From Planctomycetota bacterium (GTDB taxonomy: Bacteria; Planctomycetota; Phycisphaerae; Phycisphaerales; SM1A02): 64,000 nt of DNA. The notes beneath the pieces were generated by a model. It did no database searches and was not told the DNA's origin. It saw only the letters and a list, made by a program, of their open reading frames with translations. The translations under genes were made by a program, and so were the position numbers. The stretch's first letter is position 1. Every line of letters begins with the position of its first letter. Below are positions 1 to 64,000 of this stretch, piece after piece. The stretch is from contig VGYX01000011.1 of the NCBI GenBank assembly GCA_016872835.1, positions 1 through 64,000 of the forward strand. Reading direction: 5' to 3'.

Positions 1-1137
1 GGCCGCACCTTCACGGTGACCGAGCTCGGCCGCAACACGCCCTTTCCGCAGAAGATGCAGAAGTTCGGTCACGCCGAGGTGGGTTTCCTGGCCGCCAGCA
101 TCAAGACGCTCGCCGACGTGCGCGTGGGCGACACGATCACGCTGGAGAACGACCCCGCCAGCGAACCCCTGCCGGGCTATCAGGAGCCGAAGCAGATGGT
201 GTTCTGCGACTTCTATCCCAGCAGCAGTGGCGCTGACGGCGGCAGCGGCAAGAAGGGCGACTTCGAGGCGCTGCGAGAGGCCATCGAGAAGCTGCACCTG
301 AACGACGCCAGCTTCACCTTCGAGGTGCAGCACAGCGAGGCGCTGGGCTTCGGCTTCCGCTGCGGCTTCCTGGGCCTGCTGCACATGGACATCGTGCAGG
401 AGCGCCTGGAGCGCGAGGGCCACGTGGAGGTGGTGCAGACCGCCCCCACCGTGACCTACCGCGTGGCGCTGAACGACGGCAGCGAGGTCGAGATCCACAA
501 TCCAGCCGACCTGCCCGACATGAGCCACGTCGCCGGCATCCTGGAGCCGCTGGTGAAGATCGAGATCATCTGCCCGAACGAGAACATCGGCGACCTGATG
601 AAGCTGTGCGACGCGCGCCGCGGCATGTTCAAGAGCCAGCGCTTCCTGAGCGACACGCGCCAGATCCTGGACTACGAGCTGCCGCTGGCCGAGATCATCT
701 ACGACTTCTACGACAAGCTGAAGTCGATCACGCGCGGCTATGGCACGATGGACTACGAGCTGATCGGCTTCAGGCAGGACGATCTGGTGAAGGTGAACAT
801 CCTGGTGAACAACGAGCCGGTGGAGGCGCTGAGCCTGATCACTCATCGCGCGCTCGCCGAGCACCGCAGCCGCGTGATTTTGGAGAAGCTGAAGAAGCAG
901 ATCGACCGCCACCAGTTCGAGATCCCGCTGCAGGCGGCGATCGGCGGCCGCATCATCGCGCGCGAGAGCATCAAGGCACTGCGCAAGAACGTGCTGGCCA
1001 AGTGCTACGGCGGCGACGTGAGCCGCAAGCGCAAGCTGCTCGAGAAGCAGAAGGAAGGCAAGAAGCGCATGAAGACCGTGGGCATGGTCTCCATCCCGCA
1101 GGAAGCCTTCATGGCCATCCTCGACCAGGGCGACTGA
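1..1137 (+). CDS. lepA: Elongation factor 4 (LepA), 3' part
   Basis: This is the C-terminal 378 residues of the ribosome back-translocase GTPase LepA/EF-4; the GTPase domain lies before the window. Reading is open from base 1. Visible family landmarks are the domain III/V segment around GFGFRCGFLGLLHMDIVQERL, the segment YDFYDKLKSITRGYGTMDYE, and the LepA-specific C-terminal end GKKRMKTVGMVSIPQEAF, which separates it from EF-G. A short Gly/Ser/Lys-rich insertion (about residues 76-84) follows the FCDFYP segment. It is followed after 35 bp by an OmpH-like gene with its own predicted promoter. Confidence 0.97.
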   Translation, partial: GRTFTVTELGRNTPFPQKMQKFGHAEVGFLAASIKTLADVRVGDTITLENDPASEPLPGYQEPKQMVFCDFYPSSSGADGGSGKKGDFEALREAIEKLHLNDASFTFEVQHSEALGFGFRCGFLGLLHMDIVQERLEREGHVEVVQTAPTVTYRVALNDGSEVEIHNPADLPDMSHVAGILEPLVKIEIICPNENIGDLMKLCDARRGMFKSQRFLSDTRQILDYELPLAEIIYDFYDKLKSITRGYGTMDYELIGFRQDDLVKVNILVNNEPVEALSLITHRALAEHRSRVILEKLKKQIDRHQFEIPLQAAIGGRIIARESIKALRKNVLAKCYGGDVSRKRKLLEKQKEGKKRMKTVGMVSIPQEAFMAILDQGD

Positions 1138-1172
1138 GCCCGCCGGCGACTCGCGGCGACTAGACTTTCCGC

Positions 1173-1889
1173 ATGAAGAAGACCCACTCGATCGTCGCCA
1201 GCGCCGCGCTCGCCGCGGCCGGTTTCCTTGCCGCGCAGTTCGCGGCCCCCCGCATGGCCGTGGCGCGCGCGATTCCCGCGGCCGATCTCGGTCCTGCGCA
1301 GGCGGTGCTGCTTGAAGGCAAGGATGGGGCGATGAAGCTGATGAACGCCGACGGTCGCCCGGGATGGGGTGACGAGCCCACCGCCAAGGCGTGGGCGATC
1401 GGCGCCGTTCACGTGGACAAGATCCTGAAGAGGCTGCTCGACAACAAGAGCTACCAGGATGACCGCGCGCGGTTCGACGAGGAGGCGAAGAACCAGGGCC
1501 AGGCGTTCCAGAAGGAGATGGACGCCCTGAAGGCCCAGTACGGCGAGAAGACGAAGGACGATCCCGACTTCGCCGCCGGCCAGACGGCGGTGCAGGCGCT
1601 GTTCGAGCGCTACCAGAAGTGGAACGCGGGCCTGCAGGCCGCGCAGGGCAAGCTCATGGCCGAGCAGGTCGAGAAGGCGTATCGCGAGCTCGTGACCGCG
1701 GTGGACGTGGTGAGCGATCGCCGCAAGGTCGACGTGGTCTACCGCTTCATCCCGTCGGCGACACCGTTCGAGTCGCAGGATCTCGGCAACGCGATGATCC
1801 AGGTGCAGGCCCGCACGTTCCTGCGCGCGCCCGAGTCGGTGGACCTGACCGCGGACGTGCTGAAGGAACTGAACCTGCCCGCGGACTGA
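1173..1889 (+). CDS. OmpH/Skp-like periplasmic chaperone
   Basis: The 238-residue protein has an N-terminal signal peptide (MKKTHSIVASAALAAAGFLA...), then after about residue 70 a segment AIGAVHVDKILKRLLDNKSY followed by a long charged helix (EEAKNQGQAFQKEMDALK) and a C-terminal beta-rich part ending in DVLKELN. That order, short strand, helical tentacle, then strands, is the OmpH/Skp pattern (holdase for outer-membrane proteins). It is longer than typical Skp (about 160 residues), with extra sequence before the core. A TAGACT hexamer (1161-1166) ends 6 nt before the ATG and no Shine-Dalgarno is present, so the mRNA is probably leaderless. The family call rests on pattern only. Confidence 0.7.
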   Translation: MKKTHSIVASAALAAAGFLAAQFAAPRMAVARAIPAADLGPAQAVLLEGKDGAMKLMNADGRPGWGDEPTAKAWAIGAVHVDKILKRLLDNKSYQDDRARFDEEAKNQGQAFQKEMDALKAQYGEKTKDDPDFAAGQTAVQALFERYQKWNAGLQAAQGKLMAEQVEKAYRELVTAVDVVSDRRKVDVVYRFIPSATPFESQDLGNAMIQVQARTFLRAPESVDLTADVLKELNLPAD

Positions 1890-1893
1890 GCGC

Positions 1894-2580
1894 CTAACGC
1901 CCGGTCTCGACGAGTCGGCGCTCGACGGCATGCACCAGCGTGCCCGCGAGCGCCGATTTCGCCTCGTCCATCGACGGCGCGCGCGCACCGAGCTCCTTCG
2001 CCAGACTGGTGACGGGCCTGCCGACCAGCCCACAGGGCACGATCAATCCGAACTGATCCATGTCCGGTGCCACGTTCAGCGCGAGCCCATGCAGCGTGGC
2101 CCAGCGACTGATCCGTACCCCCATCGCACAGATCTTGCGCTGCGGCGCCCCCTCGCCCACCCAGACGCCGGTGGCCGATTCGTCGCGCATGCCCTGCACG
2201 CCCCAGGCCGCCAGCGTGTCGATCACCACCTGCTCCAGCAAGCGCATGTAGCCATGGATGCGCAGGTCGAGGCGGTGGAGGTCCAGGATGGGATAAGCGA
2301 CCAGCTGCCCCGGGCCATGCCAGGTCACGTCGCCGCCGCGGTCGGTCTGGACCTTCTGCACACCCAGCGCCGCGAGCCGCTCGTCGCTGGCGATCACGTG
2401 CCGCTCCGCGTCCGGGCGACGGCTGACCGTGACCACCGGCGGATCATGTTCCACCAGCAGCAGACGCATGGGCACCCGGGCGTCACGGCCCTCCACCACG
2501 GCCGCGTGCTCGCGTCGCTGGCGATCCAGCGCACCTACATAGTCCATGCGCTGCAGGTCGTGCACCTCCACCGTGGCCAT
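1894..2580 (-). CDS. lipB: Octanoyl-[acyl carrier protein] transferase LipB
   Basis: LipB moves octanoyl groups from ACP to lipoyl domains, the first step of lipoate synthesis. The 228-residue product has the family blocks RGGDVTWHGPGQLVAYPIL (substrate pocket), KICAMGVRISRWATLHGLAL with the conserved active-site lysine, and FGLIVPCGL with the active-site cysteine. The ATG at 2580 is chosen because a TACGCT hexamer on the minus strand (2587-2592) ends exactly 6 nt upstream, matching the spacing seen at many genes here; an in-frame ATG at 2598 is the alternative. It is divergent from lpxA. No lipA is in the window. Confidence 0.95.
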   Translation of the reverse strand: MATVEVHDLQRMDYVGALDRQRREHAAVVEGRDARVPMRLLLVEHDPPVVTVSRRPDAERHVIASDERLAALGVQKVQTDRGGDVTWHGPGQLVAYPILDLHRLDLRIHGYMRLLEQVVIDTLAAWGVQGMRDESATGVWVGEGAPQRKICAMGVRISRWATLHGLALNVAPDMDQFGLIVPCGLVGRPVTSLAKELGARAPSMDEAKSALAGTLVHAVERRLVETGR

Positions 2581-2637
2581 GCTCGCAGCGTAGGGCATGC
2601 GCGTGGCCTTGGGCGCGCATCTACAATCCGACGGTCC
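2581..2637. promoter_or_regulatory. Divergent lipB/lpxA promoter region
   Basis: A 57-bp gap carries two face-away -10-like hexamers: TACGCT on the minus strand (2587-2592), 6 nt before the lipB ATG, and TACAAT on the plus strand (2622-2627), 10 nt before the lpxA ATG. No Shine-Dalgarno sequence is visible for either gene. I see no clear -35 elements. Confidence 0.5.
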
Positions 2638-3459
2638 ATGGCCCGCATCCATCCGTCCGCCGTCGTGCTGGGAGACGTCACGATCCATCCCGAGGCGGAG
2701 ATCGGTCCGTTCTGCGTGATCGAGGGCTGCCCCGGACCCGTGCGCATCGGTGCGGGCACGCGCCTGCTGCATCGCGTGACCGTGCAGGGCCCATGCACGA
2801 TCGGCGAGCGCAACACCGTGTACCCCGGCGTCACGCTCGGGCTTCCTCCGCAGGACCTCGGCTTCAGTCCGTCCGAGCCCGGACCCGGTCTTGTGATCGG
2901 CAGCGACAACGTCTTCCGCGAAGGCGTGACGATCCATCGCGGCAAGACGCAGTTGGCCACGAAGGTCGGCAACCACAACTACTTCATGGTGAACTCGCAC
3001 GCCGGCCACGACTGCGTGATCGGTGACCGGAACATCTTCGCCAACGGCACGCTGCTGGCCGGGCATGTCGAGGTGGCCGACAAGGTGATCATGGGCGGCA
3101 ACGCCACGGTGCACCAGTTCTGCCGCGTGGGCCGCGGCGCGTTCGTGGGTGGCCTGACTGGCTTCAGCCTGGACCTGCCTCCGTTCTTCATGACGACCGG
3201 CATCAACATCGCAGGCAGCATCAACGTGGTCGGCATGCGCCGCAGCGGCATGAGCCGCTCCGACATCGACACCGTGAAGTGGGTCTACAAGGTGCTGCAG
3301 CGCAGCCAGCTGCCGAAGCTCGCCAAGATCGAGGAACTGCGCACGCGCGCGGGTGATCCGGTGGTCGACGAGTACATCGCGTTCGTGGAGTCGGCCAAGC
3401 GCGGCATCGTTCCCGGCGAGGGCACGGTGATGCGCGGCTCCGCCGCCGGCGGGGAATGA
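2638..3459 (+). CDS. lpxA: UDP-N-acetylglucosamine O-acyltransferase LpxA
   Basis: This enzyme catalyses the first step of lipid A synthesis, acylating UDP-GlcNAc at the 3-OH. The 273-residue product (E. coli LpxA has 262) begins with the left-handed beta-helix hexapeptide repeats (IHPSAVVLGDVTIHPEAEIG) and contains the catalytic block VNSHAGHDCVIG, where H124 corresponds to the E. coli catalytic His125, then GNATVHQFCRVG and a helical C-terminus. It shows the organism makes a lipid A-type outer membrane, together with lpxB near 57 kb. The MBL-fold gene follows 1 bp after its stop codon and is probably co-transcribed. Confidence 0.96.
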   Translation: MARIHPSAVVLGDVTIHPEAEIGPFCVIEGCPGPVRIGAGTRLLHRVTVQGPCTIGERNTVYPGVTLGLPPQDLGFSPSEPGPGLVIGSDNVFREGVTIHRGKTQLATKVGNHNYFMVNSHAGHDCVIGDRNIFANGTLLAGHVEVADKVIMGGNATVHQFCRVGRGAFVGGLTGFSLDLPPFFMTTGINIAGSINVVGMRRSGMSRSDIDTVKWVYKVLQRSQLPKLAKIEELRTRAGDPVVDEYIAFVESAKRGIVPGEGTVMRGSAAGGE

Positions 3460-3460
3460 C

Positions 3461-4276
3461 GTGATGCACCTGCGCCTGCGCGTCCTGGCCAGCGGCAGTT
3501 CCGGCAACGCGGCGCTGGTGACCGCGCACGACGGCTCCGCGCGTCACGACCTGCTGATCGATCTCGGGCTCTCTCCCCGACGGATGCGCGGCCTGTTGCG
3601 CGCCGAGGGCACCGATCTGGAGAGCCTGTGCGGCGTGCTGCTCACGCACGGCGACGTGGATCATCTGCACGACGGCTGGGCGAAGGCCTGGCCCACGCTG
3701 CTCGCGCCTCCAGTGGTGATTCGACCTTCGCACGGACATGTGCTGCCGCGCGCGGGCCTGCCGAGCGCCGTCACGCGCTGGATCGCGGAACCGATCGAGC
3801 TTGGGCCGTTCCGCGTGACCGGTGTCGAACTGCCACACGACAGCGAGGGCAGCACCGGCTTCCGCATCGCGTGCGCCGACCACGCGATCGGGTGGATCAC
3901 GGACCTGGGCCGCGTGGTGGAAGGTCTCGATTCGTTCCTGGCCGGCGTGCGCGTGCTGGCGTTGGAGAGCAACTACGACCCTCCCATGCAGCGTGCCAGC
4001 CCGCGGCCCGAACATCTGAAGCGACGCATCATGGACGGACACGGCCACCTGTCGAACCAGCAGGCGCTGGCACTCGTGCGTCGGCTCGAGGCGCTCGGCC
4101 AGACGCCCGAACACATGGTGCTGCTGCACTTGAGCGAGCAGTGCAACCATCCGGATGTGGTGCGCGCGCTGTGGCAGCGCGAGGCACCGCATCTGCACGA
4201 GCGCATGCGAGTCGCGAACCGCCGCGAGCCCACCGACGCGATCGAGTGCGGCACCGCCCTGGCCGTCGCCGGCTGA
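3461..4276 (+). CDS. MBL-fold metallo-hydrolase (YycJ/WalJ-like)
   Basis: The 271-residue protein begins RVLASGSSGNAALV, typical of YycJ-type MBL proteins, and has the metal-binding block LTHGDVDHLHD (HxHxDH variant: H-G-D-V-D-H), with later ligands in VELPHDSEGSTGF, ALESNYDP and DGHGHLSNQQAL. YycJ/WalJ relatives are predicted nucleases or phosphodiesterases. The first metal motif starts T-H-G-D, not the usual T-H-x-H-x-D-H, so one histidine is replaced. GTG at 3461 or ATG at 3464 may start it. It sits 1 bp after lpxA. Confidence 0.8.
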   Translation: MMHLRLRVLASGSSGNAALVTAHDGSARHDLLIDLGLSPRRMRGLLRAEGTDLESLCGVLLTHGDVDHLHDGWAKAWPTLLAPPVVIRPSHGHVLPRAGLPSAVTRWIAEPIELGPFRVTGVELPHDSEGSTGFRIACADHAIGWITDLGRVVEGLDSFLAGVRVLALESNYDPPMQRASPRPEHLKRRIMDGHGHLSNQQALALVRRLEALGQTPEHMVLLHLSEQCNHPDVVRALWQREAPHLHERMRVANRREPTDAIECGTALAVAG

Positions 4277-4277
4277 T

Positions 4278-5006
4278 TCAGTCGACTGGAATGCCCGCGG
4301 CGCGCTGCATGGCAAGCCATGCGGCAGGGTCTCGCGTGAACGCGCCCACCGGCTCTCCCGCCACGCAGAGCGGCACCAGCATCGGCATGCCCGCAGGAAG
4401 TTCCTCGTGCAGCGGAATCGTGGCCGCGCCCTCGAAGCGGCCGTTCGCGTCGAAGCGGCGATAGACCTGAACGGGCGCGTCCAGCGCGATCCGATCGCAC
4501 CCGGCGCAGTCGAGATCCTCTCGCTCCACCCACCAGCCCACGATCTCGTCCGGCAGCACGATGGTGCCGGGCTCCATCAGGGCGAGGGTGCCGACCGACG
4601 CGGCCGCGGTCTTGGGCCATGCCGGCACCACCATCGAGCCGGGACCAGGCCAGCGCAGCGCGCGCAGCCCCGCGTAGAGCGCGCTCGAGACGGCCTGTCT
4701 CGCCTCGGCCATCGCCGCAAGCAGCGCGTCGGGCATCGGCTCGCCGACCCACGTCTGTCGCAACGCCTCGCACGCGCGGGCCACCAGCAGATCCGCCTGG
4801 TCACGCGCGTAGGGGCGATGTGGCGACGACACCTCGGCAAGCCGCGCCATCGCGATCACCGCCGCCTGCAACTGAACCCACGGCACCACGCTCTCGCGAA
4901 TGCGCAGTCCGGCATCGTCCGAAGGCCACGCGCGAGAGGCCTTCGCCAGCTGCATCGCGTGCGCCAGCAGCGCGGTCCAGGCGTCGACCGAGTCGGAAGC
5001 GGACAT
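4278..5006 (-). CDS. Hypothetical protein
   Basis: I do not recognise this 242-residue protein. It is soluble-looking, with an alpha-helical, Ala-rich N-terminal half (residues 1-110), and a C-terminal half with a DCAGC Cys pair near residue 168 followed by beta-rich sequence (APVQVYRRFDANGRFEGAA). The start is supported by a minus-strand TAGGCT hexamer (5013-5018) that ends 6 nt before the ATG. It is convergent with the MBL-fold gene and divergent from purF. Confidence 0.75.
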   Translation of the reverse strand: MSASDSVDAWTALLAHAMQLAKASRAWPSDDAGLRIRESVVPWVQLQAAVIAMARLAEVSSPHRPYARDQADLLVARACEALRQTWVGEPMPDALLAAMAEARQAVSSALYAGLRALRWPGPGSMVVPAWPKTAAASVGTLALMEPGTIVLPDEIVGWWVEREDLDCAGCDRIALDAPVQVYRRFDANGRFEGAATIPLHEELPAGMPMLVPLCVAGEPVGAFTRDPAAWLAMQRAAGIPVD

Positions 5007-5063
5007 CGCAAAAGCCTAACGGTTTGCAGGCCTCCCGCGCCCTCGCGCCGCCGCTAGGCTCGC

Positions 5064-6986
5064 GTGAGCGTGAGCGACTTCATTGGCCACAAGTGCGGCA
5101 TCGCCCTGGTTCGCCTGAAGTGCCCCCTGGAGGCGCTTCGCGCAGATCGCGGCGACCTGCTGTGGGGCCTGCGACGCCTCTACCTGCTCATGGAGAAGCA
5201 GCGCAACCGCGGCCAGGACGGTGCGGGCATCGCCACGGTGAAGTTCGACATGCCCGCGGGTGAACCCTTCCTGATGCGCATGCGCAGCGCCAAGCGCAAT
5301 CCAGTCGAGCGCCTGTTCGACGAGGCGCTGAAGCCCGCGGCCGACCTGTCGCCGCTGGAACTCCGCAGCGCGCATCCGATCGAGCTGAAGCGTCGCGTGT
5401 CCATGCTGGGCGAGGCGATGATCGGCCACCTTCGCTACGGCACCTACGGCGGACGCGGCCCCTCCTTCTGTCATCCGTATGTGCGGCGCAGCAGCGTGGC
5501 CAGCCGCAATCTGGTGATCGCGGGCAACTTCAACCTGACCAACAGCAACCAGCTCTTCCGTGCGCTGGTGGCACTGGGCCTGAATCCCGTGGGCGACACC
5601 GACACGGGCGTGGTGCTGGAGAAGATGGGGCACTTCCTCGATCTCGAGCACGACCGCCTGCGCGCGGCGTCGGGGCCGGACAGCTTCCGCGGACTCGACG
5701 GTCAGCTGCTGGCCGACGAGGTGGCGGCGCAGGTCGATCTGCATCGCGTGCTCGCGCACGCCACCGAGGACTTCGACGGCGGGTACGCGTTCGTGGGCCT
5801 GACGGGCAGCGGCGACGCCTTCGCCTGTCGCGATCCCAACGGTATCCGCCCGGCCTTCGTGGCCGAGACCGACGACGTGGTGGCGGTGGCGAGCGAGCGT
5901 GCCGCGCTCACCACGGTGTTCGGACTGGAACCCTCGCAGGTCCGACCGCTGGAACCTGGCCACGCGATCGTGATCCGACGCGACGGTCGCGTGATCGAGC
6001 GACCCTTCCGCGAGGCGGGTCCGCGCACCGAATGCTCGTTCGAGCGCATCTACTTCAGCCGCGGGAACGACCCCGACATCTACGCCGAGCGCAAGCGGCT
6101 GGGCGCCGAGCTCGCGCCGCGCGTTCTGGAGATGCTCGGTGTCGGCACCGATCAGGCGGTGTTCGGCTTCATCCCGAACACCAGCGAGACGGCCTATCTG
6201 GGCCTCGTCGAGGAGGTCGAGCGCCGCATGCGTCACGCGCGCGCCCGCGACCTGTCGGCGCAGCTGGCGGCGGGCACGCTCACGGCGGCACAGATCGACC
6301 GAGCCTTGGCCCTCGGCGTGCGCGCGGAGAAAGTCGCGCACAAGGACCAGAAATTGCGCACCTTCATCACGCATGACGAGGCGCGGCGTGATCTGGTCGC
6401 GCACGTCTACGACGTGACGCTGGGCGTGGTGCATCCGACCGACACGCTGGTGATGATCGATGACAGCATCGTGCGCGGCACCACGCTGCGCGAGAGCATC
6501 GTGACCATGCTGTCGCGACTGCAGCCGGCGCGCATCCTGATCGCCAGTTCAAGCCCGCCGATCCGATATCCCGACTGCTACGGCATCGACATGAGCCAGC
6601 TCGGTCGCTTCGTGGCCTTCGAGGCGGCGGTGAAGGTGCTGCGCTCCCGCGGGGAGCAGCGCCTGATCGACGAGGTCGAGCGACGCTGCCAGGCGCAGCA
6701 GCATCTGCCCGACGCGCGTCTGGAGAATCACGTGGCGCGCATCTACGAAGCGGTCTCCGACGCCGAACTCGAGATCGCGGTCGCCAGCCTGATCCGACCG
6801 ATCGACCTCGCCTGGCGCGGCTCGCTGCACGTGGCCTATCAGAGCCTGGACGGCCTGCACCGCGCCATGCCGGCGCACACCGGTGCCTGGTACTTCGACG
6901 GCCGCTACCCCACACCGGGTGGCTACCGGGTGCTGAACACGGCCTTCCTGCAGTGGTGTCGCCGGGAAGACGCCCGGGCCTACTAA
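5064..6986 (+). CDS. purF: Amidophosphoribosyltransferase, long PurF type
   Basis: This makes phosphoribosylamine from PRPP and glutamine, the committed purine step. The N-terminal Ntn-glutaminase domain starts HKCGIALVRLKCPLEA, with the predicted nucleophile Cys11 preceded by about 10 residues that would be cleaved or skipped. RNRGQDGAGIA follows near residue 50. The C-terminal PRT domain carries the PRPP loop LVMIDDSIVRGTT near residue 470. At 640 residues it is longer than E. coli PurF (505) and resembles the long Bacteroidota-type enzyme. GTG at 5064 or 5070 are possible starts; a TAGGCT hexamer lies at 5055-5060. purD starts at 63.5 kb, so purine genes are scattered. Confidence 0.92.
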   Translation: MSVSDFIGHKCGIALVRLKCPLEALRADRGDLLWGLRRLYLLMEKQRNRGQDGAGIATVKFDMPAGEPFLMRMRSAKRNPVERLFDEALKPAADLSPLELRSAHPIELKRRVSMLGEAMIGHLRYGTYGGRGPSFCHPYVRRSSVASRNLVIAGNFNLTNSNQLFRALVALGLNPVGDTDTGVVLEKMGHFLDLEHDRLRAASGPDSFRGLDGQLLADEVAAQVDLHRVLAHATEDFDGGYAFVGLTGSGDAFACRDPNGIRPAFVAETDDVVAVASERAALTTVFGLEPSQVRPLEPGHAIVIRRDGRVIERPFREAGPRTECSFERIYFSRGNDPDIYAERKRLGAELAPRVLEMLGVGTDQAVFGFIPNTSETAYLGLVEEVERRMRHARARDLSAQLAAGTLTAAQIDRALALGVRAEKVAHKDQKLRTFITHDEARRDLVAHVYDVTLGVVHPTDTLVMIDDSIVRGTTLRESIVTMLSRLQPARILIASSSPPIRYPDCYGIDMSQLGRFVAFEAAVKVLRSRGEQRLIDEVERRCQAQQHLPDARLENHVARIYEAVSDAELEIAVASLIRPIDLAWRGSLHVAYQSLDGLHRAMPAHTGAWYFDGRYPTPGGYRVLNTAFLQWCRREDARAY

Positions 6987-7046
6987 GCGCCCGAGGCCGG
7001 GAAAGGGCCCAAAATGGCCGCTCGGGCGCCACAAACCCCCTTCCCC

Positions 7047-7075
7047 TTGACCATTGGGGGCGTTTCGGTTCTACT
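7047..7075 (+). promoter_or_regulatory. Predicted rpsD promoter
   Basis: TTGACC (7047-7052) and TCTACT (7070-7075) are separated by 17 bp, a good sigma70-type match. The leader is about 50 nt and ends with a clear AGGAG (7124-7128) 5 nt before the rpsD ATG, so this gene is leadered, unlike many in the window. Confidence 0.6.
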
Positions 7076-7133
7076 TGTCGGCTCGCCGCTGCCTGGTCTG
7101 GCAGGGTGCTCATCACTGGCTCCAGGAGTCCGA

Positions 7134-7733
7134 ATGGCTCGTTACACCGGTCCCAAGGTCAAGCTCTCCCGTCGCGTCGGCGTGCCCGTGGCGGACACGC
7201 CCAAGCACACCGCCAAGCGCCAGCTCAACGCGCCCGGCATGCACGGCTTCCGCGGCAAGCGAGCCAAGCCCTATGGCGTGCGCAAGGACGAGAAGCAGAA
7301 GCTTCGGTACCACTACGGCGTGCTGGAGGCCCAGTTCCGCCGCACGCTCGCCACCGCGGGCCGCATGACCGGCAACACGGGCGAGGTGCTGCTGCAGCTC
7401 CTCGAGCGTCGTCTGGACAACCTGCTCCGCCGCGCCGGATTCGCCCGCACCATCTGGGCGGCACGTCAGATCGTGGCACACGGCCATGTGCGCGTGAACG
7501 GCCAGAAGGTCGATCGCCCGAGCTACGTCATCGCCATCGGCGACGTGATCACGATCAAGGACAAGACCCAGAAGCTCATCCGTGACAACATGGAGAGCAT
7601 GGCGGGTCACGTGGTTCCAGGATGGCTTGAGGTGAATCCAGCTGAACTCACCGCGAAGGTGACCAGCCTGCCCACCTCGGACCAGATCCCCTTCGACGTC
7701 AACACGAACCTGATCATCGAGTTCTACCGCTGA
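7134..7733 (+). CDS. rpsD: 30S ribosomal protein S4
   Basis: The 199-residue product starts MARYTGPKVKLSRRVGVP and contains the S4 RNA-binding domain (RLDNLLRRAGFARTIWAARQ, then HGHVRVNGQKVDRPSY). It lacks the zinc-binding cysteines found in some S4 proteins (the C-minus form). S4 nucleates 16S rRNA folding. It stands alone, outside the S13-S11-rpoA-L17 cluster where rpsD is often found. The ATG at 7134 is fixed by the AGGAG five bases upstream. Confidence 0.98.
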   Translation: MARYTGPKVKLSRRVGVPVADTPKHTAKRQLNAPGMHGFRGKRAKPYGVRKDEKQKLRYHYGVLEAQFRRTLATAGRMTGNTGEVLLQLLERRLDNLLRRAGFARTIWAARQIVAHGHVRVNGQKVDRPSYVIAIGDVITIKDKTQKLIRDNMESMAGHVVPGWLEVNPAELTAKVTSLPTSDQIPFDVNTNLIIEFYR

Positions 7734-7824
7734 GTTTCACCGCCCGCCCGCGGGTTTCGCCCGGCGGTTGGGCTGGCGAAGGAACGCGGACGGCGGATCA
7801 CACACGGATCCCCGCGCCTTCACC

Positions 7825-9717
7825 ATGCTCAAGTTTCTCCGACAGTACAACAAGTACCTCCTCGCGATCTTCGGCTCGGTCCTGCTGCTGACCTGGCTGG
7901 TGCCCAGTGCTGTGACAGAGTTCTCGAGCCGTTCCGGCGCCATGAACGCCACCTGGGCCACGCTCGGCGATGGCGAGGTGCTCACCGTGGCGCAGCTGCA
8001 GCAGGCGCAGCGTCAGATCAAGGTGCTTGAGGCGATGGGTGTGCCCCTGCTGGCCAGCCTTGGGGCCGAGCGCGATCCTGCGACATGGGTGTTGCTGGTG
8101 CGCGAGGCGCGTCAGGCCGGTTTCGTGGGTGGCGTGGGCGAGGGCCAGCGCGTGCTCATGTCCATGCAGACGCAGGGCAACATGAAGCCCGACGAGATAC
8201 TGGGCCGACTGTGCTCGGCGTCGAGCATGCAGCCGCAGGCCGTGCTTGAGACGCTCGCTGAACTTCAGGGCGTGGCACGCATGATGTCGATGGCGATGAA
8301 CGCCGCGCGTCTCTCCGACGTGCGACTCGAGGTGAAGGCCGCCGAGGCCATGAGCGGCGTGGCTGCCGACGTGGTGGTGATTTCGGCGTCGCAGCCGCTG
8401 CCGCAGGACGACCCCGCGCCGACGCCCGAACGCATGGAGTCGCTCTTGAAGGAGTTCGGCGCGATCGAGCCGGGCAAGGGTCGTGGCGGCCTCGGCTATC
8501 GCCAGCCCGATCGTGCGTCGCTTGAGTGGTTCTGCGTGCCCGCCGCGACGGTGCGCGCTTCGCTTGAGAATGATCCCGCCCTGAGTGGTGTGGCTCTGCG
8601 CAAGGCGTTCCTGCGCGATCCGATGCGTTTCGGCGCGCCCGCAGGCGACGCCACCGCGACCTTCGATGCCTTCAAGGACAAGGTGCGCGACGCCGAACTG
8701 AACCGACTGGTCAACGAGCGCATGGAGGAGATCTCCAAGTTCATCGCCGACCAGACCCAGCTGGCGCTGCGCCGTCTGGAGAAGGACGGTGTGTACGCCA
8801 AGTTGCCTGCGGATGGCGCGGGCGTGCTCACACTGCCTGAACTGGCGAGCACCGTCGCTTCGCAATTCAAGCTGGGCGATCTGACGGTCGAGCGCATCGA
8901 GCGCCTCGCCATGCCGGACCTGTCGAAGGTTCCCGGTGTCGGCACCAGCAACACCACGCGCTTCGGCTCACGCCCCATGCAGCTTTCGGAGATCGTGGCG
9001 CAGGCGCGCGAGTTCAATCCCGAGCAGGTCACGGCGATCGTTCAGGCCGGCGTGGTCGGCCCCGCGATGCGTGCGCAGGGCGCCACCGGTGCCCTGCCGG
9101 CCGATCTTTACGCGTTCCGGATCCTGGAGACCGCACCTGCGCACGACGCACGCGACATGGAGGAGGTCCGCATCGCCCTGCTCGAGGACGCCACGCGCGT
9201 GATGCGTTACGAAGCGCTGGAGCGTGATCGCGGCGCCATCGAGACGCGCGCCAAGTCCGATCTGGACGCCCTGGCCGCCAGCTATGGAAGCAAGGTGGAC
9301 TTCGCCCCGGGCATCCGCGAGGCCGACGCCAACATGCTCAAGTACGGCCTGAAGGCTCCCACCGCCCTGCCGACGCTCGGCACCGACGCCGAGGTGAGCA
9401 AGCAGATCGTGCAGCGTGCGCTGGCCCTGCCGCAGGACCTCTCGCAGGTCCCAGCCGCCGACCGCACCTTCGTGCTTCAGTCCCCCGACAAGATGGCATT
9501 GGTGGCGGTGAAGGTCCGCGAGGTCTTCCCCGTGACGCGCGAGGACTATCAGGAGGCCGCAGCGAACCCGCGCTTCCGAAACTCGCTCATCGGCGACGCG
9601 CAGGCGGGCGAAAATCTGAAGCAGTCCTTCGGCACCGACGCGATCAAGTCGCGCGCCGGCTTCAAGCCTGCGCGTGAAGAGGGCGACGGCGACGAGGCTC
9701 CAGCAAAGGCCAGTTGA
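7825..9717 (+). CDS. Membrane-anchored PpiD/SurA-like folding protein
   Basis: The 630-residue protein starts MLKFLRQYNKYLLAIFGSVLLLTWLV, a short cytoplasmic N-terminus plus one membrane anchor as in PpiD, followed by a SurA-N-like region (GDGEVLTVAQLQQAQRQIKVLEAMG). I could not find a clear parvulin PPIase motif, so it may be a chaperone without isomerase activity. It ends in an acidic/Ala tail (EEGDGDEAPAKAS). The likely role is helping secreted or outer-membrane proteins fold at the periplasmic face of the inner membrane. It follows rpsD by 91 bp. Confidence 0.65.
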   Translation: MLKFLRQYNKYLLAIFGSVLLLTWLVPSAVTEFSSRSGAMNATWATLGDGEVLTVAQLQQAQRQIKVLEAMGVPLLASLGAERDPATWVLLVREARQAGFVGGVGEGQRVLMSMQTQGNMKPDEILGRLCSASSMQPQAVLETLAELQGVARMMSMAMNAARLSDVRLEVKAAEAMSGVAADVVVISASQPLPQDDPAPTPERMESLLKEFGAIEPGKGRGGLGYRQPDRASLEWFCVPAATVRASLENDPALSGVALRKAFLRDPMRFGAPAGDATATFDAFKDKVRDAELNRLVNERMEEISKFIADQTQLALRRLEKDGVYAKLPADGAGVLTLPELASTVASQFKLGDLTVERIERLAMPDLSKVPGVGTSNTTRFGSRPMQLSEIVAQAREFNPEQVTAIVQAGVVGPAMRAQGATGALPADLYAFRILETAPAHDARDMEEVRIALLEDATRVMRYEALERDRGAIETRAKSDLDALAASYGSKVDFAPGIREADANMLKYGLKAPTALPTLGTDAEVSKQIVQRALALPQDLSQVPAADRTFVLQSPDKMALVAVKVREVFPVTREDYQEAAANPRFRNSLIGDAQAGENLKQSFGTDAIKSRAGFKPAREEGDGDEAPAKAS

Positions 9718-9726
9718 GCCCTCGGG

Positions 9727-10116
9727 TCAGCTCACCTTCGAGCCGGGCTTGACTGGCTTGTCCAGCGTCAGCACGATCACGTTGCGCGCGTCGTCGGCGA
9801 ACTTGCCGTCGGCGCCGGGCGTGGCCCCGTCCTTCAGATCGCTCGCGGCAAGCACCATGCCCGCGCTCACCTCGCCACGCAGCGTGCGCGGCTCGAGATT
9901 CGCCACGATGATCACCTGCTTGCCCACGAGGGTCGTGGGGTCGTACCAGGCCTTGATGCCCGCGCAGACCTGACGCCCTTCCGGCGTGCCGTCGTCGAGC
10001 TTCAGCTTCAGCAGCTTGTCGGCGTTGGGGTGCGGCTCGGCGCTGCGGATGGTGGCCACGCGCAGGTCCAGCTTGGCGAACAGGTCGTAGGCGATGTTGG
10101 GAAGCGGCTCGCTCAT
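9727..10116 (-). CDS. Free-standing tRNA-binding (MetRS C-terminal-like) protein
   Basis: The 129-residue product is a single OB-fold of the MetRS-C/CsaA/Arc1p type: [26 protein letters not shown], then [25 protein letters not shown] and [18 protein letters not shown]. In many bacteria this domain is fused to methionyl-tRNA synthetase; here it stands alone and lies 34 bp downstream of ileS on the same strand. It probably binds tRNA in trans for MetRS or acts as a CsaA-like chaperone; the family cannot be resolved from sequence alone. The start at 10116 avoids overlap with ileS. Confidence 0.88.
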
Positions 10117-10150
10117 GGGTGGCTCCGGGTTCGTGGGAAGTGAGTTCGGG

Positions 10151-12952
10151 TCAGGCGGCGCCGACGGCCTCGGCGTCGCGGTCGCTGAGCGGTACGCCAT
10201 CGGCACGCGGACGCACGCTCTCGTCGCGGCGGCGGCTGCGCTCGCAACGCGGAGCCTCGCGCAGGTCGGTCACGATCACGGACTTCGCGGCCGGGTCCAG
10301 CTTCACGCGCGACACGCCGCAGAGGTCGGCCAGATCCGCCGCGAACGGCTTCAGCGCGCCATCGGGGTCGGGCAGCGTCAGGCCGGCGTCGAGCGGGTTC
10401 TCCACGCCGCGCGCCTTCGCCTCTTCCAGCGCCTTCAACGCGGCGGCGCGCGCGGTCATCGCGGCAGGCCAACCCGCGTGGGCGGTGAACGAGAAGTTCA
10501 GGTGGCTGGCCAGATGCACGCACACTTCGGGGCCGTGCATGCTGCGGAACGCCTCGTCGGCGGTGTGCGGCAGCACGGGCGCCAGCAGGCGGCACAGCGA
10601 CTCGGCGGCCAGGCGCATCACACGCTGGGTCTGGCGACGGCGCGGGGCATCGGCGCGATCGCAGTACAGGCGGTCCTTTGCAGCGGCGCACCACACGCTG
10701 CTCAGCGTGTCGTTGCAGAAGTCGAAGATCGTCTGGTGCGCCTCGCGGAAGGCGTGCCGCGTGAAGGCGTCGCGCACCTCGCCCTGCACGCGGGCGAGTT
10801 CCGCCAGCGCCCAGCCATCGAGCGACGCAGGATCCGTGGCCATCGCCTCCTTCACCACGTCGCCCTTGGGCAGGTCGCCGATGTTGCCCAGCAGGAACCG
10901 CAGCGTGTTGCGGATCTTTCGGTAGGCCTCGCCCGCGGCGGTCAGGAACGCCTTGTCCATGCGGATGTCGTTCTCGTAGGCGAGACCACTCACCCACCAG
11001 CGGCAGACCTCGGCGCCGAATTCCTTCAGCAGGTCCTCCACCTCGAGCGCGTTGCCCAGGCTCTTGCTCATCTTGCGGCCGTCGCGGTCCACCACGAAGC
11101 CGTGCGTGACGAGGCTCTTGAACGGCGGTGCACCCGTGGCGCCGAGCGCCGGAAGCAGGCTCAACTGGAACCAGCCGCGGTGCTGGTCGCTGCCTTCCAG
11201 ATAGAGCTCGGCGGGCACGCCCTGGCCGCGCGCGCGAAGCACGCTGTTCCAACTGCTGCCAGCCTCGAACCACACGTCGAAGATGTCGAAGAGCTTCTCG
11301 AGCGAGGCGACCTGCAGGCCCTTCGGCGCGGCGGGGTCCTTTGCGGGGTCATAGCCCGCGAGCAGCGTGGCAGGCGTCTCGGTGAACCACGCGTCACTGC
11401 CCCTCTGCTTCACCACCTCGGCCACTGCGCGCACGCTGGCTGGCGTGAGGAAGGTGGAACCGTCCGGCAGACTGAACGCGGGAATCGGCAGACCCCACGC
11501 TCGCTGACGGCTCAGGCACCAGTCGGGGCGGCTCTCCAGCATGCCACGCAGGCGGTTGCGGCCCCATTCGGGCACGAAGCGCACCTTGCTCTCGACCGCT
11601 TCGAGCGCAAGTTGCCGCAGCGTATGGCCCCCCTGCTTCATCGCGCGATCCACACCGATGAACCACTGCTCGGTCGCGCGGAAGATGACCGGCGTCTTGC
11701 TGCGCCAGTCATGCGGATAGCTGTGGTTGAACATCACATGGTGCACCAGATGGCCGCTCTCGGTGAGGCGGCGGATGACCATGGCGTTGGCGTCCCAGAT
11801 GTTCACGCCGCGCAGCCACTCGGGCACGGTGTCGTCGTAGGTGCCGTCGTCGCGCACGGGGCAGTAGGCCCGCAGGCCTTCGCGAAGGCCCACGCGCCAG
11901 TCCTCGTCGCCGTGGCCAGGGGCGGTGTGCACCAAGCCAGTGCCATCTTCCAGCGTGACATGCTCGCCGCCGATCACGCGGCCTTCGCGCTCGCAGAACG
12001 GGTGGCGATAGGCAAGGCCGACCAGCTTCACGCCGTCGGTCTCGGCCAGAACCTCCACGTTCTCGGCGCCCACCGCGGCCTTCACCTTGGCCAGCAGGTC
12101 CGTGGCCAGGATCGTCTCGCTGCCATCCATGCGCACCAGCGCGTAGCGATAGGTCGGGCCCACCGCGATCGCCAGGTTCGCGGGCAGCGTCCACGGCGTC
12201 GTGGTCCAGATCATGAAGCTCGGGCGCGCGTCGAGACTTTCCAGCCCGAACGCCTTCGCCACGGCGGCGGCGTCGCTCGACTCGAAGTCCACCCAGATGC
12301 TGGGGTCCTCGCGCTCCTCGTATTCCAGTTCCGCCTCGGCCAGCGCGGTCCGGTTCGCCACGCTCCAGTGCACGGGCTTGAGCTGACGAAACACCAGGCC
12401 TGCCTCGATCAGGTCGGCGAACAGCTGCAGCGTGCCCGCCTCGTAGGCGGGGTCCATGGTCATGTAGGGTTGCGCGTAGTCGGCGTGCGTGAGCAGCCGC
12501 TGCATGCCCTTCGCCTGCACGCCGATGAACTTGGTCGCGTCGGCCGCGCACGCCTTGCGGATCGCCATGCGGCGAATGTCCGCGGGCAGCGCGTCGAGCT
12601 CCTTCATCTTGCCCTTCTTCACCAGCTCGCCCACCACGCGGTGCTCGATGGGCAGGCCGTGGCAGTCCCAGCCCGGCGTGTAGGGCACGCGCATGCCTTC
12701 CATCAGGCGGCTGCGCACCACCATGTCCTTCAGCACCTTGTTGACCATGTGGCCCACGTGGATCGGACCGTTGGCGTACGGCGGACCGTCATGGAAGCGG
12801 AAGTGCGGCGCGTTCGCGCGCTCCCGCTCGAGACGGTCGTACAGGCCCATCGCCTCCCAGCGCGCCAGCGTGGCGGGCTCGCTCTGGGACAGGTTCGCCT
12901 TCATGGCGAAGTCGGTCTGCGGCAGGTTCAGCGTGTTCTTGAAGTCGGCCAT
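10151..12952 (-). CDS. ileS: Isoleucyl-tRNA synthetase with degraded C-terminal zinc finger
   Basis: This 933-residue class I synthetase has HVGH at residues 65-68 (HIGH motif) and KMSKS at 627-631, with the CP1 editing domain between them. Typical bacterial IleRS (about 940 residues) ends in a C-x2-C ... C-x2-C zinc finger. Here only the first cysteine (C903) remains; the other three positions hold Ser906, Ser923 and Asp926, while the flanking framework (CER, DRDAEAV) is still alignable. A minus-strand TAGAAT (12964-12969) lies 11 nt before the ATG, predicting a leader of only a few bases. Confidence 0.97.
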
Positions 12953-12986
12953 GCGAGGCGGCGATTCTAGTGCCTCGCGGGCGCGC

Positions 12987-13169
12987 TCAGCGGTCGTCCG
13001 GCTCCTCGCCGGGCTTGATCGTCTCGTTCAGATAGCGCTGGAAATCACCCATCTTGTAGCTGACGAAGCAGAACACGTGATGCAGCGTGAACCACTCGAG
13101 GTCGTGCGGATCCTTCGACAGGTCCTGACGGAGGCGGTTGAGTTCGGCGAGCACCTTCTCGGCCTTCAT
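12987..13169 (-). CDS. Small hypothetical protein
   Basis: A 60-residue protein, MKAEKVLAELNRLRQDLSKD..., predicted helical with an aromatic centre (WFTLHHVFCFVSYKMGDFQRY). I do not recognise a family. Its ATG overlaps the TGA of the ZIP transporter gene by 4 bp (13166-13169), so the two are almost certainly translated from one mRNA, which supports it being real. The small size and one Cys/His-containing stretch leave open a metal-related helper role (inference). Confidence 0.65.
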   Translation of the reverse strand: MKAEKVLAELNRLRQDLSKDPHDLEWFTLHHVFCFVSYKMGDFQRYLNETIKPGEEPDDR

Positions 13170-14116
13170 GGCGCGGTCTCCTTCGGGGTGGCGTGGTCGT
13201 GTGCGTGGTCGTGGCCGGCGTGGTCCGCGTGATCGGCATGTCCTGCCACGCCGTGCATCGCCTCGGACGTGTGATCGTGTGCGTGCTGGCCGCTCTCCAG
13301 GCGTCCCACCCCCCACGCCACGGCCAGACCCAGCGTGAGCATGAGCGACAGCGCCACGCGATCGTGCCGATAGAACTGCAGCTCGGGCAGCAGGTCACTG
13401 CCCGCGATGCACAGGAAGGTGCCAGCGCTGAATGCGAGCGCCAGCGCCGCAGCGTTCACGTTGGCCGAGCCGAATCCAAGCAGGAAGAGCGCGGCTCCCA
13501 GCGGCACGATGAGCGCGAACAGCAGGTTCAGCACGTGCACGCGTGCGCCCGAGCGACCGCCCGCACTGAACAGCGTGACCAGCGTCATCGCGTCGAATGG
13601 CTTGTGCAGCAGGATCACAAGGAAGGTGCCGAAACCCGCGGCCGCCAATCCTGGATGCAGCGAATCGGCGGCCAGCACGCTGGCGGCCAGCGCGACGCCC
13701 TCCAGCAGGCTGTGCAGGGTCAGGCCCAGTGCCGCACCGGTCCAGGTCAGACGACCCACCGGCGCGTGATCATGATCATGCGCGTGGTCGTGTCCGTGCG
13801 CGCAGCTTGCCTCGGGAGCCTCGTGCTGATGAAAGCTCGCGAAGCGCTGCAGGAAGAACATGCCGAGGAAACCTGCGGCGACCGCCAGCATGATTGGGTC
13901 GAGCGCGTCATGATCGGCACCTGCATGCTGGGCGCGCGTCATCACCGCGTGCGGCACCATGTGGAACAGTGCCACACCCAGCATCACGCCGCTCACGAAG
14001 CTCAGCGCCATCTGCAGCCGGCGGTGGGTCCAACTCACCAGCGTGGGAAGAAGCCCTCCCGCCACGCTGGCTGCGGCCACCAGCCCGCACCAGATCCAGA
14101 TCCACGGCGATTGCAT
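13166..14116 (-). CDS. ZIP-family metal transporter
   Basis: The 316-residue protein has about eight hydrophobic segments. TM IV and V carry the family metal-site motifs LHSLLEG and HKPFDA (canonical H-S-x2-E-G and H-K-x3-E). Histidine-rich stretches lie in the cytoplasmic loop (HGHDHAHDHDHA, about residues 118-129) and at the C-terminus (repeated H-A-D/H-D-H), typical of zinc or iron ZIP importers. The last residue of the second motif is Asp, not Glu. TACCCT on the minus strand (14124-14129) ends 7 nt before the ATG. Confidence 0.9.
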   Translation of the reverse strand: MQSPWIWIWCGLVAAASVAGGLLPTLVSWTHRRLQMALSFVSGVMLGVALFHMVPHAVMTRAQHAGADHDALDPIMLAVAAGFLGMFFLQRFASFHQHEAPEASCAHGHDHAHDHDHAPVGRLTWTGAALGLTLHSLLEGVALAASVLAADSLHPGLAAAGFGTFLVILLHKPFDAMTLVTLFSAGGRSGARVHVLNLLFALIVPLGAALFLLGFGSANVNAAALALAFSAGTFLCIAGSDLLPELQFYRHDRVALSLMLTLGLAVAWGVGRLESGQHAHDHTSEAMHGVAGHADHADHAGHDHAHDHATPKETAP

Positions 14117-14303
14117 TGCACCGAGGGTACCGGGGCGCTGACATGCGCCGCCATGCAGCGTCGGCGTGGTGATGGAACGCCGCCACTGGACCTCGTCACG
14201 CGGCCTTCGAGTGGTGGAAATGAATGCTGAATCGGCGGGCTTTCACACGCGCTCGCGGCGTGGCGGCGCCCCCAGCCTGTCGCTACACTTGTCACCCTCC
14301 CAT

Positions 14304-14376
14304 GGGGTGGTAGCTCAATTGGGAGAGCGCTTGAATCGCATTCAAGAGGTTGTGAGTTCGATCCTCATCCACTCCA
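14304..14376 (+). tRNA. tRNA-Ala (CGC)
   Basis: A 73-nt cloverleaf with acceptor arms GGGGTGG/CCACTCC that include the G3-U70 alanine identity pair. The anticodon stem CTTGA/TCAAG encloses loop ATCGCAT, giving anticodon CGC (codon GCG). The T-loop is TTCGATC and the discriminator is A. CCA is not encoded. A strong terminator follows 8 nt later. Confidence 0.97.
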
Positions 14377-14383
14377 CTCTGCC

Positions 14384-14419
14384 GCAAATGACCGCCCTTC
14401 GGCGGTCATTTGCTTTTTT
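14384..14419 (+). terminator. Rho-independent terminator of tRNA-Ala
   Basis: A perfect 13-bp inverted repeat (GCAAATGACCGCC at 14384-14396, GGCGGTCATTTGC at 14401-14413) with a CTTC loop is followed by TTTTTT. It sits just after the tRNA-Ala gene. Its 3' arm and T-run form the start of the tandem repeat described next. Confidence 0.93.
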
Positions 14420-14550
14420 AGCGATGGGGCCAAGTGGTGGTCGCGCCCTCCGGCGGTCATTTGCTTTTTTAGCGATGGGGCCAAGTGGTGGTCGCGCCCT
14501 CCGGCGGTCATTTGCTTTTTTAGCGATGGGGCCAAGTGGTGGTCGCGCCC
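14401..14550 (+). repeat. Triplicated 51-bp repeat built from half a terminator
   Basis: Three near-perfect copies (starting at 14401, 14452 and 14503; period 51 bp) each begin with the terminator's right arm GGCGGTCATTTGC plus T6, followed by the same 32-bp non-hairpin sequence. Only the first copy has the matching left arm. The copies are essentially identical, so the duplication looks recent or actively homogenised. The array fills most of the gap between tRNA-Ala and mutS. Confidence 0.95.
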
Positions 14551-14589
14551 CCAAGCGAACTGCCCCCTTGGTTTTCCTAAACTGGCGCT

Positions 14590-17205
14590 GTGAGCGGGAG
14601 CACGCGCGACACCCCGGCCATGCGTCAATACGACCGCTTCAAGCGGGCGCATCCGGGCTGCCTGCTGTTCTTCCGCATGGGCGACTTCTACGAGCTCTTC
14701 GACGACGACGCCGTCACCGCGCACAAGGCCCTGGGCATCACGCTGACCGAACGCACCAAGGGCGTGCCCATGGCGGGCGTTCCGTTCCACGCCGCTGAGG
14801 GATACCTGCGGCGCCTGGTCGAGCAAGGCTTCCGCGTAGCGGTGTGCGAACAGGTGCAGGACCCGAAGGAAGCGAAGGGCGTGGTGGAGCGCGCGGTGAC
14901 ACGCGTGGTCACGCCGGGCACGCTGGTGGACGACTCGCTGCTGGACGCCGGTGAATCGAATCGCGTGGCGGCCATGGTGCCGGCCACCGCCGATCGACCG
15001 GGCGCGCTGGCGTGGGCTGAACTCAGCACCGGCGCGTTCGCGTGCGCGGAACTGCCGGCGAATGAACTGCTGGACGAAGTGGCGAGACTCTCCCCCGCCG
15101 AACTGCTGCTGCCCGAAGGCACCGAAGTCACGCCCACGCTGATGGCCAGCGCCGCCACGCGCGCCGAGCGCGCAGGCTGGACCTTCGCGCCGCGCGATGG
15201 CGGTGACCTGCTTCGCAAGCACTTCGGCGTGGCCAGCCTGACTGGCTACGGCCTTGCCGACGATGGCCCCGCCGCGGGTGCCGCGGGTGCGCTGCTGCGA
15301 TACATGCTGGACACGCAGGCCTCGATGGCGGGCGACGCGGGCCTGCGTCACCTGCAGCCACCGCGGCCCGTGGCGCGCGAGAAATTCGTGGCCATCGACG
15401 CCGCGTGCCTGCGCGCGCTGGAGATCGAACGCACCTATCGCAGCGGCGGCAGCGAGGGCACCCTGCTTCGCGCGCTGGAGCAGCCCCGTACGGCCATGGG
15501 GCGTCGTTGCATCCGTCAGTGGCTGGTGCAGCCTTCGCGCGACCTTGCCGAGATTCGCTCGCGGCACGATCGCGTGGCGGCGTTGCTGGAGAGCGATCAG
15601 GCGGGTGCCGACACGCTGGCGTGCCTGGAGGGCGTGCAGGACGTGGCGCGCATCGCCGCCCGCATGAGCCTGGGCCGGGCCACGCCGCGCGACCTCGCCG
15701 CACTGGGGCGATCGATCACCAACGCGTCGCTGCTGGCGCAGGCGCTTCCCGCGGGTGCGGCGTTCGAGGGCGATCGCGCCGCGCTTCGCGAGGCCTGCGT
15801 GGAACTGGGCGGCCTCGCGCGCCTCATCGCCGACGCCTGCGTGGACGAGCCACCTTCCCACATGCGCGAGGGCGGGCTCTTCCGCGACGGCTTCGACGCC
15901 GAACTCGACGAATCGCGCCTGCTTCAGCGTGACGCCGACAGCTGGCTGGCGAAGTATCAGGAAGGCCTGGTGGAACGCACCGGCATTCCCAGCCTGAAGG
16001 TGGGCTACAACCGTGTGTTCGGCTACTACATCGAGGTCACGAACTCGCATGCGGCGCGCATTCCTGCCGACTTCGCGCGGCGCCAGACCGTGAAGAACGC
16101 CGAACGCTGCGTGACGCCGGAACTGCGGGAGTTCGAGGTGAAGGTGCTGGGCGCGGAGCGGCGATCGATCGATCGCGAGCAGCGGCTCTTCGCCGATCTC
16201 TGCACACGCACGGCCGCCATGTTGCCGCAGCTGCAGTCGCTCGCCGATGCTGTCGCCACGCTGGACACGCTGGCCGCCTTCGCGGCCACGGCGCGCGCGC
16301 TGGGCCATGTGCGCCCCGAGATGACCGAGGCCGCGGTGCTTCGCGTGACCGGCGGGCGTCACCCCGTGCTGGAGCGCACGCTGGGCCGGCGCTTCGTGGC
16401 CAACGACTGCGATCTGGGCCCCGGCGATCGCGATCAGACCGCCACGCTTGCGCTGATCACTGGCCCCAACATGGCGGGCAAGAGCACCTACATCAGGCAG
16501 AACGCGCTCATCGTGGTGCTGGCGCATGCGGGCGCGTTCGTGCCAGCGGAAAGTGCCACGGTGGGACTGGTGGACCGCGTGTTCACGCGCGTGGGTTCAG
16601 GCGACGAGCTGCACCTTGGGCAGAGCACCTTCATGGTGGAGATGCTGGAGACCGCGCGCATCCTGCATCAGGCCTCCGAGCGCAGCCTGGTGGTGATGGA
16701 CGAGATCGGCCGCGGCACCAGCACGCTGGACGGCCTCAGCCTGGCCTGGAGCATCGCCGAGCAGCTGGCCGCGCGCGGCTGCCGCACGCTGTTCGCGACG
16801 CACTACCACGAAATCACCTCGCTCTCCGACCGCCTGCCACGCGTGCGCAACCTGCACGTCACCGTACGCGAGTGGGAGGACGGCATCGTGTTCCTGCACC
16901 GCATCGAGGCGGGGCGCGCCGACCGCAGCTACGGAATCCATGTGGCGAAACTGGCGGGCCTGCCGCGCGAGGCGGTGAGCCGCGCCGAGGAGATTCTGGA
17001 GAGCCTGGCCGTGCATTCCCCAGCCACGACGGCCAGTCCGCCGCCCGCGAAGGCGGCCGCAGCGGCGCGCCAGATGGACCTGTTCACGGAGTACCTGCCG
17101 CACCCCGTGGTGGACGAACTCCGCAAGGTCGACCTGAACGCGATGACGCCGATGCAGGCGTTTGACCTGCTGCGCAGGCTCAGCCAGCCGTTGAAGAAGG
17201 GCTGA
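14590..17205 (+). CDS. mutS: DNA mismatch repair ATPase MutS
   Basis: The 871-residue protein has the mismatch-binding domain (LLFFRMGDFYELFDDDA with the Phe-x-Glu motif at FYE), the connector and lever domains, and the C-terminal ABC ATPase with Walker A GPNMAGKST (residues 625-633) and Walker B LVVMDEIGRGTSTLDG. The length matches full MutS1. GTG at 14590 is selected because TAAACT (14578-14583) ends 6 nt before it and no ribosome-binding site exists. No mutL is in the window. Confidence 0.98.
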   Translation: MSGSTRDTPAMRQYDRFKRAHPGCLLFFRMGDFYELFDDDAVTAHKALGITLTERTKGVPMAGVPFHAAEGYLRRLVEQGFRVAVCEQVQDPKEAKGVVERAVTRVVTPGTLVDDSLLDAGESNRVAAMVPATADRPGALAWAELSTGAFACAELPANELLDEVARLSPAELLLPEGTEVTPTLMASAATRAERAGWTFAPRDGGDLLRKHFGVASLTGYGLADDGPAAGAAGALLRYMLDTQASMAGDAGLRHLQPPRPVAREKFVAIDAACLRALEIERTYRSGGSEGTLLRALEQPRTAMGRRCIRQWLVQPSRDLAEIRSRHDRVAALLESDQAGADTLACLEGVQDVARIAARMSLGRATPRDLAALGRSITNASLLAQALPAGAAFEGDRAALREACVELGGLARLIADACVDEPPSHMREGGLFRDGFDAELDESRLLQRDADSWLAKYQEGLVERTGIPSLKVGYNRVFGYYIEVTNSHAARIPADFARRQTVKNAERCVTPELREFEVKVLGAERRSIDREQRLFADLCTRTAAMLPQLQSLADAVATLDTLAAFAATARALGHVRPEMTEAAVLRVTGGRHPVLERTLGRRFVANDCDLGPGDRDQTATLALITGPNMAGKSTYIRQNALIVVLAHAGAFVPAESATVGLVDRVFTRVGSGDELHLGQSTFMVEMLETARILHQASERSLVVMDEIGRGTSTLDGLSLAWSIAEQLAARGCRTLFATHYHEITSLSDRLPRVRNLHVTVREWEDGIVFLHRIEAGRADRSYGIHVAKLAGLPREAVSRAEEILESLAVHSPATTASPPPAKAAAAARQMDLFTEYLPHPVVDELRKVDLNAMTPMQAFDLLRRLSQPLKKG

Positions 17206-17253
17206 TCCGATCGTGGGCCGGCGGTGCGTGATCTGGCAGTAGACTGCGCCCCG

Positions 17254-17538
17254 ATGACCGGCATAGGACGCCGCACTCGCATGTCTCTCCGCGCACGGAT
17301 CGCGCTGCTCGCCCCGCTCGGGCTGCTCACCGGCTGCGATCCCATCCTGTCGATCGATGGCGCGTTCTTCCCGGCGTGGCTGCTCTGCATGATCGGCGCG
17401 GCGTTCCTCCTGGGCCTGATCCGGTTGGTGCTGAACCGCTGGAAGATCGAGCAGCATGTTGGCCCGCGCACGCTGGTGTACGTGTGCACCTACCTCACCT
17501 GCACGCTGGGACTGTGGCTGCTGATCTTCCGCAAATGA
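17254..17538 (+). CDS. YtcA-like small lipoprotein
   Basis: The 94-residue protein has a signal with lipobox LLTGCDP, a short periplasmic segment, then two membrane segments (FPAWLLCMIGAAFLLGLIRL and LVYVCTYLTCTLGLWLLIF). Lipoprotein signal plus two TM segments next to an efflux operon matches E. coli YtcA, which precedes mdtNOP. ATG at 17254 follows TAGACT (17240-17245) by 8 nt; ATG at 17281 is an alternative. Its TGA overlaps the next gene's ATG by 3-4 bp, showing translational coupling. Confidence 0.78.
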   Translation: MTGIGRRTRMSLRARIALLAPLGLLTGCDPILSIDGAFFPAWLLCMIGAAFLLGLIRLVLNRWKIEQHVGPRTLVYVCTYLTCTLGLWLLIFRK

Positions 17539-18704
17539 CCGAGGCTGAAGCACCATCCCCTGCCTCAAAGCAGCCGGCATCGATCGATCACACCCGCCGC
17601 GTGATCGGACGCGTCTTCGGCATCTCGATGGTCGTGTCGGCGGTGGTGTTGAGCTTCATCACCTGGTGGGAACTCGACATCCGCCCGCGCACCGACGACG
17701 CCTACATGCGCGCCAACATCGTGGGCATCGCGGCGAACGTGTCGGGCTACGTGACGGATCTCGCGGTGGTCGACAACCAGCGCGTGACGGTGGGCGACCT
17801 GCTGTTCAAGGTGGACGTTCGTCCCTATCAGGCGGCACTGGATCTCGCCGTGGCGAACCTCGGCTTCGTCGATCTTGAGATCAAGGCCCTCGAGGACGTG
17901 ATCCGCGAGAAGGAGGCGGACATCGTCGCGGCCGAGGCGAAGGCGAAGTACGACGTGCAGTATCTGGCGCGCGTGGAGCCGCTGCTGCCGCGCAAGTTCG
18001 TCACGCCGGACCAGATCGACGCGGCCAAGCGCAACGTGAAGGCGAGCGACGCGATGGTGTCGCAGGCGAAGGCGGCGCTCGCGCAGGCCACGGCGAACCT
18101 GGGCCAGCTGGGCGACATCAATGTGCGGCGCGCGAAGGCGCAGGCCGCGGTGGTCGAGGCGCAGCTGAATGTTGGCTATTGCGAGGTGCGCTCGCCCGTC
18201 GACGGCTACGTGACGAACTTCAACATCTCGGTCGGGCAATTCGCGCAGATCGGGCAGCAGCAGTTCGCGCTCGTCGATGGCAGCAACTGGTATCTGCTGG
18301 CGAACTATCAGGAGACGGACATCCGCGACATCCGGCCCGGCCAGGAGGTCGAGATCTATTTGATGGCGTACCCCAAGGTACGCTTTCGCGGCGTGGTGCA
18401 GGGCGTGGGCTGGGCGCTCTACGACCAGAATCAGGGGAGCAACGGCGTGCTGCCGACCGTGTCGCCCACGCTGGACTGGGTGCGTCTTGCGCAGCGTTTC
18501 CCGGTACGCATCGTGATGGATCCATCGCCCGATCCCGAGACGAAGCCCTATCGCATGGGCCAGACCGCGACCGCCATCGTGCAGACGCGCATGCGACGTG
18601 AGGTGCCCGACATCCTGAAGCCGTTGCTGCCCGATGCGATGGAGCGTTGGCTTGACACGCTGGGAACGCCGCCCGTGCCGACGCCGCCCTCACCCGGGCG
18701 GTGA
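17535..18704 (+). CDS. HlyD-family membrane fusion protein (MdtN/EmrA-like)
   Basis: The 389-residue periplasmic adaptor has one N-terminal TM segment (VFGISMVVSAVVLSFITWWEL), the lipoyl/barrel-sandwich halves RTDDAYMRANIVGIAANVSGYV and VRSPVDGYVTNFNISVGQFA, and an alpha-helical hairpin between them (VIREKEADIVAAEAKAKYDV...). It would link the inner-membrane FUSC protein to the outer-membrane factor encoded nearby. It overlaps the YtcA-like gene by ATGA. Its stop is 7 bp from the stop of the FUSC gene, which is convergent. Confidence 0.93.
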   Translation: MTEAEAPSPASKQPASIDHTRRVIGRVFGISMVVSAVVLSFITWWELDIRPRTDDAYMRANIVGIAANVSGYVTDLAVVDNQRVTVGDLLFKVDVRPYQAALDLAVANLGFVDLEIKALEDVIREKEADIVAAEAKAKYDVQYLARVEPLLPRKFVTPDQIDAAKRNVKASDAMVSQAKAALAQATANLGQLGDINVRRAKAQAAVVEAQLNVGYCEVRSPVDGYVTNFNISVGQFAQIGQQQFALVDGSNWYLLANYQETDIRDIRPGQEVEIYLMAYPKVRFRGVVQGVGWALYDQNQGSNGVLPTVSPTLDWVRLAQRFPVRIVMDPSPDPETKPYRMGQTATAIVQTRMRREVPDILKPLLPDAMERWLDTLGTPPVPTPPSPGR

Positions 18705-18711
18705 GAGAGCG

Positions 18712-20856
18712 TCACGCGATGCCGAGCGTCACCGCGTCACCCTCCGGGTGCGCGTCAAGCTCCGACAGCACGGCAGGCAACCGTTCGAGCAACGCGGACG
18801 CACGCACGATCTCCTGAATCCACGCCGGCGCGTCCGACGCGAACTCGGTCCGTTCGATCTGGGCCTCCGCCGGCTCGCCAACCAGGTGCGCCGATGCACA
18901 CGCGAACCGCACTGCCACCACCTCCAGCGCCTGCACAACCTCTGGTGCAGTGGTCCGAGCCGAAACATGCGAAGCCAGCGTCACGAGTACGCGATGACAG
19001 GCCTGCTCGACGATCACGATCGCACGCAATTCCAGTTCATGCCGATGCGTGGACTCGTGCCGCTCGAACTGCGTGTGCGTGTGCGCAGCCACACACTTGG
19101 CGAGTTCCTCCTCCACCGTGGCCTGCATCACGTTCACCGCCTGCGCCGAAAGGGATCCCCTCGCGGCGCGTTGCAGACCCGCCGACACGCGCTCCAGCAT
19201 GAATGACAGCGTGGGTCGCACCACATCGCCAGCCTTCACCGGCCACAGCAGCCAGTAGAAAGCCACCGTCACCAGCACCCCCATCGACACCGCCAAGGCG
19301 AAGTTCATCGCGGGCAGCAGGCTGATGTCAGGCCGCGTGATCTGCAGCAGGGAGAAGTCCACCACGATCATGGCCTGCAGGCACGGCACGGAGATTCGCA
19401 GCGGGCCCGCAACCCCCCAGCTCGTCAGGAACAGGGTGCCGCCGAACACCAGCCAGAACCCTGGCAGCGTGGTGACCGTCGGGATGAGAAAGATGATCAG
19501 AAAGATTGCCATCGCATAGCCGATCACAACGCCCGCCATGCGAAGGCCGCCAATCAGCAGCGTGCCACCGAAGGTCCCCTGCACCACGAGCATCACCGTC
19601 TCCACGCAACCGATTCCCATTGTCCAGTTGATCGAGATGCAGAAAATGGCGCAGAACATGATCGCGGCGGAGCACTTGAAGGCGTGCTTCACCATGGCGG
19701 GATTCGGGTCGCGGATCGGCTGCAGCACGAGCCGGTCGGCCATGTCGCGCAGGTTGCGCGCCGTGAGCGTGAGGATGTCCGGCAGCGTGCGGGCCCGGGC
19801 GAATACCTGCACCGCACGCCGGGCACGCGCCGCGTCCACGCAGGCACCCTCGAGCAGCGACAGCACGTCGCCGCGCGCCGCGTCGTCCGTCGCGGGCGCC
19901 GCCAGATGCTCCATCGATTCCACCAAGGCCTCCTTCGTGTCGCCCTCGCCCACCCGCTCAAGATCCTCTACGACCTCCTCGATCGACGTGGCCAGCCGCT
20001 CCATCGCGTCCGCCTCGGCCGAACCTAGCGCCTGCCCCACCGCGAGTTGCTCCACCACCACACCGGCCGCCGCTGCCACGCGCGCATTCAGCGACACCAG
20101 GGCGAAGAGCTCGTGACGGCCACGCTGGCCGAGACCGCAATCCACCTGCACCTGATCGGCGAGCATCAGCAACTTGGGCGTCTTGGCACGAAAGCGATCG
20201 GGAACGAAGCCCTGCACATCGAATGTGCCACGGCCCCGCGCCGCGTCAGCCAGTTGCCGAAGCAATCCGGCCGAATCCTTCATTGCATGTGCGAGCCGTT
20301 CGCGCAGCAGCGCGACCGGAGACTCGGGCCACAACAGCATGAGCACCAGCGTGCCACATGCCAGCCCCGTGATGGCCGACTGGTACACGATGATCGCGAT
20401 GTGCTCGGCGTGCTCCTTGTCGAAGAACGCCATGTACACCACCACCACGAACGGATACCCCAGATTGAACATCGCGCTGCGGTAGCGCGAGGCACCCATG
20501 AAGTAGATCACCACGGTGATGTAGCCAGTCATGATCGGCAGCAGGAACATGGGCTGCTGCATGAACAGCGCCATCAGCGCCACCGCGGCCCCGCAACTCA
20601 CCGAGATCGCGAGGAAGTTGATGATGAACCGTGTGATCGTGCTGAAGCCACGGATCTCGTTCACCACCAGCAGCGTGGTCATCGCGGGATACATCAGCTC
20701 AAAGCGCAGCGACATCTGCACCGCCACGATCAGCATGCCGGCACAGGCGATACGGAGCGCCTCGTTCATACGCCCCGGGAACGGCTGGAAGTCCTGCTTC
20801 AACTTCGCCCAGAAACTGGGCCGGTGCGGCATGGGCTGGGTCGTCGCGAGGCTCAT
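18712..20856 (-). CDS. FUSC-family inner-membrane efflux protein (MdtO-like)
   Basis: The 714-residue protein has two halves, each with a block of TM helices (about residues 30-185 and 395-555) followed by a soluble helical domain, as in FUSC/AaeB/MdtO aromatic-compound exporters. The gene lies on the opposite strand between its presumed partners, unlike the co-directional E. coli mdtNOP order. ATG at 20856 gives MSLATTQPM...; in-frame GTG codons at 20868 and 20886 are alternatives, the latter directly abutting a minus-strand TAGAGT hexamer. Confidence 0.9.
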   Translation of the reverse strand: MSLATTQPMPHRPSFWAKLKQDFQPFPGRMNEALRIACAGMLIVAVQMSLRFELMYPAMTTLLVVNEIRGFSTITRFIINFLAISVSCGAAVALMALFMQQPMFLLPIMTGYITVVIYFMGASRYRSAMFNLGYPFVVVVYMAFFDKEHAEHIAIIVYQSAITGLACGTLVLMLLWPESPVALLRERLAHAMKDSAGLLRQLADAARGRGTFDVQGFVPDRFRAKTPKLLMLADQVQVDCGLGQRGRHELFALVSLNARVAAAAGVVVEQLAVGQALGSAEADAMERLATSIEEVVEDLERVGEGDTKEALVESMEHLAAPATDDAARGDVLSLLEGACVDAARARRAVQVFARARTLPDILTLTARNLRDMADRLVLQPIRDPNPAMVKHAFKCSAAIMFCAIFCISINWTMGIGCVETVMLVVQGTFGGTLLIGGLRMAGVVIGYAMAIFLIIFLIPTVTTLPGFWLVFGGTLFLTSWGVAGPLRISVPCLQAMIVVDFSLLQITRPDISLLPAMNFALAVSMGVLVTVAFYWLLWPVKAGDVVRPTLSFMLERVSAGLQRAARGSLSAQAVNVMQATVEEELAKCVAAHTHTQFERHESTHRHELELRAIVIVEQACHRVLVTLASHVSARTTAPEVVQALEVVAVRFACASAHLVGEPAEAQIERTEFASDAPAWIQEIVRASALLERLPAVLSELDAHPEGDAVTLGIA

Positions 20857-20932
20857 GGAAGGCGGCACGATGGCGTCGGCTCGCACACTCTACTGGCTTC
20901 CGCTCGCATGCAGCATGTGGTACATTGCGATC

Positions 20933-22450
20933 GTGAAACCCGGTGCATGGATGCGCCTCGTCTGCCGATCCGTCGTGCTTGTCGCGACGCTGCTTGCGCC
21001 GGTGGCGTGCCGCCAGGAGCAGGCCCTGTGGGATGACCAGGCCTTCGAGAAACTCGCTGCCGTCGACGCCGGTGTGCCGTTCGAGACGCAGGAGCCACCG
21101 CCGCCCCCACCGGCCACGCAGCCACCGACCACGCCGTGGGGCGAGGGGCCGCGCGACATGGCCTTCCTGATCGGTTTCGCGCTGCAGAACAACCCCGGCA
21201 CGCGCGCCACATGGGAGCGCGCAAAGGCCACCGCCGCCCAGTGGGCCATGATCGAGAGCCTCTGGTGGCCGCGCCTGAACGCGTTCGGCTTCGCGGGCTA
21301 CGTGCAGGAGGCGTTGCCGCAGCAGAACGAACGTCTGCTGGACCGCGGTCCGCAGGGTGACCTGGGCCTTGAGCTCACATGGGAGCTGATCGACTTCGGG
21401 CGTCGCGACGCGCTGACCGACGAGGCACGCCGCGCGCTGACCGCGTCGAACCTGACCTACAACCGAGCCCTGCAGACGCTGGTGTTCGAGGTGCAGACCG
21501 CGTACTTCATGCTGGACTCGAAGCTGGCGCTCGAGGAAGCGGCCGAGCAGGATGTCGAGACCACGCGCGTGCAGATGGAGGCGGTCGAGGAGAAGCTGGG
21601 ACTCGGCCTGTCGATCATGCCCGACGTGCTGGTCGCGCGGCAGCGCTGGGAGCAGTCGCGATTCAAGCTTGAGCAGGCTCGCAGCGAGACCTTCGACGCA
21701 CGCGGCATGCTGGCACGCCGGCTCGGCCTGAGTGCCGACGTGCCCGTCGAGATTCTTCCGCTTCGACGCATGCCGCTGCCGGATGGACTCGGCGATTCGG
21801 TGGAGCGACTCATGGCGGTCGGCGGCCGCGACCGACCCGACCTGCTCGCCGCGGGACAGCGCGTGCGTGCGGCCGAGGCGCGCATCAAGAAGGCCGAGGC
21901 GGACTTCCTGCCCATCGTGAGCCTGTACGGCAACATGGCGAACAAATGGTTCAACTACACGCCCGACCCGGTCGATCAGGTGGACCGCGTCGACACCACG
22001 CTTCCGACCTACATAGTGGGATTGAAGGGAACCTGGCTGCTATTTGACGGATTTGAGCGCGTGAACAACGTGCGCAAGGCGCGGGCCGAGCGCAACGAGG
22101 CTGCCGCGGAACTCGCGCGACTCCGGCTTGAGGCGCTGAACGACGTATGGAGCGCGTACTTCAAGCAGCTGGCGGCCCAGCGGCAATATGCCTTCGGCGA
22201 GTCGCTGGTGGCCGCCAGCCAGGACAGCTACGACGCGATGTTCGAGGCCTATGTGACCGGCCTGCGCACGCTGCCCGAACTGCTGCAGGCCGAGTTCGAT
22301 CTCGCCGCCGCACGCGCCACGCTGGTGCGAACGCGCGCCGATCTGCTCGACAGCGCCGCGCGGCTGGCCTATGCCGTGGGCTCGCCCGACACTGCGGGCC
22401 GCTACGCACAGAGGGTCGACCCGCGACCCGATGGCGAACGGGCCCGCTGA
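20933..22450 (+). CDS. TolC-like outer-membrane efflux lipoprotein (MdtP/NodT-like)
   Basis: The 505-residue protein has a lipoprotein signal ending LLAPVAC, a proline-rich linker (EPPPPPPATQPPTTP), then two tandem outer-membrane-factor repeats with long coiled-coil helices (e.g. EVQTAYFMLDSKLALEEAAE; RLEALNDVWSAYFKQLAAQR). It should form the trimeric exit duct for the adaptor and FUSC protein. GTG at 20933 is chosen since TACATT (20921-20926) ends 6 nt before it; ATG at 20951 is a fallback that would keep the lipobox. Confidence 0.92.
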   Translation: MKPGAWMRLVCRSVVLVATLLAPVACRQEQALWDDQAFEKLAAVDAGVPFETQEPPPPPPATQPPTTPWGEGPRDMAFLIGFALQNNPGTRATWERAKATAAQWAMIESLWWPRLNAFGFAGYVQEALPQQNERLLDRGPQGDLGLELTWELIDFGRRDALTDEARRALTASNLTYNRALQTLVFEVQTAYFMLDSKLALEEAAEQDVETTRVQMEAVEEKLGLGLSIMPDVLVARQRWEQSRFKLEQARSETFDARGMLARRLGLSADVPVEILPLRRMPLPDGLGDSVERLMAVGGRDRPDLLAAGQRVRAAEARIKKAEADFLPIVSLYGNMANKWFNYTPDPVDQVDRVDTTLPTYIVGLKGTWLLFDGFERVNNVRKARAERNEAAAELARLRLEALNDVWSAYFKQLAAQRQYAFGESLVAASQDSYDAMFEAYVTGLRTLPELLQAEFDLAAARATLVRTRADLLDSAARLAYAVGSPDTAGRYAQRVDPRPDGERAR

Positions 22451-22478
22451 GGCTTCGCGCCCCCGCTATCGTGCCCGC

Positions 22479-23036
22479 ATGGACACCGCCCTGCTGAAGG
22501 CCGCCTTCGATGCGGCCATGCCGTATGAGCGCTATCTCGCGACCGATCCAGGACGGGCCGCCGCTTGGCGATCAGTCAAGGCGGAACTCACCGCACCGCA
22601 ACGCGAATTGCTGGGCACGTTCACGCGCCGCATGCCGACCCTTGTGCTCAGTGGTGTGTGGTGCGGCGACTGCGCACAGCAAGGCCCCATGCTCGAGGCG
22701 ATCGCGCGCGCAGGTGCCTGCATCGACCTGCGCTGGATCGATCGCGACGCGGCCCCCGATCTTCGCGACGCGGTGAAGATCTGCGGTGGACACCGCGTGC
22801 CCACCGTGATCTGGATGGCCGAGGACTTCGAGTTCGTGTCGCTGCTGGGTGACCGCACGCTGCCTCGGTATCGCGCGATGGCAGCACGACAGCTGGGGCC
22901 CTCATGCCCCGTTCCCGGCGCGGCGCTTCCTCCCGACGAGGCGGCGGCCACGCTCCAGGCATGGCTCGACGAGTTCGAGCGTGTGCAGCTGATCCTTCGG
23001 CTCAGTGGGCGCCTTCGCCAGAAGCACGGCGACTGA
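22479..23036 (+). CDS. Thioredoxin-like protein with WCGDC motif
   Basis: The 185-residue cytoplasmic protein has a thioredoxin fold with active site W61-C-G-D-C65 and the cis-proline loop GGHRVPTVIWM. The helical N-terminal 45 residues (YERYLATDPGRAAAWRSVK) match the thioredoxin-related proteins found in Bacillota and planctomycetes. Its role is probably thiol-disulphide exchange; a substrate cannot be named. TATCGT (22467-22472) ends 6 nt before the ATG. The sulfotransferase gene starts 19 bp after its stop. Confidence 0.87.
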   Translation: MDTALLKAAFDAAMPYERYLATDPGRAAAWRSVKAELTAPQRELLGTFTRRMPTLVLSGVWCGDCAQQGPMLEAIARAGACIDLRWIDRDAAPDLRDAVKICGGHRVPTVIWMAEDFEFVSLLGDRTLPRYRAMAARQLGPSCPVPGAALPPDEAAATLQAWLDEFERVQLILRLSGRLRQKHGD

Positions 23037-23055
23037 GACGACCCACCCGCCGCCC

Positions 23056-24519
23056 ATGCCTCCAGCCGTTCCAGCGCGCGAAGTCCAGCACCTGCTTGCG
23101 CAGCAGGACTTCACGCAGGCGCTGGCTGCGGCGGAACGATGGGCGCAGCGACAGCCGGGCGTTTTCGCGGCATGGATGGGGCTCGCACGCGCCGCGCTTG
23201 GGCTCGGCCTCCTTGGGCGCGCCGATGAGGCGATCACGCGCGCCTTCGCGATGGCCCCCAAGGACCCGCAGGTGATCTTCTTCCGTGCCGTGATCGATCA
23301 TCGCATCGGACGCAGCGACGCCGCGATCGAGCGACTCACCCCACTCGCGCGCGGCTCGGGCGCCATGGTCGTCGACGCCGCACTCGCCCTCGCCGAAGCA
23401 CTGCACCGCACCGCGCGTCACGACGAGCTGCAGGCGCTCGTGGATGCGGGTGGCGCATGGATGCAGGACGAGCGCGCGATCCTGTACGCCGCGCGCACGC
23501 TCGGGCGCAATGATCCGGCCGCCGCGATCGCGCTGCTGGAGCGCTTCGCCCGCGGCGCCGGTCCTGCGTGGTTGCGTCGCTTCGCTGGCTTCGACGCCGT
23601 ACGCATGCTCGATGCCGCCGGCCGCTTCCGCGAGGCCTTCGATCTGGCCACGCACCTGCACGCCACCACGGGCGCGCCCTTCGACGTGGCCGGACTCGAG
23701 CGCGACATCGAGCGGCAGCGGGCGCTGCTTGCGAAGGGCGTCGCGTGGTGCCCAGCGCGTGCGCCGCGCCTGTCGAACCATTCGCTCGTGATCTCGCTGC
23801 CACGCAGCGGCACCACCCTGCTCGAGCAGATGCTGGATCGACATCCGCAGGTGACCGGCATCGGCGAGTACGACGGCATCCTGAACCTCGGCGACGATCT
23901 GGTCTCGACCGGCCTGTGGCCTGACGGACTCGCGTCGCTCGATCTGATGCAGGCAAGCGCCTTCCAGCAGCGCTACGTGCAGGGCGCGCGCACGCTGTTG
24001 CGCGCAGGCACCACGCACGCCTTCGACAAGATGCTCGTCACCTGGCAATGGTTGCCCGCGGTGGCCTGCGTGCTGCCGGGTGCCGTCGGCCTGCACATGG
24101 CGCGCGATCCCCGCGACATGGCGGTGAGCCTGTTCCTGTCCAACTTCCATCCGATCAGCATGGGCTGGACCGCGTCGGTCGATGGCATCCGTCGCGTCAT
24201 CGCCACCGAGCGCTCGCTGCTGCCGCAGGCACTCGAGACGTTCGGCATTCCCAACGAGACGGTGGTCTACGAGAACCTTGTGGCGAATCCCGCCGCGACG
24301 GTGACGCGCTGCCTGCAGCGCATGGGTCTCGCGATGGATCCTGCGGTGCTGGAGCCCGAGCGCAACACCCGCACCGTCCACACGCTGAGCCACGACCAGG
24401 TGCGCAAGCCCATCAACACCGGCTCGATCGGCCGCTGGAAGAACTATGCGTGGATGTTCGACGAGGCGTGGAAGCCGCTGATCGATCTGCACGATCGCCG
24501 ACGCGCCGACGAGCCCTGA
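23056..24519 (+). CDS. TPR-sulfotransferase fusion
   Basis: The N-terminal half (about residues 5-210) is built of TPR-like helical pairs (e.g. RADEAITRAFAMAPKDPQVI). The C-terminal half is a sulfotransferase with the PAPS 5'-phosphosulfate loop SLPRSGTTLLEQML (247-260) and the 3'-phosphate binding block HMARDPRDMAVSLFLSNF. Proteins with this architecture sulfate tyrosines or carbohydrates and are frequent in planctomycetes. No signal peptide is visible, so the acceptor is probably encountered in the cytoplasm. ATG at 23056 is the first good start, 19 bp after the thioredoxin-like gene. Confidence 0.9.
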   Translation: MPPAVPAREVQHLLAQQDFTQALAAAERWAQRQPGVFAAWMGLARAALGLGLLGRADEAITRAFAMAPKDPQVIFFRAVIDHRIGRSDAAIERLTPLARGSGAMVVDAALALAEALHRTARHDELQALVDAGGAWMQDERAILYAARTLGRNDPAAAIALLERFARGAGPAWLRRFAGFDAVRMLDAAGRFREAFDLATHLHATTGAPFDVAGLERDIERQRALLAKGVAWCPARAPRLSNHSLVISLPRSGTTLLEQMLDRHPQVTGIGEYDGILNLGDDLVSTGLWPDGLASLDLMQASAFQQRYVQGARTLLRAGTTHAFDKMLVTWQWLPAVACVLPGAVGLHMARDPRDMAVSLFLSNFHPISMGWTASVDGIRRVIATERSLLPQALETFGIPNETVVYENLVANPAATVTRCLQRMGLAMDPAVLEPERNTRTVHTLSHDQVRKPINTGSIGRWKNYAWMFDEAWKPLIDLHDRRRADEP

Positions 24520-24525
24520 ACCGTC

Positions 24526-25557
24526 TCAGCTCTTCCACTCGGACGGCTGCTGCGCGCGGTCGGTCAGCTTCCAGCACGCCTCGAGCATCTCCCGAAGCCC
24601 TTCGTTCGTCGCGCCGCTGACCGCCAGCCTGCGATCCTTCGGAACGCGCAGCACGTTGGCGAGCTTGTTCACCAGCTTCGTACGCTCACCCTCGGGCACC
24701 AGATCGATCTTGTTGAAGACCACCAGCTCCGGCTTGCGCGACAGCTCCTCGCTGAAGGCCTCGAGCTCGCCGCGGATCACCTCCGCATTCTCCACCGGGT
24801 CGCTGCCGTCCAGCGGCGCCACGTCGATCAGGTGCAGGATCACCTTCGTGCGCTCGATGTGCTTCAGGAACTCGTGTCCCAGGCCCGCGCCCTCGGCCGC
24901 GCCCTCGATCAGACCCGGCAGATCCGCGATCACCATGCGGCGATCACCGGGCAGTTCGGCGATGCCGAGTTGCGGACTGATCGTGGTGAACGGATACGCC
25001 CCCACCTTCGCGTCGGCGCGCGTGAGCGCACTGAGCATGGTGCTCTTGCCCGCGTTCGGCAGCCCCACCAGACCCACATCGGCCAGCAGCTTCAGCTCGA
25101 GCCGCAGCTCGCGCTCCACCGCGGGCTCGCCCAGGGTGCGCTCGGTCGGCGTCTGATGCGTGCTGCTCTTGAATCGCTCGTTGCCCAAGCCACCCTTGCC
25201 GCCCGGCGCCACCACCACCCGCGCGTACGGCTCGGTCAGGTCAGCCAGCAGCTCCTCCGTGTGAAGGTCGTACACCAGCGTGCCCGGCGGCACCGCAACC
25301 AGCATGTCCTCGCCCGCGGCGCCTGCGCAGCTCTTGGGCTGGCCACGCTCGCCATCCTTCGCGAAGAAATGACCGGCGTACTTGAACTGCAGCAGCGTGT
25401 CGAGATGCGGATCGACCCACAGCACCACGTCGCCACCACGACCACCGTCGCCGCCGTCAGGGCCGCCCTTCGGAACGCTCTTCTCGCGGCGCAGATGGCT
25501 GCAGCCGTCGCCGCCCTTGCCCGAGCGGACCATGATTCGTGCCGAATCGACGAGCAT
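24526..25557 (-). CDS. obg: GTPase Obg
   Basis: The 343-residue Obg/CgtA GTPase functions in 50S assembly and stress response. The glycine-rich N-terminal OBG domain is complete (GKGGDGCSHLRREKSVPKGG, PDGGDGGRGGDV). The G domain has G1 GLPNAGKSTMLS, the switch region TTISPQLG and G4 NKID. It ends shortly after the G domain, without the OCT domain or acidic tail of some family members. It lies 32 bp downstream of rpmA on the same strand. Confidence 0.98.
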   Translation of the reverse strand: MLVDSARIMVRSGKGGDGCSHLRREKSVPKGGPDGGDGGRGGDVVLWVDPHLDTLLQFKYAGHFFAKDGERGQPKSCAGAAGEDMLVAVPPGTLVYDLHTEELLADLTEPYARVVVAPGGKGGLGNERFKSSTHQTPTERTLGEPAVERELRLELKLLADVGLVGLPNAGKSTMLSALTRADAKVGAYPFTTISPQLGIAELPGDRRMVIADLPGLIEGAAEGAGLGHEFLKHIERTKVILHLIDVAPLDGSDPVENAEVIRGELEAFSEELSRKPELVVFNKIDLVPEGERTKLVNKLANVLRVPKDRRLAVSGATNEGLREMLEACWKLTDRAQQPSEWKS

Positions 25558-25589
25558 GGATCACCCTTGCCGCGAATGCGCGGCCGGGC

Positions 25590-25835
25590 TCAGTTGGCGC
25601 TGGGCACCACGTCGACGAAGCGACCGCGGAAGCGGACGGCACCCACGGCATGCGCCATGATGCTGTCGTCCTTCGCGAGGTAGGTGTTCAGGCCGGGCTT
25701 CCACTTGGTGCCGCACTGGCGCACGATGATGCAACCCGGTCGCGCCACCTCGCCACCATAGAGCTTGATGCCCCGGTACTGCGGGTTCGAGTCGCGGCCG
25801 TTCTGCGTGGAGCCTTGCCCCTTCTTGTGTGCCAT
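25590..25835 (-). CDS. rpmA: 50S ribosomal protein L27
   Basis: The 81-residue L27 starts MAHKKGQGSTQNGRDSNPQY, without the cleaved N-terminal extension of Bacillota. The usual partner rplU (L21) is not upstream; the next gene on this strand would have to be elsewhere. A minus-strand TAGACT hexamer about 29 nt before the ATG and an AGGAAGG Shine-Dalgarno indicate a conventional leadered promoter for the rpmA-obg pair. Confidence 0.97.
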   Translation of the reverse strand: MAHKKGQGSTQNGRDSNPQYRGIKLYGGEVARPGCIIVRQCGTKWKPGLNTYLAKDDSIMAHAVGAVRFRGRFVDVVPSAN

Positions 25836-25935
25836 GGCGAAGTCCTTCCTGAAATGGTGAGTCGAGCAGTCTAGCGGAAACCCCATGCCCTGCCAAGCCT
25901 TCCGGAAGCCCCGAGAGGCCCGCGCCCGAGCGGAT

Positions 25936-26565
25936 TTATCGGTAGATCCAGCTGGGGTTGGCGGAGCCGGTTTCAGCCTCGGCCAGCGGCACCGGACCCC
26001 GAAGGGCCGATCGCTCGCCCGGAATCTGGTAGTCGATCCGCCAAGTCCGGCGCGCCACGATGCGCTTGCCGGTCTTCACGTCCTTGATCGCGTCCTCGCC
26101 ATTGGAGATGCCCGAGACCAGCAGCGAGAAGCGCCGCAGTTCCGGTCCGGCCGGGAAGACCACGAAGCCCACCTTCGCGTTCGCGGGTCCCTGCCCCAGC
26201 GCACCCATCACGCCGTGGCTCTCCTGAAGCTGCGGATCATTCAGCAGTCGCTGGATCGCCTTGGTCACGTCGCCAGGCACGCCGCGGCCCTCAGGGGTGA
26301 CACGGCCTTCCTCGTCGACCAGTTCCCAGCGCGGCGCGACGTGGCGGTCCTGACCGGTGCGGTTGAACAGCGTGAAGGTCGCGTACCAGTAACTCTCGCC
26401 GGTGGCGGCGTCGCGGTAGAGGCGCATCGGTCCAGCCTCGTACTCGAGGTTCCAGACCTCGTCGCTGCGCATGGCCGGACGCTTGGGAGTGACAGGCGCC
26501 TGTGGCGCGGCTTGGGCGTCGGCGGACTGCGAGAGCGCGAGAGCCATCACGAGCATCGAGAGCAT
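25936..26565 (-). CDS. Secreted hypothetical protein
   Basis: A 209-residue exported protein with a signal peptide (MLSMLVMALALSQSADAQA) and a beta-rich mature domain (SDEVWNLEYEAGPMRLYRDAATG, then SYWYATFTLFNRTGQDRHVAP). I do not recognise a named family. The repeated Tyr/Trp strands resemble planctomycete secreted beta-sandwich proteins. Start at 26565 is supported by TACCAT on the minus strand (26572-26577), 6 nt upstream. It is divergent from the GNAT gene. Confidence 0.8.
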   Translation of the reverse strand: MLSMLVMALALSQSADAQAAPQAPVTPKRPAMRSDEVWNLEYEAGPMRLYRDAATGESYWYATFTLFNRTGQDRHVAPRWELVDEEGRVTPEGRGVPGDVTKAIQRLLNDPQLQESHGVMGALGQGPANAKVGFVVFPAGPELRRFSLLVSGISNGEDAIKDVKTGKRIVARRTWRIDYQIPGERSALRGPVPLAEAETGSANPSWIYR

Positions 26566-26612
26566 TCCGGCATGGTACCGGGACCGCACCACCAGCCGGA
26601 TAGCCTGCGGGC
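26566..26612. promoter_or_regulatory. Divergent leaderless promoter pair
   Basis: Within 47 bp lie TACCAT on the minus strand (26572-26577) and TAGCCT on the plus strand (26601-26606). Each ends exactly 6 nt before the start codon of its gene (ATG at 26565, GTG at 26613). There is no room for a ribosome-binding site on either side. Confidence 0.55.
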
Positions 26613-27533
26613 GTGCAGGAGCCTGATTCCCCAGCCACGCTCTCCGGGCCAGCCCCCGAGTCGCTCAGGCTCGCCGCCGCCGAGCGTCTGCTTGGGGGCC
26701 GCCGGACCGATGCCGAGTGGTTCCTGCGCCGCCTGCGCGACGAGGGCTGGCACCCCGAGGACCTCTGGTGCAGCCGCTCCACCTCCGGCCCCCTTCTGTC
26801 CGCCGCGCTGATCAGCCGGCATCCGGGCAGGACGGCCACCGTGGCGCTCTCCGCCAGCAAGGACCGCGCGCAGGCCGGAGAGGCCTCGGCCCTGCTTCGG
26901 GCGATCCAGCATGCACTGCGCCGCGAGGGCAAGGTTTCGCTGTTGCAGGGCATGGTGGCCGCTGAGGAGCCGCTGGCGGGCGAACCCTTCACCCAGGCCG
27001 GGTTTCTGGAGTTGGCGATCCTGGCCTGCATGGAGCGACCGAACAACCGAGCCGTGCCGCGGGTGGAGCCACGGCCGGGCGTGGAATTGCTGCCGGAGCG
27101 CGCGGCCGGCGATCTGGGCGCCCTGCTTCGACAGACCTACGAGGACACGCTGGATTGCCCCGGCCTGGCCGACCTGCGACGCGACGAGGACATCCTAGAG
27201 GGGCACCGCCGCGGCGGGAGTTACGACCCCGACCTGTGGACCGTGCTGCGCGTGGACGGCCGCGACGCCGGCGCCGCGCTGCTAAACCGGTTGCCCTCGA
27301 CCGGCAGCGTGGAACTGACCTATCTAGGCCTTGCCAAGTGGGTGCGAGGCAAGGGGCTGGGAACGCTGCTGCTCGACGCCGCGCTGGCGAAGGCCGCGAC
27401 CGTGCCCGAGCGCGTCGTGTCGCTGGCGGTCGACGAGCGCAACGCGCCGGCGGAACGCTTGTATCGCGCACGGTTGTTCCGAACTGTCGCGCGTCGCAGG
27501 GCTTTCGCCTTCGCGCTGAAGTCATCCACATGA
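26613..27533 (+). CDS. GNAT-family acetyltransferase (possibly duplicated fold)
   Basis: The 306-residue protein has a clear C-terminal GNAT domain: acetyl-CoA loop AKWVRGKGLGTLLLDAAL near residues 240-257 and VDERNAPAERLYRARLFRTV at the end. The N-terminal 150 residues look like a degenerate second GNAT copy (SLLQGMVAAEEPLAGEPFTQAGF), an arrangement seen in MshD-like proteins. The substrate is unknown. The GTG start at 26613 follows a TAGCCT hexamer at the 6-nt spacing. It lies just upstream of the candidate oriC. Confidence 0.85.
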   Translation: MQEPDSPATLSGPAPESLRLAAAERLLGGRRTDAEWFLRRLRDEGWHPEDLWCSRSTSGPLLSAALISRHPGRTATVALSASKDRAQAGEASALLRAIQHALRREGKVSLLQGMVAAEEPLAGEPFTQAGFLELAILACMERPNNRAVPRVEPRPGVELLPERAAGDLGALLRQTYEDTLDCPGLADLRRDEDILEGHRRGGSYDPDLWTVLRVDGRDAGAALLNRLPSTGSVELTYLGLAKWVRGKGLGTLLLDAALAKAATVPERVVSLAVDERNAPAERLYRARLFRTVARRRAFAFALKSST

Positions 27534-27893
27534 TGTGGACATCCGAGCGCTCGCTCGGTGGAGAAGATTTTCCTTCGCACGGAAGTGCCGCAGTTTCTGA
27601 TGTTTCCCACCTCACGCGCACGAAAGATCAAAGATGTCACTTGCGGTTGTGAAGATTGCGTCTATCTTCCCAACGGCCCGCGCAGGATGCGGGGTTGTTT
27701 CAAGACGGTCGTGAGGTGATCCGCGCATCGGGAACCCGGTACGCGCGGCGGTCGCGTGGCCAGACGGACTCCGAATGGATTCGAAACACTGTGGATGGGG
27801 CTCGGAACGGCCTTGCGGGCCGCGCCGCGCTGTGGACTGGTCCGGACGCTCGTCCGGATCTTCGAATGGATCCTTGCCGGAGCGACGCGCACC
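27522..27893. other. Candidate replication origin upstream of dnaA
   Basis: A roughly 360-bp gene-free stretch (27534-27893) with locally lower GC carries four DnaA-box cores (TCCACA/TGTGGA): TCATCCACA at 27522-27530, TGTGGACAT at 27534-27542 (together the 7-1-7 palindrome TCCACATGATGTGGA), TGTGGATGG at 27790-27798 and TGTGGACTG at 27831-27839. AAGAT-rich sequence lies at about 27560-27660. A perfect 8-bp hairpin (TCCGGACG/CGTCCGGA) sits at 27841-27858, 35 bp before the dnaA start. Only the first box is one mismatch from TTATCCACA, so the origin call is tentative. Confidence 0.45.
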
Positions 27894-29318
27894 GTGACTG
27901 CCACCCGAAACGCTGAGCTGCCTGCCAAGATCCGCAGGCTTCTGAACGAGCGGTTGGGCGAGCGGCGCGCGAGCGTGTGGTTCGATGGCGAAGCCCGGCT
28001 CGACGTGCGCGAAGGAAGGCTGCGCATCGAGTCACGCAGCTCGTTCGTCTCGGACTGGATCCAGCGCCACTTCCGGAGCGATCTGCAGGCCGCCGCACGC
28101 GAGACGCTGGGCAGCGAAGAGCTGCAGTGGGACGTGAGCGAGGCAGAGGCCGCCACCAGCAACCCGCGTGCACGCGTGGAGACCCCCGCACCGCACGCAC
28201 GACCCACGGGGCGCGAGCGACGGCCCGAGCATGACCGCGGACCCACGCCACGAACGCTGTCCTCGAACTGGCGGCGTCTCGACAACTTCGTCGCGGGCAC
28301 CACGAACCGGCTCGCACTCGATGCGGCGCGCCGTCTTGGCTCGGGGCCCGAGGGCGTGCGCTCCATGGTGGTGCATGGTGGCTGCGGCGTGGGCAAGACG
28401 CATCTGCTGCAGGGCATCTGCCGAGCCCGCCGAGAGCGCAACCCGCAGGCGCGCGTGCGCTACGTGCCCGCCGAGCAGTTCACGAACGAGTACATCCAGG
28501 CCGTGCGCGGCGGACAGCTTGACGCCTTCCGCGCGCGCATGCGTCGCGTGGACCTGCTCGCGATCGACGATGTGCACTTCCTGGCCGACAAGAGCGCCAC
28601 GCAGAGCGAGTTCCTGCACACGCTCGACGCGCTGGATCTGGCGGGCTCGCAGATCGCGCTGGCCAGCGACGCGCACCCGCGCCTGATCCGAAAGTTCGCG
28701 CAGACGCTGGTGAGCCGCATGCTCGCGGGCATCGTGGTGCAGGTGGAGTTGCCGGATCCGCAGACGCGCGCCGCGCTGGCCGATCGGCTCGCGCTGCAGC
28801 GCGCGATCCGGCTCTCGCCGGAAGGCCGCGACCGCATCGCCGCCCGATGCGTGGGTGGCGCACGCGAGATCGAGGGCCTTCTCACGCGCATCGACGCGCT
28901 GCGAGCCGTCACGGGCGCCGGCGGTCCCGTGGGTGCCGGCGAGGTGCAGGCGATCCTGCAGCAGGACGACGCCAATCGCGGCACGCAACCCGTGCGGCTT
29001 CCCGAGATCGTCGACGTGGTCTGCAACCGCATCGGCGTGGAGAACGAGCAGCTTCGCGCGAACGGCCGTCATCGTCGCGTCACCTTGGCGCGCGGTCTGG
29101 CGGCGTGGCTTGCGCGCGACCTGACGGCGATGAGCTTCCCCGAGATCGCGCGAGGCCTCGGTCGTGGCGCGCACTCGGCCGTGCATGGGGCCTGCGCCCG
29201 CGTGCAGGCGCTGCTGGACGCCGACGCGCGCGTGGACGCTGGCGCCATGGGCGAGATGATGGCGCGGGAACTCGTGGCGCAGCTTCGCCACGCGCTCCGC
29301 GCGGCTGCACGACCCTGA
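27894..29318 (+). CDS. dnaA: Chromosomal replication initiator DnaA
   Basis: The 474-residue AAA+ initiator has domain I (LPAKIRRLLNERLGERRASVWF, then FVSDWIQRHFRSDL), a variable Arg-rich domain II, Walker A GGCGVGKT (162-169), Walker B LLAIDD (221-226) and the domain IV helix-turn-helix ending FPEIARGLGRGAHSAVHGACA. The usual G-x-R-DHSTV signature is changed to GRGAHSAV, so the canonical Asp is Ala. GTG at 27894 is preferred since it aligns domain I; in-frame ATG 27795 would add 33 non-conserved residues. dnaN does not follow, so dnaA is solitary. Confidence 0.95.
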   Translation: MTATRNAELPAKIRRLLNERLGERRASVWFDGEARLDVREGRLRIESRSSFVSDWIQRHFRSDLQAAARETLGSEELQWDVSEAEAATSNPRARVETPAPHARPTGRERRPEHDRGPTPRTLSSNWRRLDNFVAGTTNRLALDAARRLGSGPEGVRSMVVHGGCGVGKTHLLQGICRARRERNPQARVRYVPAEQFTNEYIQAVRGGQLDAFRARMRRVDLLAIDDVHFLADKSATQSEFLHTLDALDLAGSQIALASDAHPRLIRKFAQTLVSRMLAGIVVQVELPDPQTRAALADRLALQRAIRLSPEGRDRIAARCVGGAREIEGLLTRIDALRAVTGAGGPVGAGEVQAILQQDDANRGTQPVRLPEIVDVVCNRIGVENEQLRANGRHRRVTLARGLAAWLARDLTAMSFPEIARGLGRGAHSAVHGACARVQALLDADARVDAGAMGEMMARELVAQLRHALRAAARP

Positions 29319-29349
29319 GTCGCACAAGCCCTTCGCTACACTCGCGCCC

Positions 29350-30831
29350 ATGTCCTTGGCGCGTCTCTGCTGCATCGTCGCCCTAACCGTCGCGGCTCTT
29401 TCGGCGTCTGCGCGGGCGCAGCGAGTCGACCCCGCCGACGCGGCCACGCTGGCGCTTCGCAATGCGGTGACCTTCAACCCCAACGGAACGCAGCACGCGC
29501 GACTGGTGGCGTTGCGTGCGCTGAAGGATCCGGCGATGCAGCCGATGTTCGAGGCGCTGCTGAAGGCCGACGAGGCCCCGCTTCGGCTGGATGGCCTGTT
29601 CGGCCTTGCGGAACTCGCGGGCGAGCGCGGCGTGGATCCTGACGCGCTGCGCGCGATCGGCGACGCGGCCGTTCGCACGATCGCCATTACCGAGTGTCTG
29701 GGCCTTGGCGTGCTGAAGCCCGAGGGCATCCGCAGCATCCTCGCGTGGGACGACCTGCCGGCCTATGACCGCGTGCTGCTGGTCGCCGAACTGAACCGCC
29801 AGCACGCGCCATGGGAAGTCGCGCTGCTCGGCGACGCGACGACCTCCAGCACCGCCGAGGTGGCCGGCCTCGCGGCCATGCTGGCACTGGAACGTGGCGA
29901 TGACGCACCCTGGCAGGCGCTCGGCGCAAAGCTGGCGCCACTGGATCCCGCGGACCGGAGCGACCTGCTGCGAAGACTGTGCGACGCAAGTCGCCACTAC
30001 GAACTTGTCAAGGCCATCGCGCCGCTGATGGAGGCGACCAAGGATTCGCCGGGCGCGGATCGGCTCGCGGCGATCGCCGCGGCGCTGGCGTGGGACAAGG
30101 CGCGCGGCCGCGACGCGTTGCTGGCGCTGGTGCAGTCCGATCGCAGGCCACCGAACCTCACCCAGTGCGGTCTGCTCATGCTGGCGGGCGGCGACACCCT
30201 CAAGGCCGAGGACTTCGCGCTGCTCCAGGGTGCCAACGGCATCGCGCAGACGATCGGCGCCGCCGGCGCGGCCGTCCGCTCGGGCTCCGCCGACGTTGCC
30301 CCCGCGCTCACGCGCCTGATCGCCGCGGGCAATCGTCCCGCCGCGGAATGGGCGCTGCGCGAGGCCGCGCGCCTGCCGGCGGACACGCGGCGCGAGATCC
30401 TGCTGCGCACGATCGACCGCCTCGAGTCCATCGAACAGCCCGTGATGCAGGACCAGCTGCTCGCCGCGCTCGCTGCGCGTGAATTGATCGCGACCGACGC
30501 AGCCGAACTCGCGAAGCGCGTCACGCGCCAGGGTGGCCGACCCGAGATTCCCGAGGCGATCGTGACCGCCATGTGCGACATGGGCACGCCCGAGGCCACC
30601 ACGTTCGCGCGCATGGTGCGCGGCCGCATGGCCCAGCGCGGCGAGAGCATGGCGCTGGTCAGCATCGCGAAGACGGCGGACAGCCTGACCCCTGCGGAAC
30701 AGCTGGAGCTTGCGCGCATCGGCGGTGGCGGTGGCCGCGTCGAGGAACCCATCCAGATGCAGGCCGCGTGGCTCTACCTGCGTCACGCGAAGAAGATCTC
30801 GAAGGCCCTGCCACAGCTCACCCCCCGCTGA
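29350..30831 (+). CDS. Secreted HEAT-like repeat protein
   Basis: The 493-residue exported protein has a signal peptide (MSLARLCCIVALTVAALSASARA) and a mature part made almost entirely of Ala/Leu-rich helical pairs reminiscent of HEAT repeats (RLVALRALKDPAMQPMFEAL, LRLDGLFGLAELAGERGVD). No catalytic motif is visible; a scaffold role is likely (inference). TACACT (29337-29342) ends 7 nt before the ATG. The DegT-like gene begins 3 bp after its stop, suggesting co-transcription. Confidence 0.75.
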   Translation: MSLARLCCIVALTVAALSASARAQRVDPADAATLALRNAVTFNPNGTQHARLVALRALKDPAMQPMFEALLKADEAPLRLDGLFGLAELAGERGVDPDALRAIGDAAVRTIAITECLGLGVLKPEGIRSILAWDDLPAYDRVLLVAELNRQHAPWEVALLGDATTSSTAEVAGLAAMLALERGDDAPWQALGAKLAPLDPADRSDLLRRLCDASRHYELVKAIAPLMEATKDSPGADRLAAIAAALAWDKARGRDALLALVQSDRRPPNLTQCGLLMLAGGDTLKAEDFALLQGANGIAQTIGAAGAAVRSGSADVAPALTRLIAAGNRPAAEWALREAARLPADTRREILLRTIDRLESIEQPVMQDQLLAALAARELIATDAAELAKRVTRQGGRPEIPEAIVTAMCDMGTPEATTFARMVRGRMAQRGESMALVSIAKTADSLTPAEQLELARIGGGGGRVEEPIQMQAAWLYLRHAKKISKALPQLTPR

Positions 30832-30834
30832 ACC

Positions 30835-31995
30835 ATGATCCCCCTGCACCAGCCTGCCCTTGAGCCCGAAGATTTCGACGCCGTATCCCGTTCCCTGCGA
30901 TCGGGTCGGCTCACGATGGGTCCGTCGCTGGTGGCTTTCGAGCAGGCGATGGCCCAGCGCACCCGACGACCCCATGGCGTGGGCGTGTCCAGCGGGTCGA
31001 TCGCGATGGAGATCGCGCTGAAGGCGCTCGGCATCGGCACGGGCGACGAGGTCCTGGTGAGCGCGTTTGGCTACAGCACCAACGTGAACGCCGTGCTGCA
31101 CGTTGGCGCGCGTCCGATCCTCGTCGACATCGATCCCTCCACGCTGAACATGGATCCCCACAAGGCCGAGCGTGCCGCGACGCCACGCACCCGGGCCATG
31201 CTGGTCGCCGAGACCTTCGGCAATCCGGCTGGCATGCCCGCACTGATCGCGCTGTGCTCGCGGCTTGAGGTCCCGATGGTCGAGAACGCCACCGAGGGAC
31301 TCGGCTGTGAACTGGGCACCGACAACGTCGGGCGCTTCGGCCGTCTGGCCTGCTTCGGATTCTTCACGAACCGACCCATCACCACCGGCGAGGGCGGCAT
31401 GATCGTGACGCACGACGACCATCTGGCGCGCGCCTGTCGCGCGATGCGCCATCAGGGCCGCGTGGACCGCTTCAGCTTTCCGGATCAGCCGCAGGAACTC
31501 GGTACCAAGCTGCAGCACGCCTTCGACGGCTATGACGCGCGCCTCCCCGAGATGAACGCGGCGCTCGGCCTCAGTCAGCTGCAGCGCCTCGACGCCAGCA
31601 TGCAGCGCCGCAGCGAGGTGGCCGACGCCTACGTGCGCCGCCTGGCCGGCGAACCCGACGTGATCCTGCCCGGCGTGCCCGCCGATTGCCGGATGAGCTG
31701 GAGCAGTTTCGTGATCCGTCTCTCCGATCGATTCACGAAGGACGATCGCGACTTCATCATCGACGGCATGCACCGGCTCGACATCGGTGCCGCGGACTGG
31801 TGGCCCTGCGCCGCGCTGCTGCCGCATGTGCGCCAGATCCTGGGCCATCAGCCCGGCGACTTCCCCGTGTCGGAACGGCTCGCCCAGCGCACGCTGGCGC
31901 TGCCGTTCTTCGAGCGCATCACCGACACCGACATCGACGCGGTGTGCGACGCCCTTCGGCTCCTGATGGGCCGCGTGGGCGGAGCGCGCGACTAG
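30835..31995 (+). CDS. DegT/DnrJ/EryC1-family protein lacking PLP residues
   Basis: The 386-residue protein aligns along its length with sugar aminotransferases (GVGVSSGSIAMEIALKALGI, GDEVLVSAFGYSTNVNAVLH, TTGEGGMIV, MNAALGLSQLQRLD). However, the Schiff-base lysine in the N-K-x2-T-T-G-E-G-G motif is Arg180 (codon CGA), and the aspartate that holds the PLP pyridine nitrogen (E-D-A-x) is Asn151. With both gone, normal transamination is unlikely; it may bind a nucleotide sugar without turnover or catalyse something else. It directly follows the secreted HEAT-like gene. Confidence 0.88.
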   Translation: MIPLHQPALEPEDFDAVSRSLRSGRLTMGPSLVAFEQAMAQRTRRPHGVGVSSGSIAMEIALKALGIGTGDEVLVSAFGYSTNVNAVLHVGARPILVDIDPSTLNMDPHKAERAATPRTRAMLVAETFGNPAGMPALIALCSRLEVPMVENATEGLGCELGTDNVGRFGRLACFGFFTNRPITTGEGGMIVTHDDHLARACRAMRHQGRVDRFSFPDQPQELGTKLQHAFDGYDARLPEMNAALGLSQLQRLDASMQRRSEVADAYVRRLAGEPDVILPGVPADCRMSWSSFVIRLSDRFTKDDRDFIIDGMHRLDIGAADWWPCAALLPHVRQILGHQPGDFPVSERLAQRTLALPFFERITDTDIDAVCDALRLLMGRVGGARD

Positions 31996-31999
31996 GCGC

Positions 32000-33202
32000 T
32001 CAGGCCACCTTCGCTTCGCGAGCCAGCAGGATCGCCAGCAACGCCGCACGCTCCGGCAGGCTGTCGGGCCAGAAATACTCGTCCAGCCGATGCAGGTTTC
32101 CGCCTCGCACGCCAAGGCCATCAAGCGTCGGAGGCCCTGCGTACTGGATCAGGTTGGCGTCGCTCACGCCACCGGTCGACGCCAGGCCCACGCGAAATCC
32201 AAGGTCCGCCGCCACCGCCTGCGCGCGCTCGGCCATCGCCCGGACGGCGTCGGTGCACGGCTTCGCCGGGCGATTGTGCAGGCGCTGCACGCGCACACGG
32301 GGCACCGCGTCGTCGCCACCGGTCGCAAGCGCGTCGAGCGCGGCACCAAGCTTGGCGCCCTCCGCCTCGTCGCGGTAGCGCAGGTTGCCCCACGCACGCG
32401 CGCGATCCGGAACGATGTTCGTGGCGGCGCCACCCTCCAGGGGCCCGATGTTCACGATGCGTCCGCATGTGACATCGGCCAGCGCGCCCGCCGCCACCAC
32501 CGCCGTCGCAAGCGCCTGTACGGCGCTCACACCCTTGGCGAAGTCTCGACCCGCGTGCGCGGCCCAGCCGGTCGCCTCAAGCATGAACTGACCGCTGCCA
32601 GGGCGCTCCACCACCAGGTCGCCCTCGCCCGCAGCGGGCTCGACCACGAACGCGCGGTCATGTGCGCGCGCCACCTGCTCGATGGTGCGCGCCGATCCGA
32701 AGCTGCCGCTCTCCTCGTCGGTCACGATCACCACGGTCCACGCGACCTGCGCGCCCGATGCCTCGAGCGCCTCCAGCGCGGAAAGCAGCACCTCGACGCC
32801 ACCCTTCATGTCGACTACGCCCGGCCCGACCATCGCGCCGTCCGCGCGCGGCTCCAGTCGCTGGAAGGGCCCGGCCGGATCGTGCACCGTGTCGACATGG
32901 CCGCACAGCAGCATGCGCGGACCGGTGCGGCCTTTCAGCCTGCGCGCCACCAGCGTGGCCACCCGGGCGTCGCTCGCGGGGCGCGGATCGATCCACGCGG
33001 GGCGCGCCTCGGCGGGCACCATCTCGATCTCGGCGCCAAGCGCGCGCAGACGCGTCGCGATCATCGACTGCAAACGCTCCAGTCCTTCGCGGTGGCCGTG
33101 CCCGGATGGAATCGACACCATCTCCGACACCCGCGCGATCATCGTCTCACGCGTGGCGTGCAGGCGATCGCGGATCTCCCGTTCTTTCGCGTCAAGCGCC
33201 AT
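32000..33202 (-). CDS. M20-family metallopeptidase (DapE/CPG2-like)
   Basis: The 400-residue protein has all M20 di-zinc landmarks: GHVDTVHD (first ligand and following Asp), GPGVVDMKGG (bridging Asp), TDEESGS (catalytic Glu and ligand), VVEP, and a late His in GGNLHRLDEYF. It belongs to the ArgE/DapE/glutamate carboxypeptidase family. Being translationally coupled to dapF (TGATG overlap at 33200-33204), it might act as the desuccinylase of the lysine/DAP pathway, but CPG2-type N-acyl amino acid hydrolysis is equally possible. Confidence 0.88.
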   Translation of the reverse strand: MALDAKEREIRDRLHATRETMIARVSEMVSIPSGHGHREGLERLQSMIATRLRALGAEIEMVPAEARPAWIDPRPASDARVATLVARRLKGRTGPRMLLCGHVDTVHDPAGPFQRLEPRADGAMVGPGVVDMKGGVEVLLSALEALEASGAQVAWTVVIVTDEESGSFGSARTIEQVARAHDRAFVVEPAAGEGDLVVERPGSGQFMLEATGWAAHAGRDFAKGVSAVQALATAVVAAGALADVTCGRIVNIGPLEGGAATNIVPDRARAWGNLRYRDEAEGAKLGAALDALATGGDDAVPRVRVQRLHNRPAKPCTDAVRAMAERAQAVAADLGFRVGLASTGGVSDANLIQYAGPPTLDGLGVRGGNLHRLDEYFWPDSLPERAALLAILLAREAKVA

Positions 33203-34116
33203 CAGCCCGCCTCCTTCGCAAGATCCGGCGCCAGCGCGCCCTCGGCCACGAACTCCGCGGGGCCGGTCATGCGCACGCTCGCTTCGCCGCCCTCCCACGC
33301 GATGCCCAGAACGCCCCCCAAAAGCGCGACCCGCATCGGCGAACGCGCCCGGCCCAGACGCACGGCCGCCACGCCGACGGCGCTCGCGCCCGTGCCGCAG
33401 GCCATCGTCACGCCGCTGCCACGCTCCCAGGTTCGCATGCGCAGCGAACCATCCGGCTGCGTCTGCACGACGTGCACGTTGATCCGCTCTGGAAACGACG
33501 GATGACGCTCGATGAACGGTCCCACGACCTCCAGTGGAACGGCCGCGACGTCGCGGCACCACAGGATCGCGTGCGGATTGCCCATGCTCACCAGCGACAG
33601 CGTGCCTTCCAGTCCACAGGCATGCTGCCACGCCGCGTCGATCGCGAGACCGCTCCAGAAACGCTCAGGCATGGTCCATCCGAACACGTCCGCGTCCGGC
33701 GCCACGCCCGGAAGGCGCGCGGGCACACGCGCACAGGCGGTGACCGGCGCGCCCATGTCCACCGTCGCCTCGAACGCAGGTTCGGCGCGCCACGACACGG
33801 CGAGCGTTCCACGACCGGTCTGCACACGCATGGGATTCGCCGCGCTGAGTCCGCGCTCCGCGGCGAAGCGCACCACGCAGCGGATGCCGTTGCCGCACAT
33901 CTGCGCCTCGCTTCCGTCGGCGTTGAAGATGCGCATGCGCACGTCGGCGCCCGCGTCGGACGGCCCCACCAGGATCAGCCCGTCACTGCCCACGCCGCGA
34001 TGCCGGTCGCTGACCGCGCGCGCCAGCCGTGCCGGATCAACCACGTGCTCGCGATGCGCGTCGATGTACACGTAGTCGTTGCCGAGTCCGTGCATCTTCG
34101 CGAAGCGCACGCTCAT
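33202..34116 (-). CDS. dapF: Diaminopimelate epimerase
   Basis: DapF converts LL-DAP to meso-DAP for lysine and peptidoglycan. The 304-residue enzyme has the catalytic cysteine pair in MCGNGIRC (Cys74) and MACGTGAS (Cys240), and starts MSVRFAKMHGLGNDYVYID, as usual for the family. Its ATG overlaps the TGA of the upstream lipoprotein gene by 4 bp, and its TGA overlaps the ATG of the M20 peptidase gene. Its presence indicates meso-DAP-based peptidoglycan. Confidence 0.97.
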   Translation of the reverse strand: MSVRFAKMHGLGNDYVYIDAHREHVVDPARLARAVSDRHRGVGSDGLILVGPSDAGADVRMRIFNADGSEAQMCGNGIRCVVRFAAERGLSAANPMRVQTGRGTLAVSWRAEPAFEATVDMGAPVTACARVPARLPGVAPDADVFGWTMPERFWSGLAIDAAWQHACGLEGTLSLVSMGNPHAILWCRDVAAVPLEVVGPFIERHPSFPERINVHVVQTQPDGSLRMRTWERGSGVTMACGTGASAVGVAAVRLGRARSPMRVALLGGVLGIAWEGGEASVRMTGPAEFVAEGALAPDLAKEAG

Positions 34117-35564
34117 TCCCCCGCATCCGGCCGCGCCACGCTGCCCAGGTCCACCACCACCGGACCGTGTCGGTAGTAGTCCACGTTGAGCTCGCGGCGC
34201 TTCAGGAAGGTGAACACCAGGCAGTTCGCGCGGGTGCTGTCGGCGTAGCTGAAGTCGCCGATGTGCGGCCCGGCGTAGCGCTCGTTGTCGTAGCTCTGCG
34301 CGTGAAGATGGAAGTGGAAGAGGCCGGTGTAGCCCTGGTCGAACATCGCCTGCGGCGCCTCGAAGCGCACGTCGCTTCCCTTGACCTTCGGAATGCACTC
34401 GACCAGCTCCGCCGCACCGTCGCGCTTCACCGAGAGCAGACCGCCGTACTCGGTGGAGCGATCCTCCAGATCCCGATCGGCGAGCTCGAAGAGTCGCTTG
34501 CGCACCGCCGTGTCCTCCAGCAGGTCCATCGCCAGCGTCATCGCCGCCAGATCGCCCCAACGCAGCTTGCCGCGCTGCGCGTAGAGCGTCTCCTGATGAT
34601 CGGTCATGTAGCCCTCGAGCGAGGCCATCGCGATGCGGCTGCCGTTGGCGCTGCGGCGCGCCTCCACGCGCGCGTAGAGCTCGGGCGCGCTGGCCTGCAG
34701 CAGTTCCGGCTTGCGACGCGCCGCGGCCACCGCGATCGGCAGCTCCCGGATCTCCAGCGTCTCGCGCGTCTGCGCGGGCAGCTTCGCCACCGCCTGGCGC
34801 GCCTCGTCCCAGAAGATCGCGTTGGCGGTGGTCAGCAGCGCCTGCATCCACAGGATCTCCTCGCGCGTGGTGGGCAGGATGCCCATCTCCTTGGCGCAGC
34901 GACGAAGGTCGCGCAGCAACGGATCGTCGGCCTGCGTCTCGCCGCTCGCCAGCAGGGCGACCAGCCGCTCACGCTGCCCCTGCCGCTGCAGCAGTTCCCA
35001 GCAGCGCATGCGAAGGTTGCGATCCTTCATTGGATCCGACTTCACCAGCAGGTCCACCAGCACGTCGGTCAGCTTGTCCTCGCCATGCAGCGCCACGAGC
35101 GCCTTGCGCTCCGGCCGGTCTTCGGGCCGATCGACCCAGCCCGGAAACGGCACGGCCCACGCGCGCACCAGCGTTGGGGTGAGGTCGTTCCAGCGCTCCG
35201 CGGCGATGCGCTCGCAAAGCCACTGCCGCCACGCCAGCGCGTCCAGCTTCGGCAGATTCAGCGCGAGCACATCCTTCAGTCCCTGCGCATCGCGGGCCTG
35301 CAACCGAAGGAAGGCCTGCTCGCGTACACCCTGCGTGTAGCCAGGCTGATAGATCATCTTGCGGAGTTGCTTGTCGTAGGCCTGGGCCTGCTCACCACCC
35401 GTGACTGCATCGAGCGCCTCCATCGCGGCCTCCTGCTCCGTGGGAAGCGCACCTGGGCGCGCCAGCGTGGCCAGCGGATCCTTTGGGCGCGGTGCACCAC
35501 AGGCCACGCAGGCCAGCAAGACCACGCGAATGCACCAGCCTGCCCACGCGTCGGCGCGGATCAT
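34113..35564 (-). CDS. Lipoprotein with possible JAMM-like C-terminal domain
   Basis: The 483-residue protein has a lipobox in VVLLACVACGAP and a long helical N-terminal region (about residues 30-340). The C-terminal 120 residues contain, in order, STEYGGLL near 371, GLFHFHLH near 414 and AGPHIGDFSYAD near 430. An E-x-G-G-L-L, H-x-H and distal Asp succession recalls JAMM/MPN metallopeptidases, though the spacing to the Asp is longer than usual. TAGACT on the minus strand (35571-35576) ends 6 nt before its ATG. It heads the dapF-M20 operon. Confidence 0.7.
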   Translation of the reverse strand: MIRADAWAGWCIRVVLLACVACGAPRPKDPLATLARPGALPTEQEAAMEALDAVTGGEQAQAYDKQLRKMIYQPGYTQGVREQAFLRLQARDAQGLKDVLALNLPKLDALAWRQWLCERIAAERWNDLTPTLVRAWAVPFPGWVDRPEDRPERKALVALHGEDKLTDVLVDLLVKSDPMKDRNLRMRCWELLQRQGQRERLVALLASGETQADDPLLRDLRRCAKEMGILPTTREEILWMQALLTTANAIFWDEARQAVAKLPAQTRETLEIRELPIAVAAARRKPELLQASAPELYARVEARRSANGSRIAMASLEGYMTDHQETLYAQRGKLRWGDLAAMTLAMDLLEDTAVRKRLFELADRDLEDRSTEYGGLLSVKRDGAAELVECIPKVKGSDVRFEAPQAMFDQGYTGLFHFHLHAQSYDNERYAGPHIGDFSYADSTRANCLVFTFLKRRELNVDYYRHGPVVVDLGSVARPDAGE

Positions 35565-35604
35565 GTGGCGAGTCTACGGGGATTCGGAGACCGCGCGCCG
35601 CGGC

Positions 35605-35841
35605 TCAGGCGTTCTCGCCACCCGCCGCAGGCCGGATCTGGCCCGCGACCGGATTGCCATCCTTCTCGGCTGCGCTGATCTGGTCGGCGACCTCACGGCG
35701 ATGCACGTCGACTTCCCGGGGGAACTCGAAGGCCAGACGCACCCGATCACCCTTGATGGCGGCGATGCGAACGATGCCCAGCGGCGCCGAAGGGTTGCCG
35801 ATGATGACCTCTTCGCCTTCGCGTCGGGTGATGACGAGCAT
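35605..35841 (-). CDS. csrA: Carbon storage regulator CsrA
   Basis: CsrA is a dimeric RNA-binding translational regulator that recognises GGA in hairpin loops. The 78-residue product starts MLVITRREGEEVIIG, keeping the RNA-contact Leu4/Arg6 positions, and has VDVHRREV with the Arg44 equivalent. It carries an extra C-terminal tail of about 15 residues over E. coli CsrA. AGGAGG lies 7 nt upstream of the ATG. FliW, the protein antagonist in flagellated bacteria, is not encoded nearby; instead an RNA with CsrA-site hairpins lies directly upstream. Confidence 0.97.
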   Translation of the reverse strand: MLVITRREGEEVIIGNPSAPLGIVRIAAIKGDRVRLAFEFPREVDVHRREVADQISAAEKDGNPVAGQIRPAAGGENA

Positions 35842-35842
35842 C

Positions 35843-35902
35843 GTCGGACCTCCTGCCCGACCTGTCGCGCCGCGGTGCTCCAAGCCTCCGCAATTCCATG
35901 CG
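35843..35902 (-). promoter_or_regulatory. csrA leader with two GGA-loop hairpins
   Basis: On the minus strand, hairpin CGCA-TGGAAT-TGCG (35889-35902) and hairpin GTCGG-GCAGGAGGT-CCGAC (35843-35861) both display GGA in the loop. The second loop is the csrA Shine-Dalgarno sequence itself, one base before the ATG. CsrA binding here would block ribosome entry, so autorepression is predicted. Confidence 0.65.
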
Positions 35903-35938
35903 CCACCAGATCGTGAGCCATTCCGCTCAGGGCCCCTG

Positions 35939-35967
35939 AAGGTAGCCGGAACCGCGGCCCGACCCAA
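35939..35967 (-). promoter_or_regulatory. Predicted csrA promoter
   Basis: On the minus strand, TTGGGT (35962-35967) and TACCTT (35939-35944) are 17 bp apart. Transcription would start near 35932 and give a leader of about 90 nt. It lies downstream of the terminator at 35996-36037, so csrA can be expressed separately from the upstream RNA. Confidence 0.5.
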
Positions 35968-35995
35968 GCCCCTTGTTTTCAGGGGTTTCCGCGAC

Positions 35996-36037
35996 AAAAC
36001 GAAAATGCCCCCGCAGCAGCGTCCCGCTGCGGGGGCA
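35996..36037 (-). terminator. Rho-independent terminator of the GGA-hairpin RNA
   Basis: Minus-strand arms TGCCCCCGCAGC (36026-36037) and GCTGCGGGGGCA (36006-36017) form a perfect 12-bp stem with loop GGGACGCT, followed by TTTTCGTTTT. The loop itself contains GGA. Confidence 0.92.
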
Positions 36038-36293
36038 TCGACGGATGGACGCCGAAGCGTCCGTTGGGCATCTGCCGCCTTCCATGGCGAGCAGAATCCC
36101 TGACAGAGGCGGGCCGTCCATGGCCCGAGTGATCTTCGCGGCGCGGGTGGCTCGTGGGGGCCGTCCGTGGCCCGCTCGTCGCCAACCGTCCGCCTACGAC
36201 CTGCCGAGGGCCGTCCGTGGCCCGGGGCAGGTCTTCGCTGGCTCCACCGCGAATCCTGCGGTGGGGTCGGAAGTCCCGTGCAAGGCGTCGCGC
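35996..36293 (-). ncRNA. Candidate CsrB/RsmZ-like CsrA-binding RNA
   Basis: This gene-free stretch between the mraZ stop and csrA reads, on the minus strand, as a series of hairpins exposing GGA: CCACCGC-AGGATTC-GCGGTGG (36244-36264); an 8-bp outer stem GACCTGCC/GGCAGGTC enclosing GGGCC-ACGGAC-GGCCC (36198-36233); GGGCC-ACGGAC-GGCCC (36158-36173); CGGGCC-ATGGAC-GGCCCG (36110-36127); and TCTGC-T-CGCC-ATGGAA-GGCG-GCAGA (36071-36095). A TTCG-capped GGACGC/GCGTCC hairpin (36047-36062) and a terminator follow. Eleven GGA trinucleotides occur in about 295 nt. The loops fit the CANGGANG CsrA consensus. No separate promoter is obvious, so it may be made as the mraZ 3' UTR and processed. Limits of the 5' end are unknown. 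Confidence 0.7.
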
Positions 36294-36758
36294 TCAACCG
36301 GCTGCGCGGTTGCGGAGCGCCTCGCGAGCCTTGCGCCACACGTCGGTGGTCGAAGGCTCCAATCGATCGCGTTCCCCCTTCCATTGCTGGGGCGTGCAGA
36401 GCTCAAGGTGATCGCGCACCCCGAGAATGACGATGGTGCCGGCGAGCCCGAAGCGCTCGAGCATGCGATCCGGAATGCGGATGCGGCCCGCCTTGTCGAG
36501 CGGGGTGCGCGCGGACTGGCTGAAGACGAGGCGCTCGAAACTCTGCAGCGAGTCATCACCGACGAGCGAACCACCGAGCGCCTTCGCGAGTTCGGCGAAG
36601 GTGTCCTCGGGCCAGAGCCAGAGAAATCCGTTGGGACCAGGTGCCGCGACGAAGACCGCGTCCTCGCCCTCGCTCGGCATGCACGCGCGAAGTTCGCTCG
36701 GCACAGCCAAGCGTTGCTTCGCATCAAGGGCATGTTCGAATTCACCGAGGAAGAGCAT
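36294..36758 (-). CDS. mraZ: Transcriptional regulator MraZ
   Basis: The 154-residue protein has the two SpoVT/AbrB-like MraZ domains: MLFLGEFEHALDAKQRLAVP at the N-terminus and RTPLDKAGRIRIPDRMLERF in the second half. MraZ normally heads the dcw division cluster, but rsmH, ftsL and the mur genes are absent here, so it is an orphan. ATG at 36758 gives the canonical N-terminus; GTG at 36773 would add five residues. Three operator-like repeats lie directly upstream. Confidence 0.95.
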   Translation of the reverse strand: MLFLGEFEHALDAKQRLAVPSELRACMPSEGEDAVFVAAPGPNGFLWLWPEDTFAELAKALGGSLVGDDSLQSFERLVFSQSARTPLDKAGRIRIPDRMLERFGLAGTIVILGVRDHLELCTPQQWKGERDRLEPSTTDVWRKAREALRNRAAG

Positions 36759-36776
36759 GGGAGCACCGTGCACGGC

Positions 36777-36818
36777 ACTCTAAATCCTTATGCCCCACTT
36801 TGCAACACTTCGCCCCAC
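36777..36818 (-). promoter_or_regulatory. mraZ promoter with triple MraZ-type operator
   Basis: On the minus strand three hexamers, GTGGGG (36813-36818), GTGTTG (36803-36808) and GTGGGG (36793-36798), recur with an exact 10-bp period, as in the TGGGN repeats bound by E. coli MraZ. A TAGAGT -10-like hexamer follows at 36777-36782, so the operator overlaps the -35 region and autorepression is expected. The middle repeat is degenerate. Confidence 0.75.
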
Positions 36819-36889
36819 AATTCGTCTCATCCACACACTTTCAACCAACTTTCCGGCCCAACGGTTCTCGGAACCAGCGTCCCATATTC

Positions 36890-36953
36890 CGCAAGTTTGT
36901 GATTTACAGGTACTTGCGCTCGCAAAGTTGCGATTTCGGTCTACGGTAGCTCT
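36890..36953 (+). promoter_or_regulatory. Dyad-rich promoter of the flavin-reductase-like gene
   Basis: CGCAAGT (36890-36896) and ACTTGCG (36912-36918) form an inverted repeat, followed by the compact dyad CGCAA-AG-TTGCG (36921-36932). TACGGT (36942-36947) then ends 6 nt before the GTG start at 36954. The repeated CGCAA/TTGCG half-sites look like a regulator-binding site over the -35 region. Confidence 0.45.
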
Positions 36954-37496
36954 GTGACGTCGCGGCGCGATTGGCCGGCGATCGACCGTTCTCAGGTCGC
37001 GGACCTGCTGGATTCCATTCCGAGCGGGCGCTTTCTCATCACAAGCCGGTTCGGAGAGGCCCGCTCGGCGGCGATCGTGCGCTGGGTCCAGCAGTGTGCG
37101 ACCCACCCGCCCATGGTGATGGTGGCCATCGAAAAGGGTCAGGCGCTGAGTCCGATCATCCGTGACGCACGCAACTTCGCGCTCTGTCGCGTGGATGATG
37201 GCGATCCGCTGATCGACCGCGTCTTCCAGGCGATGCCGGACCACGGACGCGATCCCTTCCTCGGCCTTCCACACCTGAGCACCCCAAGTCTCTGCCCCGT
37301 GCCTTCGCGCGCGTTGTGGTGGATCGATTGCGAGATCGTGCGCCACATGGACATCGAGAGCGACCACGAGATGTGGATCGCGGGCGTGCATCACTTCGGG
37401 CGACTTCAGCCCGATCGCGTGGCTTCTCGGAGCGTGTCGCGCGCGCTGGCCAAAAAGGCCAGCGGCAAGCGCCCCGTGAAACGCCGCGCACGCTGA
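36954..37496 (+). CDS. Flavin-reductase-like (FMN-binding split barrel) protein
   Basis: The 180-residue protein follows the flavin reductase domain pattern: PSGRFLITSRFGEARSAAIVRWVQQCATHPPMVMVAIEKG, LSPIIRDARNFALCRVD, and a C-terminal strand region WWIDCEIVRHMDIESDHEMWIAGVHHF. These proteins bind FMN and usually reduce it or act as FMN-linked oxidoreductases. It ends in a strongly basic tail (KKASGKRPVKRRAR) that is unusual for the family and might contact nucleic acid. It is divergent from mraZ. Confidence 0.8.
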   Translation: MTSRRDWPAIDRSQVADLLDSIPSGRFLITSRFGEARSAAIVRWVQQCATHPPMVMVAIEKGQALSPIIRDARNFALCRVDDGDPLIDRVFQAMPDHGRDPFLGLPHLSTPSLCPVPSRALWWIDCEIVRHMDIESDHEMWIAGVHHFGRLQPDRVASRSVSRALAKKASGKRPVKRRAR

Positions 37497-37515
37497 GCAC
37501 CCCTACCATCGCGGC

Positions 37516-38607
37516 GTGCCGCGGAACCCCAGCAACCTGCATGACCGCGACTATCGCGCCGAGGCGCGACGTTTCGCCACGCTGCCGCATCCGATCATCG
37601 ATGTGCACGCGCATGTGAACGGCGCACGCGCCGCCGTGCTGTTGCGCGAGGCGATGGACCTGTACGGCGTGCGCGACATCTGGTCGATGACCGCGCTGGA
37701 GCAAGCGCCCGCGGTGCGCGAGGCCTTGGGCGATCGGCTTCGCCTGATCGCGATGCCGGACTTCGCCTCGAAGGATCGACGACATGCGCATGGACAGGGA
37801 TTCCTGGAGCGAATCGAGGGCTATCACCGCGCCGGAGCCCGGATCTGCAAGTTCTGGGCGGCTCCGCGCATCACCGACTTCGCGATCGAGCTGGGAGATC
37901 CGGCGCTGTTCCGGCTGGACGCGCCCGCGCGCCTCGAGGCCATGCAACTGGCGGAGCGCCTGGGCATGTCCTTCATGACGCATGTGGCCGATCCCGACAC
38001 CTGGTTCGCCACGCGCTACGCCGACGCCGCGCGCTACGGCACCAAGCGCGACCACTACCTGCCGCTCGAACGCCTGCTGGATCGATTCCACCTGCCGTGG
38101 ATCGCCGCCCACATGGGAGGCTGGCCCGAGGATCTCGGGTTCCTCAGCGGCCTGCTGGACCGACATCCGAACCTGCATCTCGATTCCAGCGCGACCAAGT
38201 GGATGGTGCGCGAACTCTCCCGACACGATCGTGACGCGCTGGTCGACTTCCTTCGCCGCTTCCGAGGTCGCATCCTGTTCGGAAGCGACATCGTGACCAC
38301 CGACGACCATCTGGTGCAGGCCGAGGGCAAGACCGAGATGGCCGCGAAGGCAAGTGCGCCCGAGGACGCGTTTGACCTGTACGCGAGCCGCTACTGGGCG
38401 CTTCGCACGCTGTGGGAGACCGATCACGACGGACCAAGCCCGATCGCCGATCCGGATCTGGCCATGGTGCATCCCGATCGTCACGGCACCATGGACGCCC
38501 CACCGCTGCGCGGCAAGCGCCTTCCTGCCGACCTGCTGCGGGATCTCTACTTCGACGCGGCCAGCGCGCTGTCGGCTCGGATCGACGCGCGCGCCTCGAA
38601 GGCCTGA
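37516..38607 (+). CDS. Amidohydrolase-2 family TIM-barrel hydrolase
   Basis: The 363-residue protein has the metal-dependent amidohydrolase landmarks DVHAHV near residue 30, CKFWAAPR, FMTHVADPDTW, WIAAHMGGWPED and LFGSDIV. This set matches the ACMSD/amidohydrolase-2 group that hydrolyses or decarboxylates small organic acids; the substrate cannot be told. GTG at 37516 follows TACCAT (37504-37509) by 6 nt. Its last 61 bp overlap the convergent glycosyltransferase gene. Confidence 0.85.
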   Translation: MPRNPSNLHDRDYRAEARRFATLPHPIIDVHAHVNGARAAVLLREAMDLYGVRDIWSMTALEQAPAVREALGDRLRLIAMPDFASKDRRHAHGQGFLERIEGYHRAGARICKFWAAPRITDFAIELGDPALFRLDAPARLEAMQLAERLGMSFMTHVADPDTWFATRYADAARYGTKRDHYLPLERLLDRFHLPWIAAHMGGWPEDLGFLSGLLDRHPNLHLDSSATKWMVRELSRHDRDALVDFLRRFRGRILFGSDIVTTDDHLVQAEGKTEMAAKASAPEDAFDLYASRYWALRTLWETDHDGPSPIADPDLAMVHPDRHGTMDAPPLRGKRLPADLLRDLYFDAASALSARIDARASKA

Positions 38608-39614
38608 ACCGCGCCCGCGAAGGCCTCGCGACGCGAGGTCGACGCGTGGCGCACGCGCGCCGCCACCGCGAGATCCCGGCGGCGATCTCCATGCTCCAGC
38701 AGCTCAATCAGCCGCGCAGCCAGATCGTTCGGCGGCCGCGCAAGAAGCCCGTCCACGCCGCGCTCAATCATGGGGGCCGCGAGCGAACCCTCGGCGGCGA
38801 TCAGGGGCGCGAAGGCACCGGCGGCGACCGCGGGATCCAGCGCCGTTCCATCACGCCCTCCGCCCGGCAACGAGAGCCAGACGTCGATGGCGGGCGCGGC
38901 CTCGGCCAGATCCGTGCGGAGTTCGGCGAAGTGCACCGCGCGCCGCATGCCGATCGAACGCGCGAAGACCTGCGTCGAGCCTGCCTCGGCGGTCGACGCA
39001 TCGAGCACCAGCGCGGCGTCCAGGCCCGCCATGCGCACGCGCCCCACGGCATGCAGCGCGGACCAGGCGTCACCCACGCCCGGCGCCGCAGGAAGCAGGC
39101 CAATGAGCAGCGTGCTGTCCGCGATGTCACGCGTCTGGCGCCAGGCCTGACGGCGCGCACCGCCCACATCGGGCTCCGCGACCATTGGCACCGGTGCCTG
39201 CAGCACACGCACACGCATCGAGGGCCATCCGGCCGCACAGACTCGATCCGCGCACAGGTCACCCATGCAGAGCAGTTCGGCGTCGAACGCGATCGGACCT
39301 GTGGCAGGCGCGTCATCCAGGACAAGCACGCGTTCGGCCGCGTCCCGGGCGCGTACGGCCACTTCCGCCGCCCGCGTACCCCACGCCATCACGCCCTCGG
39401 CTCCCCAATGCTCGGCAAGCCGCTCCAGCGCCCGCGCCGCCAGTGCTGCGGATCCCGCCGGAACGGGAATGCGCGCCCTTGCCCATGGTGCCACGCGACT
39501 GCCAAGCGCGACGATCGGAGCATTCGCGTGTGTTCGCGCCAACGCGCACAGCCAACGCGATGCGCCCGGCCCATCCGGATCCACCAGATGCAGCGCCGGC
39601 GCGATCGCGTTCAC
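38547..39614 (-). CDS. Glycosyltransferase family 4-like protein
   Basis: The 355-residue protein has a GT-B-like layout with two Rossmann-type halves. The C-terminal half includes IDVWLSLPGGGRDGTALDP and the segment APMIERGVDGLLARPPNDLAARLIELL, close to the E-x7-E region of GT4 enzymes. The N-terminal acceptor half is divergent, so the sugar and acceptor are unknown. Its GTG start at 39614 overlaps the stop of the upstream lipoprotein gene, indicating an operon with two lipoproteins and a DUF2752 protein. Confidence 0.65.
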   Translation of the reverse strand: MNAIAPALHLVDPDGPGASRWLCALARTHANAPIVALGSRVAPWARARIPVPAGSAALAARALERLAEHWGAEGVMAWGTRAAEVAVRARDAAERVLVLDDAPATGPIAFDAELLCMGDLCADRVCAAGWPSMRVRVLQAPVPMVAEPDVGGARRQAWRQTRDIADSTLLIGLLPAAPGVGDAWSALHAVGRVRMAGLDAALVLDASTAEAGSTQVFARSIGMRRAVHFAELRTDLAEAAPAIDVWLSLPGGGRDGTALDPAVAAGAFAPLIAAEGSLAAPMIERGVDGLLARPPNDLAARLIELLEHGDRRRDLAVAARVRHASTSRREAFAGAVQAFEARASIRADSALAASK

Positions 39615-40273
39615 TTGCGGATGCCCACGCCCTTGCCCAGCTCGCTCTTCTCGTGCTTGTAGAAGAGCTTGCCGATGCGGTCGCCCAGATTCGTGGCGAG
39701 TTGCTCCTCGACGGACCGCTTGCCCGTGGTGCTGTTGTAGAGATCAAGGCTGACTTCGCGCATGTCGCTGGTCACCTCGACGCCCGGATCCTCCACGTCG
39801 GTCGGGAACAGGCGCTGGCGATTGGTGGCGTCGATCACGCGCACGCGCGCCATCGCGTTGGGCAGCGGATTGCCGCCCGGCTCGGCAAGATTGAAGCTCA
39901 TGATCCGGACGTAGACCACCACTTCCGCTCCGACCTTCTCGCCGATTTCCGACGTGGAGATCGGCTTGCCGGCGGACTCGTCGCGACGGGCCACCGCCAG
40001 CGCGTCGCGCGAGGCGATCGCCTCGGGCACGAGTTCCTGCGCCAGCAGGTCACTGGCCACCTTGTCGCCGATCACGGTCCGAAGCTGGGTGCGGCTGAGC
40101 AGGTTCTTGCGGTCGTCCACGAACACCACGACCTTTCGATCGGGCAGCGTGTACTGCGCCTCGTTGCTCGGCGGGCCCTCGATGATGTAGGCCGCCGGCA
40201 CGACGATGTTGCAACCCTCCACCGCCAGCATGGCGAGCGCGAGCAGGAGTCCCTGGATCCGGGTGGCGGTCAT
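39611..40273 (-). CDS. Lipoprotein, second of a paralogous pair
   Basis: The 220-residue protein has a signal ending LAVEGCN (lipobox-like). The mature part includes DRKVVVFVDDRKNLLSRTQL, VGAEVVVYVRIMSFNLAEPG and NAMARVRVIDATN. The order of strands and the end -GIRK match the upstream lipoprotein (-DIRK), so the two look like diverged tandem duplicates. The fold resembles small periplasmic proteins with a TolB-N/CsgG-like alpha/beta core, which I offer only as a guess. Neighbouring glycosyltransferase suggests an envelope role. Confidence 0.7.
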   Translation of the reverse strand: MTATRIQGLLLALAMLAVEGCNIVVPAAYIIEGPPSNEAQYTLPDRKVVVFVDDRKNLLSRTQLRTVIGDKVASDLLAQELVPEAIASRDALAVARRDESAGKPISTSEIGEKVGAEVVVYVRIMSFNLAEPGGNPLPNAMARVRVIDATNRQRLFPTDVEDPGVEVTSDMREVSLDLYNSTTGKRSVEEQLATNLGDRIGKLFYKHEKSELGKGVGIRK

Positions 40274-40275
40274 GC

Positions 40276-40926
40276 TCACTTGCGGATGTCCGGGTACTTG
40301 TCCTCGATGTGGTCGTAGAAGACCCAGGCGCAGTTGCGCACGAAGGTCGACACCAGACCGTTCTGCACCAGCACCTGACTGAGCTGGTCGCGCGCGGTGC
40401 CCTCCTGCGGCGGGAACTTCGCGGTCACGTTCCACTGCTCGATCATCTCGTCGGGTTCGATGCCGTCGCGCTCGATCACGCCCACGTGCGCACCGCAGAC
40501 GCCCTCCCACATCCAGCGATTGCCCGGCGGATTCAAGCGATATTCGTAGATGTCGACCACCACGATGCGGTCCACGTCGAGCTCCTCGGCGACCTGACCC
40601 ATCGGCATCGCCGCCCAGGAGGGCCGCTGGTACTGGAAGTTCAGGACCGTGCGCGGATCGAGCACCTTGATGCCCGAGACGTTCTCGTGCAGGCGCTGCG
40701 ACAGGTTGGCGGACACGTTCGGCATGAGCGTGGGGTGCTCGTACAGCACGCCCATGTCGGCCTTCACGAGGACCGCCACGCGCTTGTTGTCCAAGCCGGT
40801 GTACTTGGCCAGCACCTCGATCTTCTTCTCGCGCTCAATGTTGTGGCCGATGGCACCCACGATGCCCGGCAACTGGCAGGCCGCCAGCGCAAGCGTCAGG
40901 GCGGTCAGGAGCGCACGCCTCATCAT
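40276..40926 (-). CDS. Lipoprotein, first of a paralogous pair
   Basis: The 216-residue protein has a textbook lipobox LALAACQL. The mature domain includes KRVAVLVKADMGVLYEHPTL, VAEELDVDRIVVVDIYEYRL and WEGVCGAHVGVIERDG, arranged like the next gene's product. It begins with ATGATG at 40921-40926 and overlaps the DUF2752 stop by 4 bp; the second lipoprotein starts 2 bp after its stop. The function is unknown. Confidence 0.72.
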   Translation of the reverse strand: MMRRALLTALTLALAACQLPGIVGAIGHNIEREKKIEVLAKYTGLDNKRVAVLVKADMGVLYEHPTLMPNVSANLSQRLHENVSGIKVLDPRTVLNFQYQRPSWAAMPMGQVAEELDVDRIVVVDIYEYRLNPPGNRWMWEGVCGAHVGVIERDGIEPDEMIEQWNVTAKFPPQEGTARDQLSQVLVQNGLVSTFVRNCAWVFYDHIEDKYPDIRK

Positions 40927-41366
40927 GCGGCACCTCCTGGTGCGATCAGGATCTTCCATCCCCACGCGGCGACCAGCACCACGCCCGCGACGATCGCGGT
41001 GCGCCCGCAAGCCAGCGGGCGGAACAGTCGATGCACCGGTTGCCCGAGCATCGCGCACCAGCCCGCGACCACGGCCACAAGCGCACATGTGACCGCCAGC
41101 AGGAAGCCGCCGGGCTGCGCCCACAGAGCGGCGAGCCACTCGCCACGCACCGTGTGGGCGAAGGAGGTGGTCATGCCACACGTCAAGCATGGAATGCCGA
41201 AGAACATCGGCCATGTGCAGGAAGGCAGGCCGAGCTGCCGATGCGTGCCCATGCCCACCACAGCGGGCACCAGCGTGGCGGCCACCACCAGCGGCGCCGC
41301 ACCTGCGCACGCGACCAGCAGCGCAGCCATTCGTTGCATCGGGGGCATCGTCGCGGCGGAAGGCAT
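40923..41366 (-). CDS. DUF2752-family membrane protein
   Basis: The 147-residue protein has three or four hydrophobic segments and the family signature LPSCTWPMFFGIPCLTCGMT, with the conserved C-x2-C-G in the short loop. DUF2752 proteins are small inner-membrane proteins of unknown function. TAGAAT on the minus strand lies 10 nt before the ATG at 41366; ATG at 41348 is an alternative. It is the first gene of a four-gene operon with the two lipoproteins and the glycosyltransferase. Confidence 0.85.
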   Translation of the reverse strand: MPSAATMPPMQRMAALLVACAGAAPLVVAATLVPAVVGMGTHRQLGLPSCTWPMFFGIPCLTCGMTTSFAHTVRGEWLAALWAQPGGFLLAVTCALVAVVAGWCAMLGQPVHRLFRPLACGRTAIVAGVVLVAAWGWKILIAPGGAA

Positions 41367-41443
41367 GAAGAGCGAGATTCTACTCCAAGCGATCCGCCGA
41401 ATCGCGCCAAGCACGAATGGCCGGAGCTCGACACAATCCGGGC

Positions 41444-42436
41444 ATGGCAGCGCTTGCGCAACCGTGGATCGACGGCCATCTCGACCTGGCGTACCTGTCC
41501 CAGCACGGCGTGGATCTTCGCGCCACCAGCGCGTCGCCGGATCGTTTCGGCGTGAACCTGCCAGCGCTCGCGGCGGGCGGCGTGGGGCTGGTGCTGGGCA
41601 CGATCTTCACCGAACGCGGCAGCACGGATGCATGGGGCTATCCCGACGACGACGATGGAAGCGCCGCGGAGCATGCCGGCCGACTGCAGCTTGAGATCTA
41701 CGAACGACTTGAGGCAAACGGCCACATCCGCATCGTGCGGCGTCGTGGCGATCTGGATGGCTTCGGCGAAAGTGGCCTGCTCCGCGTGGTCATCCTGATG
41801 GAGTGCGCGGATCCGATCCGCACGCCTGCGCATGCGCGTTGGTGGTTCGATCACGGCGTGCGCGTGGTGGGCATGGCGTGGGCGTACGGCTCGCGCTACT
41901 GCGGCGGCAACGCGCAGGACGGTCCATTGAGCGTGCAGGGCCGCGAGTTGGTGCAGGCCCTCGATGCGCTCGGTGTGCTGCACGATGCGAGCCACCTGAG
42001 CCGCCAGAGCTTCGATGACCTGATGCAGGTGACGGATCGCTGCGTGGTGGCAAGCCACTCGAACTGCGCCTCGATCACCGCGGATGTGCCACGCCACCTC
42101 ACCGACACGCAGATCCGCGCCATCGCCGCGCGCGGGGGCCTCTGCGGGCTGAACCTGTACGGCAAGTTCTTGGCGAAGGACCGCACTGCCACCCTGGATG
42201 ACGCCGTACGCCACGTGCTGCATGTGCGCGCCCTGGCCGGCGACGGCTCGATCGCGCTTGGCAGCGACTTCGATGGCGGCTTCACGCCGCTGGCCTGCCC
42301 TGTCGGTGCGCAACGCCCGGAAGAGTTGCCGCGACTCGGCGCGGCCCTTGAGGGCGCGGGTGTGACAGGTACGGCCCTCGAGGGGTTCCGCAACGCGAAC
42401 TGGCTGCGCGTGCTGCGGCAGTCGCTTCCTGAATGA
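41444..42436 (+). CDS. Membrane dipeptidase-like (M19) hydrolase
   Basis: The 330-residue TIM-barrel enzyme has M19 landmarks: WIDGHLDLAYL with the first metal ligands, LMECADPI with the bridging Glu region, LHDASHLSRQSF, VVASHSNCASI with a His ligand, and ALGSDFDGGFTPL near the C-terminus. Family members cleave dipeptides, including D-amino-acid dipeptides from the wall. There is no signal peptide, so this copy is probably cytoplasmic. A CACAAT hexamer ends 6 nt before the ATG. Confidence 0.9.
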   Translation: MAALAQPWIDGHLDLAYLSQHGVDLRATSASPDRFGVNLPALAAGGVGLVLGTIFTERGSTDAWGYPDDDDGSAAEHAGRLQLEIYERLEANGHIRIVRRRGDLDGFGESGLLRVVILMECADPIRTPAHARWWFDHGVRVVGMAWAYGSRYCGGNAQDGPLSVQGRELVQALDALGVLHDASHLSRQSFDDLMQVTDRCVVASHSNCASITADVPRHLTDTQIRAIAARGGLCGLNLYGKFLAKDRTATLDDAVRHVLHVRALAGDGSIALGSDFDGGFTPLACPVGAQRPEELPRLGAALEGAGVTGTALEGFRNANWLRVLRQSLPE

Positions 42437-42451
42437 ATCGCTTGTCGAGTG

Positions 42452-43729
42452 TCAGGGCTGCATCGACCGCTCGTCATTGAGCGGCACGTACGTCCAACCC
42501 GCGGCGGCGCGGACCAGCAGGTCCAGGCGCACGCCGGTGTGGTGCCACTCGATCGCTCGGATGGCGTCGGTGGAGACGAGTCGCTCCACCAGCGGCAGCG
42601 GATCGGCGGCCAGACCCGGGAAGCCCGCGCGAAGGATCGCCGCGTGACGCTGCGCCCAGGCGCGTGCCGGTCGCAACGACGCGGCCTGATCGATCCAGGC
42701 GAGCAGGTGCAGTCGACCTGACTCGTCAGTGGCGAACTCCACCTGCGGATGACCGGGGCAGCGGATCGCGACGGGCCACAGGCCAGGAATGCACGGCGCG
42801 ATCGCGTCGGGCAATCCGCCCACCACCAGCGGCGCCGAAATCATCGGAACCACCGAAGCGGGCACCGAGGCGGCGACGGAAGGCGTCGCCTCGGCGAAGA
42901 CGGGAGCGGCGGGCGGCATGGTTGCGGGCCGCACGACCGAAGGTGCCACCGGCCGTGGCATCACCGGCGTGGGCTGCGGTGCGCCAGGCGCCGCGCCGCG
43001 CGCCCATGCTGCGGCGCCGGCGGTGCGGATCGCGGCCAGCAGCTCCGCCGGCTGCACCACCTCGCCGTAGAAGCGCTGCTCGCTCACCGCCGTGCGCTCA
43101 AGCCGCGGAAACGCACCAGCCAAGGGAACAGGCTGCTGCAGGAAAGCCTGCGACGCTGTGCTCACGGTGGCTGCCGCATCCTTGGCGGCGCCCTCCTCGC
43201 ATCCCACGATCGCGATCGGCGTGAGCGGCGCGCTGCGGCCCGCATTCTTCGCCGATTCCACCAGACGGCGCACCCACTGGTACGCCGCCACCGTCGCGGC
43301 CTCGTCGCCACCCGACACCACCACGGCCTCGTCAGCCTCGAGCGCCGACACCGTGTCGATCTCACCACCCGATCGCGGAACCACGAACCAGCGGCGCGCG
43401 ACGGTGGCGGCCTGCAACAGCCACGCAGCCAGGTCACCACATGCACTCTCTGCGACGCCGGTCGCGTTGAGCATCGCCACCTGCACGCCGTCGCCGGCCA
43501 TGCGGATGAGCGCGCTCGGTCGCGCGTCCAGACGCGCCGCCACATGCCAGATCCACGGATGCGCCAGCACCGGCAGGTTGCCCGGCACCAGCGGCGTGAT
43601 CACGGCGGCGCCCTCCCTCGACGCCGACGAGGCCGCGCGACTGATGACGGCTTCCATGCCGCCCGTGGAGGTCGGCTCGTGATCGCCCAGAAAGAGCGAG
43701 GCGAGCCGATCGAAACGATCGTCGATCAT
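42452..43729 (-). CDS. Hypothetical partner of a ParA-like ATPase
   Basis: I do not recognise this 425-residue protein. It has an N-terminal alpha/beta part (residues 1-200), a central Pro/Ala-rich linker (about 240-310), and a C-terminal domain including GLWPVAIRCPGHPQVEFATDE and WIDQAASLRPARAWAQRH. It is translationally coupled to the ParA-like gene (ATGA overlap at 43726-43729), which suggests the two proteins work together, for example as cargo or adaptor. Confidence 0.7.
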   Translation of the reverse strand: MIDDRFDRLASLFLGDHEPTSTGGMEAVISRAASSASREGAAVITPLVPGNLPVLAHPWIWHVAARLDARPSALIRMAGDGVQVAMLNATGVAESACGDLAAWLLQAATVARRWFVVPRSGGEIDTVSALEADEAVVVSGGDEAATVAAYQWVRRLVESAKNAGRSAPLTPIAIVGCEEGAAKDAAATVSTASQAFLQQPVPLAGAFPRLERTAVSEQRFYGEVVQPAELLAAIRTAGAAAWARGAAPGAPQPTPVMPRPVAPSVVRPATMPPAAPVFAEATPSVAASVPASVVPMISAPLVVGGLPDAIAPCIPGLWPVAIRCPGHPQVEFATDESGRLHLLAWIDQAASLRPARAWAQRHAAILRAGFPGLAADPLPLVERLVSTDAIRAIEWHHTGVRLDLLVRAAAGWTYVPLNDERSMQP

Positions 43730-44703
43730 GCTTGGCCCTCCGCCTTGGCAGGCTCGGAGGGCGTGTCCTGTGTCGGCGCCGACGCGTCGATCTCGGCGCT
43801 GAAGCCCGCGTGCGCACGCATGCGCGCAAGCAGATCGGCCACACGCGGGCTTGCCGGCTCGGCAGGTTCGGTGGCGAGCGGCTGCACCGGCATCGCGATG
43901 GTGTTGCCGGCGCTCGCGCGCGTGCACGCAGTCGGATGCTCCATCAGCCAGTCGACCAGCCGCACGAAGTCCTCGCAGGCGGGACTACCCGGCGCGTACT
44001 CGGTGATGGGCTGACCGAATCCTGCTGCCTCGCGCAGCACCTCATGCTCGCGGATCGAGAGCGGCAGCGTGGTCGCGCCATGTCGGCGCTGGATCGCCGC
44101 GTGCAGATCGCTCGCCAGCTTGGCATCGGGGCGGTGCAGCGTGGGAAGAATGTGCAGCGGAAGCGGACGACCCAGACGTGCGGCCATCGCCTCGATGGTG
44201 GCCACCTGACGCTCGGAACCCTTCAGCGCAAAATAGCCCGTCTCGACGGGTACCAGCGCCTCGTCCGCGGCACGCAGTGCGTTGAAGGTCAGCAGGCCGA
44301 TGGTCGGCGGGCAGTCGATGATGCACCAGTCGAAACGATCCACGAGTCGATCGAGCAGCTTCGCCAACCGAGCGTCGCGATCGGCGACGATCGCGAGTCC
44401 GCCGCGCGCCGCCTCAAGGCCCGCCAGCGCCACGGTGCTTGGCGCCAGTCGAAGGTTGCGCGCGACCTCCCACAGCATGCGCTCGGGGTTTTCGCCGCCG
44501 ACCGGCTCGGCAAGCAGCGCCTCGGCGATGCCCGTCTCGATGCGGTCTTCCGGAACGCCCAATCCCGCGGCGCAGTGGCTCTGCGGATCCAGATCGACCA
44601 GCAGCGTGCGCAACCCCCGTGCGGCCAGGGTGGCCGCAAGGTTGATGCTGGTGGTGGTCTTGCCACAGCCACCCTTCTGATTGACGATCGCGACCGTCCG
44701 CAT
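43726..44703 (-). CDS. ParA/MinD-type ATPase
   Basis: The 325-residue protein has the deviant Walker A KGGCGKTT at residues 10-17, the LDPQSHCAAGLG motif and DWCIIDCPPTIGLLT. The C-terminal 80 residues are an unconserved Pro/Glu/Ala tail. No parB and no parS-like repeats accompany it, and dnaA is 15 kb away, so it is an orphan that probably positions something other than the chromosome. It shares an operon with the unknown 425-residue protein. Confidence 0.88.
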   Translation of the reverse strand: MRTVAIVNQKGGCGKTTTSINLAATLAARGLRTLLVDLDPQSHCAAGLGVPEDRIETGIAEALLAEPVGGENPERMLWEVARNLRLAPSTVALAGLEAARGGLAIVADRDARLAKLLDRLVDRFDWCIIDCPPTIGLLTFNALRAADEALVPVETGYFALKGSERQVATIEAMAARLGRPLPLHILPTLHRPDAKLASDLHAAIQRRHGATTLPLSIREHEVLREAAGFGQPITEYAPGSPACEDFVRLVDWLMEHPTACTRASAGNTIAMPVQPLATEPAEPASPRVADLLARMRAHAGFSAEIDASAPTQDTPSEPAKAEGQA

Positions 44704-44839
44704 CCGTGCGTCCGCTGGCCTCGGGCGACCCCATCCGGGGGTCTCGGCGCGTCCCCGCGCGCCTCCGGCGCGCACCTACAGGGACGCTTCGTCATCGGCT
44801 TGAGCCCGCGCGCGACTTCGCTATTCCCCGCGGGGTTCT

Positions 44840-45943
44840 TCAGGCGCCGACGGCGGACCAGCCGGCGTCCACGATGGCGTCGGTCGCGTCGTCCAGCACC
44901 GCAGGCTGACCCGGGCCACGAAGCAGCACGAGACGCCTGCGCCCGCCGGAACCCTTCTTGTCGAAGCCCATCGCGACGTTCAAGGTCGCACGATCCACCG
45001 ATGTCGGAACCTTGGTTGGCAGCCCGACTTGCGCAAGCGCCGCCGCAACCTCGGCTGGGTCCGCGTCTGGCCACCAGCCCGCGGCCCTGCTTGCGGCGAC
45101 CGCCGCGACCAGCCCGATCGCCACGGCCTCGCCATGACGAAGCCGATCGTGCAACACCGATTCCAGCGCGTGTCCGAACGTGTGGCCCAGATTCAGGTGG
45201 GCCCTCTCGCCGCACTCGAATTCGTCCCGGCTCACCACTGCCGCCTTGATCGCGACGGAACGACGGACCAGTTCCTCCAGCGCGACGGGCTCGCGCGCCA
45301 GGATCGACGCGCACGTGCCGCGCATCCACCGCAGCATCGCAGGATCCGCGATCAGCGCGTGCTTGACGCACTCGGCCAGCCCGCATCGGAAGTCCCGGTC
45401 CGACAGCGTGGCCAGGGTGTCCACGTCGCACAGCACCCACGACGGCGCATGAAAGGCGCCCGCGAGGTTCTTCCCAAGTCCACCCTTCGGCAGCGGCAGG
45501 TTCACCGCGGTCTTTCCGCCGATCGACGCGTCGACCATCGCCAGCAGCGTGGTCGGCGCCATCACCAGCGGAATGCCACGAAGGAACGTGGCGGCGGCGA
45601 AACCGGCCAGATCGCCCGCGATGCCGCCTCCCAGTGCGACCAAGGCATCGCCGCGTTGCATGCCGGCCTGCAGCATGGCGGCCCATACGCGCTCGACTGC
45701 GGCGATCGACTTCTCGTTCTCGTCGGCCTGCAGCGGCACGACATGCACGCGCAGTCCCGCCGCCTCCAGCGACGCGTGCGCGGCGGGCGCCCATCGCGTC
45801 CGCACACCCTCGTCCACCGCCAGCATGATCACGCGCGCGCCCGGCACCGCCTTGCGGACACCCTCGCCCAACACCGACAGGCCACCTCGGCGCACCGAGA
45901 TCGCGCAGTCGCCGCGGCTTCCATGCACGCAGGGATCAGCCAT
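44840..45943 (-). CDS. aroB: 3-dehydroquinate synthase
   Basis: AroB carries out the second shikimate step (DAHP to 3-dehydroquinate). The 367-residue enzyme shows the NAD-binding block ALGGGIAGDLAGFAAATFLRG, PTTLLAMVDASIGGKTAVN, the zinc-ligand segment GLAECVKHALI, and the ligand histidines in NLGHTFGHALE and RHGEAVAIG. The length matches the family. No other aro genes are adjacent. The 136 bp downstream, before the ParA-like gene, contains only a GC-rich palindrome (CCCCGCGGGG). Confidence 0.96.
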   Translation of the reverse strand: MADPCVHGSRGDCAISVRRGGLSVLGEGVRKAVPGARVIMLAVDEGVRTRWAPAAHASLEAAGLRVHVVPLQADENEKSIAAVERVWAAMLQAGMQRGDALVALGGGIAGDLAGFAAATFLRGIPLVMAPTTLLAMVDASIGGKTAVNLPLPKGGLGKNLAGAFHAPSWVLCDVDTLATLSDRDFRCGLAECVKHALIADPAMLRWMRGTCASILAREPVALEELVRRSVAIKAAVVSRDEFECGERAHLNLGHTFGHALESVLHDRLRHGEAVAIGLVAAVAASRAAGWWPDADPAEVAAALAQVGLPTKVPTSVDRATLNVAMGFDKKGSGGRRRLVLLRGPGQPAVLDDATDAIVDAGWSAVGA

Positions 45944-45983
45944 GCCCGCATCCTCCCTTGGATTTGCGCGCGCGGCAAGCGGC

Positions 45984-47816
45984 TCAGGCCATCGCGGCCT
46001 GGAGACCGTGGAAAGCACGGAACTTCGCGGCACCCTCCTTGGTGAAGTAGAAGTCGAGCAGGCGCGAGGGCATGATTCGGAGATCCATGTAGATCAGCGC
46101 GTCGACCACATTGCCGAAGTCGGGATCCACGTTGAACGCGATCACCTTCGCGTTCAGGTTCAGGTACTGGCGCAGCAGCACGGGCACGCTTCGGCCGCCC
46201 GCCTCGATCTCGCGGACCAGACGCTCCACGTCGTCCATGTTGCGCACCACCGCGCGCGTGTGCTCGGGATCCCAGTCCACGAAGGGCGTGGTGTCCGGCG
46301 GATTGCGCGGACGCACGGACTCCGCGAACGCGCCGACCGCTCGATAGCGCGACAGGAACGCCATCATCAGCTTCTTCGACATGCTCTGATACTCGTCGCT
46401 GATGCTGACGGGGCCGAACATGATCGTGTAGCGCGGGTCGCGCACCGCCACCGCCGCGAGGCCCTTCCACAGCAGCAGCAGCGGCGCGGGCCGTCGCTGC
46501 CACGCCGGCGAGACCCAACTGCGACCCAGTTCCAACGCCGGACCGAGCGACGCCACGGCCGAGGGCGGATACGCGAAGAGTGTGCTGGTGTAGAGACCAT
46601 CGAGGCCCTGCTCAGACAGGATCCTGTCGGTGAAGCCGAGCCGGTAGCCGCCCACCACCTCGTGCGATCGCGCGTTCCACACGAGCAGCTGCTCGTAGCG
46701 CGCATCGAAACGATCGATGTCGATCGCCTGTCCCGTGCCCTCGCCGACCGAGCGGAACGCGATCTCGCGCAGGCGGCCGATCTCCAGCATGGTGAGCGGA
46801 ATGCGCTCGCTGTGCGTGAGATAGACCTCGAACTCGCCCGACCGCAGCAGCAGATCGCTCGCGGGGAGCTTCGCGAGTTCCGCCGCGAACTCCGCGGCCT
46901 CGTGCTGCGGCCGCTCGGGCACCGGCAGCGGCGAAAGCACGTTGGGTCCACCGCGGCGAGGCTTCTCGAGCCGTGTTCGCAGCAGGTAGGTCCGCACGCG
47001 CAGGTAGCGCATCGCGTCGTTCTCGTCGCCCTGCGCCAGGAGTTCATCGGCGGGAATCGGCGTGCCGACCACCAGGCGGATCGCGCGACCCTGCATCCGG
47101 TAGTACTCGCGTGCCAGCAGCAGCGTGCGCAGCATGGGGTGGATGAGGCCGATCAGCTGGAAGAGCCAGCTGTTGCCGCCGTTCACGAACACCGGCATCA
47201 CGGTGGCACCGGTGCGGCGCACCACGCGCGCGACCTGCGTCTGCCAGTGACCGTCGATGGAGTGCCAGCGGCCCCAGCGGATGTGGCTCACCTCGCCCGC
47301 CGGGAACACGCAGACGCAGTGCCCATCCTTCAGCCACTCCACCACCTGCCGCAGCGAGCGGCGATTCGTGCCCTGACTGTCCTGCTCGTTCAGCACGCTC
47401 GCCACGAACACGCGGCCCTGCACCACAGGCAGGTCGGCCATCAGGCGGTTCGCGATGAACTTCACGTCCGGACGGACGCGCTCCATCATGGAGGCGAGCA
47501 CCTGCGGATCGGCGCCTCCGTAGGCGTGGTTTGCGACCACCAGCAGCGGGCCGGTGCGCGGAATGCGTTCAAGATCGTCGTCGGTCACCACGCCGCGAAG
47601 ACCGGTCACCCGGTTCAGGCGCTCCAGTTCGGTGCCCTCGCGCGGCAGCTCGTTGCAGCGACGCTGCAGACGGCGGATCAGGTGCAGCCCGACGATTCGG
47701 TCGATGAACGGTGCAAGCAGCCACCAGGCCCACCGCAGTGGCGCGGGGCCGCCGATCGGGGGAAGGCGTGGGCCGATCTCGTCTCGCGTGACCACCGGCG
47801 GAAGGCTATCCGCCAT
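45984..47816 (-). CDS. Bifunctional acyltransferase, OlsF-like (ornithine lipid synthesis)
   Basis: The 610-residue protein combines a PlsC-type acyltransferase (VVANHAYGGADPQVLAS with the NHxxxxD motif, then FPAGEVSHIRWGRWH) and a C-terminal OlsB/GNAT-like acyl-ACP-dependent N-acyltransferase (EFEVYLTHSERIPLTMLEIG, VVGGYRLGFTDRIL). This O-acyl plus N-acyl fusion is the OlsF arrangement that makes ornithine lipids. The order is PlsC first. The start at 47816 is the first conserved-looking ATG. tRNA-Glu lies 60 bp upstream on the same strand. Confidence 0.82.
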   Translation of the reverse strand: MADSLPPVVTRDEIGPRLPPIGGPAPLRWAWWLLAPFIDRIVGLHLIRRLQRRCNELPREGTELERLNRVTGLRGVVTDDDLERIPRTGPLLVVANHAYGGADPQVLASMMERVRPDVKFIANRLMADLPVVQGRVFVASVLNEQDSQGTNRRSLRQVVEWLKDGHCVCVFPAGEVSHIRWGRWHSIDGHWQTQVARVVRRTGATVMPVFVNGGNSWLFQLIGLIHPMLRTLLLAREYYRMQGRAIRLVVGTPIPADELLAQGDENDAMRYLRVRTYLLRTRLEKPRRGGPNVLSPLPVPERPQHEAAEFAAELAKLPASDLLLRSGEFEVYLTHSERIPLTMLEIGRLREIAFRSVGEGTGQAIDIDRFDARYEQLLVWNARSHEVVGGYRLGFTDRILSEQGLDGLYTSTLFAYPPSAVASLGPALELGRSWVSPAWQRRPAPLLLLWKGLAAVAVRDPRYTIMFGPVSISDEYQSMSKKLMMAFLSRYRAVGAFAESVRPRNPPDTTPFVDWDPEHTRAVVRNMDDVERLVREIEAGGRSVPVLLRQYLNLNAKVIAFNVDPDFGNVVDALIYMDLRIMPSRLLDFYFTKEGAAKFRAFHGLQAAMA

Positions 47817-47876
47817 CGGCTTTGGTCCTGTCACGCCATGCTCAGGATTCGGTGAGGGCCGTGAAGCCTTCAGAAG

Positions 47877-47951
47877 TGACCCCAAGGGGATTCGAACCCC
47901 TGTCCCCACCGTGAAAGGGTGGTGTCCTAGACCGGGCTAGACGATGGGGCC
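47877..47951 (-). tRNA. tRNA-Glu (TTC)
   Basis: A 75-nt cloverleaf on the minus strand: acceptor GGCCCCA/TGGGGTC, anticodon stem CCACC/GGTGG with loop CTTTCAC, giving anticodon TTC, and T-loop TTCGAAT. CCA is not encoded. It differs from the second tRNA-Glu mainly in the anticodon arm. Confidence 0.97.
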
Positions 47952-48263
47952 GGTCGGGCGAGCGGCGAAGCATACGCCAACGGTTGCCCGAAAGCGACGG
48001 CGGGCAAAGGCGGCGCAGGCCCCCGCTCTTCCTGGAGAGAAAGAGCCCGTGGAGGCGGGCCTCGAGCCACCACCCACGTTGCCGAGAGAAAGAAACAGAG
48101 CCCGCGGAGGCGGGCTCTGAAGCATGTCTCGCGCGGCGGCGGAGGCCGCCGCCTCATTCTGCATCGCGGTCGCGAAATCCGCCGCACTTTCCAGCAACAG
48201 AGCCCGCGGAGGCGGGCTCTGAAGCAAGTCTCACGCGGCGGCGGAGGCCGCCGCCTCAATCAG
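47952..48263 (-). repeat. Spacer with duplicated hairpin units between two tRNA-Glu genes
   Basis: No gene is seen in these 312 bp. Two nearly identical 63-bp units (48094-48156 and 48196-48258) each contain a 9-bp hairpin AGAGCCCGC-GGAG-GCGGGCTCT and an 8-bp hairpin GCGGCGGC-GGAG-GCCGCCGC (plus-strand reading); a degenerate partial copy of the first hairpin lies near 48044-48064. On the minus strand the hairpins are followed by T-rich runs (GTTTCTTTCTCT after the middle copy), so they probably end or process the tRNA-Glu(CTC) transcript. Confidence 0.85.
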
Positions 48264-48338
48264 TGACCCCAAGGGGATTTGAACCCCTGTCCCATCCGTG
48301 AGAGGGATGTGTCCTGGACCGGGCTAGACGATGGGGCC
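48264..48338 (-). tRNA. tRNA-Glu (CTC)
   Basis: A 75-nt minus-strand cloverleaf with the same acceptor arm as the neighbouring tRNA-Glu. The anticodon stem CATCC/GGATG holds loop CTCTCAC, giving anticodon CTC (codon GAG). The T-loop is TTCAAAT. CCA is not encoded. The near-identity to the TTC copy points to local duplication. Confidence 0.97.
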
Positions 48339-48394
48339 AGGGTTGGGAAGGATAGCCGGAACCTCGAAAGGCCTCAACCCTGTAAGTTCATCGC

Positions 48395-49039
48395 ATGCGG
48401 CCGCTTCTGCTCTGCCCGACCCGCTTCGAGAACGGCCATGTCCGTTCTTTGGCCCGCCACTTGGGCACCGAGTGCCAGGTCATCGGGGTGGGGTGCGGAT
48501 GCGAGACCCTGCTCCGACGCATCGCCGAGGCGCACCCCGGACCCCGCACCGTGCTGCTGGCGGGCATCGCCGGCGCGCTGCGTGACCATGCGACGGTAGG
48601 TCGGGCGTTCCTCGCCGAGCGCGTGATCGACGAACTCGGCGCGGTCCATCTTCCGACGATCGTCTCGGGCATGGATCGGCTGCCGCTGACCTGCTCGCGC
48701 GACGTGGTGGTGGGCGAGGCCGCGCGTGAGGCCACGGCGGCGCGGACCGGCGCGGCGATGGTGGACATGGAGTCGGGGCCCTTCGCGCGCGTGGCGCAAT
48801 CGTGCGGTTGGCGATGGGGCGTGCTGCGCGGCATCAGCGACGACGCGGCGCGCGAACTTCCACATGAGGTGATGCGTTGGCTGCGCCTGGACGGCGGGAC
48901 CAACTGGGGCAATCTTGCGATCGATCTGGTGACCAAGCCGCGACTCTGGTCGCCGGTCGCAGCGATGGTGCGACACGCCAACGCCGCCATGCACAGCGTG
49001 CACGACGCACTACCTGCCCTGCTGCGAGGCACGCCATGA
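48395..49039 (+). CDS. Nucleoside phosphorylase/nucleosidase-superfamily protein
   Basis: The 214-residue protein has a short PNP/UDP-fold pattern: VLLAGIAGALRDHATVG (phosphate or ribose loop region), then MVDMESGPFARVAQSCGWRW with the conserved ribose-binding M-E-S, and LRGISDDAA with the base-contacting Asp. MTA/SAH nucleosidases, futalosine hydrolase and hopanoid-associated HpnG all belong here, and the sequence does not choose between them. TAAGTT (48383-48388) ends 6 nt before the ATG. Its TGA overlaps the nadD ATG. Confidence 0.75.
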   Translation: MRPLLLCPTRFENGHVRSLARHLGTECQVIGVGCGCETLLRRIAEAHPGPRTVLLAGIAGALRDHATVGRAFLAERVIDELGAVHLPTIVSGMDRLPLTCSRDVVVGEAAREATAARTGAAMVDMESGPFARVAQSCGWRWGVLRGISDDAARELPHEVMRWLRLDGGTNWGNLAIDLVTKPRLWSPVAAMVRHANAAMHSVHDALPALLRGTP

Positions 49040-49662
49040 GCGCCATCACGCTGGTGTACGGCGGAAGCTTCGATCCACCGCACGCGGTGCACACACGCAT
49101 CGCAAGCCAAGCCGCGGATGCCGTGGGTGCGCGACGAATCGTGGTGATTCCCGCGGGCGTGAATCCACAGCGGCGCGACGCGCCCCCCGCGGCGCCCGAA
49201 CACCGACTGGCGATGTCACGACTGGCCTTCGCGGCGGAGCCACGCGCCACCATCGACGATCGCGAGATCCGCCGCGCCGGCCCCAGCTACACCGTCGACA
49301 CGCTGGAATCGCTGGCTCGCGAGCAGCCGTCCGAGCGATTCCGGCTGCTGCTGGGCGGCGATCAGGCGCTCAACTTCACCACATGGCGGAACCCCGACCG
49401 CATCGAGTCGCTTGCCGAACCGGTCGTGGTGCCGCGTCCCCCGCTTGATGCCGACGCGCTGCGTGCGGCGCTTCGTGAACGCATGGGTGAGCACGCGCGG
49501 CGATGGATGGATCGTGTCCTGCCGATCGCGCCGGTCGACGCAAGCAGCACGCAGGCACGCGCGCAACTCGCGCGCGGCGAACGCCCGTCGCCGGTTGTGG
49601 TCGCCCCCGCGGTGGTCGACTATGCGCTGCGGCACGGCCTGTACCGGCCGGCCGCGCGTTGA
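49036..49662 (+). CDS. nadD: Nicotinate-nucleotide adenylyltransferase
   Basis: NadD adenylates nicotinate mononucleotide in NAD synthesis. The 208-residue enzyme has the nucleotidyltransferase motif YGGSFDPPHAVH at its start, LLGGDQALNFTTW in the middle and the C-terminal ASSTQARAQL (usual S-S-T-x-I-R) that binds ATP. It is coupled to the nucleosidase-like gene by an ATGA overlap. The frequent partners rsfS and obg are not next to it. Confidence 0.95.
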   Translation: MSAITLVYGGSFDPPHAVHTRIASQAADAVGARRIVVIPAGVNPQRRDAPPAAPEHRLAMSRLAFAAEPRATIDDREIRRAGPSYTVDTLESLAREQPSERFRLLLGGDQALNFTTWRNPDRIESLAEPVVVPRPPLDADALRAALRERMGEHARRWMDRVLPIAPVDASSTQARAQLARGERPSPVVVAPAVVDYALRHGLYRPAAR

Positions 49663-49668
49663 GTTGCA

Positions 49669-50625
49669 TCACCAGGGCTCTTCGAACAGCAGGTGCACCA
49701 CGGGCATGCGGCCTCGCATCGGCAGGTCCGCGAGTTCCTCGGGCCGCTCGTCGAAGGCCACGCGGTCCAGCGTGTAGAAGCTCTGGAAGGACCAGCGCCC
49801 GTCGGCCTCGAGACGGCACGCGGCCAGGCGCTCGACCTCGGCCACGCTGCCAGCGGTGGCCCACATGGTCACGTAGGCGCCGCCGCCCTCGCCGCGGGCA
49901 TCGCGACAGAGCGCGATGCCGTACCACAGCGTGTTGCCGAGTTCGCGGCCACCCTCGTCCAGATTGGTCTCGCGATCCACGTCGATCTCGAGCGCCCATC
50001 GCTCGCGCAACTGCAGCAGCACCTCGTCGAGGTCCGGGCTCTGGTCGTCGTCGATCTGGAGAACCTCGCGGACCTGGGACGGCGGCCCCTCCTCGTCGAG
50101 ATCCTCGGGCCAGGTCTCCTCGACCTCGCGCAGCGAGTGACGACGAAGCATGCGCTCCACGCGGTCCTTCATGTCCTCGGGCACATGGATCAGCAGGCCC
50201 TTCCAGCTGTCGAGGAACACCTCGACGAAGGGTTCCTCGGCGTTGGCACCGACACCCACGCTCGCGTCCTCCAGGATCACCGGCTCGAACGCCTCCCACG
50301 TGTCGAGGAAATCCTCGAAGGGCACCGGACGCTGCGCGATGTAGACGTCCATGCTTCGGTAGGCGTCGCGGCTTCCGACTTCCACGATGGGCGTGATCTC
50401 GTCGGGCAGCAGGCCGAACGCCTCGCGCACCAGTCCGACCATGCGGTCATGGCTCGCCACGACATGGAAGCTCCAGCAGTCCGGCTCGCCGTCCTCGCCC
50501 TCGTGGAACTCCAGCGTGTAGCCCTGCGTGGGCACCGGAAGGTTCAGGGGCTCGATGCCGAGGGGCAGCGCGAAGGAGCCGAGGACCGCGCGCTGGAGAT
50601 CTGTGCGAAGCTTGTAGTTGCGCAT
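49669..50625 (-). CDS. Hypothetical acidic protein
   Basis: An uncharacterised 318-residue soluble protein, strongly acidic (e.g. ETWPEDLDEEGPPSQ; IDDDQSPDLDEVL), with Trp/Phe-rich beta segments (CWSFHVVASHDRMVGLVREAF, RWSFQSFYTLDRVAFDERP). No signal peptide, membrane segment or catalytic motif is apparent. TACCAT on the minus strand lies about 21 nt before its ATG. It is convergent with nadD and not obviously linked to the liv operon downstream. Confidence 0.75.
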   Translation of the reverse strand: MRNYKLRTDLQRAVLGSFALPLGIEPLNLPVPTQGYTLEFHEGEDGEPDCWSFHVVASHDRMVGLVREAFGLLPDEITPIVEVGSRDAYRSMDVYIAQRPVPFEDFLDTWEAFEPVILEDASVGVGANAEEPFVEVFLDSWKGLLIHVPEDMKDRVERMLRRHSLREVEETWPEDLDEEGPPSQVREVLQIDDDQSPDLDEVLLQLRERWALEIDVDRETNLDEGGRELGNTLWYGIALCRDARGEGGGAYVTMWATAGSVAEVERLAACRLEADGRWSFQSFYTLDRVAFDERPEELADLPMRGRMPVVHLLFEEPW

Positions 50626-50717
50626 GTCGGGAACCGAAGTCGACCCTGATGGTAGCGCGGTGATCGCTCCGGCCCTAACGCAAAATGTGCTCGAAATTCC
50701 CGACGGAACCGGGTGAG

Positions 50718-51433
50718 TCAGTCGCCCAGATAGGCTTCCTGCACGCGGCGATCCTGCAGCAGCTCGGCACCCGTGCCGGCCAGCGTGATGCGACCCGTCT
50801 CCATCACGTAGGCGCGATCGGACAGCCGCAGCGCGGCGCGCGCGTTCTGCTCGACCAGCAGGATCGTCATGCCCTCGGCGCGAAGCTGTTTCACCGCCTC
50901 GAAGATGCGCGCCACCAGGATCGGCGCGATCCCCATGCTCGGCTCGTCCATCATGAGCATGCGCGGACGACTCATGAGCGCGCGACCGATCGCGAGCATC
51001 TGCTGCTCACCGCCCGACAGCGTGCCGCCCTGCTGCTTCTCTCGATCACGCAGGATCGGGAAGAGCGCATGCACGTGATGCAGATCCTTCGTGATGCCGT
51101 CGCGATCGTTGCGTCGATAGGCGCCCATCTCCAGGTTCTCGCGCACCGTCAGGCGCGGGAAGATGCGCCGACCCTCGGGCACGTGCGCAAGACCGCACGC
51201 CACCACCTCGTGCGCGGGCAGCGCGCCCAGATCGCGGCCCTCGAAGCGCAGCGAACCTGCGCGCGCCCGAAGGATGCGCGAGATGCATCGCAGCGTGCTG
51301 CTCTTGCCCGCGCCATTGGCGCCGATCAGGCTCACGATCTCGCCGGCACGCACCTCCAGGCCGACCTCGTGCAGCACGTCGATCGGGCCGTAGCCCGCGC
51401 AGAGTCCCTGCACCTGCAGCATCGCGGCGCCGC

Positions 51434-51437
<4 letters not shown>
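50718..51437 (-). CDS. livF: Branched-chain amino acid ABC transporter ATPase LivF
   Basis: The 239-residue ATPase has Walker A GANGAGKSST, the signature LSGGEQQMLAIGRALMSRP and Walker B LMMDEPS, with the LivF-type end QDRRVQEAYLGD. It is the last gene of livKHMGF, overlapping livG by ATGA, and pairs with LivG to power import through LivHM. Nothing in it departs from the family, in contrast to LivG. Confidence 0.96.
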
Positions 51438-52470
<1,033 letters not shown>

Positions 52471-52474
<4 letters not shown>

Positions 52475-53496
52475 GAGCCACCTCCCGCGCGTTCCAGCCG
52501 TGCAGGCAGCAGACCATCGGGCCGCACGCGCATCATGACCATCAGCACCACGCCGAACACGAGGTACTTCCAGTTGTTCGGGCTGCCGAGCACGTTGCTT
52601 GGGTTCACGATGCCCTGCGCCTGCAGCCAGCTGGCCAGCTTGGGCAGCGCGATGTTGGCCACGCCGATCATGGTCAGCGCACCCACCAGCACGCCGTCGA
52701 TCGAGCCCATGCCGCCGACGATCACGATGCAGAGCGCCAGGATGCTGATCTGGAAGTCGTAGTTGCCTGGTTCGCCGGTGCTCTGGTAGAGGCTCGCCCA
52801 CAACCCGCCGGCCAGCGCGGCCAGCGCGGCACCCGTGGCGAAGGCGTACATCTTCACGGGAATCGGCGTGATGCCCATGCAACTCGCCGCCAGCTGATCC
52901 TCGCGCACGGCCAGCCACGCGCGGCCGGTGCGACTGCGCTCCAGGTTCCGGCAGAGCTTCACCGCCAGCACCAACAGCGCCAGGAAGAGCCAGTACCACG
53001 GCCGCTCGTCGGTTCCGAACTCGCCCACCACAGGCAGGCTTGGTGCGGGCAAGGGATTGATGCCCTGCGTGCCCTTCGTGATCGCGTCCAGGTTCTTCAT
53101 CACGTCCTGCACGATCTCGCCGAAGCCCAGCGTGACGATCGCCAGATAGTCGCCACGCAGGCCCAGTGTGGGCGCGCCCAGCAGGAAGCCGGCCAGCGCC
53201 CCCGCGACCGCGGTGACCCCGAGCGCAGGCCAGAAACCGATCTGGAACGGATAGATGTCGCAGGTCGAGATCGCGAAGGCGTAGGCGCCGATCGCCATGA
53301 ACGCCGCCATGCCCAGATGCAGCAGGCCCGTGAAACCCGTGACCACGTTCAGGCCCAACCCAAGCAGCGCGAAGACCAGCACGCCACGCATCGGGTCAAG
53401 CAGATTCAGGCCGAGCGGCCGATCAAGCAGACCAAGCAGCACCGCGCCGGCGAGCATGATCCATCCAGGCTGCAGGAATCGACGCGGCGCAGCCAT
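52471..53496 (-). CDS. livM: Branched-chain amino acid ABC transporter permease LivM
   Basis: The 341-residue inner-membrane permease has about eight hydrophobic segments and the LivM blocks LGLNVVTGFTGLLHLGMAAFMAIG, LRGDYLAIVTLGFGEIVQ and the cytoplasmic coupling segment SRTGRAWLAVREDQLAASCMGI. It forms the channel with LivH. Its ATG overlaps the livH stop (TGATG) and its stop overlaps the livG GTG, so translation is coupled through the operon. Confidence 0.96.
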
Positions 53497-54530
53497 CAGA
53501 CCTTGTCCCTCAGCTTGGCGCCAAGCAGGCCGCTTGGGCGAAACACGAGCGTGGCGATCAGGATCGCGAACACCACCGAGTTGGTCCAGCGCGCCTCGAT
53601 GTAGCCGTCGCTCAAAGCGCGCGCCACGCCGATCAGCAGACCACCCACCACCGCGCCCGGCATGCTTCCGATGCCGCCGAGCACCGCGGCCGTGAACGCG
53701 TCCATGCCGGTTCGATAGCCCATCTGGAAGCTGATCGTGTTGTTGTAAAGCGCGTAGATCACGCTGGCGAATCCGCCAAGCGCGCCGCCGATCACGAAGG
53801 TCGCACCGATCACGCGATCGACGTTGATGCCCATGAGCGACGCGGCCGTGGGGTTCTGCGCCACCGCACGCATGGCCTTCCCAAGGCGCGTGGAGCGCAC
53901 CAGCACCGTCAGCGCCACCATCAGCGGCAGCGTGACGCTCCACACCATCAGGTCACTCGAGGTGAAGTTCAGGCGCCATGCGTCCGGCAGCAGGCTGTTG
54001 TCCGACACGAGCGCAGGAAAGTCCTTCGGCGCCGCGGCCGCCACGCCGCCGCCGAACACCTGCATGGGCAGCCCGCCCCAGAAGAGCGAGAGGTTCACCA
54101 GCACGAAGCTGCAGCCGATCGCGCTCACCAGCAGCGTGAGCTTCGGCGCCGAGCGCAGCGGTCGGTACACCGCGCGGTCGATCGACCAGTTCAACGCCGC
54201 ACAGAAGGTCGCAGCGGTCACGAGCAGCAGGATCACGCCGGTCAGACCGCCCACACCTGACCACATCTCCATGCCCAGCGCGCCGGCGACCGTGAGCGCC
54301 ATGAACGATCCGAGCGTGCACAGGTCACCGTGCGCGAAGTTGATCAACTCGATGATGCCGTACACCATCGTGTAGCCGATCGCGATCAGCGCGATGATCA
54401 TGCCGTTCGAGAGGCCCGTGACGAGCTGCTGACCGAGCACGCCTGCACCGGCATCCGAGCCAGCGTCGGCATGCGCAAACGCGGCAAGAGCCAGCGGCGC
54501 CAACGCGGACAGATGCTGGATCGCGCGCAC
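53496..54530 (-). CDS. livH: Branched-chain amino acid ABC transporter permease LivH
   Basis: The 344-residue permease starts with a signal-like hydrophobic N-terminus and Asp/Ala-rich stretch before the usual core (GLSNGMIIALIAIGYTMVYGIIELINFAHGDL). LGKAMRAVAQNPTAASLMGINVD is the conserved EAA-like cytoplasmic loop. The N-terminal extension of about 30 residues resembles a cleaved signal peptide and is not usual for LivH. A 20-bp gap separates it from livK upstream. Confidence 0.95.
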   Translation of the reverse strand: MRAIQHLSALAPLALAAFAHADAGSDAGAGVLGQQLVTGLSNGMIIALIAIGYTMVYGIIELINFAHGDLCTLGSFMALTVAGALGMEMWSGVGGLTGVILLLVTAATFCAALNWSIDRAVYRPLRSAPKLTLLVSAIGCSFVLVNLSLFWGGLPMQVFGGGVAAAAPKDFPALVSDNSLLPDAWRLNFTSSDLMVWSVTLPLMVALTVLVRSTRLGKAMRAVAQNPTAASLMGINVDRVIGATFVIGGALGGFASVIYALYNNTISFQMGYRTGMDAFTAAVLGGIGSMPGAVVGGLLIGVARALSDGYIEARWTNSVVFAILIATLVFRPSGLLGAKLRDKV

Positions 54531-54550
54531 GGATCAGCCCGCGGCCAGGG

Positions 54551-55735
54551 TCACTGGCCGAGCACCTTCACGAACTGGAACTTGCCGCCCTCGACGGTCT
54601 GGCCGCTCATGATGCGGCTCGTCGTGTCGCCGTTCTCGTCGAAGCTCCACGTGCCCAGCGCGCCGTCGAAGTCCTTCGTGGCCCGCACGGCATCGAGCAC
54701 ACCGGCGCGCGTCTTCTCCTTGGCGCGCTTCAGCGCGTCCAGCAACACGCGGCCGGCCTCGTAGCCGTAGAGCGCGTAGGCCTCAGGCTCCACCTTGTAG
54801 CGCGCCGTGTAGGCCTCGCGGAACTTCGCGCCGCGGCCGGTCAGCTGGTTCGCGGGCAGGCCCCCGAAGGTGATGTAGGTGCGGCCCTCCAGGCTGTCCG
54901 CTCCTGCGGCCAGGATGAAGGCCTCCTCGAAGCAGCCGTCCGGCACCATGTACTTCGCCTCCACGCCCGCGGAGCGCAGATCCTTCGCGATCTGACCCGC
55001 GTTGGTCTGCGTGGTGCCGCCGAAGTAGACGAGTTCCGCGCCGGACGCCTTGATCTTGTTCGCCAGCGCCTTGTAGTTGCTCGCCTTCGGATCGATGCCC
55101 TCGCGGCCGAGCACCTTCAGTCCGAGCTCCTTCGCGCGCTTCTCGAACACGTCGGCGATGCCCTTGCCGTAGAGCTCGCGGTCGTCGAGCAGGTAGACGG
55201 ACTTGCAGCCGAGCTCCTTCGCCCACTCGGCGGCCACACGGCCCTGCAGGTCGTCGGTGGGGACCACGCGGAAGTAGTTGATCTTGCCGCTCGGGCGATA
55301 GATGCGCGGCTCATTCGCCTCGCCCATGCCCGGCTTCGTCAGGCCCGGATAGGTGTTGCCCGGGCTGATCATGACCAGGCCCGCCTTGTTCAGGATCGGC
55401 ATGCTGATCTTGCTCGCGCCCGAGTTGTAGGTGCCGATGTAGCCGATCACGCTCTCGTCGCGCACGGCCTTGTTGGCGTTCTGCGCCTCGACCGCCGGAT
55501 CCCAGTTGCCGCGCTGCGGACTCGCGTCGTCCATGTCCTCGTACTCGATCTTGAAGCCGTCCACCTGGCCGCCGACCTCGTCGATGGCCATCTTGATGCC
55601 GTTGACCATGCTGGTGGTCTGCGCGTTGGCGCTGCCGGTGCGCGGCAGGCTGCTCACGACCTTCAGCGTGCCTCCGGCGAGCGCCAGCGGAGCGAGGGCA
55701 AGCGACAGGAGCGACGAGAGGATTCGGGTGTTCAT
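54551..55735 (-). CDS. livK: Branched-chain amino acid periplasmic binding protein LivK
   Basis: The 394-residue receptor has a Sec signal (MNTRILSSLLSLALAPLALA) and the Leu/Ile/Val-binding fold blocks LPRTGSANAQTTSMVNGIKM, IGYIGTYNSGASKISMPILN, KSVYLLDDRELYGKGIADVF and ELVYFGGTTQTNAGQIAKDL. Substrate could be branched-chain or other amino acids or urea. It heads the operon; a minus-strand TATATT (55785-55790) gives a leader of about 43 nt. Confidence 0.95.
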   Translation of the reverse strand: MNTRILSSLLSLALAPLALAGGTLKVVSSLPRTGSANAQTTSMVNGIKMAIDEVGGQVDGFKIEYEDMDDASPQRGNWDPAVEAQNANKAVRDESVIGYIGTYNSGASKISMPILNKAGLVMISPGNTYPGLTKPGMGEANEPRIYRPSGKINYFRVVPTDDLQGRVAAEWAKELGCKSVYLLDDRELYGKGIADVFEKRAKELGLKVLGREGIDPKASNYKALANKIKASGAELVYFGGTTQTNAGQIAKDLRSAGVEAKYMVPDGCFEEAFILAAGADSLEGRTYITFGGLPANQLTGRGAKFREAYTARYKVEPEAYALYGYEAGRVLLDALKRAKEKTRAGVLDAVRATKDFDGALGTWSFDENGDTTSRIMSGQTVEGGKFQFVKVLGQ

Positions 55736-55784
55736 GGTGGTTGGGCCGTGGAGCGGGCCGGACGCACGGGGCGTCGGGTGCGCG

Positions 55785-55794
55785 AATATAGAGT
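55785..55794. promoter_or_regulatory. Overlapping divergent -10 elements, liv operon and nuclease-like gene
   Basis: The minus-strand hexamer TATATT (55785-55790) for livK and the plus-strand TAGAGT (55789-55794) for the gene at 55828 overlap by 2 bp. RNA polymerase cannot occupy both at once, so the two transcripts may compete. Confidence 0.4.
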
Positions 55795-55827
55795 GTCGGA
55801 CACGGGCGTGGTTCGCCCGACCCCCGC

Positions 55828-56466
55828 ATGTGGAGCCCTGCCGACATCGTGGACGCGGCCGCCGAGGCGATTCGGCAGGCGGAATCTCGCCTGCACTCGG
55901 AGCAGGCGGTCGAGGGGATCGACACCATGCACGAGCGCACGCTGCAGGCGCTGCTTGCGGACGCGTTCTCGGCCGCCGGCTGGACCGTCGCGCGGGAGAT
56001 GCGCTATCCGAGCGCCCGTCCAAGGTCGAGAGCGGCGGGCGCACGATGCGATCTGGTGCTGACGCACGGCGCGCCCCTGCGGCCCGATGCCGCACCCTCG
56101 CTGTTCGATCCCGCGGAACCCACCCCGCCCGAGGGTGCGTGCTGGATCGAGGTGAAGATGGCGGCGGCCATGGATGTGGAGGGCGCCGCGCCCGGCTACG
56201 CGCGGGCCCTGTCCGACGCCGCCATCCGTGACGCCGCCACGCTCGCCAGCGAGCCGCTGATCCGTCACGGCATGCTGCTGTTCGTGCTGTTCGGCGCCAG
56301 CGAGTCGGCGCTGCGGCGCGACATCGCACGATGGATCGACGAGACGCTCGCGACCGGCATCCCGGTGGGTCAGCCTCGCGTGCGCGCCCTTCCGATCCGC
56401 GACCTTCGCGGCAACGCCTTGGCGGCGATCGTCTGCGTGCCGATCAGCCCGCGCGCGCCCGCGTGA
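55828..56466 (+). CDS. Small protein with PD-(D/E)XK nuclease-like motif
   Basis: The 212-residue protein contains, in order, HERTLQALLADAFSAAGWTV (helix with Glu), REMRYP, RCDLVLTHG with an Asp, and CWIEVKMA with the E-x-K triad, followed by helices. E ... D-x(n)-E-x-K is the PD-(D/E)XK fold active site. The protein might be a small nuclease or a catalytic relic. It has no neighbour of an obvious restriction or defence type. Its stop overlaps the convergent lpxB by 23 bp. Confidence 0.65.
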   Translation: MWSPADIVDAAAEAIRQAESRLHSEQAVEGIDTMHERTLQALLADAFSAAGWTVAREMRYPSARPRSRAAGARCDLVLTHGAPLRPDAAPSLFDPAEPTPPEGACWIEVKMAAAMDVEGAAPGYARALSDAAIRDAATLASEPLIRHGMLLFVLFGASESALRRDIARWIDETLATGIPVGQPRVRALPIRDLRGNALAAIVCVPISPRAPA

Positions 56467-57637
56467 GCATCGGGTTGCCTCCGCGCAGCAGCGCGAGGAT
56501 CGAGTCCGCCGCCTCGCGCGCGGGATGGCGTCCCTGATACATCGCGAGCACGCGGCGCAGGCCGTCGGACGAGGCGCGCATGCGCTTCTGATCGGTCAGC
56601 AGCTGCTCCGCGGCCTTCGAGATCGGCCCGACACCGCCCATGTGCGGCACGAACTCCGGCACGATGCGCTCGCCTGCAAGGATGTTCGGCAGCAGCCGAT
56701 GCGGCGTGGTCAGCAGCATGCGTGCGCCCAGCCACGAGATCGACGAGACCTTGTAGACCGCGACCATCGGCTTCGCCTGACGCACCAGGTCCATGCTCAC
56801 GGTGCCGCTCACGCACAGCGCAAGGTCGCTCCAGGCGATCGCCGCGTCGAGCTGCCCCACCACCAGATTCAGCCCGCTTGGCAGCGTGCCCCCGAGCCGC
56901 TCGCGCACCAGCGCAAGCAGGTCCTCGTTCGCGGCCACGAGCACCGACGTCATCTTGCGGAAGCGCGACTGCAGGTCGGCATGCACGCGCATCAGCGTCG
57001 GCAGGTTCGCGCGCACCTCGCTGGAGCGGCTGCCCGGCAGGATCAGCACCTTGGGCGCGCCCGGCGGCAGTTCCGCGGCCTTCGTGACGGCGTCGGGCGC
57101 GATCGAGCGGTTGATCACGGGATGCCCGATGAAGCGCGCCGGCACCTGACGATCGCGGAACCACTTCTCCTCGAAGGGAAGCAGGCAGAGCACGCAGTCA
57201 GTCGCGCGGCGCAACTTGCCGATGCGCCAGGGCGCCCACGCCCAGAGCTGCGGCGCCACCAGATGGCACACGCGCACGCCGCGAGCCTTCATGCGAAGCG
57301 CGATGGGAAAGTTCGCCGCCGGCGAGTCGACCGGCACATGCACGTTCACGCGGTGCGCCGACGCCCAACGCGCGATCGCCACCTGATGCGCGCGCACGGC
57401 GCCGATGCGCGAGACCGCCGAGAGTCCCATCGCGCCGTCGTCGGCGCTGCGCTCGATGATCGTGGCACCGGCGGCCTCCATCTTGGGACCGCCCCACGCC
57501 ACCACCTGCACCTGCGGCGCCCTGCGTCGGATCTCGGCGATCACCGGCGCGGCATGCGCGTCGCCCGACGGCTCGAACGCGGTCACGAGCACCGTGCCTT
57601 GCGTCGTCGCGTCGTCCTGGGGATCCTCGCTCCGCAT
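56444..57637 (-). CDS. lpxB: Lipid-A-disaccharide synthase
   Basis: LpxB joins UDP-diacylglucosamine and lipid X. The 397-residue GT19 enzyme has AFEPSGDAHAAPVIAEI (usual A-G-E-x-S-G-D), VPVDSPAANFPIALRMK, LVAPQLWAWAPWRIGKL and ILPGSRSSEVRANLPTL, the donor-binding region. The first motif reads FEPSGD, replacing the usual GE-xSGD Gly. TAGTTT on the minus strand (57644-57649) ends 6 nt before the ATG. It extends past the family's usual length by about 15 residues at the N-terminus. Confidence 0.95.
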   Translation of the reverse strand: MRSEDPQDDATTQGTVLVTAFEPSGDAHAAPVIAEIRRRAPQVQVVAWGGPKMEAAGATIIERSADDGAMGLSAVSRIGAVRAHQVAIARWASAHRVNVHVPVDSPAANFPIALRMKARGVRVCHLVAPQLWAWAPWRIGKLRRATDCVLCLLPFEEKWFRDRQVPARFIGHPVINRSIAPDAVTKAAELPPGAPKVLILPGSRSSEVRANLPTLMRVHADLQSRFRKMTSVLVAANEDLLALVRERLGGTLPSGLNLVVGQLDAAIAWSDLALCVSGTVSMDLVRQAKPMVAVYKVSSISWLGARMLLTTPHRLLPNILAGERIVPEFVPHMGGVGPISKAAEQLLTDQKRMRASSDGLRRVLAMYQGRHPAREAADSILALLRGGNPMLTRARAG

Positions 57638-57698
57638 GCCGCGAAACTAGCCGATGCGGCGCGTGGCCGCGGGGCTCCGCTACCATCGTCGCCCTGCC

Positions 57699-59492
57699 AT
57701 GCTGAAGCGAACACACACCTGCGGACAGCCGTGTGCCGAGCACGCCGGACAGACCATCACCCTCTGCGGTTGGGTGAACACCTATCGCGATCAGGGGAAG
57801 GGACTCGTGTTCCTCGACCTGCGCGACCGCGAGGGCCTGTGCCAGGTGGTGTTCGACCTCGAGGATGTTCCTGCCGACGTGGTGAGCGCGGCGCGCGGTC
57901 TTCGCCGCGAGGACTGCATCGCGGTGCGCGGCACGCTGCGCAAGCGCGCCGGCGACGCGAACCCGCGCCTCGCCACGGGTGCGGTCGAGGTGCTCGCGAC
58001 CGAGATCGAGGTGTTCAACAAGGCGCAGGACCTGCCGATCCTTCCCGACGAGCACGAGGCCGGGAAGATCAACGAGGAGACGCGCCTCAAGTACCGCTAC
58101 ATCGACCTGCGCCGGCCGCGCATGCAGCAGATCCTGCGCACGCGCTACAAGGTGACGAAGCTCACGCGCGACTATTTCGGCGCCAACGGCTTCACCGAGA
58201 TCGAGACGCCGCTGCTGATCAAGAGCACGCCCGAGGGTGCGCGCGACTTCATCGTGCCGGCGCGCCTGCATCCGGGCCAGTGGTACGCCCTGCCGCAGAG
58301 TCCGCAGCTCTTCAAGCAGATCCTCATGGTCGCAGGCTGCGAGCGCTACCTGCAGATCTGCCGCTGCCTTCGCGACGAGGACCCGCGCGCCGATCGTCAG
58401 GCGGAGTTCACGCAGATCGACCTCGAGATGAGCTTCGTGGATCGCGAGGACGTGATGCAGGTGATGGGCGAGTTCGCCCGCGCCGTGTGGAAGGAGATCC
58501 TGGGCTACGACATCGGAACCATCGAGCGCATGACGTGGCAGGACGCCATGGAGCGCTTCGGCATCGACCGGCCGGACCTGCGCTTCGGTCTGGAGATCCG
58601 TGACATCAGCGACGTGGTGCGTGCCAGCGACTTCCAGGTGTTCCAGGGCGCGCTGGCGAAGAAGCGCGCGGGCCGCGACGGCGTGGTGAAGTGCATCCGC
58701 GTGCCGGGCGGCGCCGAGAAGCTCACTCGCAAGATGACCGACGGCTACACCGAGTTCGTGAAGCAGTTCAAGACCGGTGGTGTGGCGGTCACCAAGGTCG
58801 GCGCGAACGGGTTCGACACCGGTGTGGCGAAGCATCTGGAGCCGTTCCGCGCGGAGCTCACGAAGCGACTGAGTCTCGAGGTCGGCGACACGCTGCTCAT
58901 CGTGGCCGATCACTGGGACACCGCCACGAAGGCGCTGGGAGAACTGCGCCTGAAGGTCGGTCGAGACCTCGGCCTGATCGACGACACCAAGTGGAAGTTC
59001 CTCTGGGTGGTCGACTTCCCCATGTTCGACTGGGACGACGAGGGCAAGCGCTGGGTGGCCATGCACCATCCGTTCACCAGCCCCAACCCCGACCAGTTCC
59101 ACTTGCTCGAGAGCGATCCTGGCCGCTGCGTGAGCGCGGGCTATGACCTGGTGGTCAACGGCAGCGAGATCGCCGGCGGAAGCATCCGCATCCACCGCAT
59201 GGACGTGCAGGAGAAGGTGTTCAAGCTGATCGGCCTCACGCAGGCCGAGGCGGAACTGAAGTTCGGCTTCCTGCTGAACGCGCTGCGCCACGGTGCCCCG
59301 CCGCACGGCGGCATCGCGTTCGGCCTCGACCGTCTGGTCATGCACCTCGTCGGCACGGACAACATCCGTGACGTGATCGCCTTCCCGAAGACGCAGTCGG
59401 GCGCCGACCTCATGATCGACGCGCCGGGGCCCATCGACGAGCAGCAGATCACCGACTGCGGCATGAAGATGACGCTGATCGAGAAGAAGTGA
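57699..59492 (+). CDS. aspS: Aspartyl-tRNA synthetase
   Basis: The 597-residue bacterial-type AspRS has the OB-fold anticodon domain (CGWVNTYRDQGKGLVFLDLRDREG), class II motif 2 (RCLRDEDPRADRQAEFTQID), the GAD insertion (about residues 290-410) and motif 3 (GIAFGLDRLVMHLVG). Without a search I cannot say whether it is discriminating (tRNA-Asp only) or also charges tRNA-Asn. TACCAT (57681-57686) lies 12 nt before its ATG. It is divergent from lpxB and convergent with trxB. Confidence 0.97.
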   Translation: MLKRTHTCGQPCAEHAGQTITLCGWVNTYRDQGKGLVFLDLRDREGLCQVVFDLEDVPADVVSAARGLRREDCIAVRGTLRKRAGDANPRLATGAVEVLATEIEVFNKAQDLPILPDEHEAGKINEETRLKYRYIDLRRPRMQQILRTRYKVTKLTRDYFGANGFTEIETPLLIKSTPEGARDFIVPARLHPGQWYALPQSPQLFKQILMVAGCERYLQICRCLRDEDPRADRQAEFTQIDLEMSFVDREDVMQVMGEFARAVWKEILGYDIGTIERMTWQDAMERFGIDRPDLRFGLEIRDISDVVRASDFQVFQGALAKKRAGRDGVVKCIRVPGGAEKLTRKMTDGYTEFVKQFKTGGVAVTKVGANGFDTGVAKHLEPFRAELTKRLSLEVGDTLLIVADHWDTATKALGELRLKVGRDLGLIDDTKWKFLWVVDFPMFDWDDEGKRWVAMHHPFTSPNPDQFHLLESDPGRCVSAGYDLVVNGSEIAGGSIRIHRMDVQEKVFKLIGLTQAEAELKFGFLLNALRHGAPPHGGIAFGLDRLVMHLVGTDNIRDVIAFPKTQSGADLMIDAPGPIDEQQITDCGMKMTLIEKK

Positions 59493-59501
59493 CCGGTTAC
59501 G

Positions 59502-59561
59502 AGGGTCCGAGGTTGTCATCGACCACCGCCACGCAACTGGTCCGTAACAACCTCTGACCCT
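59502..59561. terminator. Large imperfect hairpin between aspS and trxB
   Basis: AGGGTCCGAGGTTGT (59502-59516) and ACAACCTCTGACCCT (59547-59561) pair over 15 positions with one mismatch, with a 30-nt loop. It lies midway between convergent genes and could end transcription from both sides, though there is no T-run. Confidence 0.45.
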
Positions 59562-59609
59562 GTTACGTGGACACGGCCCAACCTCTGGCGCCCGACGGCG
59601 CCGACACAA

Positions 59610-60587
59610 TCAGTGCACGCCGCTGGCCGCCAGCCACCGCTCGCAGTCGATCGCGGCCTGACAGCCCATGCCCGCGGCCGTGATCGCCTGCCGATACACC
59701 TGATCCGCAAGGTCGCCCGCCGCGAACACGCCCTCGATGTTCGTCTGGCTGCCGCGCGTGTGCAGCGTCACGTAGCCCTTCTCGTCGAGCTCGACACCGC
59801 TGCCCTGCAGGAACTTCGTCGCCGGCGCGTGGCCGATCGCGATGAACAGGCCGCGCACCTCGATCGTGCGCTTCGCGCCGGTCTTGAGGTTCTTCACCAC
59901 GATCGACTGGAGCGTGTCCTGCCCCACCACATCCTCGACCGCGCTGTCCCAGACCATCTCGACCTTGGGATTGTTGAGCACACGATCCTGCATGCTCTTG
60001 CTCGCGCGCAACGAGTCACGGCGATGGATCACATAGACCTTGCTCGCGAACTTCGTCAGGTAGCTCGTCTCCTCCATCGCGGTGTCACCACCGCCCACCA
60101 CCGCCAGCGGCTGGTTGCGGAAGGCCGGCAGCGCACCGTCGCACACCGCGCATGCGCTCACACCACCGCCATTCTGCGCCAGACGCAGCTCGTTCGGGAT
60201 GCCAAGCCAGTTCGCGGTCGCGCCCGTGCTGATGATCACCGACTGCGCCTGCACCGACTTGCCGTCGGAGTCCGTCAGGGTGAACGGCCGCTTCGAGAAG
60301 TCACAGCGGTCGATGTTCGCGTCCACCACGCGCGTGCCGAACCGCTCGGCCTGCTCGCGGAACTTGCCCATCATCTCGGGGCCGGTCACGCCGTGCGGAA
60401 AGCCCGGATAGTTCTCCACCTCGGTGGTGAGCATGAGCTGGCCACCCGGCAACACCGGCGCAGGATTCGTGGCGGGCACGCCCACGTACACCACCGGCTT
60501 CAGGTTCGCGCGCGCCGCGTAGATCGCTGCCGTCCATCCGGCGGGACCGCTGCCGATGATCACCACGTTCTCTGCACCGCTCGACAT
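59610..60587 (-). CDS. trxB: Thioredoxin reductase
   Basis: The 325-residue flavoprotein has the FAD-binding [20 protein letters not shown], the redox pair C146-A-V-C149 in [11 protein letters not shown], the NADPH motif [20 protein letters not shown] and the end [23 protein letters not shown]. It keeps thioredoxins reduced; a thioredoxin-like partner lies at 22.5 kb. The ATG at 60587 is preceded by GAGGAA on the minus strand, a likely ribosome-binding site. Confidence 0.96.
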
Positions 60588-60631
60588 GTCTTCGATTCCT
60601 CGTTGGAAGGCGCCCGCTCGGGCCCCGTGTT

Positions 60632-62239
60632 TCACTTGATCAGGCCGACCTTCTGCGCCAACTGCCGTGGCGGAGGCCAGATCACCAGATCGCCGCGATC
60701 ACTCGCTGGCGCATCGTGACGCGTCATGTTGCTGTCATCATGATCGCCAGCGAGCGACCACATGCACGCGCCTGTCGCCTCGACCTGGCCCCACGGCGTG
60801 TCGATGCCCACGGCCTTCTCCCCCACGTCGCGGTACAGGAACGAGCCGTACTTGCGCGAATAGGGATCCATGTCCATCTTCTTCAACGCGTAGGTGGGGA
60901 AGATCTGGCCCAGATCGCGCGGCCACTGCTTGCCGTTGTCCATGCGGAAGCCGAGCAGACCCGCGGCCACCGCCGTGCCGTTGAGCTCCTCGATGACGCG
61001 CAGACGCATGGCGAAGGCGGCCTCCAGGTCGCCCACCAGCAGCGAGATGAGCGCGTATCGCGCCTTGTTCAGCCGGCTGTACTCGCTGGGTCGCTCGACC
61101 AGCGAGTCGTAGAAGCGCATGCGCCAGCGGCGCCACCAGTCGTCGTAGACCTCGCCAAGCCGGGCCCGCGTGGCGTCGAGGCTGCCGTGCGTTGACGCGA
61201 GCTGATTCCAGCATGCCACCGCGCCGAAGCGCGAGAGCGGCTCATCCTTCGCCTGCACCGCACCCATCATCTGCCCGAACTTGTCCCCATCAGGCTGCCC
61301 CTCGGTGTTGAAGAGCACCGCGATGCGCTCCTCGACGACCGTGCGATCGCCCTCGGGCAACTCGAGACGCGCAAGACGATCGCGATCGCCCGGCTTCACG
61401 AAGGGATAGCCCTTCAGCGCGACCGACTGCAGCACCTCCAGCGGAATCTTGTCGAGATGGTCCGCCATGAACACGCGATGCGCCTCCAGCGCGCTCGACA
61501 TCAGCTGCAACGCCACGAGCTTCTCGTCGAGCATGCGCTGCTCGGCGACCTGACGCAGCATGCGGATGCCGTCCAGACCCACCTCGAACGCCTCGGCGTA
61601 CTTGCCCGCCGCGCCGCGCCGCTGCATCTCCAGCACCGAATACGCGGCGAGTCCGCGCACCGCGCGCAGGTACGGGAACGCGGCCTCGCCCGTCGCCGAG
61701 CCCGGCAACGCGTCGAGCCCCTTCGACTTCCACGCCGCGTCGACCCCGGCGTCGCCATAGGGAACGCCGAGCACCAGACACTCGCTCGAGGACCGCATTG
61801 CCATCGCCAACGCCGCGCCTCCCGAAGCCCACTGCTCCCATGCCGAGCGCTCCGGCATGCCCGACCACACGTCGGCCGGCATCGGTACCGGACCCGCCGG
61901 CATTTCCGGCGTCTTCGTCCACGCGGGCCACAGCGTCAGCGCGGAGCGATTCTTCGCGCTCACATTCTTCAGCCACACATTCAGCGTGCCGTCCAACTTC
62001 TCACCCGCCGGCGCGACCGACACGGGCACCGGCGCACTGGAGGCCGCAGGCTTCGCAGGCGCCGCGGGCTTCGCGGCTGGTGCGGCGGGCTTCGACGCGG
62101 GCGTCTTCGGCGCGGGCGCTGCAGGCTTCGCGCCCGGCTTGGGCGCCGGTGGCTTGGGTGCCTGCGCCGCGGCGTTCGCGGCAAGAAGGGCTGGCAGGAC
62201 GAGCACCGTCAGGATGCGTCGAAGCGGAAGGTTTCGCAT
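60632..62239 (-). CDS. Secreted protein with Pro/Ala/Lys-rich linker
   Basis: The 535-residue exported protein has a signal peptide ([20 protein letters not shown]), then a low-complexity linker of K-P-A-A-P-type repeats (about residues 28-75), then a large helical domain with many Trp and Tyr ([20 protein letters not shown] at the C-terminus). I do not recognise the family. The linker may span the wall or periplasm. TATGCT on the minus strand lies 12 nt before the ATG. It sits 44 bp upstream of trxB on the same strand. Confidence 0.75.
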
Positions 62240-62353
62240 GGCAGGACGCGAAGCATACCCCCGCCTCATGCCGCTAGACTCGCCCGCCCGGATTCGCAAA
62301 GGACCCGACAGCGGTCCGAACCGGCGTGCACGAAACCCAAGAGGAGCCCACCG

Positions 62354-63460
62354 ATGATCGTCGGAGTCCCGAGTGAAGTGAAGCCTGATGAGTACCGCGT
62401 CGGCATGCGCCCAGTGGGCGCCGAGATCATGGTCCGTGAGGGCCACTCGGTGCTCGTGCAGGCGGGCGCGGGCCTCGGCAGCGGCTTCTCCGACGAGCAG
62501 TACGCGAAGGCGGGCGCCACGATCGTGAAGACCGCGCAGGAAGTCTGGGCGAAGGCCGAGATGATCGTGAAGGTGAAGGAGCCGCAGCAGCCAGAGATCG
62601 CGATGATCCGCGAGGGCCAGACGATCTTCACCTACTTCCACTTCGCCGCGGACCGCGACCTGACGCTCGGCTGCCTTGACCGAAAGTGCATCGCCTGTGC
62701 GTACGAGACGCTGACCGACGAGGATGGCCACCTGCCGCTGCTGACCCCCATGAGCGAGGTCGCGGGCAAGCTCTCCATCCAGGAGGGCGCGAAGTTCCTC
62801 GAGCGACCCTTCGGCGGCCGCGGCGTGCTGCTTGGCGGCGTGCCGGGCGTGGAGACGGGCCATGTGCTGGTGATCGGCGGCGGCGTGGTCGGCACCTGTG
62901 CGGCGCAGGTCGCGGCGGGCATGGGCGCGCAGGTCGTGGTGCTCGACGTGAACATCGATCGCCTGCGCTACCTGAGCGAAGTCATGCCCCGCAACGTGCA
63001 GGTCATCTACAGCGATCCGCAGGCGATCCGCGAGCGCCTGGACTGGGCCGATCTGATCGTGGGCGCCGTGCTGGTGCCTGGCGCGAAAGCGCCGCACCTG
63101 ATCAAGCGCGCCGACCTGAAGCACATCCGACCCGGCTCGGTGATCGTGGACGTGGCGATCGATCAGGGCGGCTGCGTGGAGACCGCGCGTGTGACCACGC
63201 ACCGCAACCCCACCTACGAGATCGACGGCGTGGTGCACTACTGCGTCGGCAACATGCCGGGAGCCGTCGCACGCACCAGCACCATCGCGCTCACCAACGT
63301 CACGCTGCCGTGGGCCACGAAGCTCGCTCGACACGGCGCACATCGTCTGGCCGAGATGGATCACCACTTCACGAACTGCATCAACATGGACCGCGGCAAG
63401 CTCACGAACCAGCCCGTCGCCGAGGCCCACAACCTGCAGTTCGCCGGCGCCGCCGCGTGA
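62354..63460 (+). CDS. ald: Alanine dehydrogenase
   Basis: NAD-dependent alanine dehydrogenase interconverts alanine and pyruvate plus ammonia. The 368-residue enzyme has [30 protein letters not shown] (substrate Lys), [11 protein letters not shown] with the catalytic His, the NAD loop [21 protein letters not shown] and [22 protein letters not shown] hexamer at about 62274 and a GAGGAG 8 nt before the ATG mark a leadered promoter. purD overlaps its stop by GTGA. Confidence 0.96.
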
Positions 63461-64000
63461 GCCTGCCCCTGCCCGATCGCTGCAACGTGCTGATCGCCGG
63501 GAGCGGCGGGCGCGAGCACGCACTGGCCTGGAAGCTGAAGCAGAGCCCGCGACTCGGACGCCTGTGGGTCGATCCCGCGGCCAACGCCGGACTGCGCGCC
63601 CTTGGCACCGCCTGCCCGCAAGGCCTCGAACCGCGCAACCGCTTCCACCTCGAGCGATTCCTCGAGAAGGAGGACATCCGGCTCGTGGTCGTCGGCCCCG
63701 AGACGCTGCTGGAGCAGTCCATCGTGGATGACCTGCACAAGCCGCCGCATCGACTCGTGTTCGGCCCCACGCGCGCGGGCGCGCGCCTGGAATGGGACAA
63801 GGCCTGGTGCAAGCAGGTGCTTCGCACCGCCAACGTGCCCACCGCCGAGAGCCGCACCTTCAACCATCAGCAACTCGACGCCGCGCTGCACTACGTGCGC
63901 AGCCGCACCGATCCCGCGGTGGTGAAGGCCAGCGGTCTCTGCGCGGGCAAGGGCGTGGTGGTGTGCGACACGCCGGCGCAGGCCGAGACCGCCGTGCGCG
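63457..64000 (+). CDS. purD: Phosphoribosylamine-glycine ligase, 5' part
   Basis: The first 181 codons of the ATP-grasp enzyme that adds glycine to phosphoribosylamine; the gene runs past the window. VLIAGSGGREHALAWKLKQS is the N-terminal PurD signature, followed by LVVVGPETLLEQ (usual V-V-G-P-E-x-P-L), AWCKQVLRTANVPTA and VVKASGLCAGKGVV. The P-L after GPE is T-L here. GTG at 63457 overlaps the ald stop, so the two are co-translated. Confidence 0.93.
   Translation, partial: MSLPLPDRCNVLIAGSGGREHALAWKLKQSPRLGRLWVDPAANAGLRALGTACPQGLEPRNRFHLERFLEKEDIRLVVVGPETLLEQSIVDDLHKPPHRLVFGPTRAGARLEWDKAWCKQVLRTANVPTAESRTFNHQQLDAALHYVRSRTDPAVVKASGLCAGKGVVVCDTPAQAETAVR

Follow-up and report, generated by a model that had tools for sequence, protein, structure and literature searches.

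The gene-free interval between mraZ and csrA in the window (the whole 64-kb stretch of DNA analyzed here) raises the question of whether its minus strand specifies an RNA that titrates CsrA, as a preliminary description of the sequence had proposed, and to which of the two neighboring genes such an RNA would belong. From the mraZ stop codon to csrA, the minus strand at 36293-36004 carries six hairpins, all located within a few bases of where that description had placed them, and a terminator, as follows:

36004..36293, minus strand: putative sponge RNA region of about 290 nt, either the mraZ 3' UTR or an independent sRNA, that runs to its own terminator
36244..36264, minus strand: hairpin 1, covarying stem, compensatory changes in 4 of its 7 pairs
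36200..36231, minus strand: hairpin 2 (inner hairpin 36208-36223), loop ACGGAC, extended stem
36158..36173, minus strand: hairpin 3, loop ACGGAC
36110..36127, minus strand: hairpin 4, loop ATGGAC
36075..36090, minus strand: hairpin 5, loop ATGGAA
36047..36062, minus strand: hairpin 6 (GGACGC-TTCG-GCGTCC), covarying stem (helix 6)
36004..36039, minus strand: intrinsic terminator, 16-bp stem followed by TTCGTTTT, between the RNA and csrA

Hairpins 2 to 5 have perfect stems and a C-G pair closing an ANGGAN hexaloop, and all four are exact matches to CANGGANG, confirming the earlier observation that these loops match the core bound by CsrA. Their sequences are GGGCCACGGACGGCCC at both 36208-36223 and 36158-36173 (two identical 16-mers), CGGGCCATGGACGGCCCG at 36110-36127 and TCGCCATGGAAGGCGG at 36075-36090, the last of which has a G-U type end as its last pair. 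None of 5000 dinucleotide shuffles contained at least four CANGGANG matches (mean 0.16), and none contained at least four strict hairpins (mean 0.012, with a maximum of one per shuffle). The total number of GGA triplets had also been presented as about twice the expectation. This is correct against base composition (11 versus 5.4), but not against dinucleotide composition, for which 7.65 are expected and 357 of the 5000 shuffles (7%) reach 11; the raw enrichment is thus not significant and was dropped as evidence. The predicted fold of the 298-nt minus strand has an energy of -167.8 kcal/mol (z = -5.3), and the sponge RNA region was called on the basis of this value, together with the covarying structure and the covariance matches in relatives described below. 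No second cluster of hairpins was found in the 64-kb window, which holds just three isolated strict hairpins elsewhere, at 45581 (plus strand), 43657 (minus strand) and 46040 (minus strand).

Genes for CsrA were present in all 40 relatives searched. Thirteen readable mraZ-csrA intervals, from 15 same-genus genomes, were aligned with the window to give 14 sequences, and in those 13 genomes the interval lies in the same order and on the same strand. We found that the GGAs of the four hexaloops are invariant in all 14 genomes, while the stems vary; those of hairpins 2, 3 and 4 show compensatory changes, and that of hairpin 5 is nearly invariant within the genus. When local structure was scored in the 14 sequences, 97.3% of the stem cells were paired, as compared with 34.8-50.6% when the partners were slid. 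Of the 56 base pairs, 21 showed two-sided changes that preserved pairing, and the number of cells changed on both sides was 72, as compared with 22.5 in shuffles (0 of 500 shuffles). Covarying stems around invariant GGA loops, which the preliminary description had suggested seeking in relatives, are therefore present within the genus. The same alignment reduces the number of conserved GGA sites from the seven originally counted to four. Both the loop of hairpin 1 (36244-36264) and the terminator loop lack GGA in that half of the genus whose genomes have a low GC content, and the sixth hairpin exists as described, with its GGA at 36060-36062 forming part of the stem. Hairpin 6 is unlikely to be a CsrA site, the GGAs of all three elements are probably not CsrA sites, and hairpin 1 is probably a structural element. 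The terminator is conserved in structure, with compensatory changes in 5 of 13 pairs. We also noticed that the heptamer ATCCGTC, which separates hairpin 6 from the terminator on the minus strand (36040-36046), is invariant in every same-genus copy; it is complementary to CsrA sites of the GACGGAT type and might represent, in this genus, a pairing or anti-GGA element.

Beyond the genus, the analysis covered the regions downstream of mraZ in about 45 genera belonging to the GTDB family, which named records place in the Phycisphaerales and which is represented mostly by environmental MAGs. Strict hairpins were counted separately on each strand of the 450 nt that immediately follow mraZ (mraZ strand first, opposite strand second) and then in the 450 nt beyond. 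In this order, the counts were 118, 0 and 1 at 62 family loci; 20, 0 and 0 at 20 loci of the order; 15, 0 and 3 at 20 loci of the class; and 1, 0 and 0 at 20 loci of the rest of the phylum. The signal is thus weaker in the order and class, and absent in the remaining phylum. In nearly all genera of the family, the mraZ strand bears between one and four strict hairpins and the opposite strand bears zero. Of the 77 named family loci with mraZ, 74 carry one or more strict hairpins, always on the mraZ strand. Two observations at the order level count against the sponge reading: 10 of the 20 loci lack strict hairpins, and at the loci of another family, designated f5, a small ORF replaces the RNA, with the hairpins there falling mostly in coding sequence. 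The f5 loci were dropped from the order-level claim for this reason, which leaves 15 hairpins in 16 loci after removal of their five. The ORF, seen 0-290 nt after mraZ at L113-L116, is conserved, encodes about 70-90 aa and has a core resembling DPDWxPAxISDRxLxELxxRLExVxxLGGxFAxIxxS; the f5 genomes tested are without csrA1. The covariance model R1, which represents the 3' part of the RNA, matched the position after mraZ in eight genomes, with E values from 2e-11 to 2e-7 (best 1.9e-11), so that the search of relatives envisaged in the preliminary description recovered the RNA position in other genera.

These counts bear on two explanations in which CsrA has no part. The array could be a palindromic repeat acting at the DNA level (REP-like) or a set of terminators, devoid of function as RNA, as the two identical 16-mers in the window might suggest. 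However, the stems differ among copies and species with the loop alone constant, and compensatory changes and a strand asymmetry that is complete (118 to 0) contradict such an array, which we regard as so improbable as to be nearly negligible and rejected. Alternatively, the stem-loops could bind another protein, or the RNA could base-pair, for example via ATCCGTC, the resemblance to CsrA sites being coincidental. The invariance of that heptamer within the genus would fit this idea, but the heptamer is confined to the genus (24 of 88 loci) and was rejected as a general element, whereas ANGGAN hexaloops on one strand recur across about 45 genera and csrA is the neighbor. We consider this possibility very unlikely.

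To which gene the RNA belongs can be judged from the features that flank it:

36793..36818, minus strand: MraZ-box-like repeats, GTGGG-N5-GTGTT-N5-GTGGG, overlapping the -35 element and the spacer
36777..36805, minus strand: putative mraZ promoter, TTGCAA, 17 nt, TAGAGT, identified by aligned layout
36294..36758, minus strand: mraZ coding sequence, 154 aa (Pfam MraZ PF02381, score 56.5 bits, cut-off 23)
35939..35967, minus strand: putative separate csrA promoter read from the sequence, TTGGGT, 17 nt, TACCTT
35868..35902, minus strand: csrA leader element, a helix with an ATGGA bulge and a GGA loop
35605..35841, minus strand: csrA1, coding for the presumed target, a protein of 78 aa (Pfam CsrA, 51.8 bits)

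Across the approximately 45 genera, the gene conserved upstream of the RNA is mraZ. The orientation of csrA is the same as that of mraZ in the genus of the window and in several others, and convergent in many (most) genera; csrA1 adjoins in either orientation throughout the family, and other families of the order lack this adjacency of csrA and the hairpins are still found with mraZ. The original proposal of a csrA-linked sponge therefore holds for the genus of the window, but the stable partner is mraZ. These data also bear on the idea that the hairpins are a cis-acting leader through which csrA is autoregulated, rather than a trans-acting RNA. In the genus of the window, csrA does follow the region immediately and in the same orientation. 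However, a strong terminator and a promoter-like sequence intervene, a distinct leader element exists besides, and the hairpins stay with mraZ where csrA is convergent or non-adjacent. Because csrA faces the RNA in many genera, we assign the RNA to mraZ and reject the leader reading, which is contradicted at the family level and extremely unlikely. The distinct element recurs in genera with the same-direction mraZ-csrA layout, and its helix with an ANGGA bulge keeps one layout in three different sequences (the window, L013 and L044-L054). This recurrence with different sequence suggests autoregulation, and the element is probably the site at which CsrA would act on its own mRNA.

The terminator at 36004-36039 is the sole one found in 1.1 kb and lies behind the RNA, so that transcription of mraZ should enter the RNA and stop before csrA. 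A strict scan for the sigma-70 consensus gave no match, and the promoter call rests on the aligned layout TTGCAA-N16/17-TANNNT, which precedes mraZ at 69 of 86 family loci, a count that includes several loci from one and the same genome. We infer that 36777..36805 is the promoter of a joint transcript of mraZ and the RNA. The MraZ-box-like repeats (GTGGG, spaced by 10 nt) occur upstream of mraZ at 51 of 62 family loci, a count that likewise includes loci sharing a genome, as compared with 0 of 62 downstream of mraZ as a control. Both the boxes and the repressor activity of MraZ are established for E. coli, and the repressor activity also for Mycoplasma genitalium (PMC8475190); repeats of this kind over the mraZ promoter therefore suggest that MraZ would set the RNA level. 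The RNA is thus probably an MraZ-controlled 3' UTR, as indicated by the overlap of the repeats with the promoter.

Taken together, these results make it likely, in our judgment, that a structured RNA linked to mraZ displays CsrA-binding stem-loops and titrates CsrA1. The RNA would be transcribed with mraZ or just after it, most likely starting at the mraZ promoter, and would end at its own terminator. Its several near-identical ANGGAN hexaloops, closed by C-G, would bind the CsrA1 encoded next door by competing for the RNA-binding pocket. The RsmE dimer binds two neighboring loops of RsmZ, and by analogy each CsrA dimer may bind two neighboring loops here. The residue of CsrA1 that matches the RNA-binding Arg44 in an alignment to E. 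coli CsrA (1y00) is kept, and this arginine does not vary among 10 family members. The amount of free CsrA1 would then be set by the transcript level, the MraZ boxes would let MraZ set CsrA1 activity, and CsrA1 would probably repress its own mRNA through the GGA element in its leader. A different use of the same sites is that CsrA1 stabilizes or destabilizes the mraZ mRNA through its 3' UTR, with titration being incidental. This would agree with the fact that the hairpins stay linked to mraZ both within the family and outside it, and with the lack of a terminator between mraZ and the hairpins, but several near-identical sites of strong consensus exceed the need of one target, and the presence of csrA1 next door in either orientation family-wide suits a device centered on CsrA. 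We regard it as unlikely as the main role, and the two roles are compatible.

The proposed titration of CsrA1 would place the RNA beside CsrB and CsrC of E. coli and RsmX, RsmY and RsmZ of Pseudomonas. It shares with them a series of stem-loops whose loops contain GGA, the CANGGANG core, a conserved noncoding structure, a terminator and a CsrA with its RNA-binding residues; titration of CsrA dimers, the feature of the class, is presumed here. Unlike those RNAs, it is tied to mraZ rather than being a free gene, is found in another phylum and coexists with FliW. Four conserved sites are few relative to the 22 GGA of E. coli CsrB (PMC7652899), which counts against the sponge reading, yet the number is similar to that of the Rsm RNAs. 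Rfam scans placed no family above its threshold; in particular, the models CsrB, CsrC, RsmX, RsmY, PrrB_RsmZ and TwoAYGGAY gave no match above the gathering threshold in the window (the best score, for rsmX, was 20.2 bits against a gathering threshold of 56), and none in a scan of 20 family loci. Exact matches to the GacA/UvrY-type box TGTAAG-N-CTTACA numbered 0 in the 64-kb window. As far as the sequence tells, the RNA would work like CsrB/RsmZ and lies outside every Rfam family of that class, and the CsrB/RsmZ-like interpretation put forward originally is supported as largely right. TwoAYGGAY (RF01731) and Bacillaceae-1 (RF01690) are predicted CsrA-binding RNAs proposed outside Gammaproteobacteria (PMC4333381). 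They differ in having two sites, in occurring in Clostridia, gut Gammaproteobacteria or Bacilli, and in giving no match here, and linkage to csrA or mraZ is not reported for them. UpsM of Rhodobacter sphaeroides, an sRNA that is likewise linked to mraZ (PMC5089854), is not known as a CsrA sponge. UpsM is situated in the 5' leader of mraZ, in contrast to the present RNA, which lies after the gene.

FliW is anti-correlated with the BarA-UvrY regulators of CsrA-titrating RNAs and serves as the antagonist of CsrA elsewhere. The preliminary description had named FliW as the usual antagonist outside Gammaproteobacteria; FliW is indeed present, in 37 of 41 genomes, but in coexistence with the RNA and not as a replacement for it. 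In the genome of the window, fliW directly precedes a second csrA distinct from csrA1 (contig C5, 52891-53499). Two family genomes (G016 and G020) have neither FliW nor the second csrA and keep csrA1 and the hairpins, and the four f5 genomes tested have the FliW-type csrA alone. The predicted RNA and the protein antagonist therefore coexist in most of these genomes. FliW, too, restrains CsrA, but it is a protein that acts allosterically at a separate surface of CsrA (PMC7652899), whereas the RNA would act at the RNA-binding pocket.

Up to 2014, Gammaproteobacteria were the only group in which CsrA-titrating RNAs had been identified (PMC4333381), and a 2020 review stated that joint action of FliW and an sRNA in any species remains to be determined (PMC7652899). 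We found no report of a planctomycete CsrA sponge or of a link between CsrA and mraZ in the literature searched, most subscription journals lying outside its coverage. A well-conserved RNA family of this kind in about 45 genera of another phylum, with FliW in most of the genomes, would imply that CsrA sponges arose more than once, would tie CsrA to the cell-division regulator MraZ, and would supply directly testable genomes for the question of joint action. The whole scenario, in which MraZ sets the level of free CsrA1 by repressing a sponge in the mraZ 3' UTR, the second CsrA is under FliW, and the RNA is the first such family of Planctomycetota, with an origin separate from CsrB/RsmZ, seems to us about evenly balanced between right and wrong.

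With respect to further copies, R1 places just one in the genome of the window, and a second sponge was not found there. Triple CANGGANG arrays in this genome occur at the sponge and on contig C3 only, and those on C3 look protein-coding. Tandem 21-bp repeats, CACGGATGGTCGCGGCTCGCT, with many consecutive CANGGANG matches, were also observed within long open frames at L241 and L242 of another genome (G024, contig C1 near 751900 and 75300).
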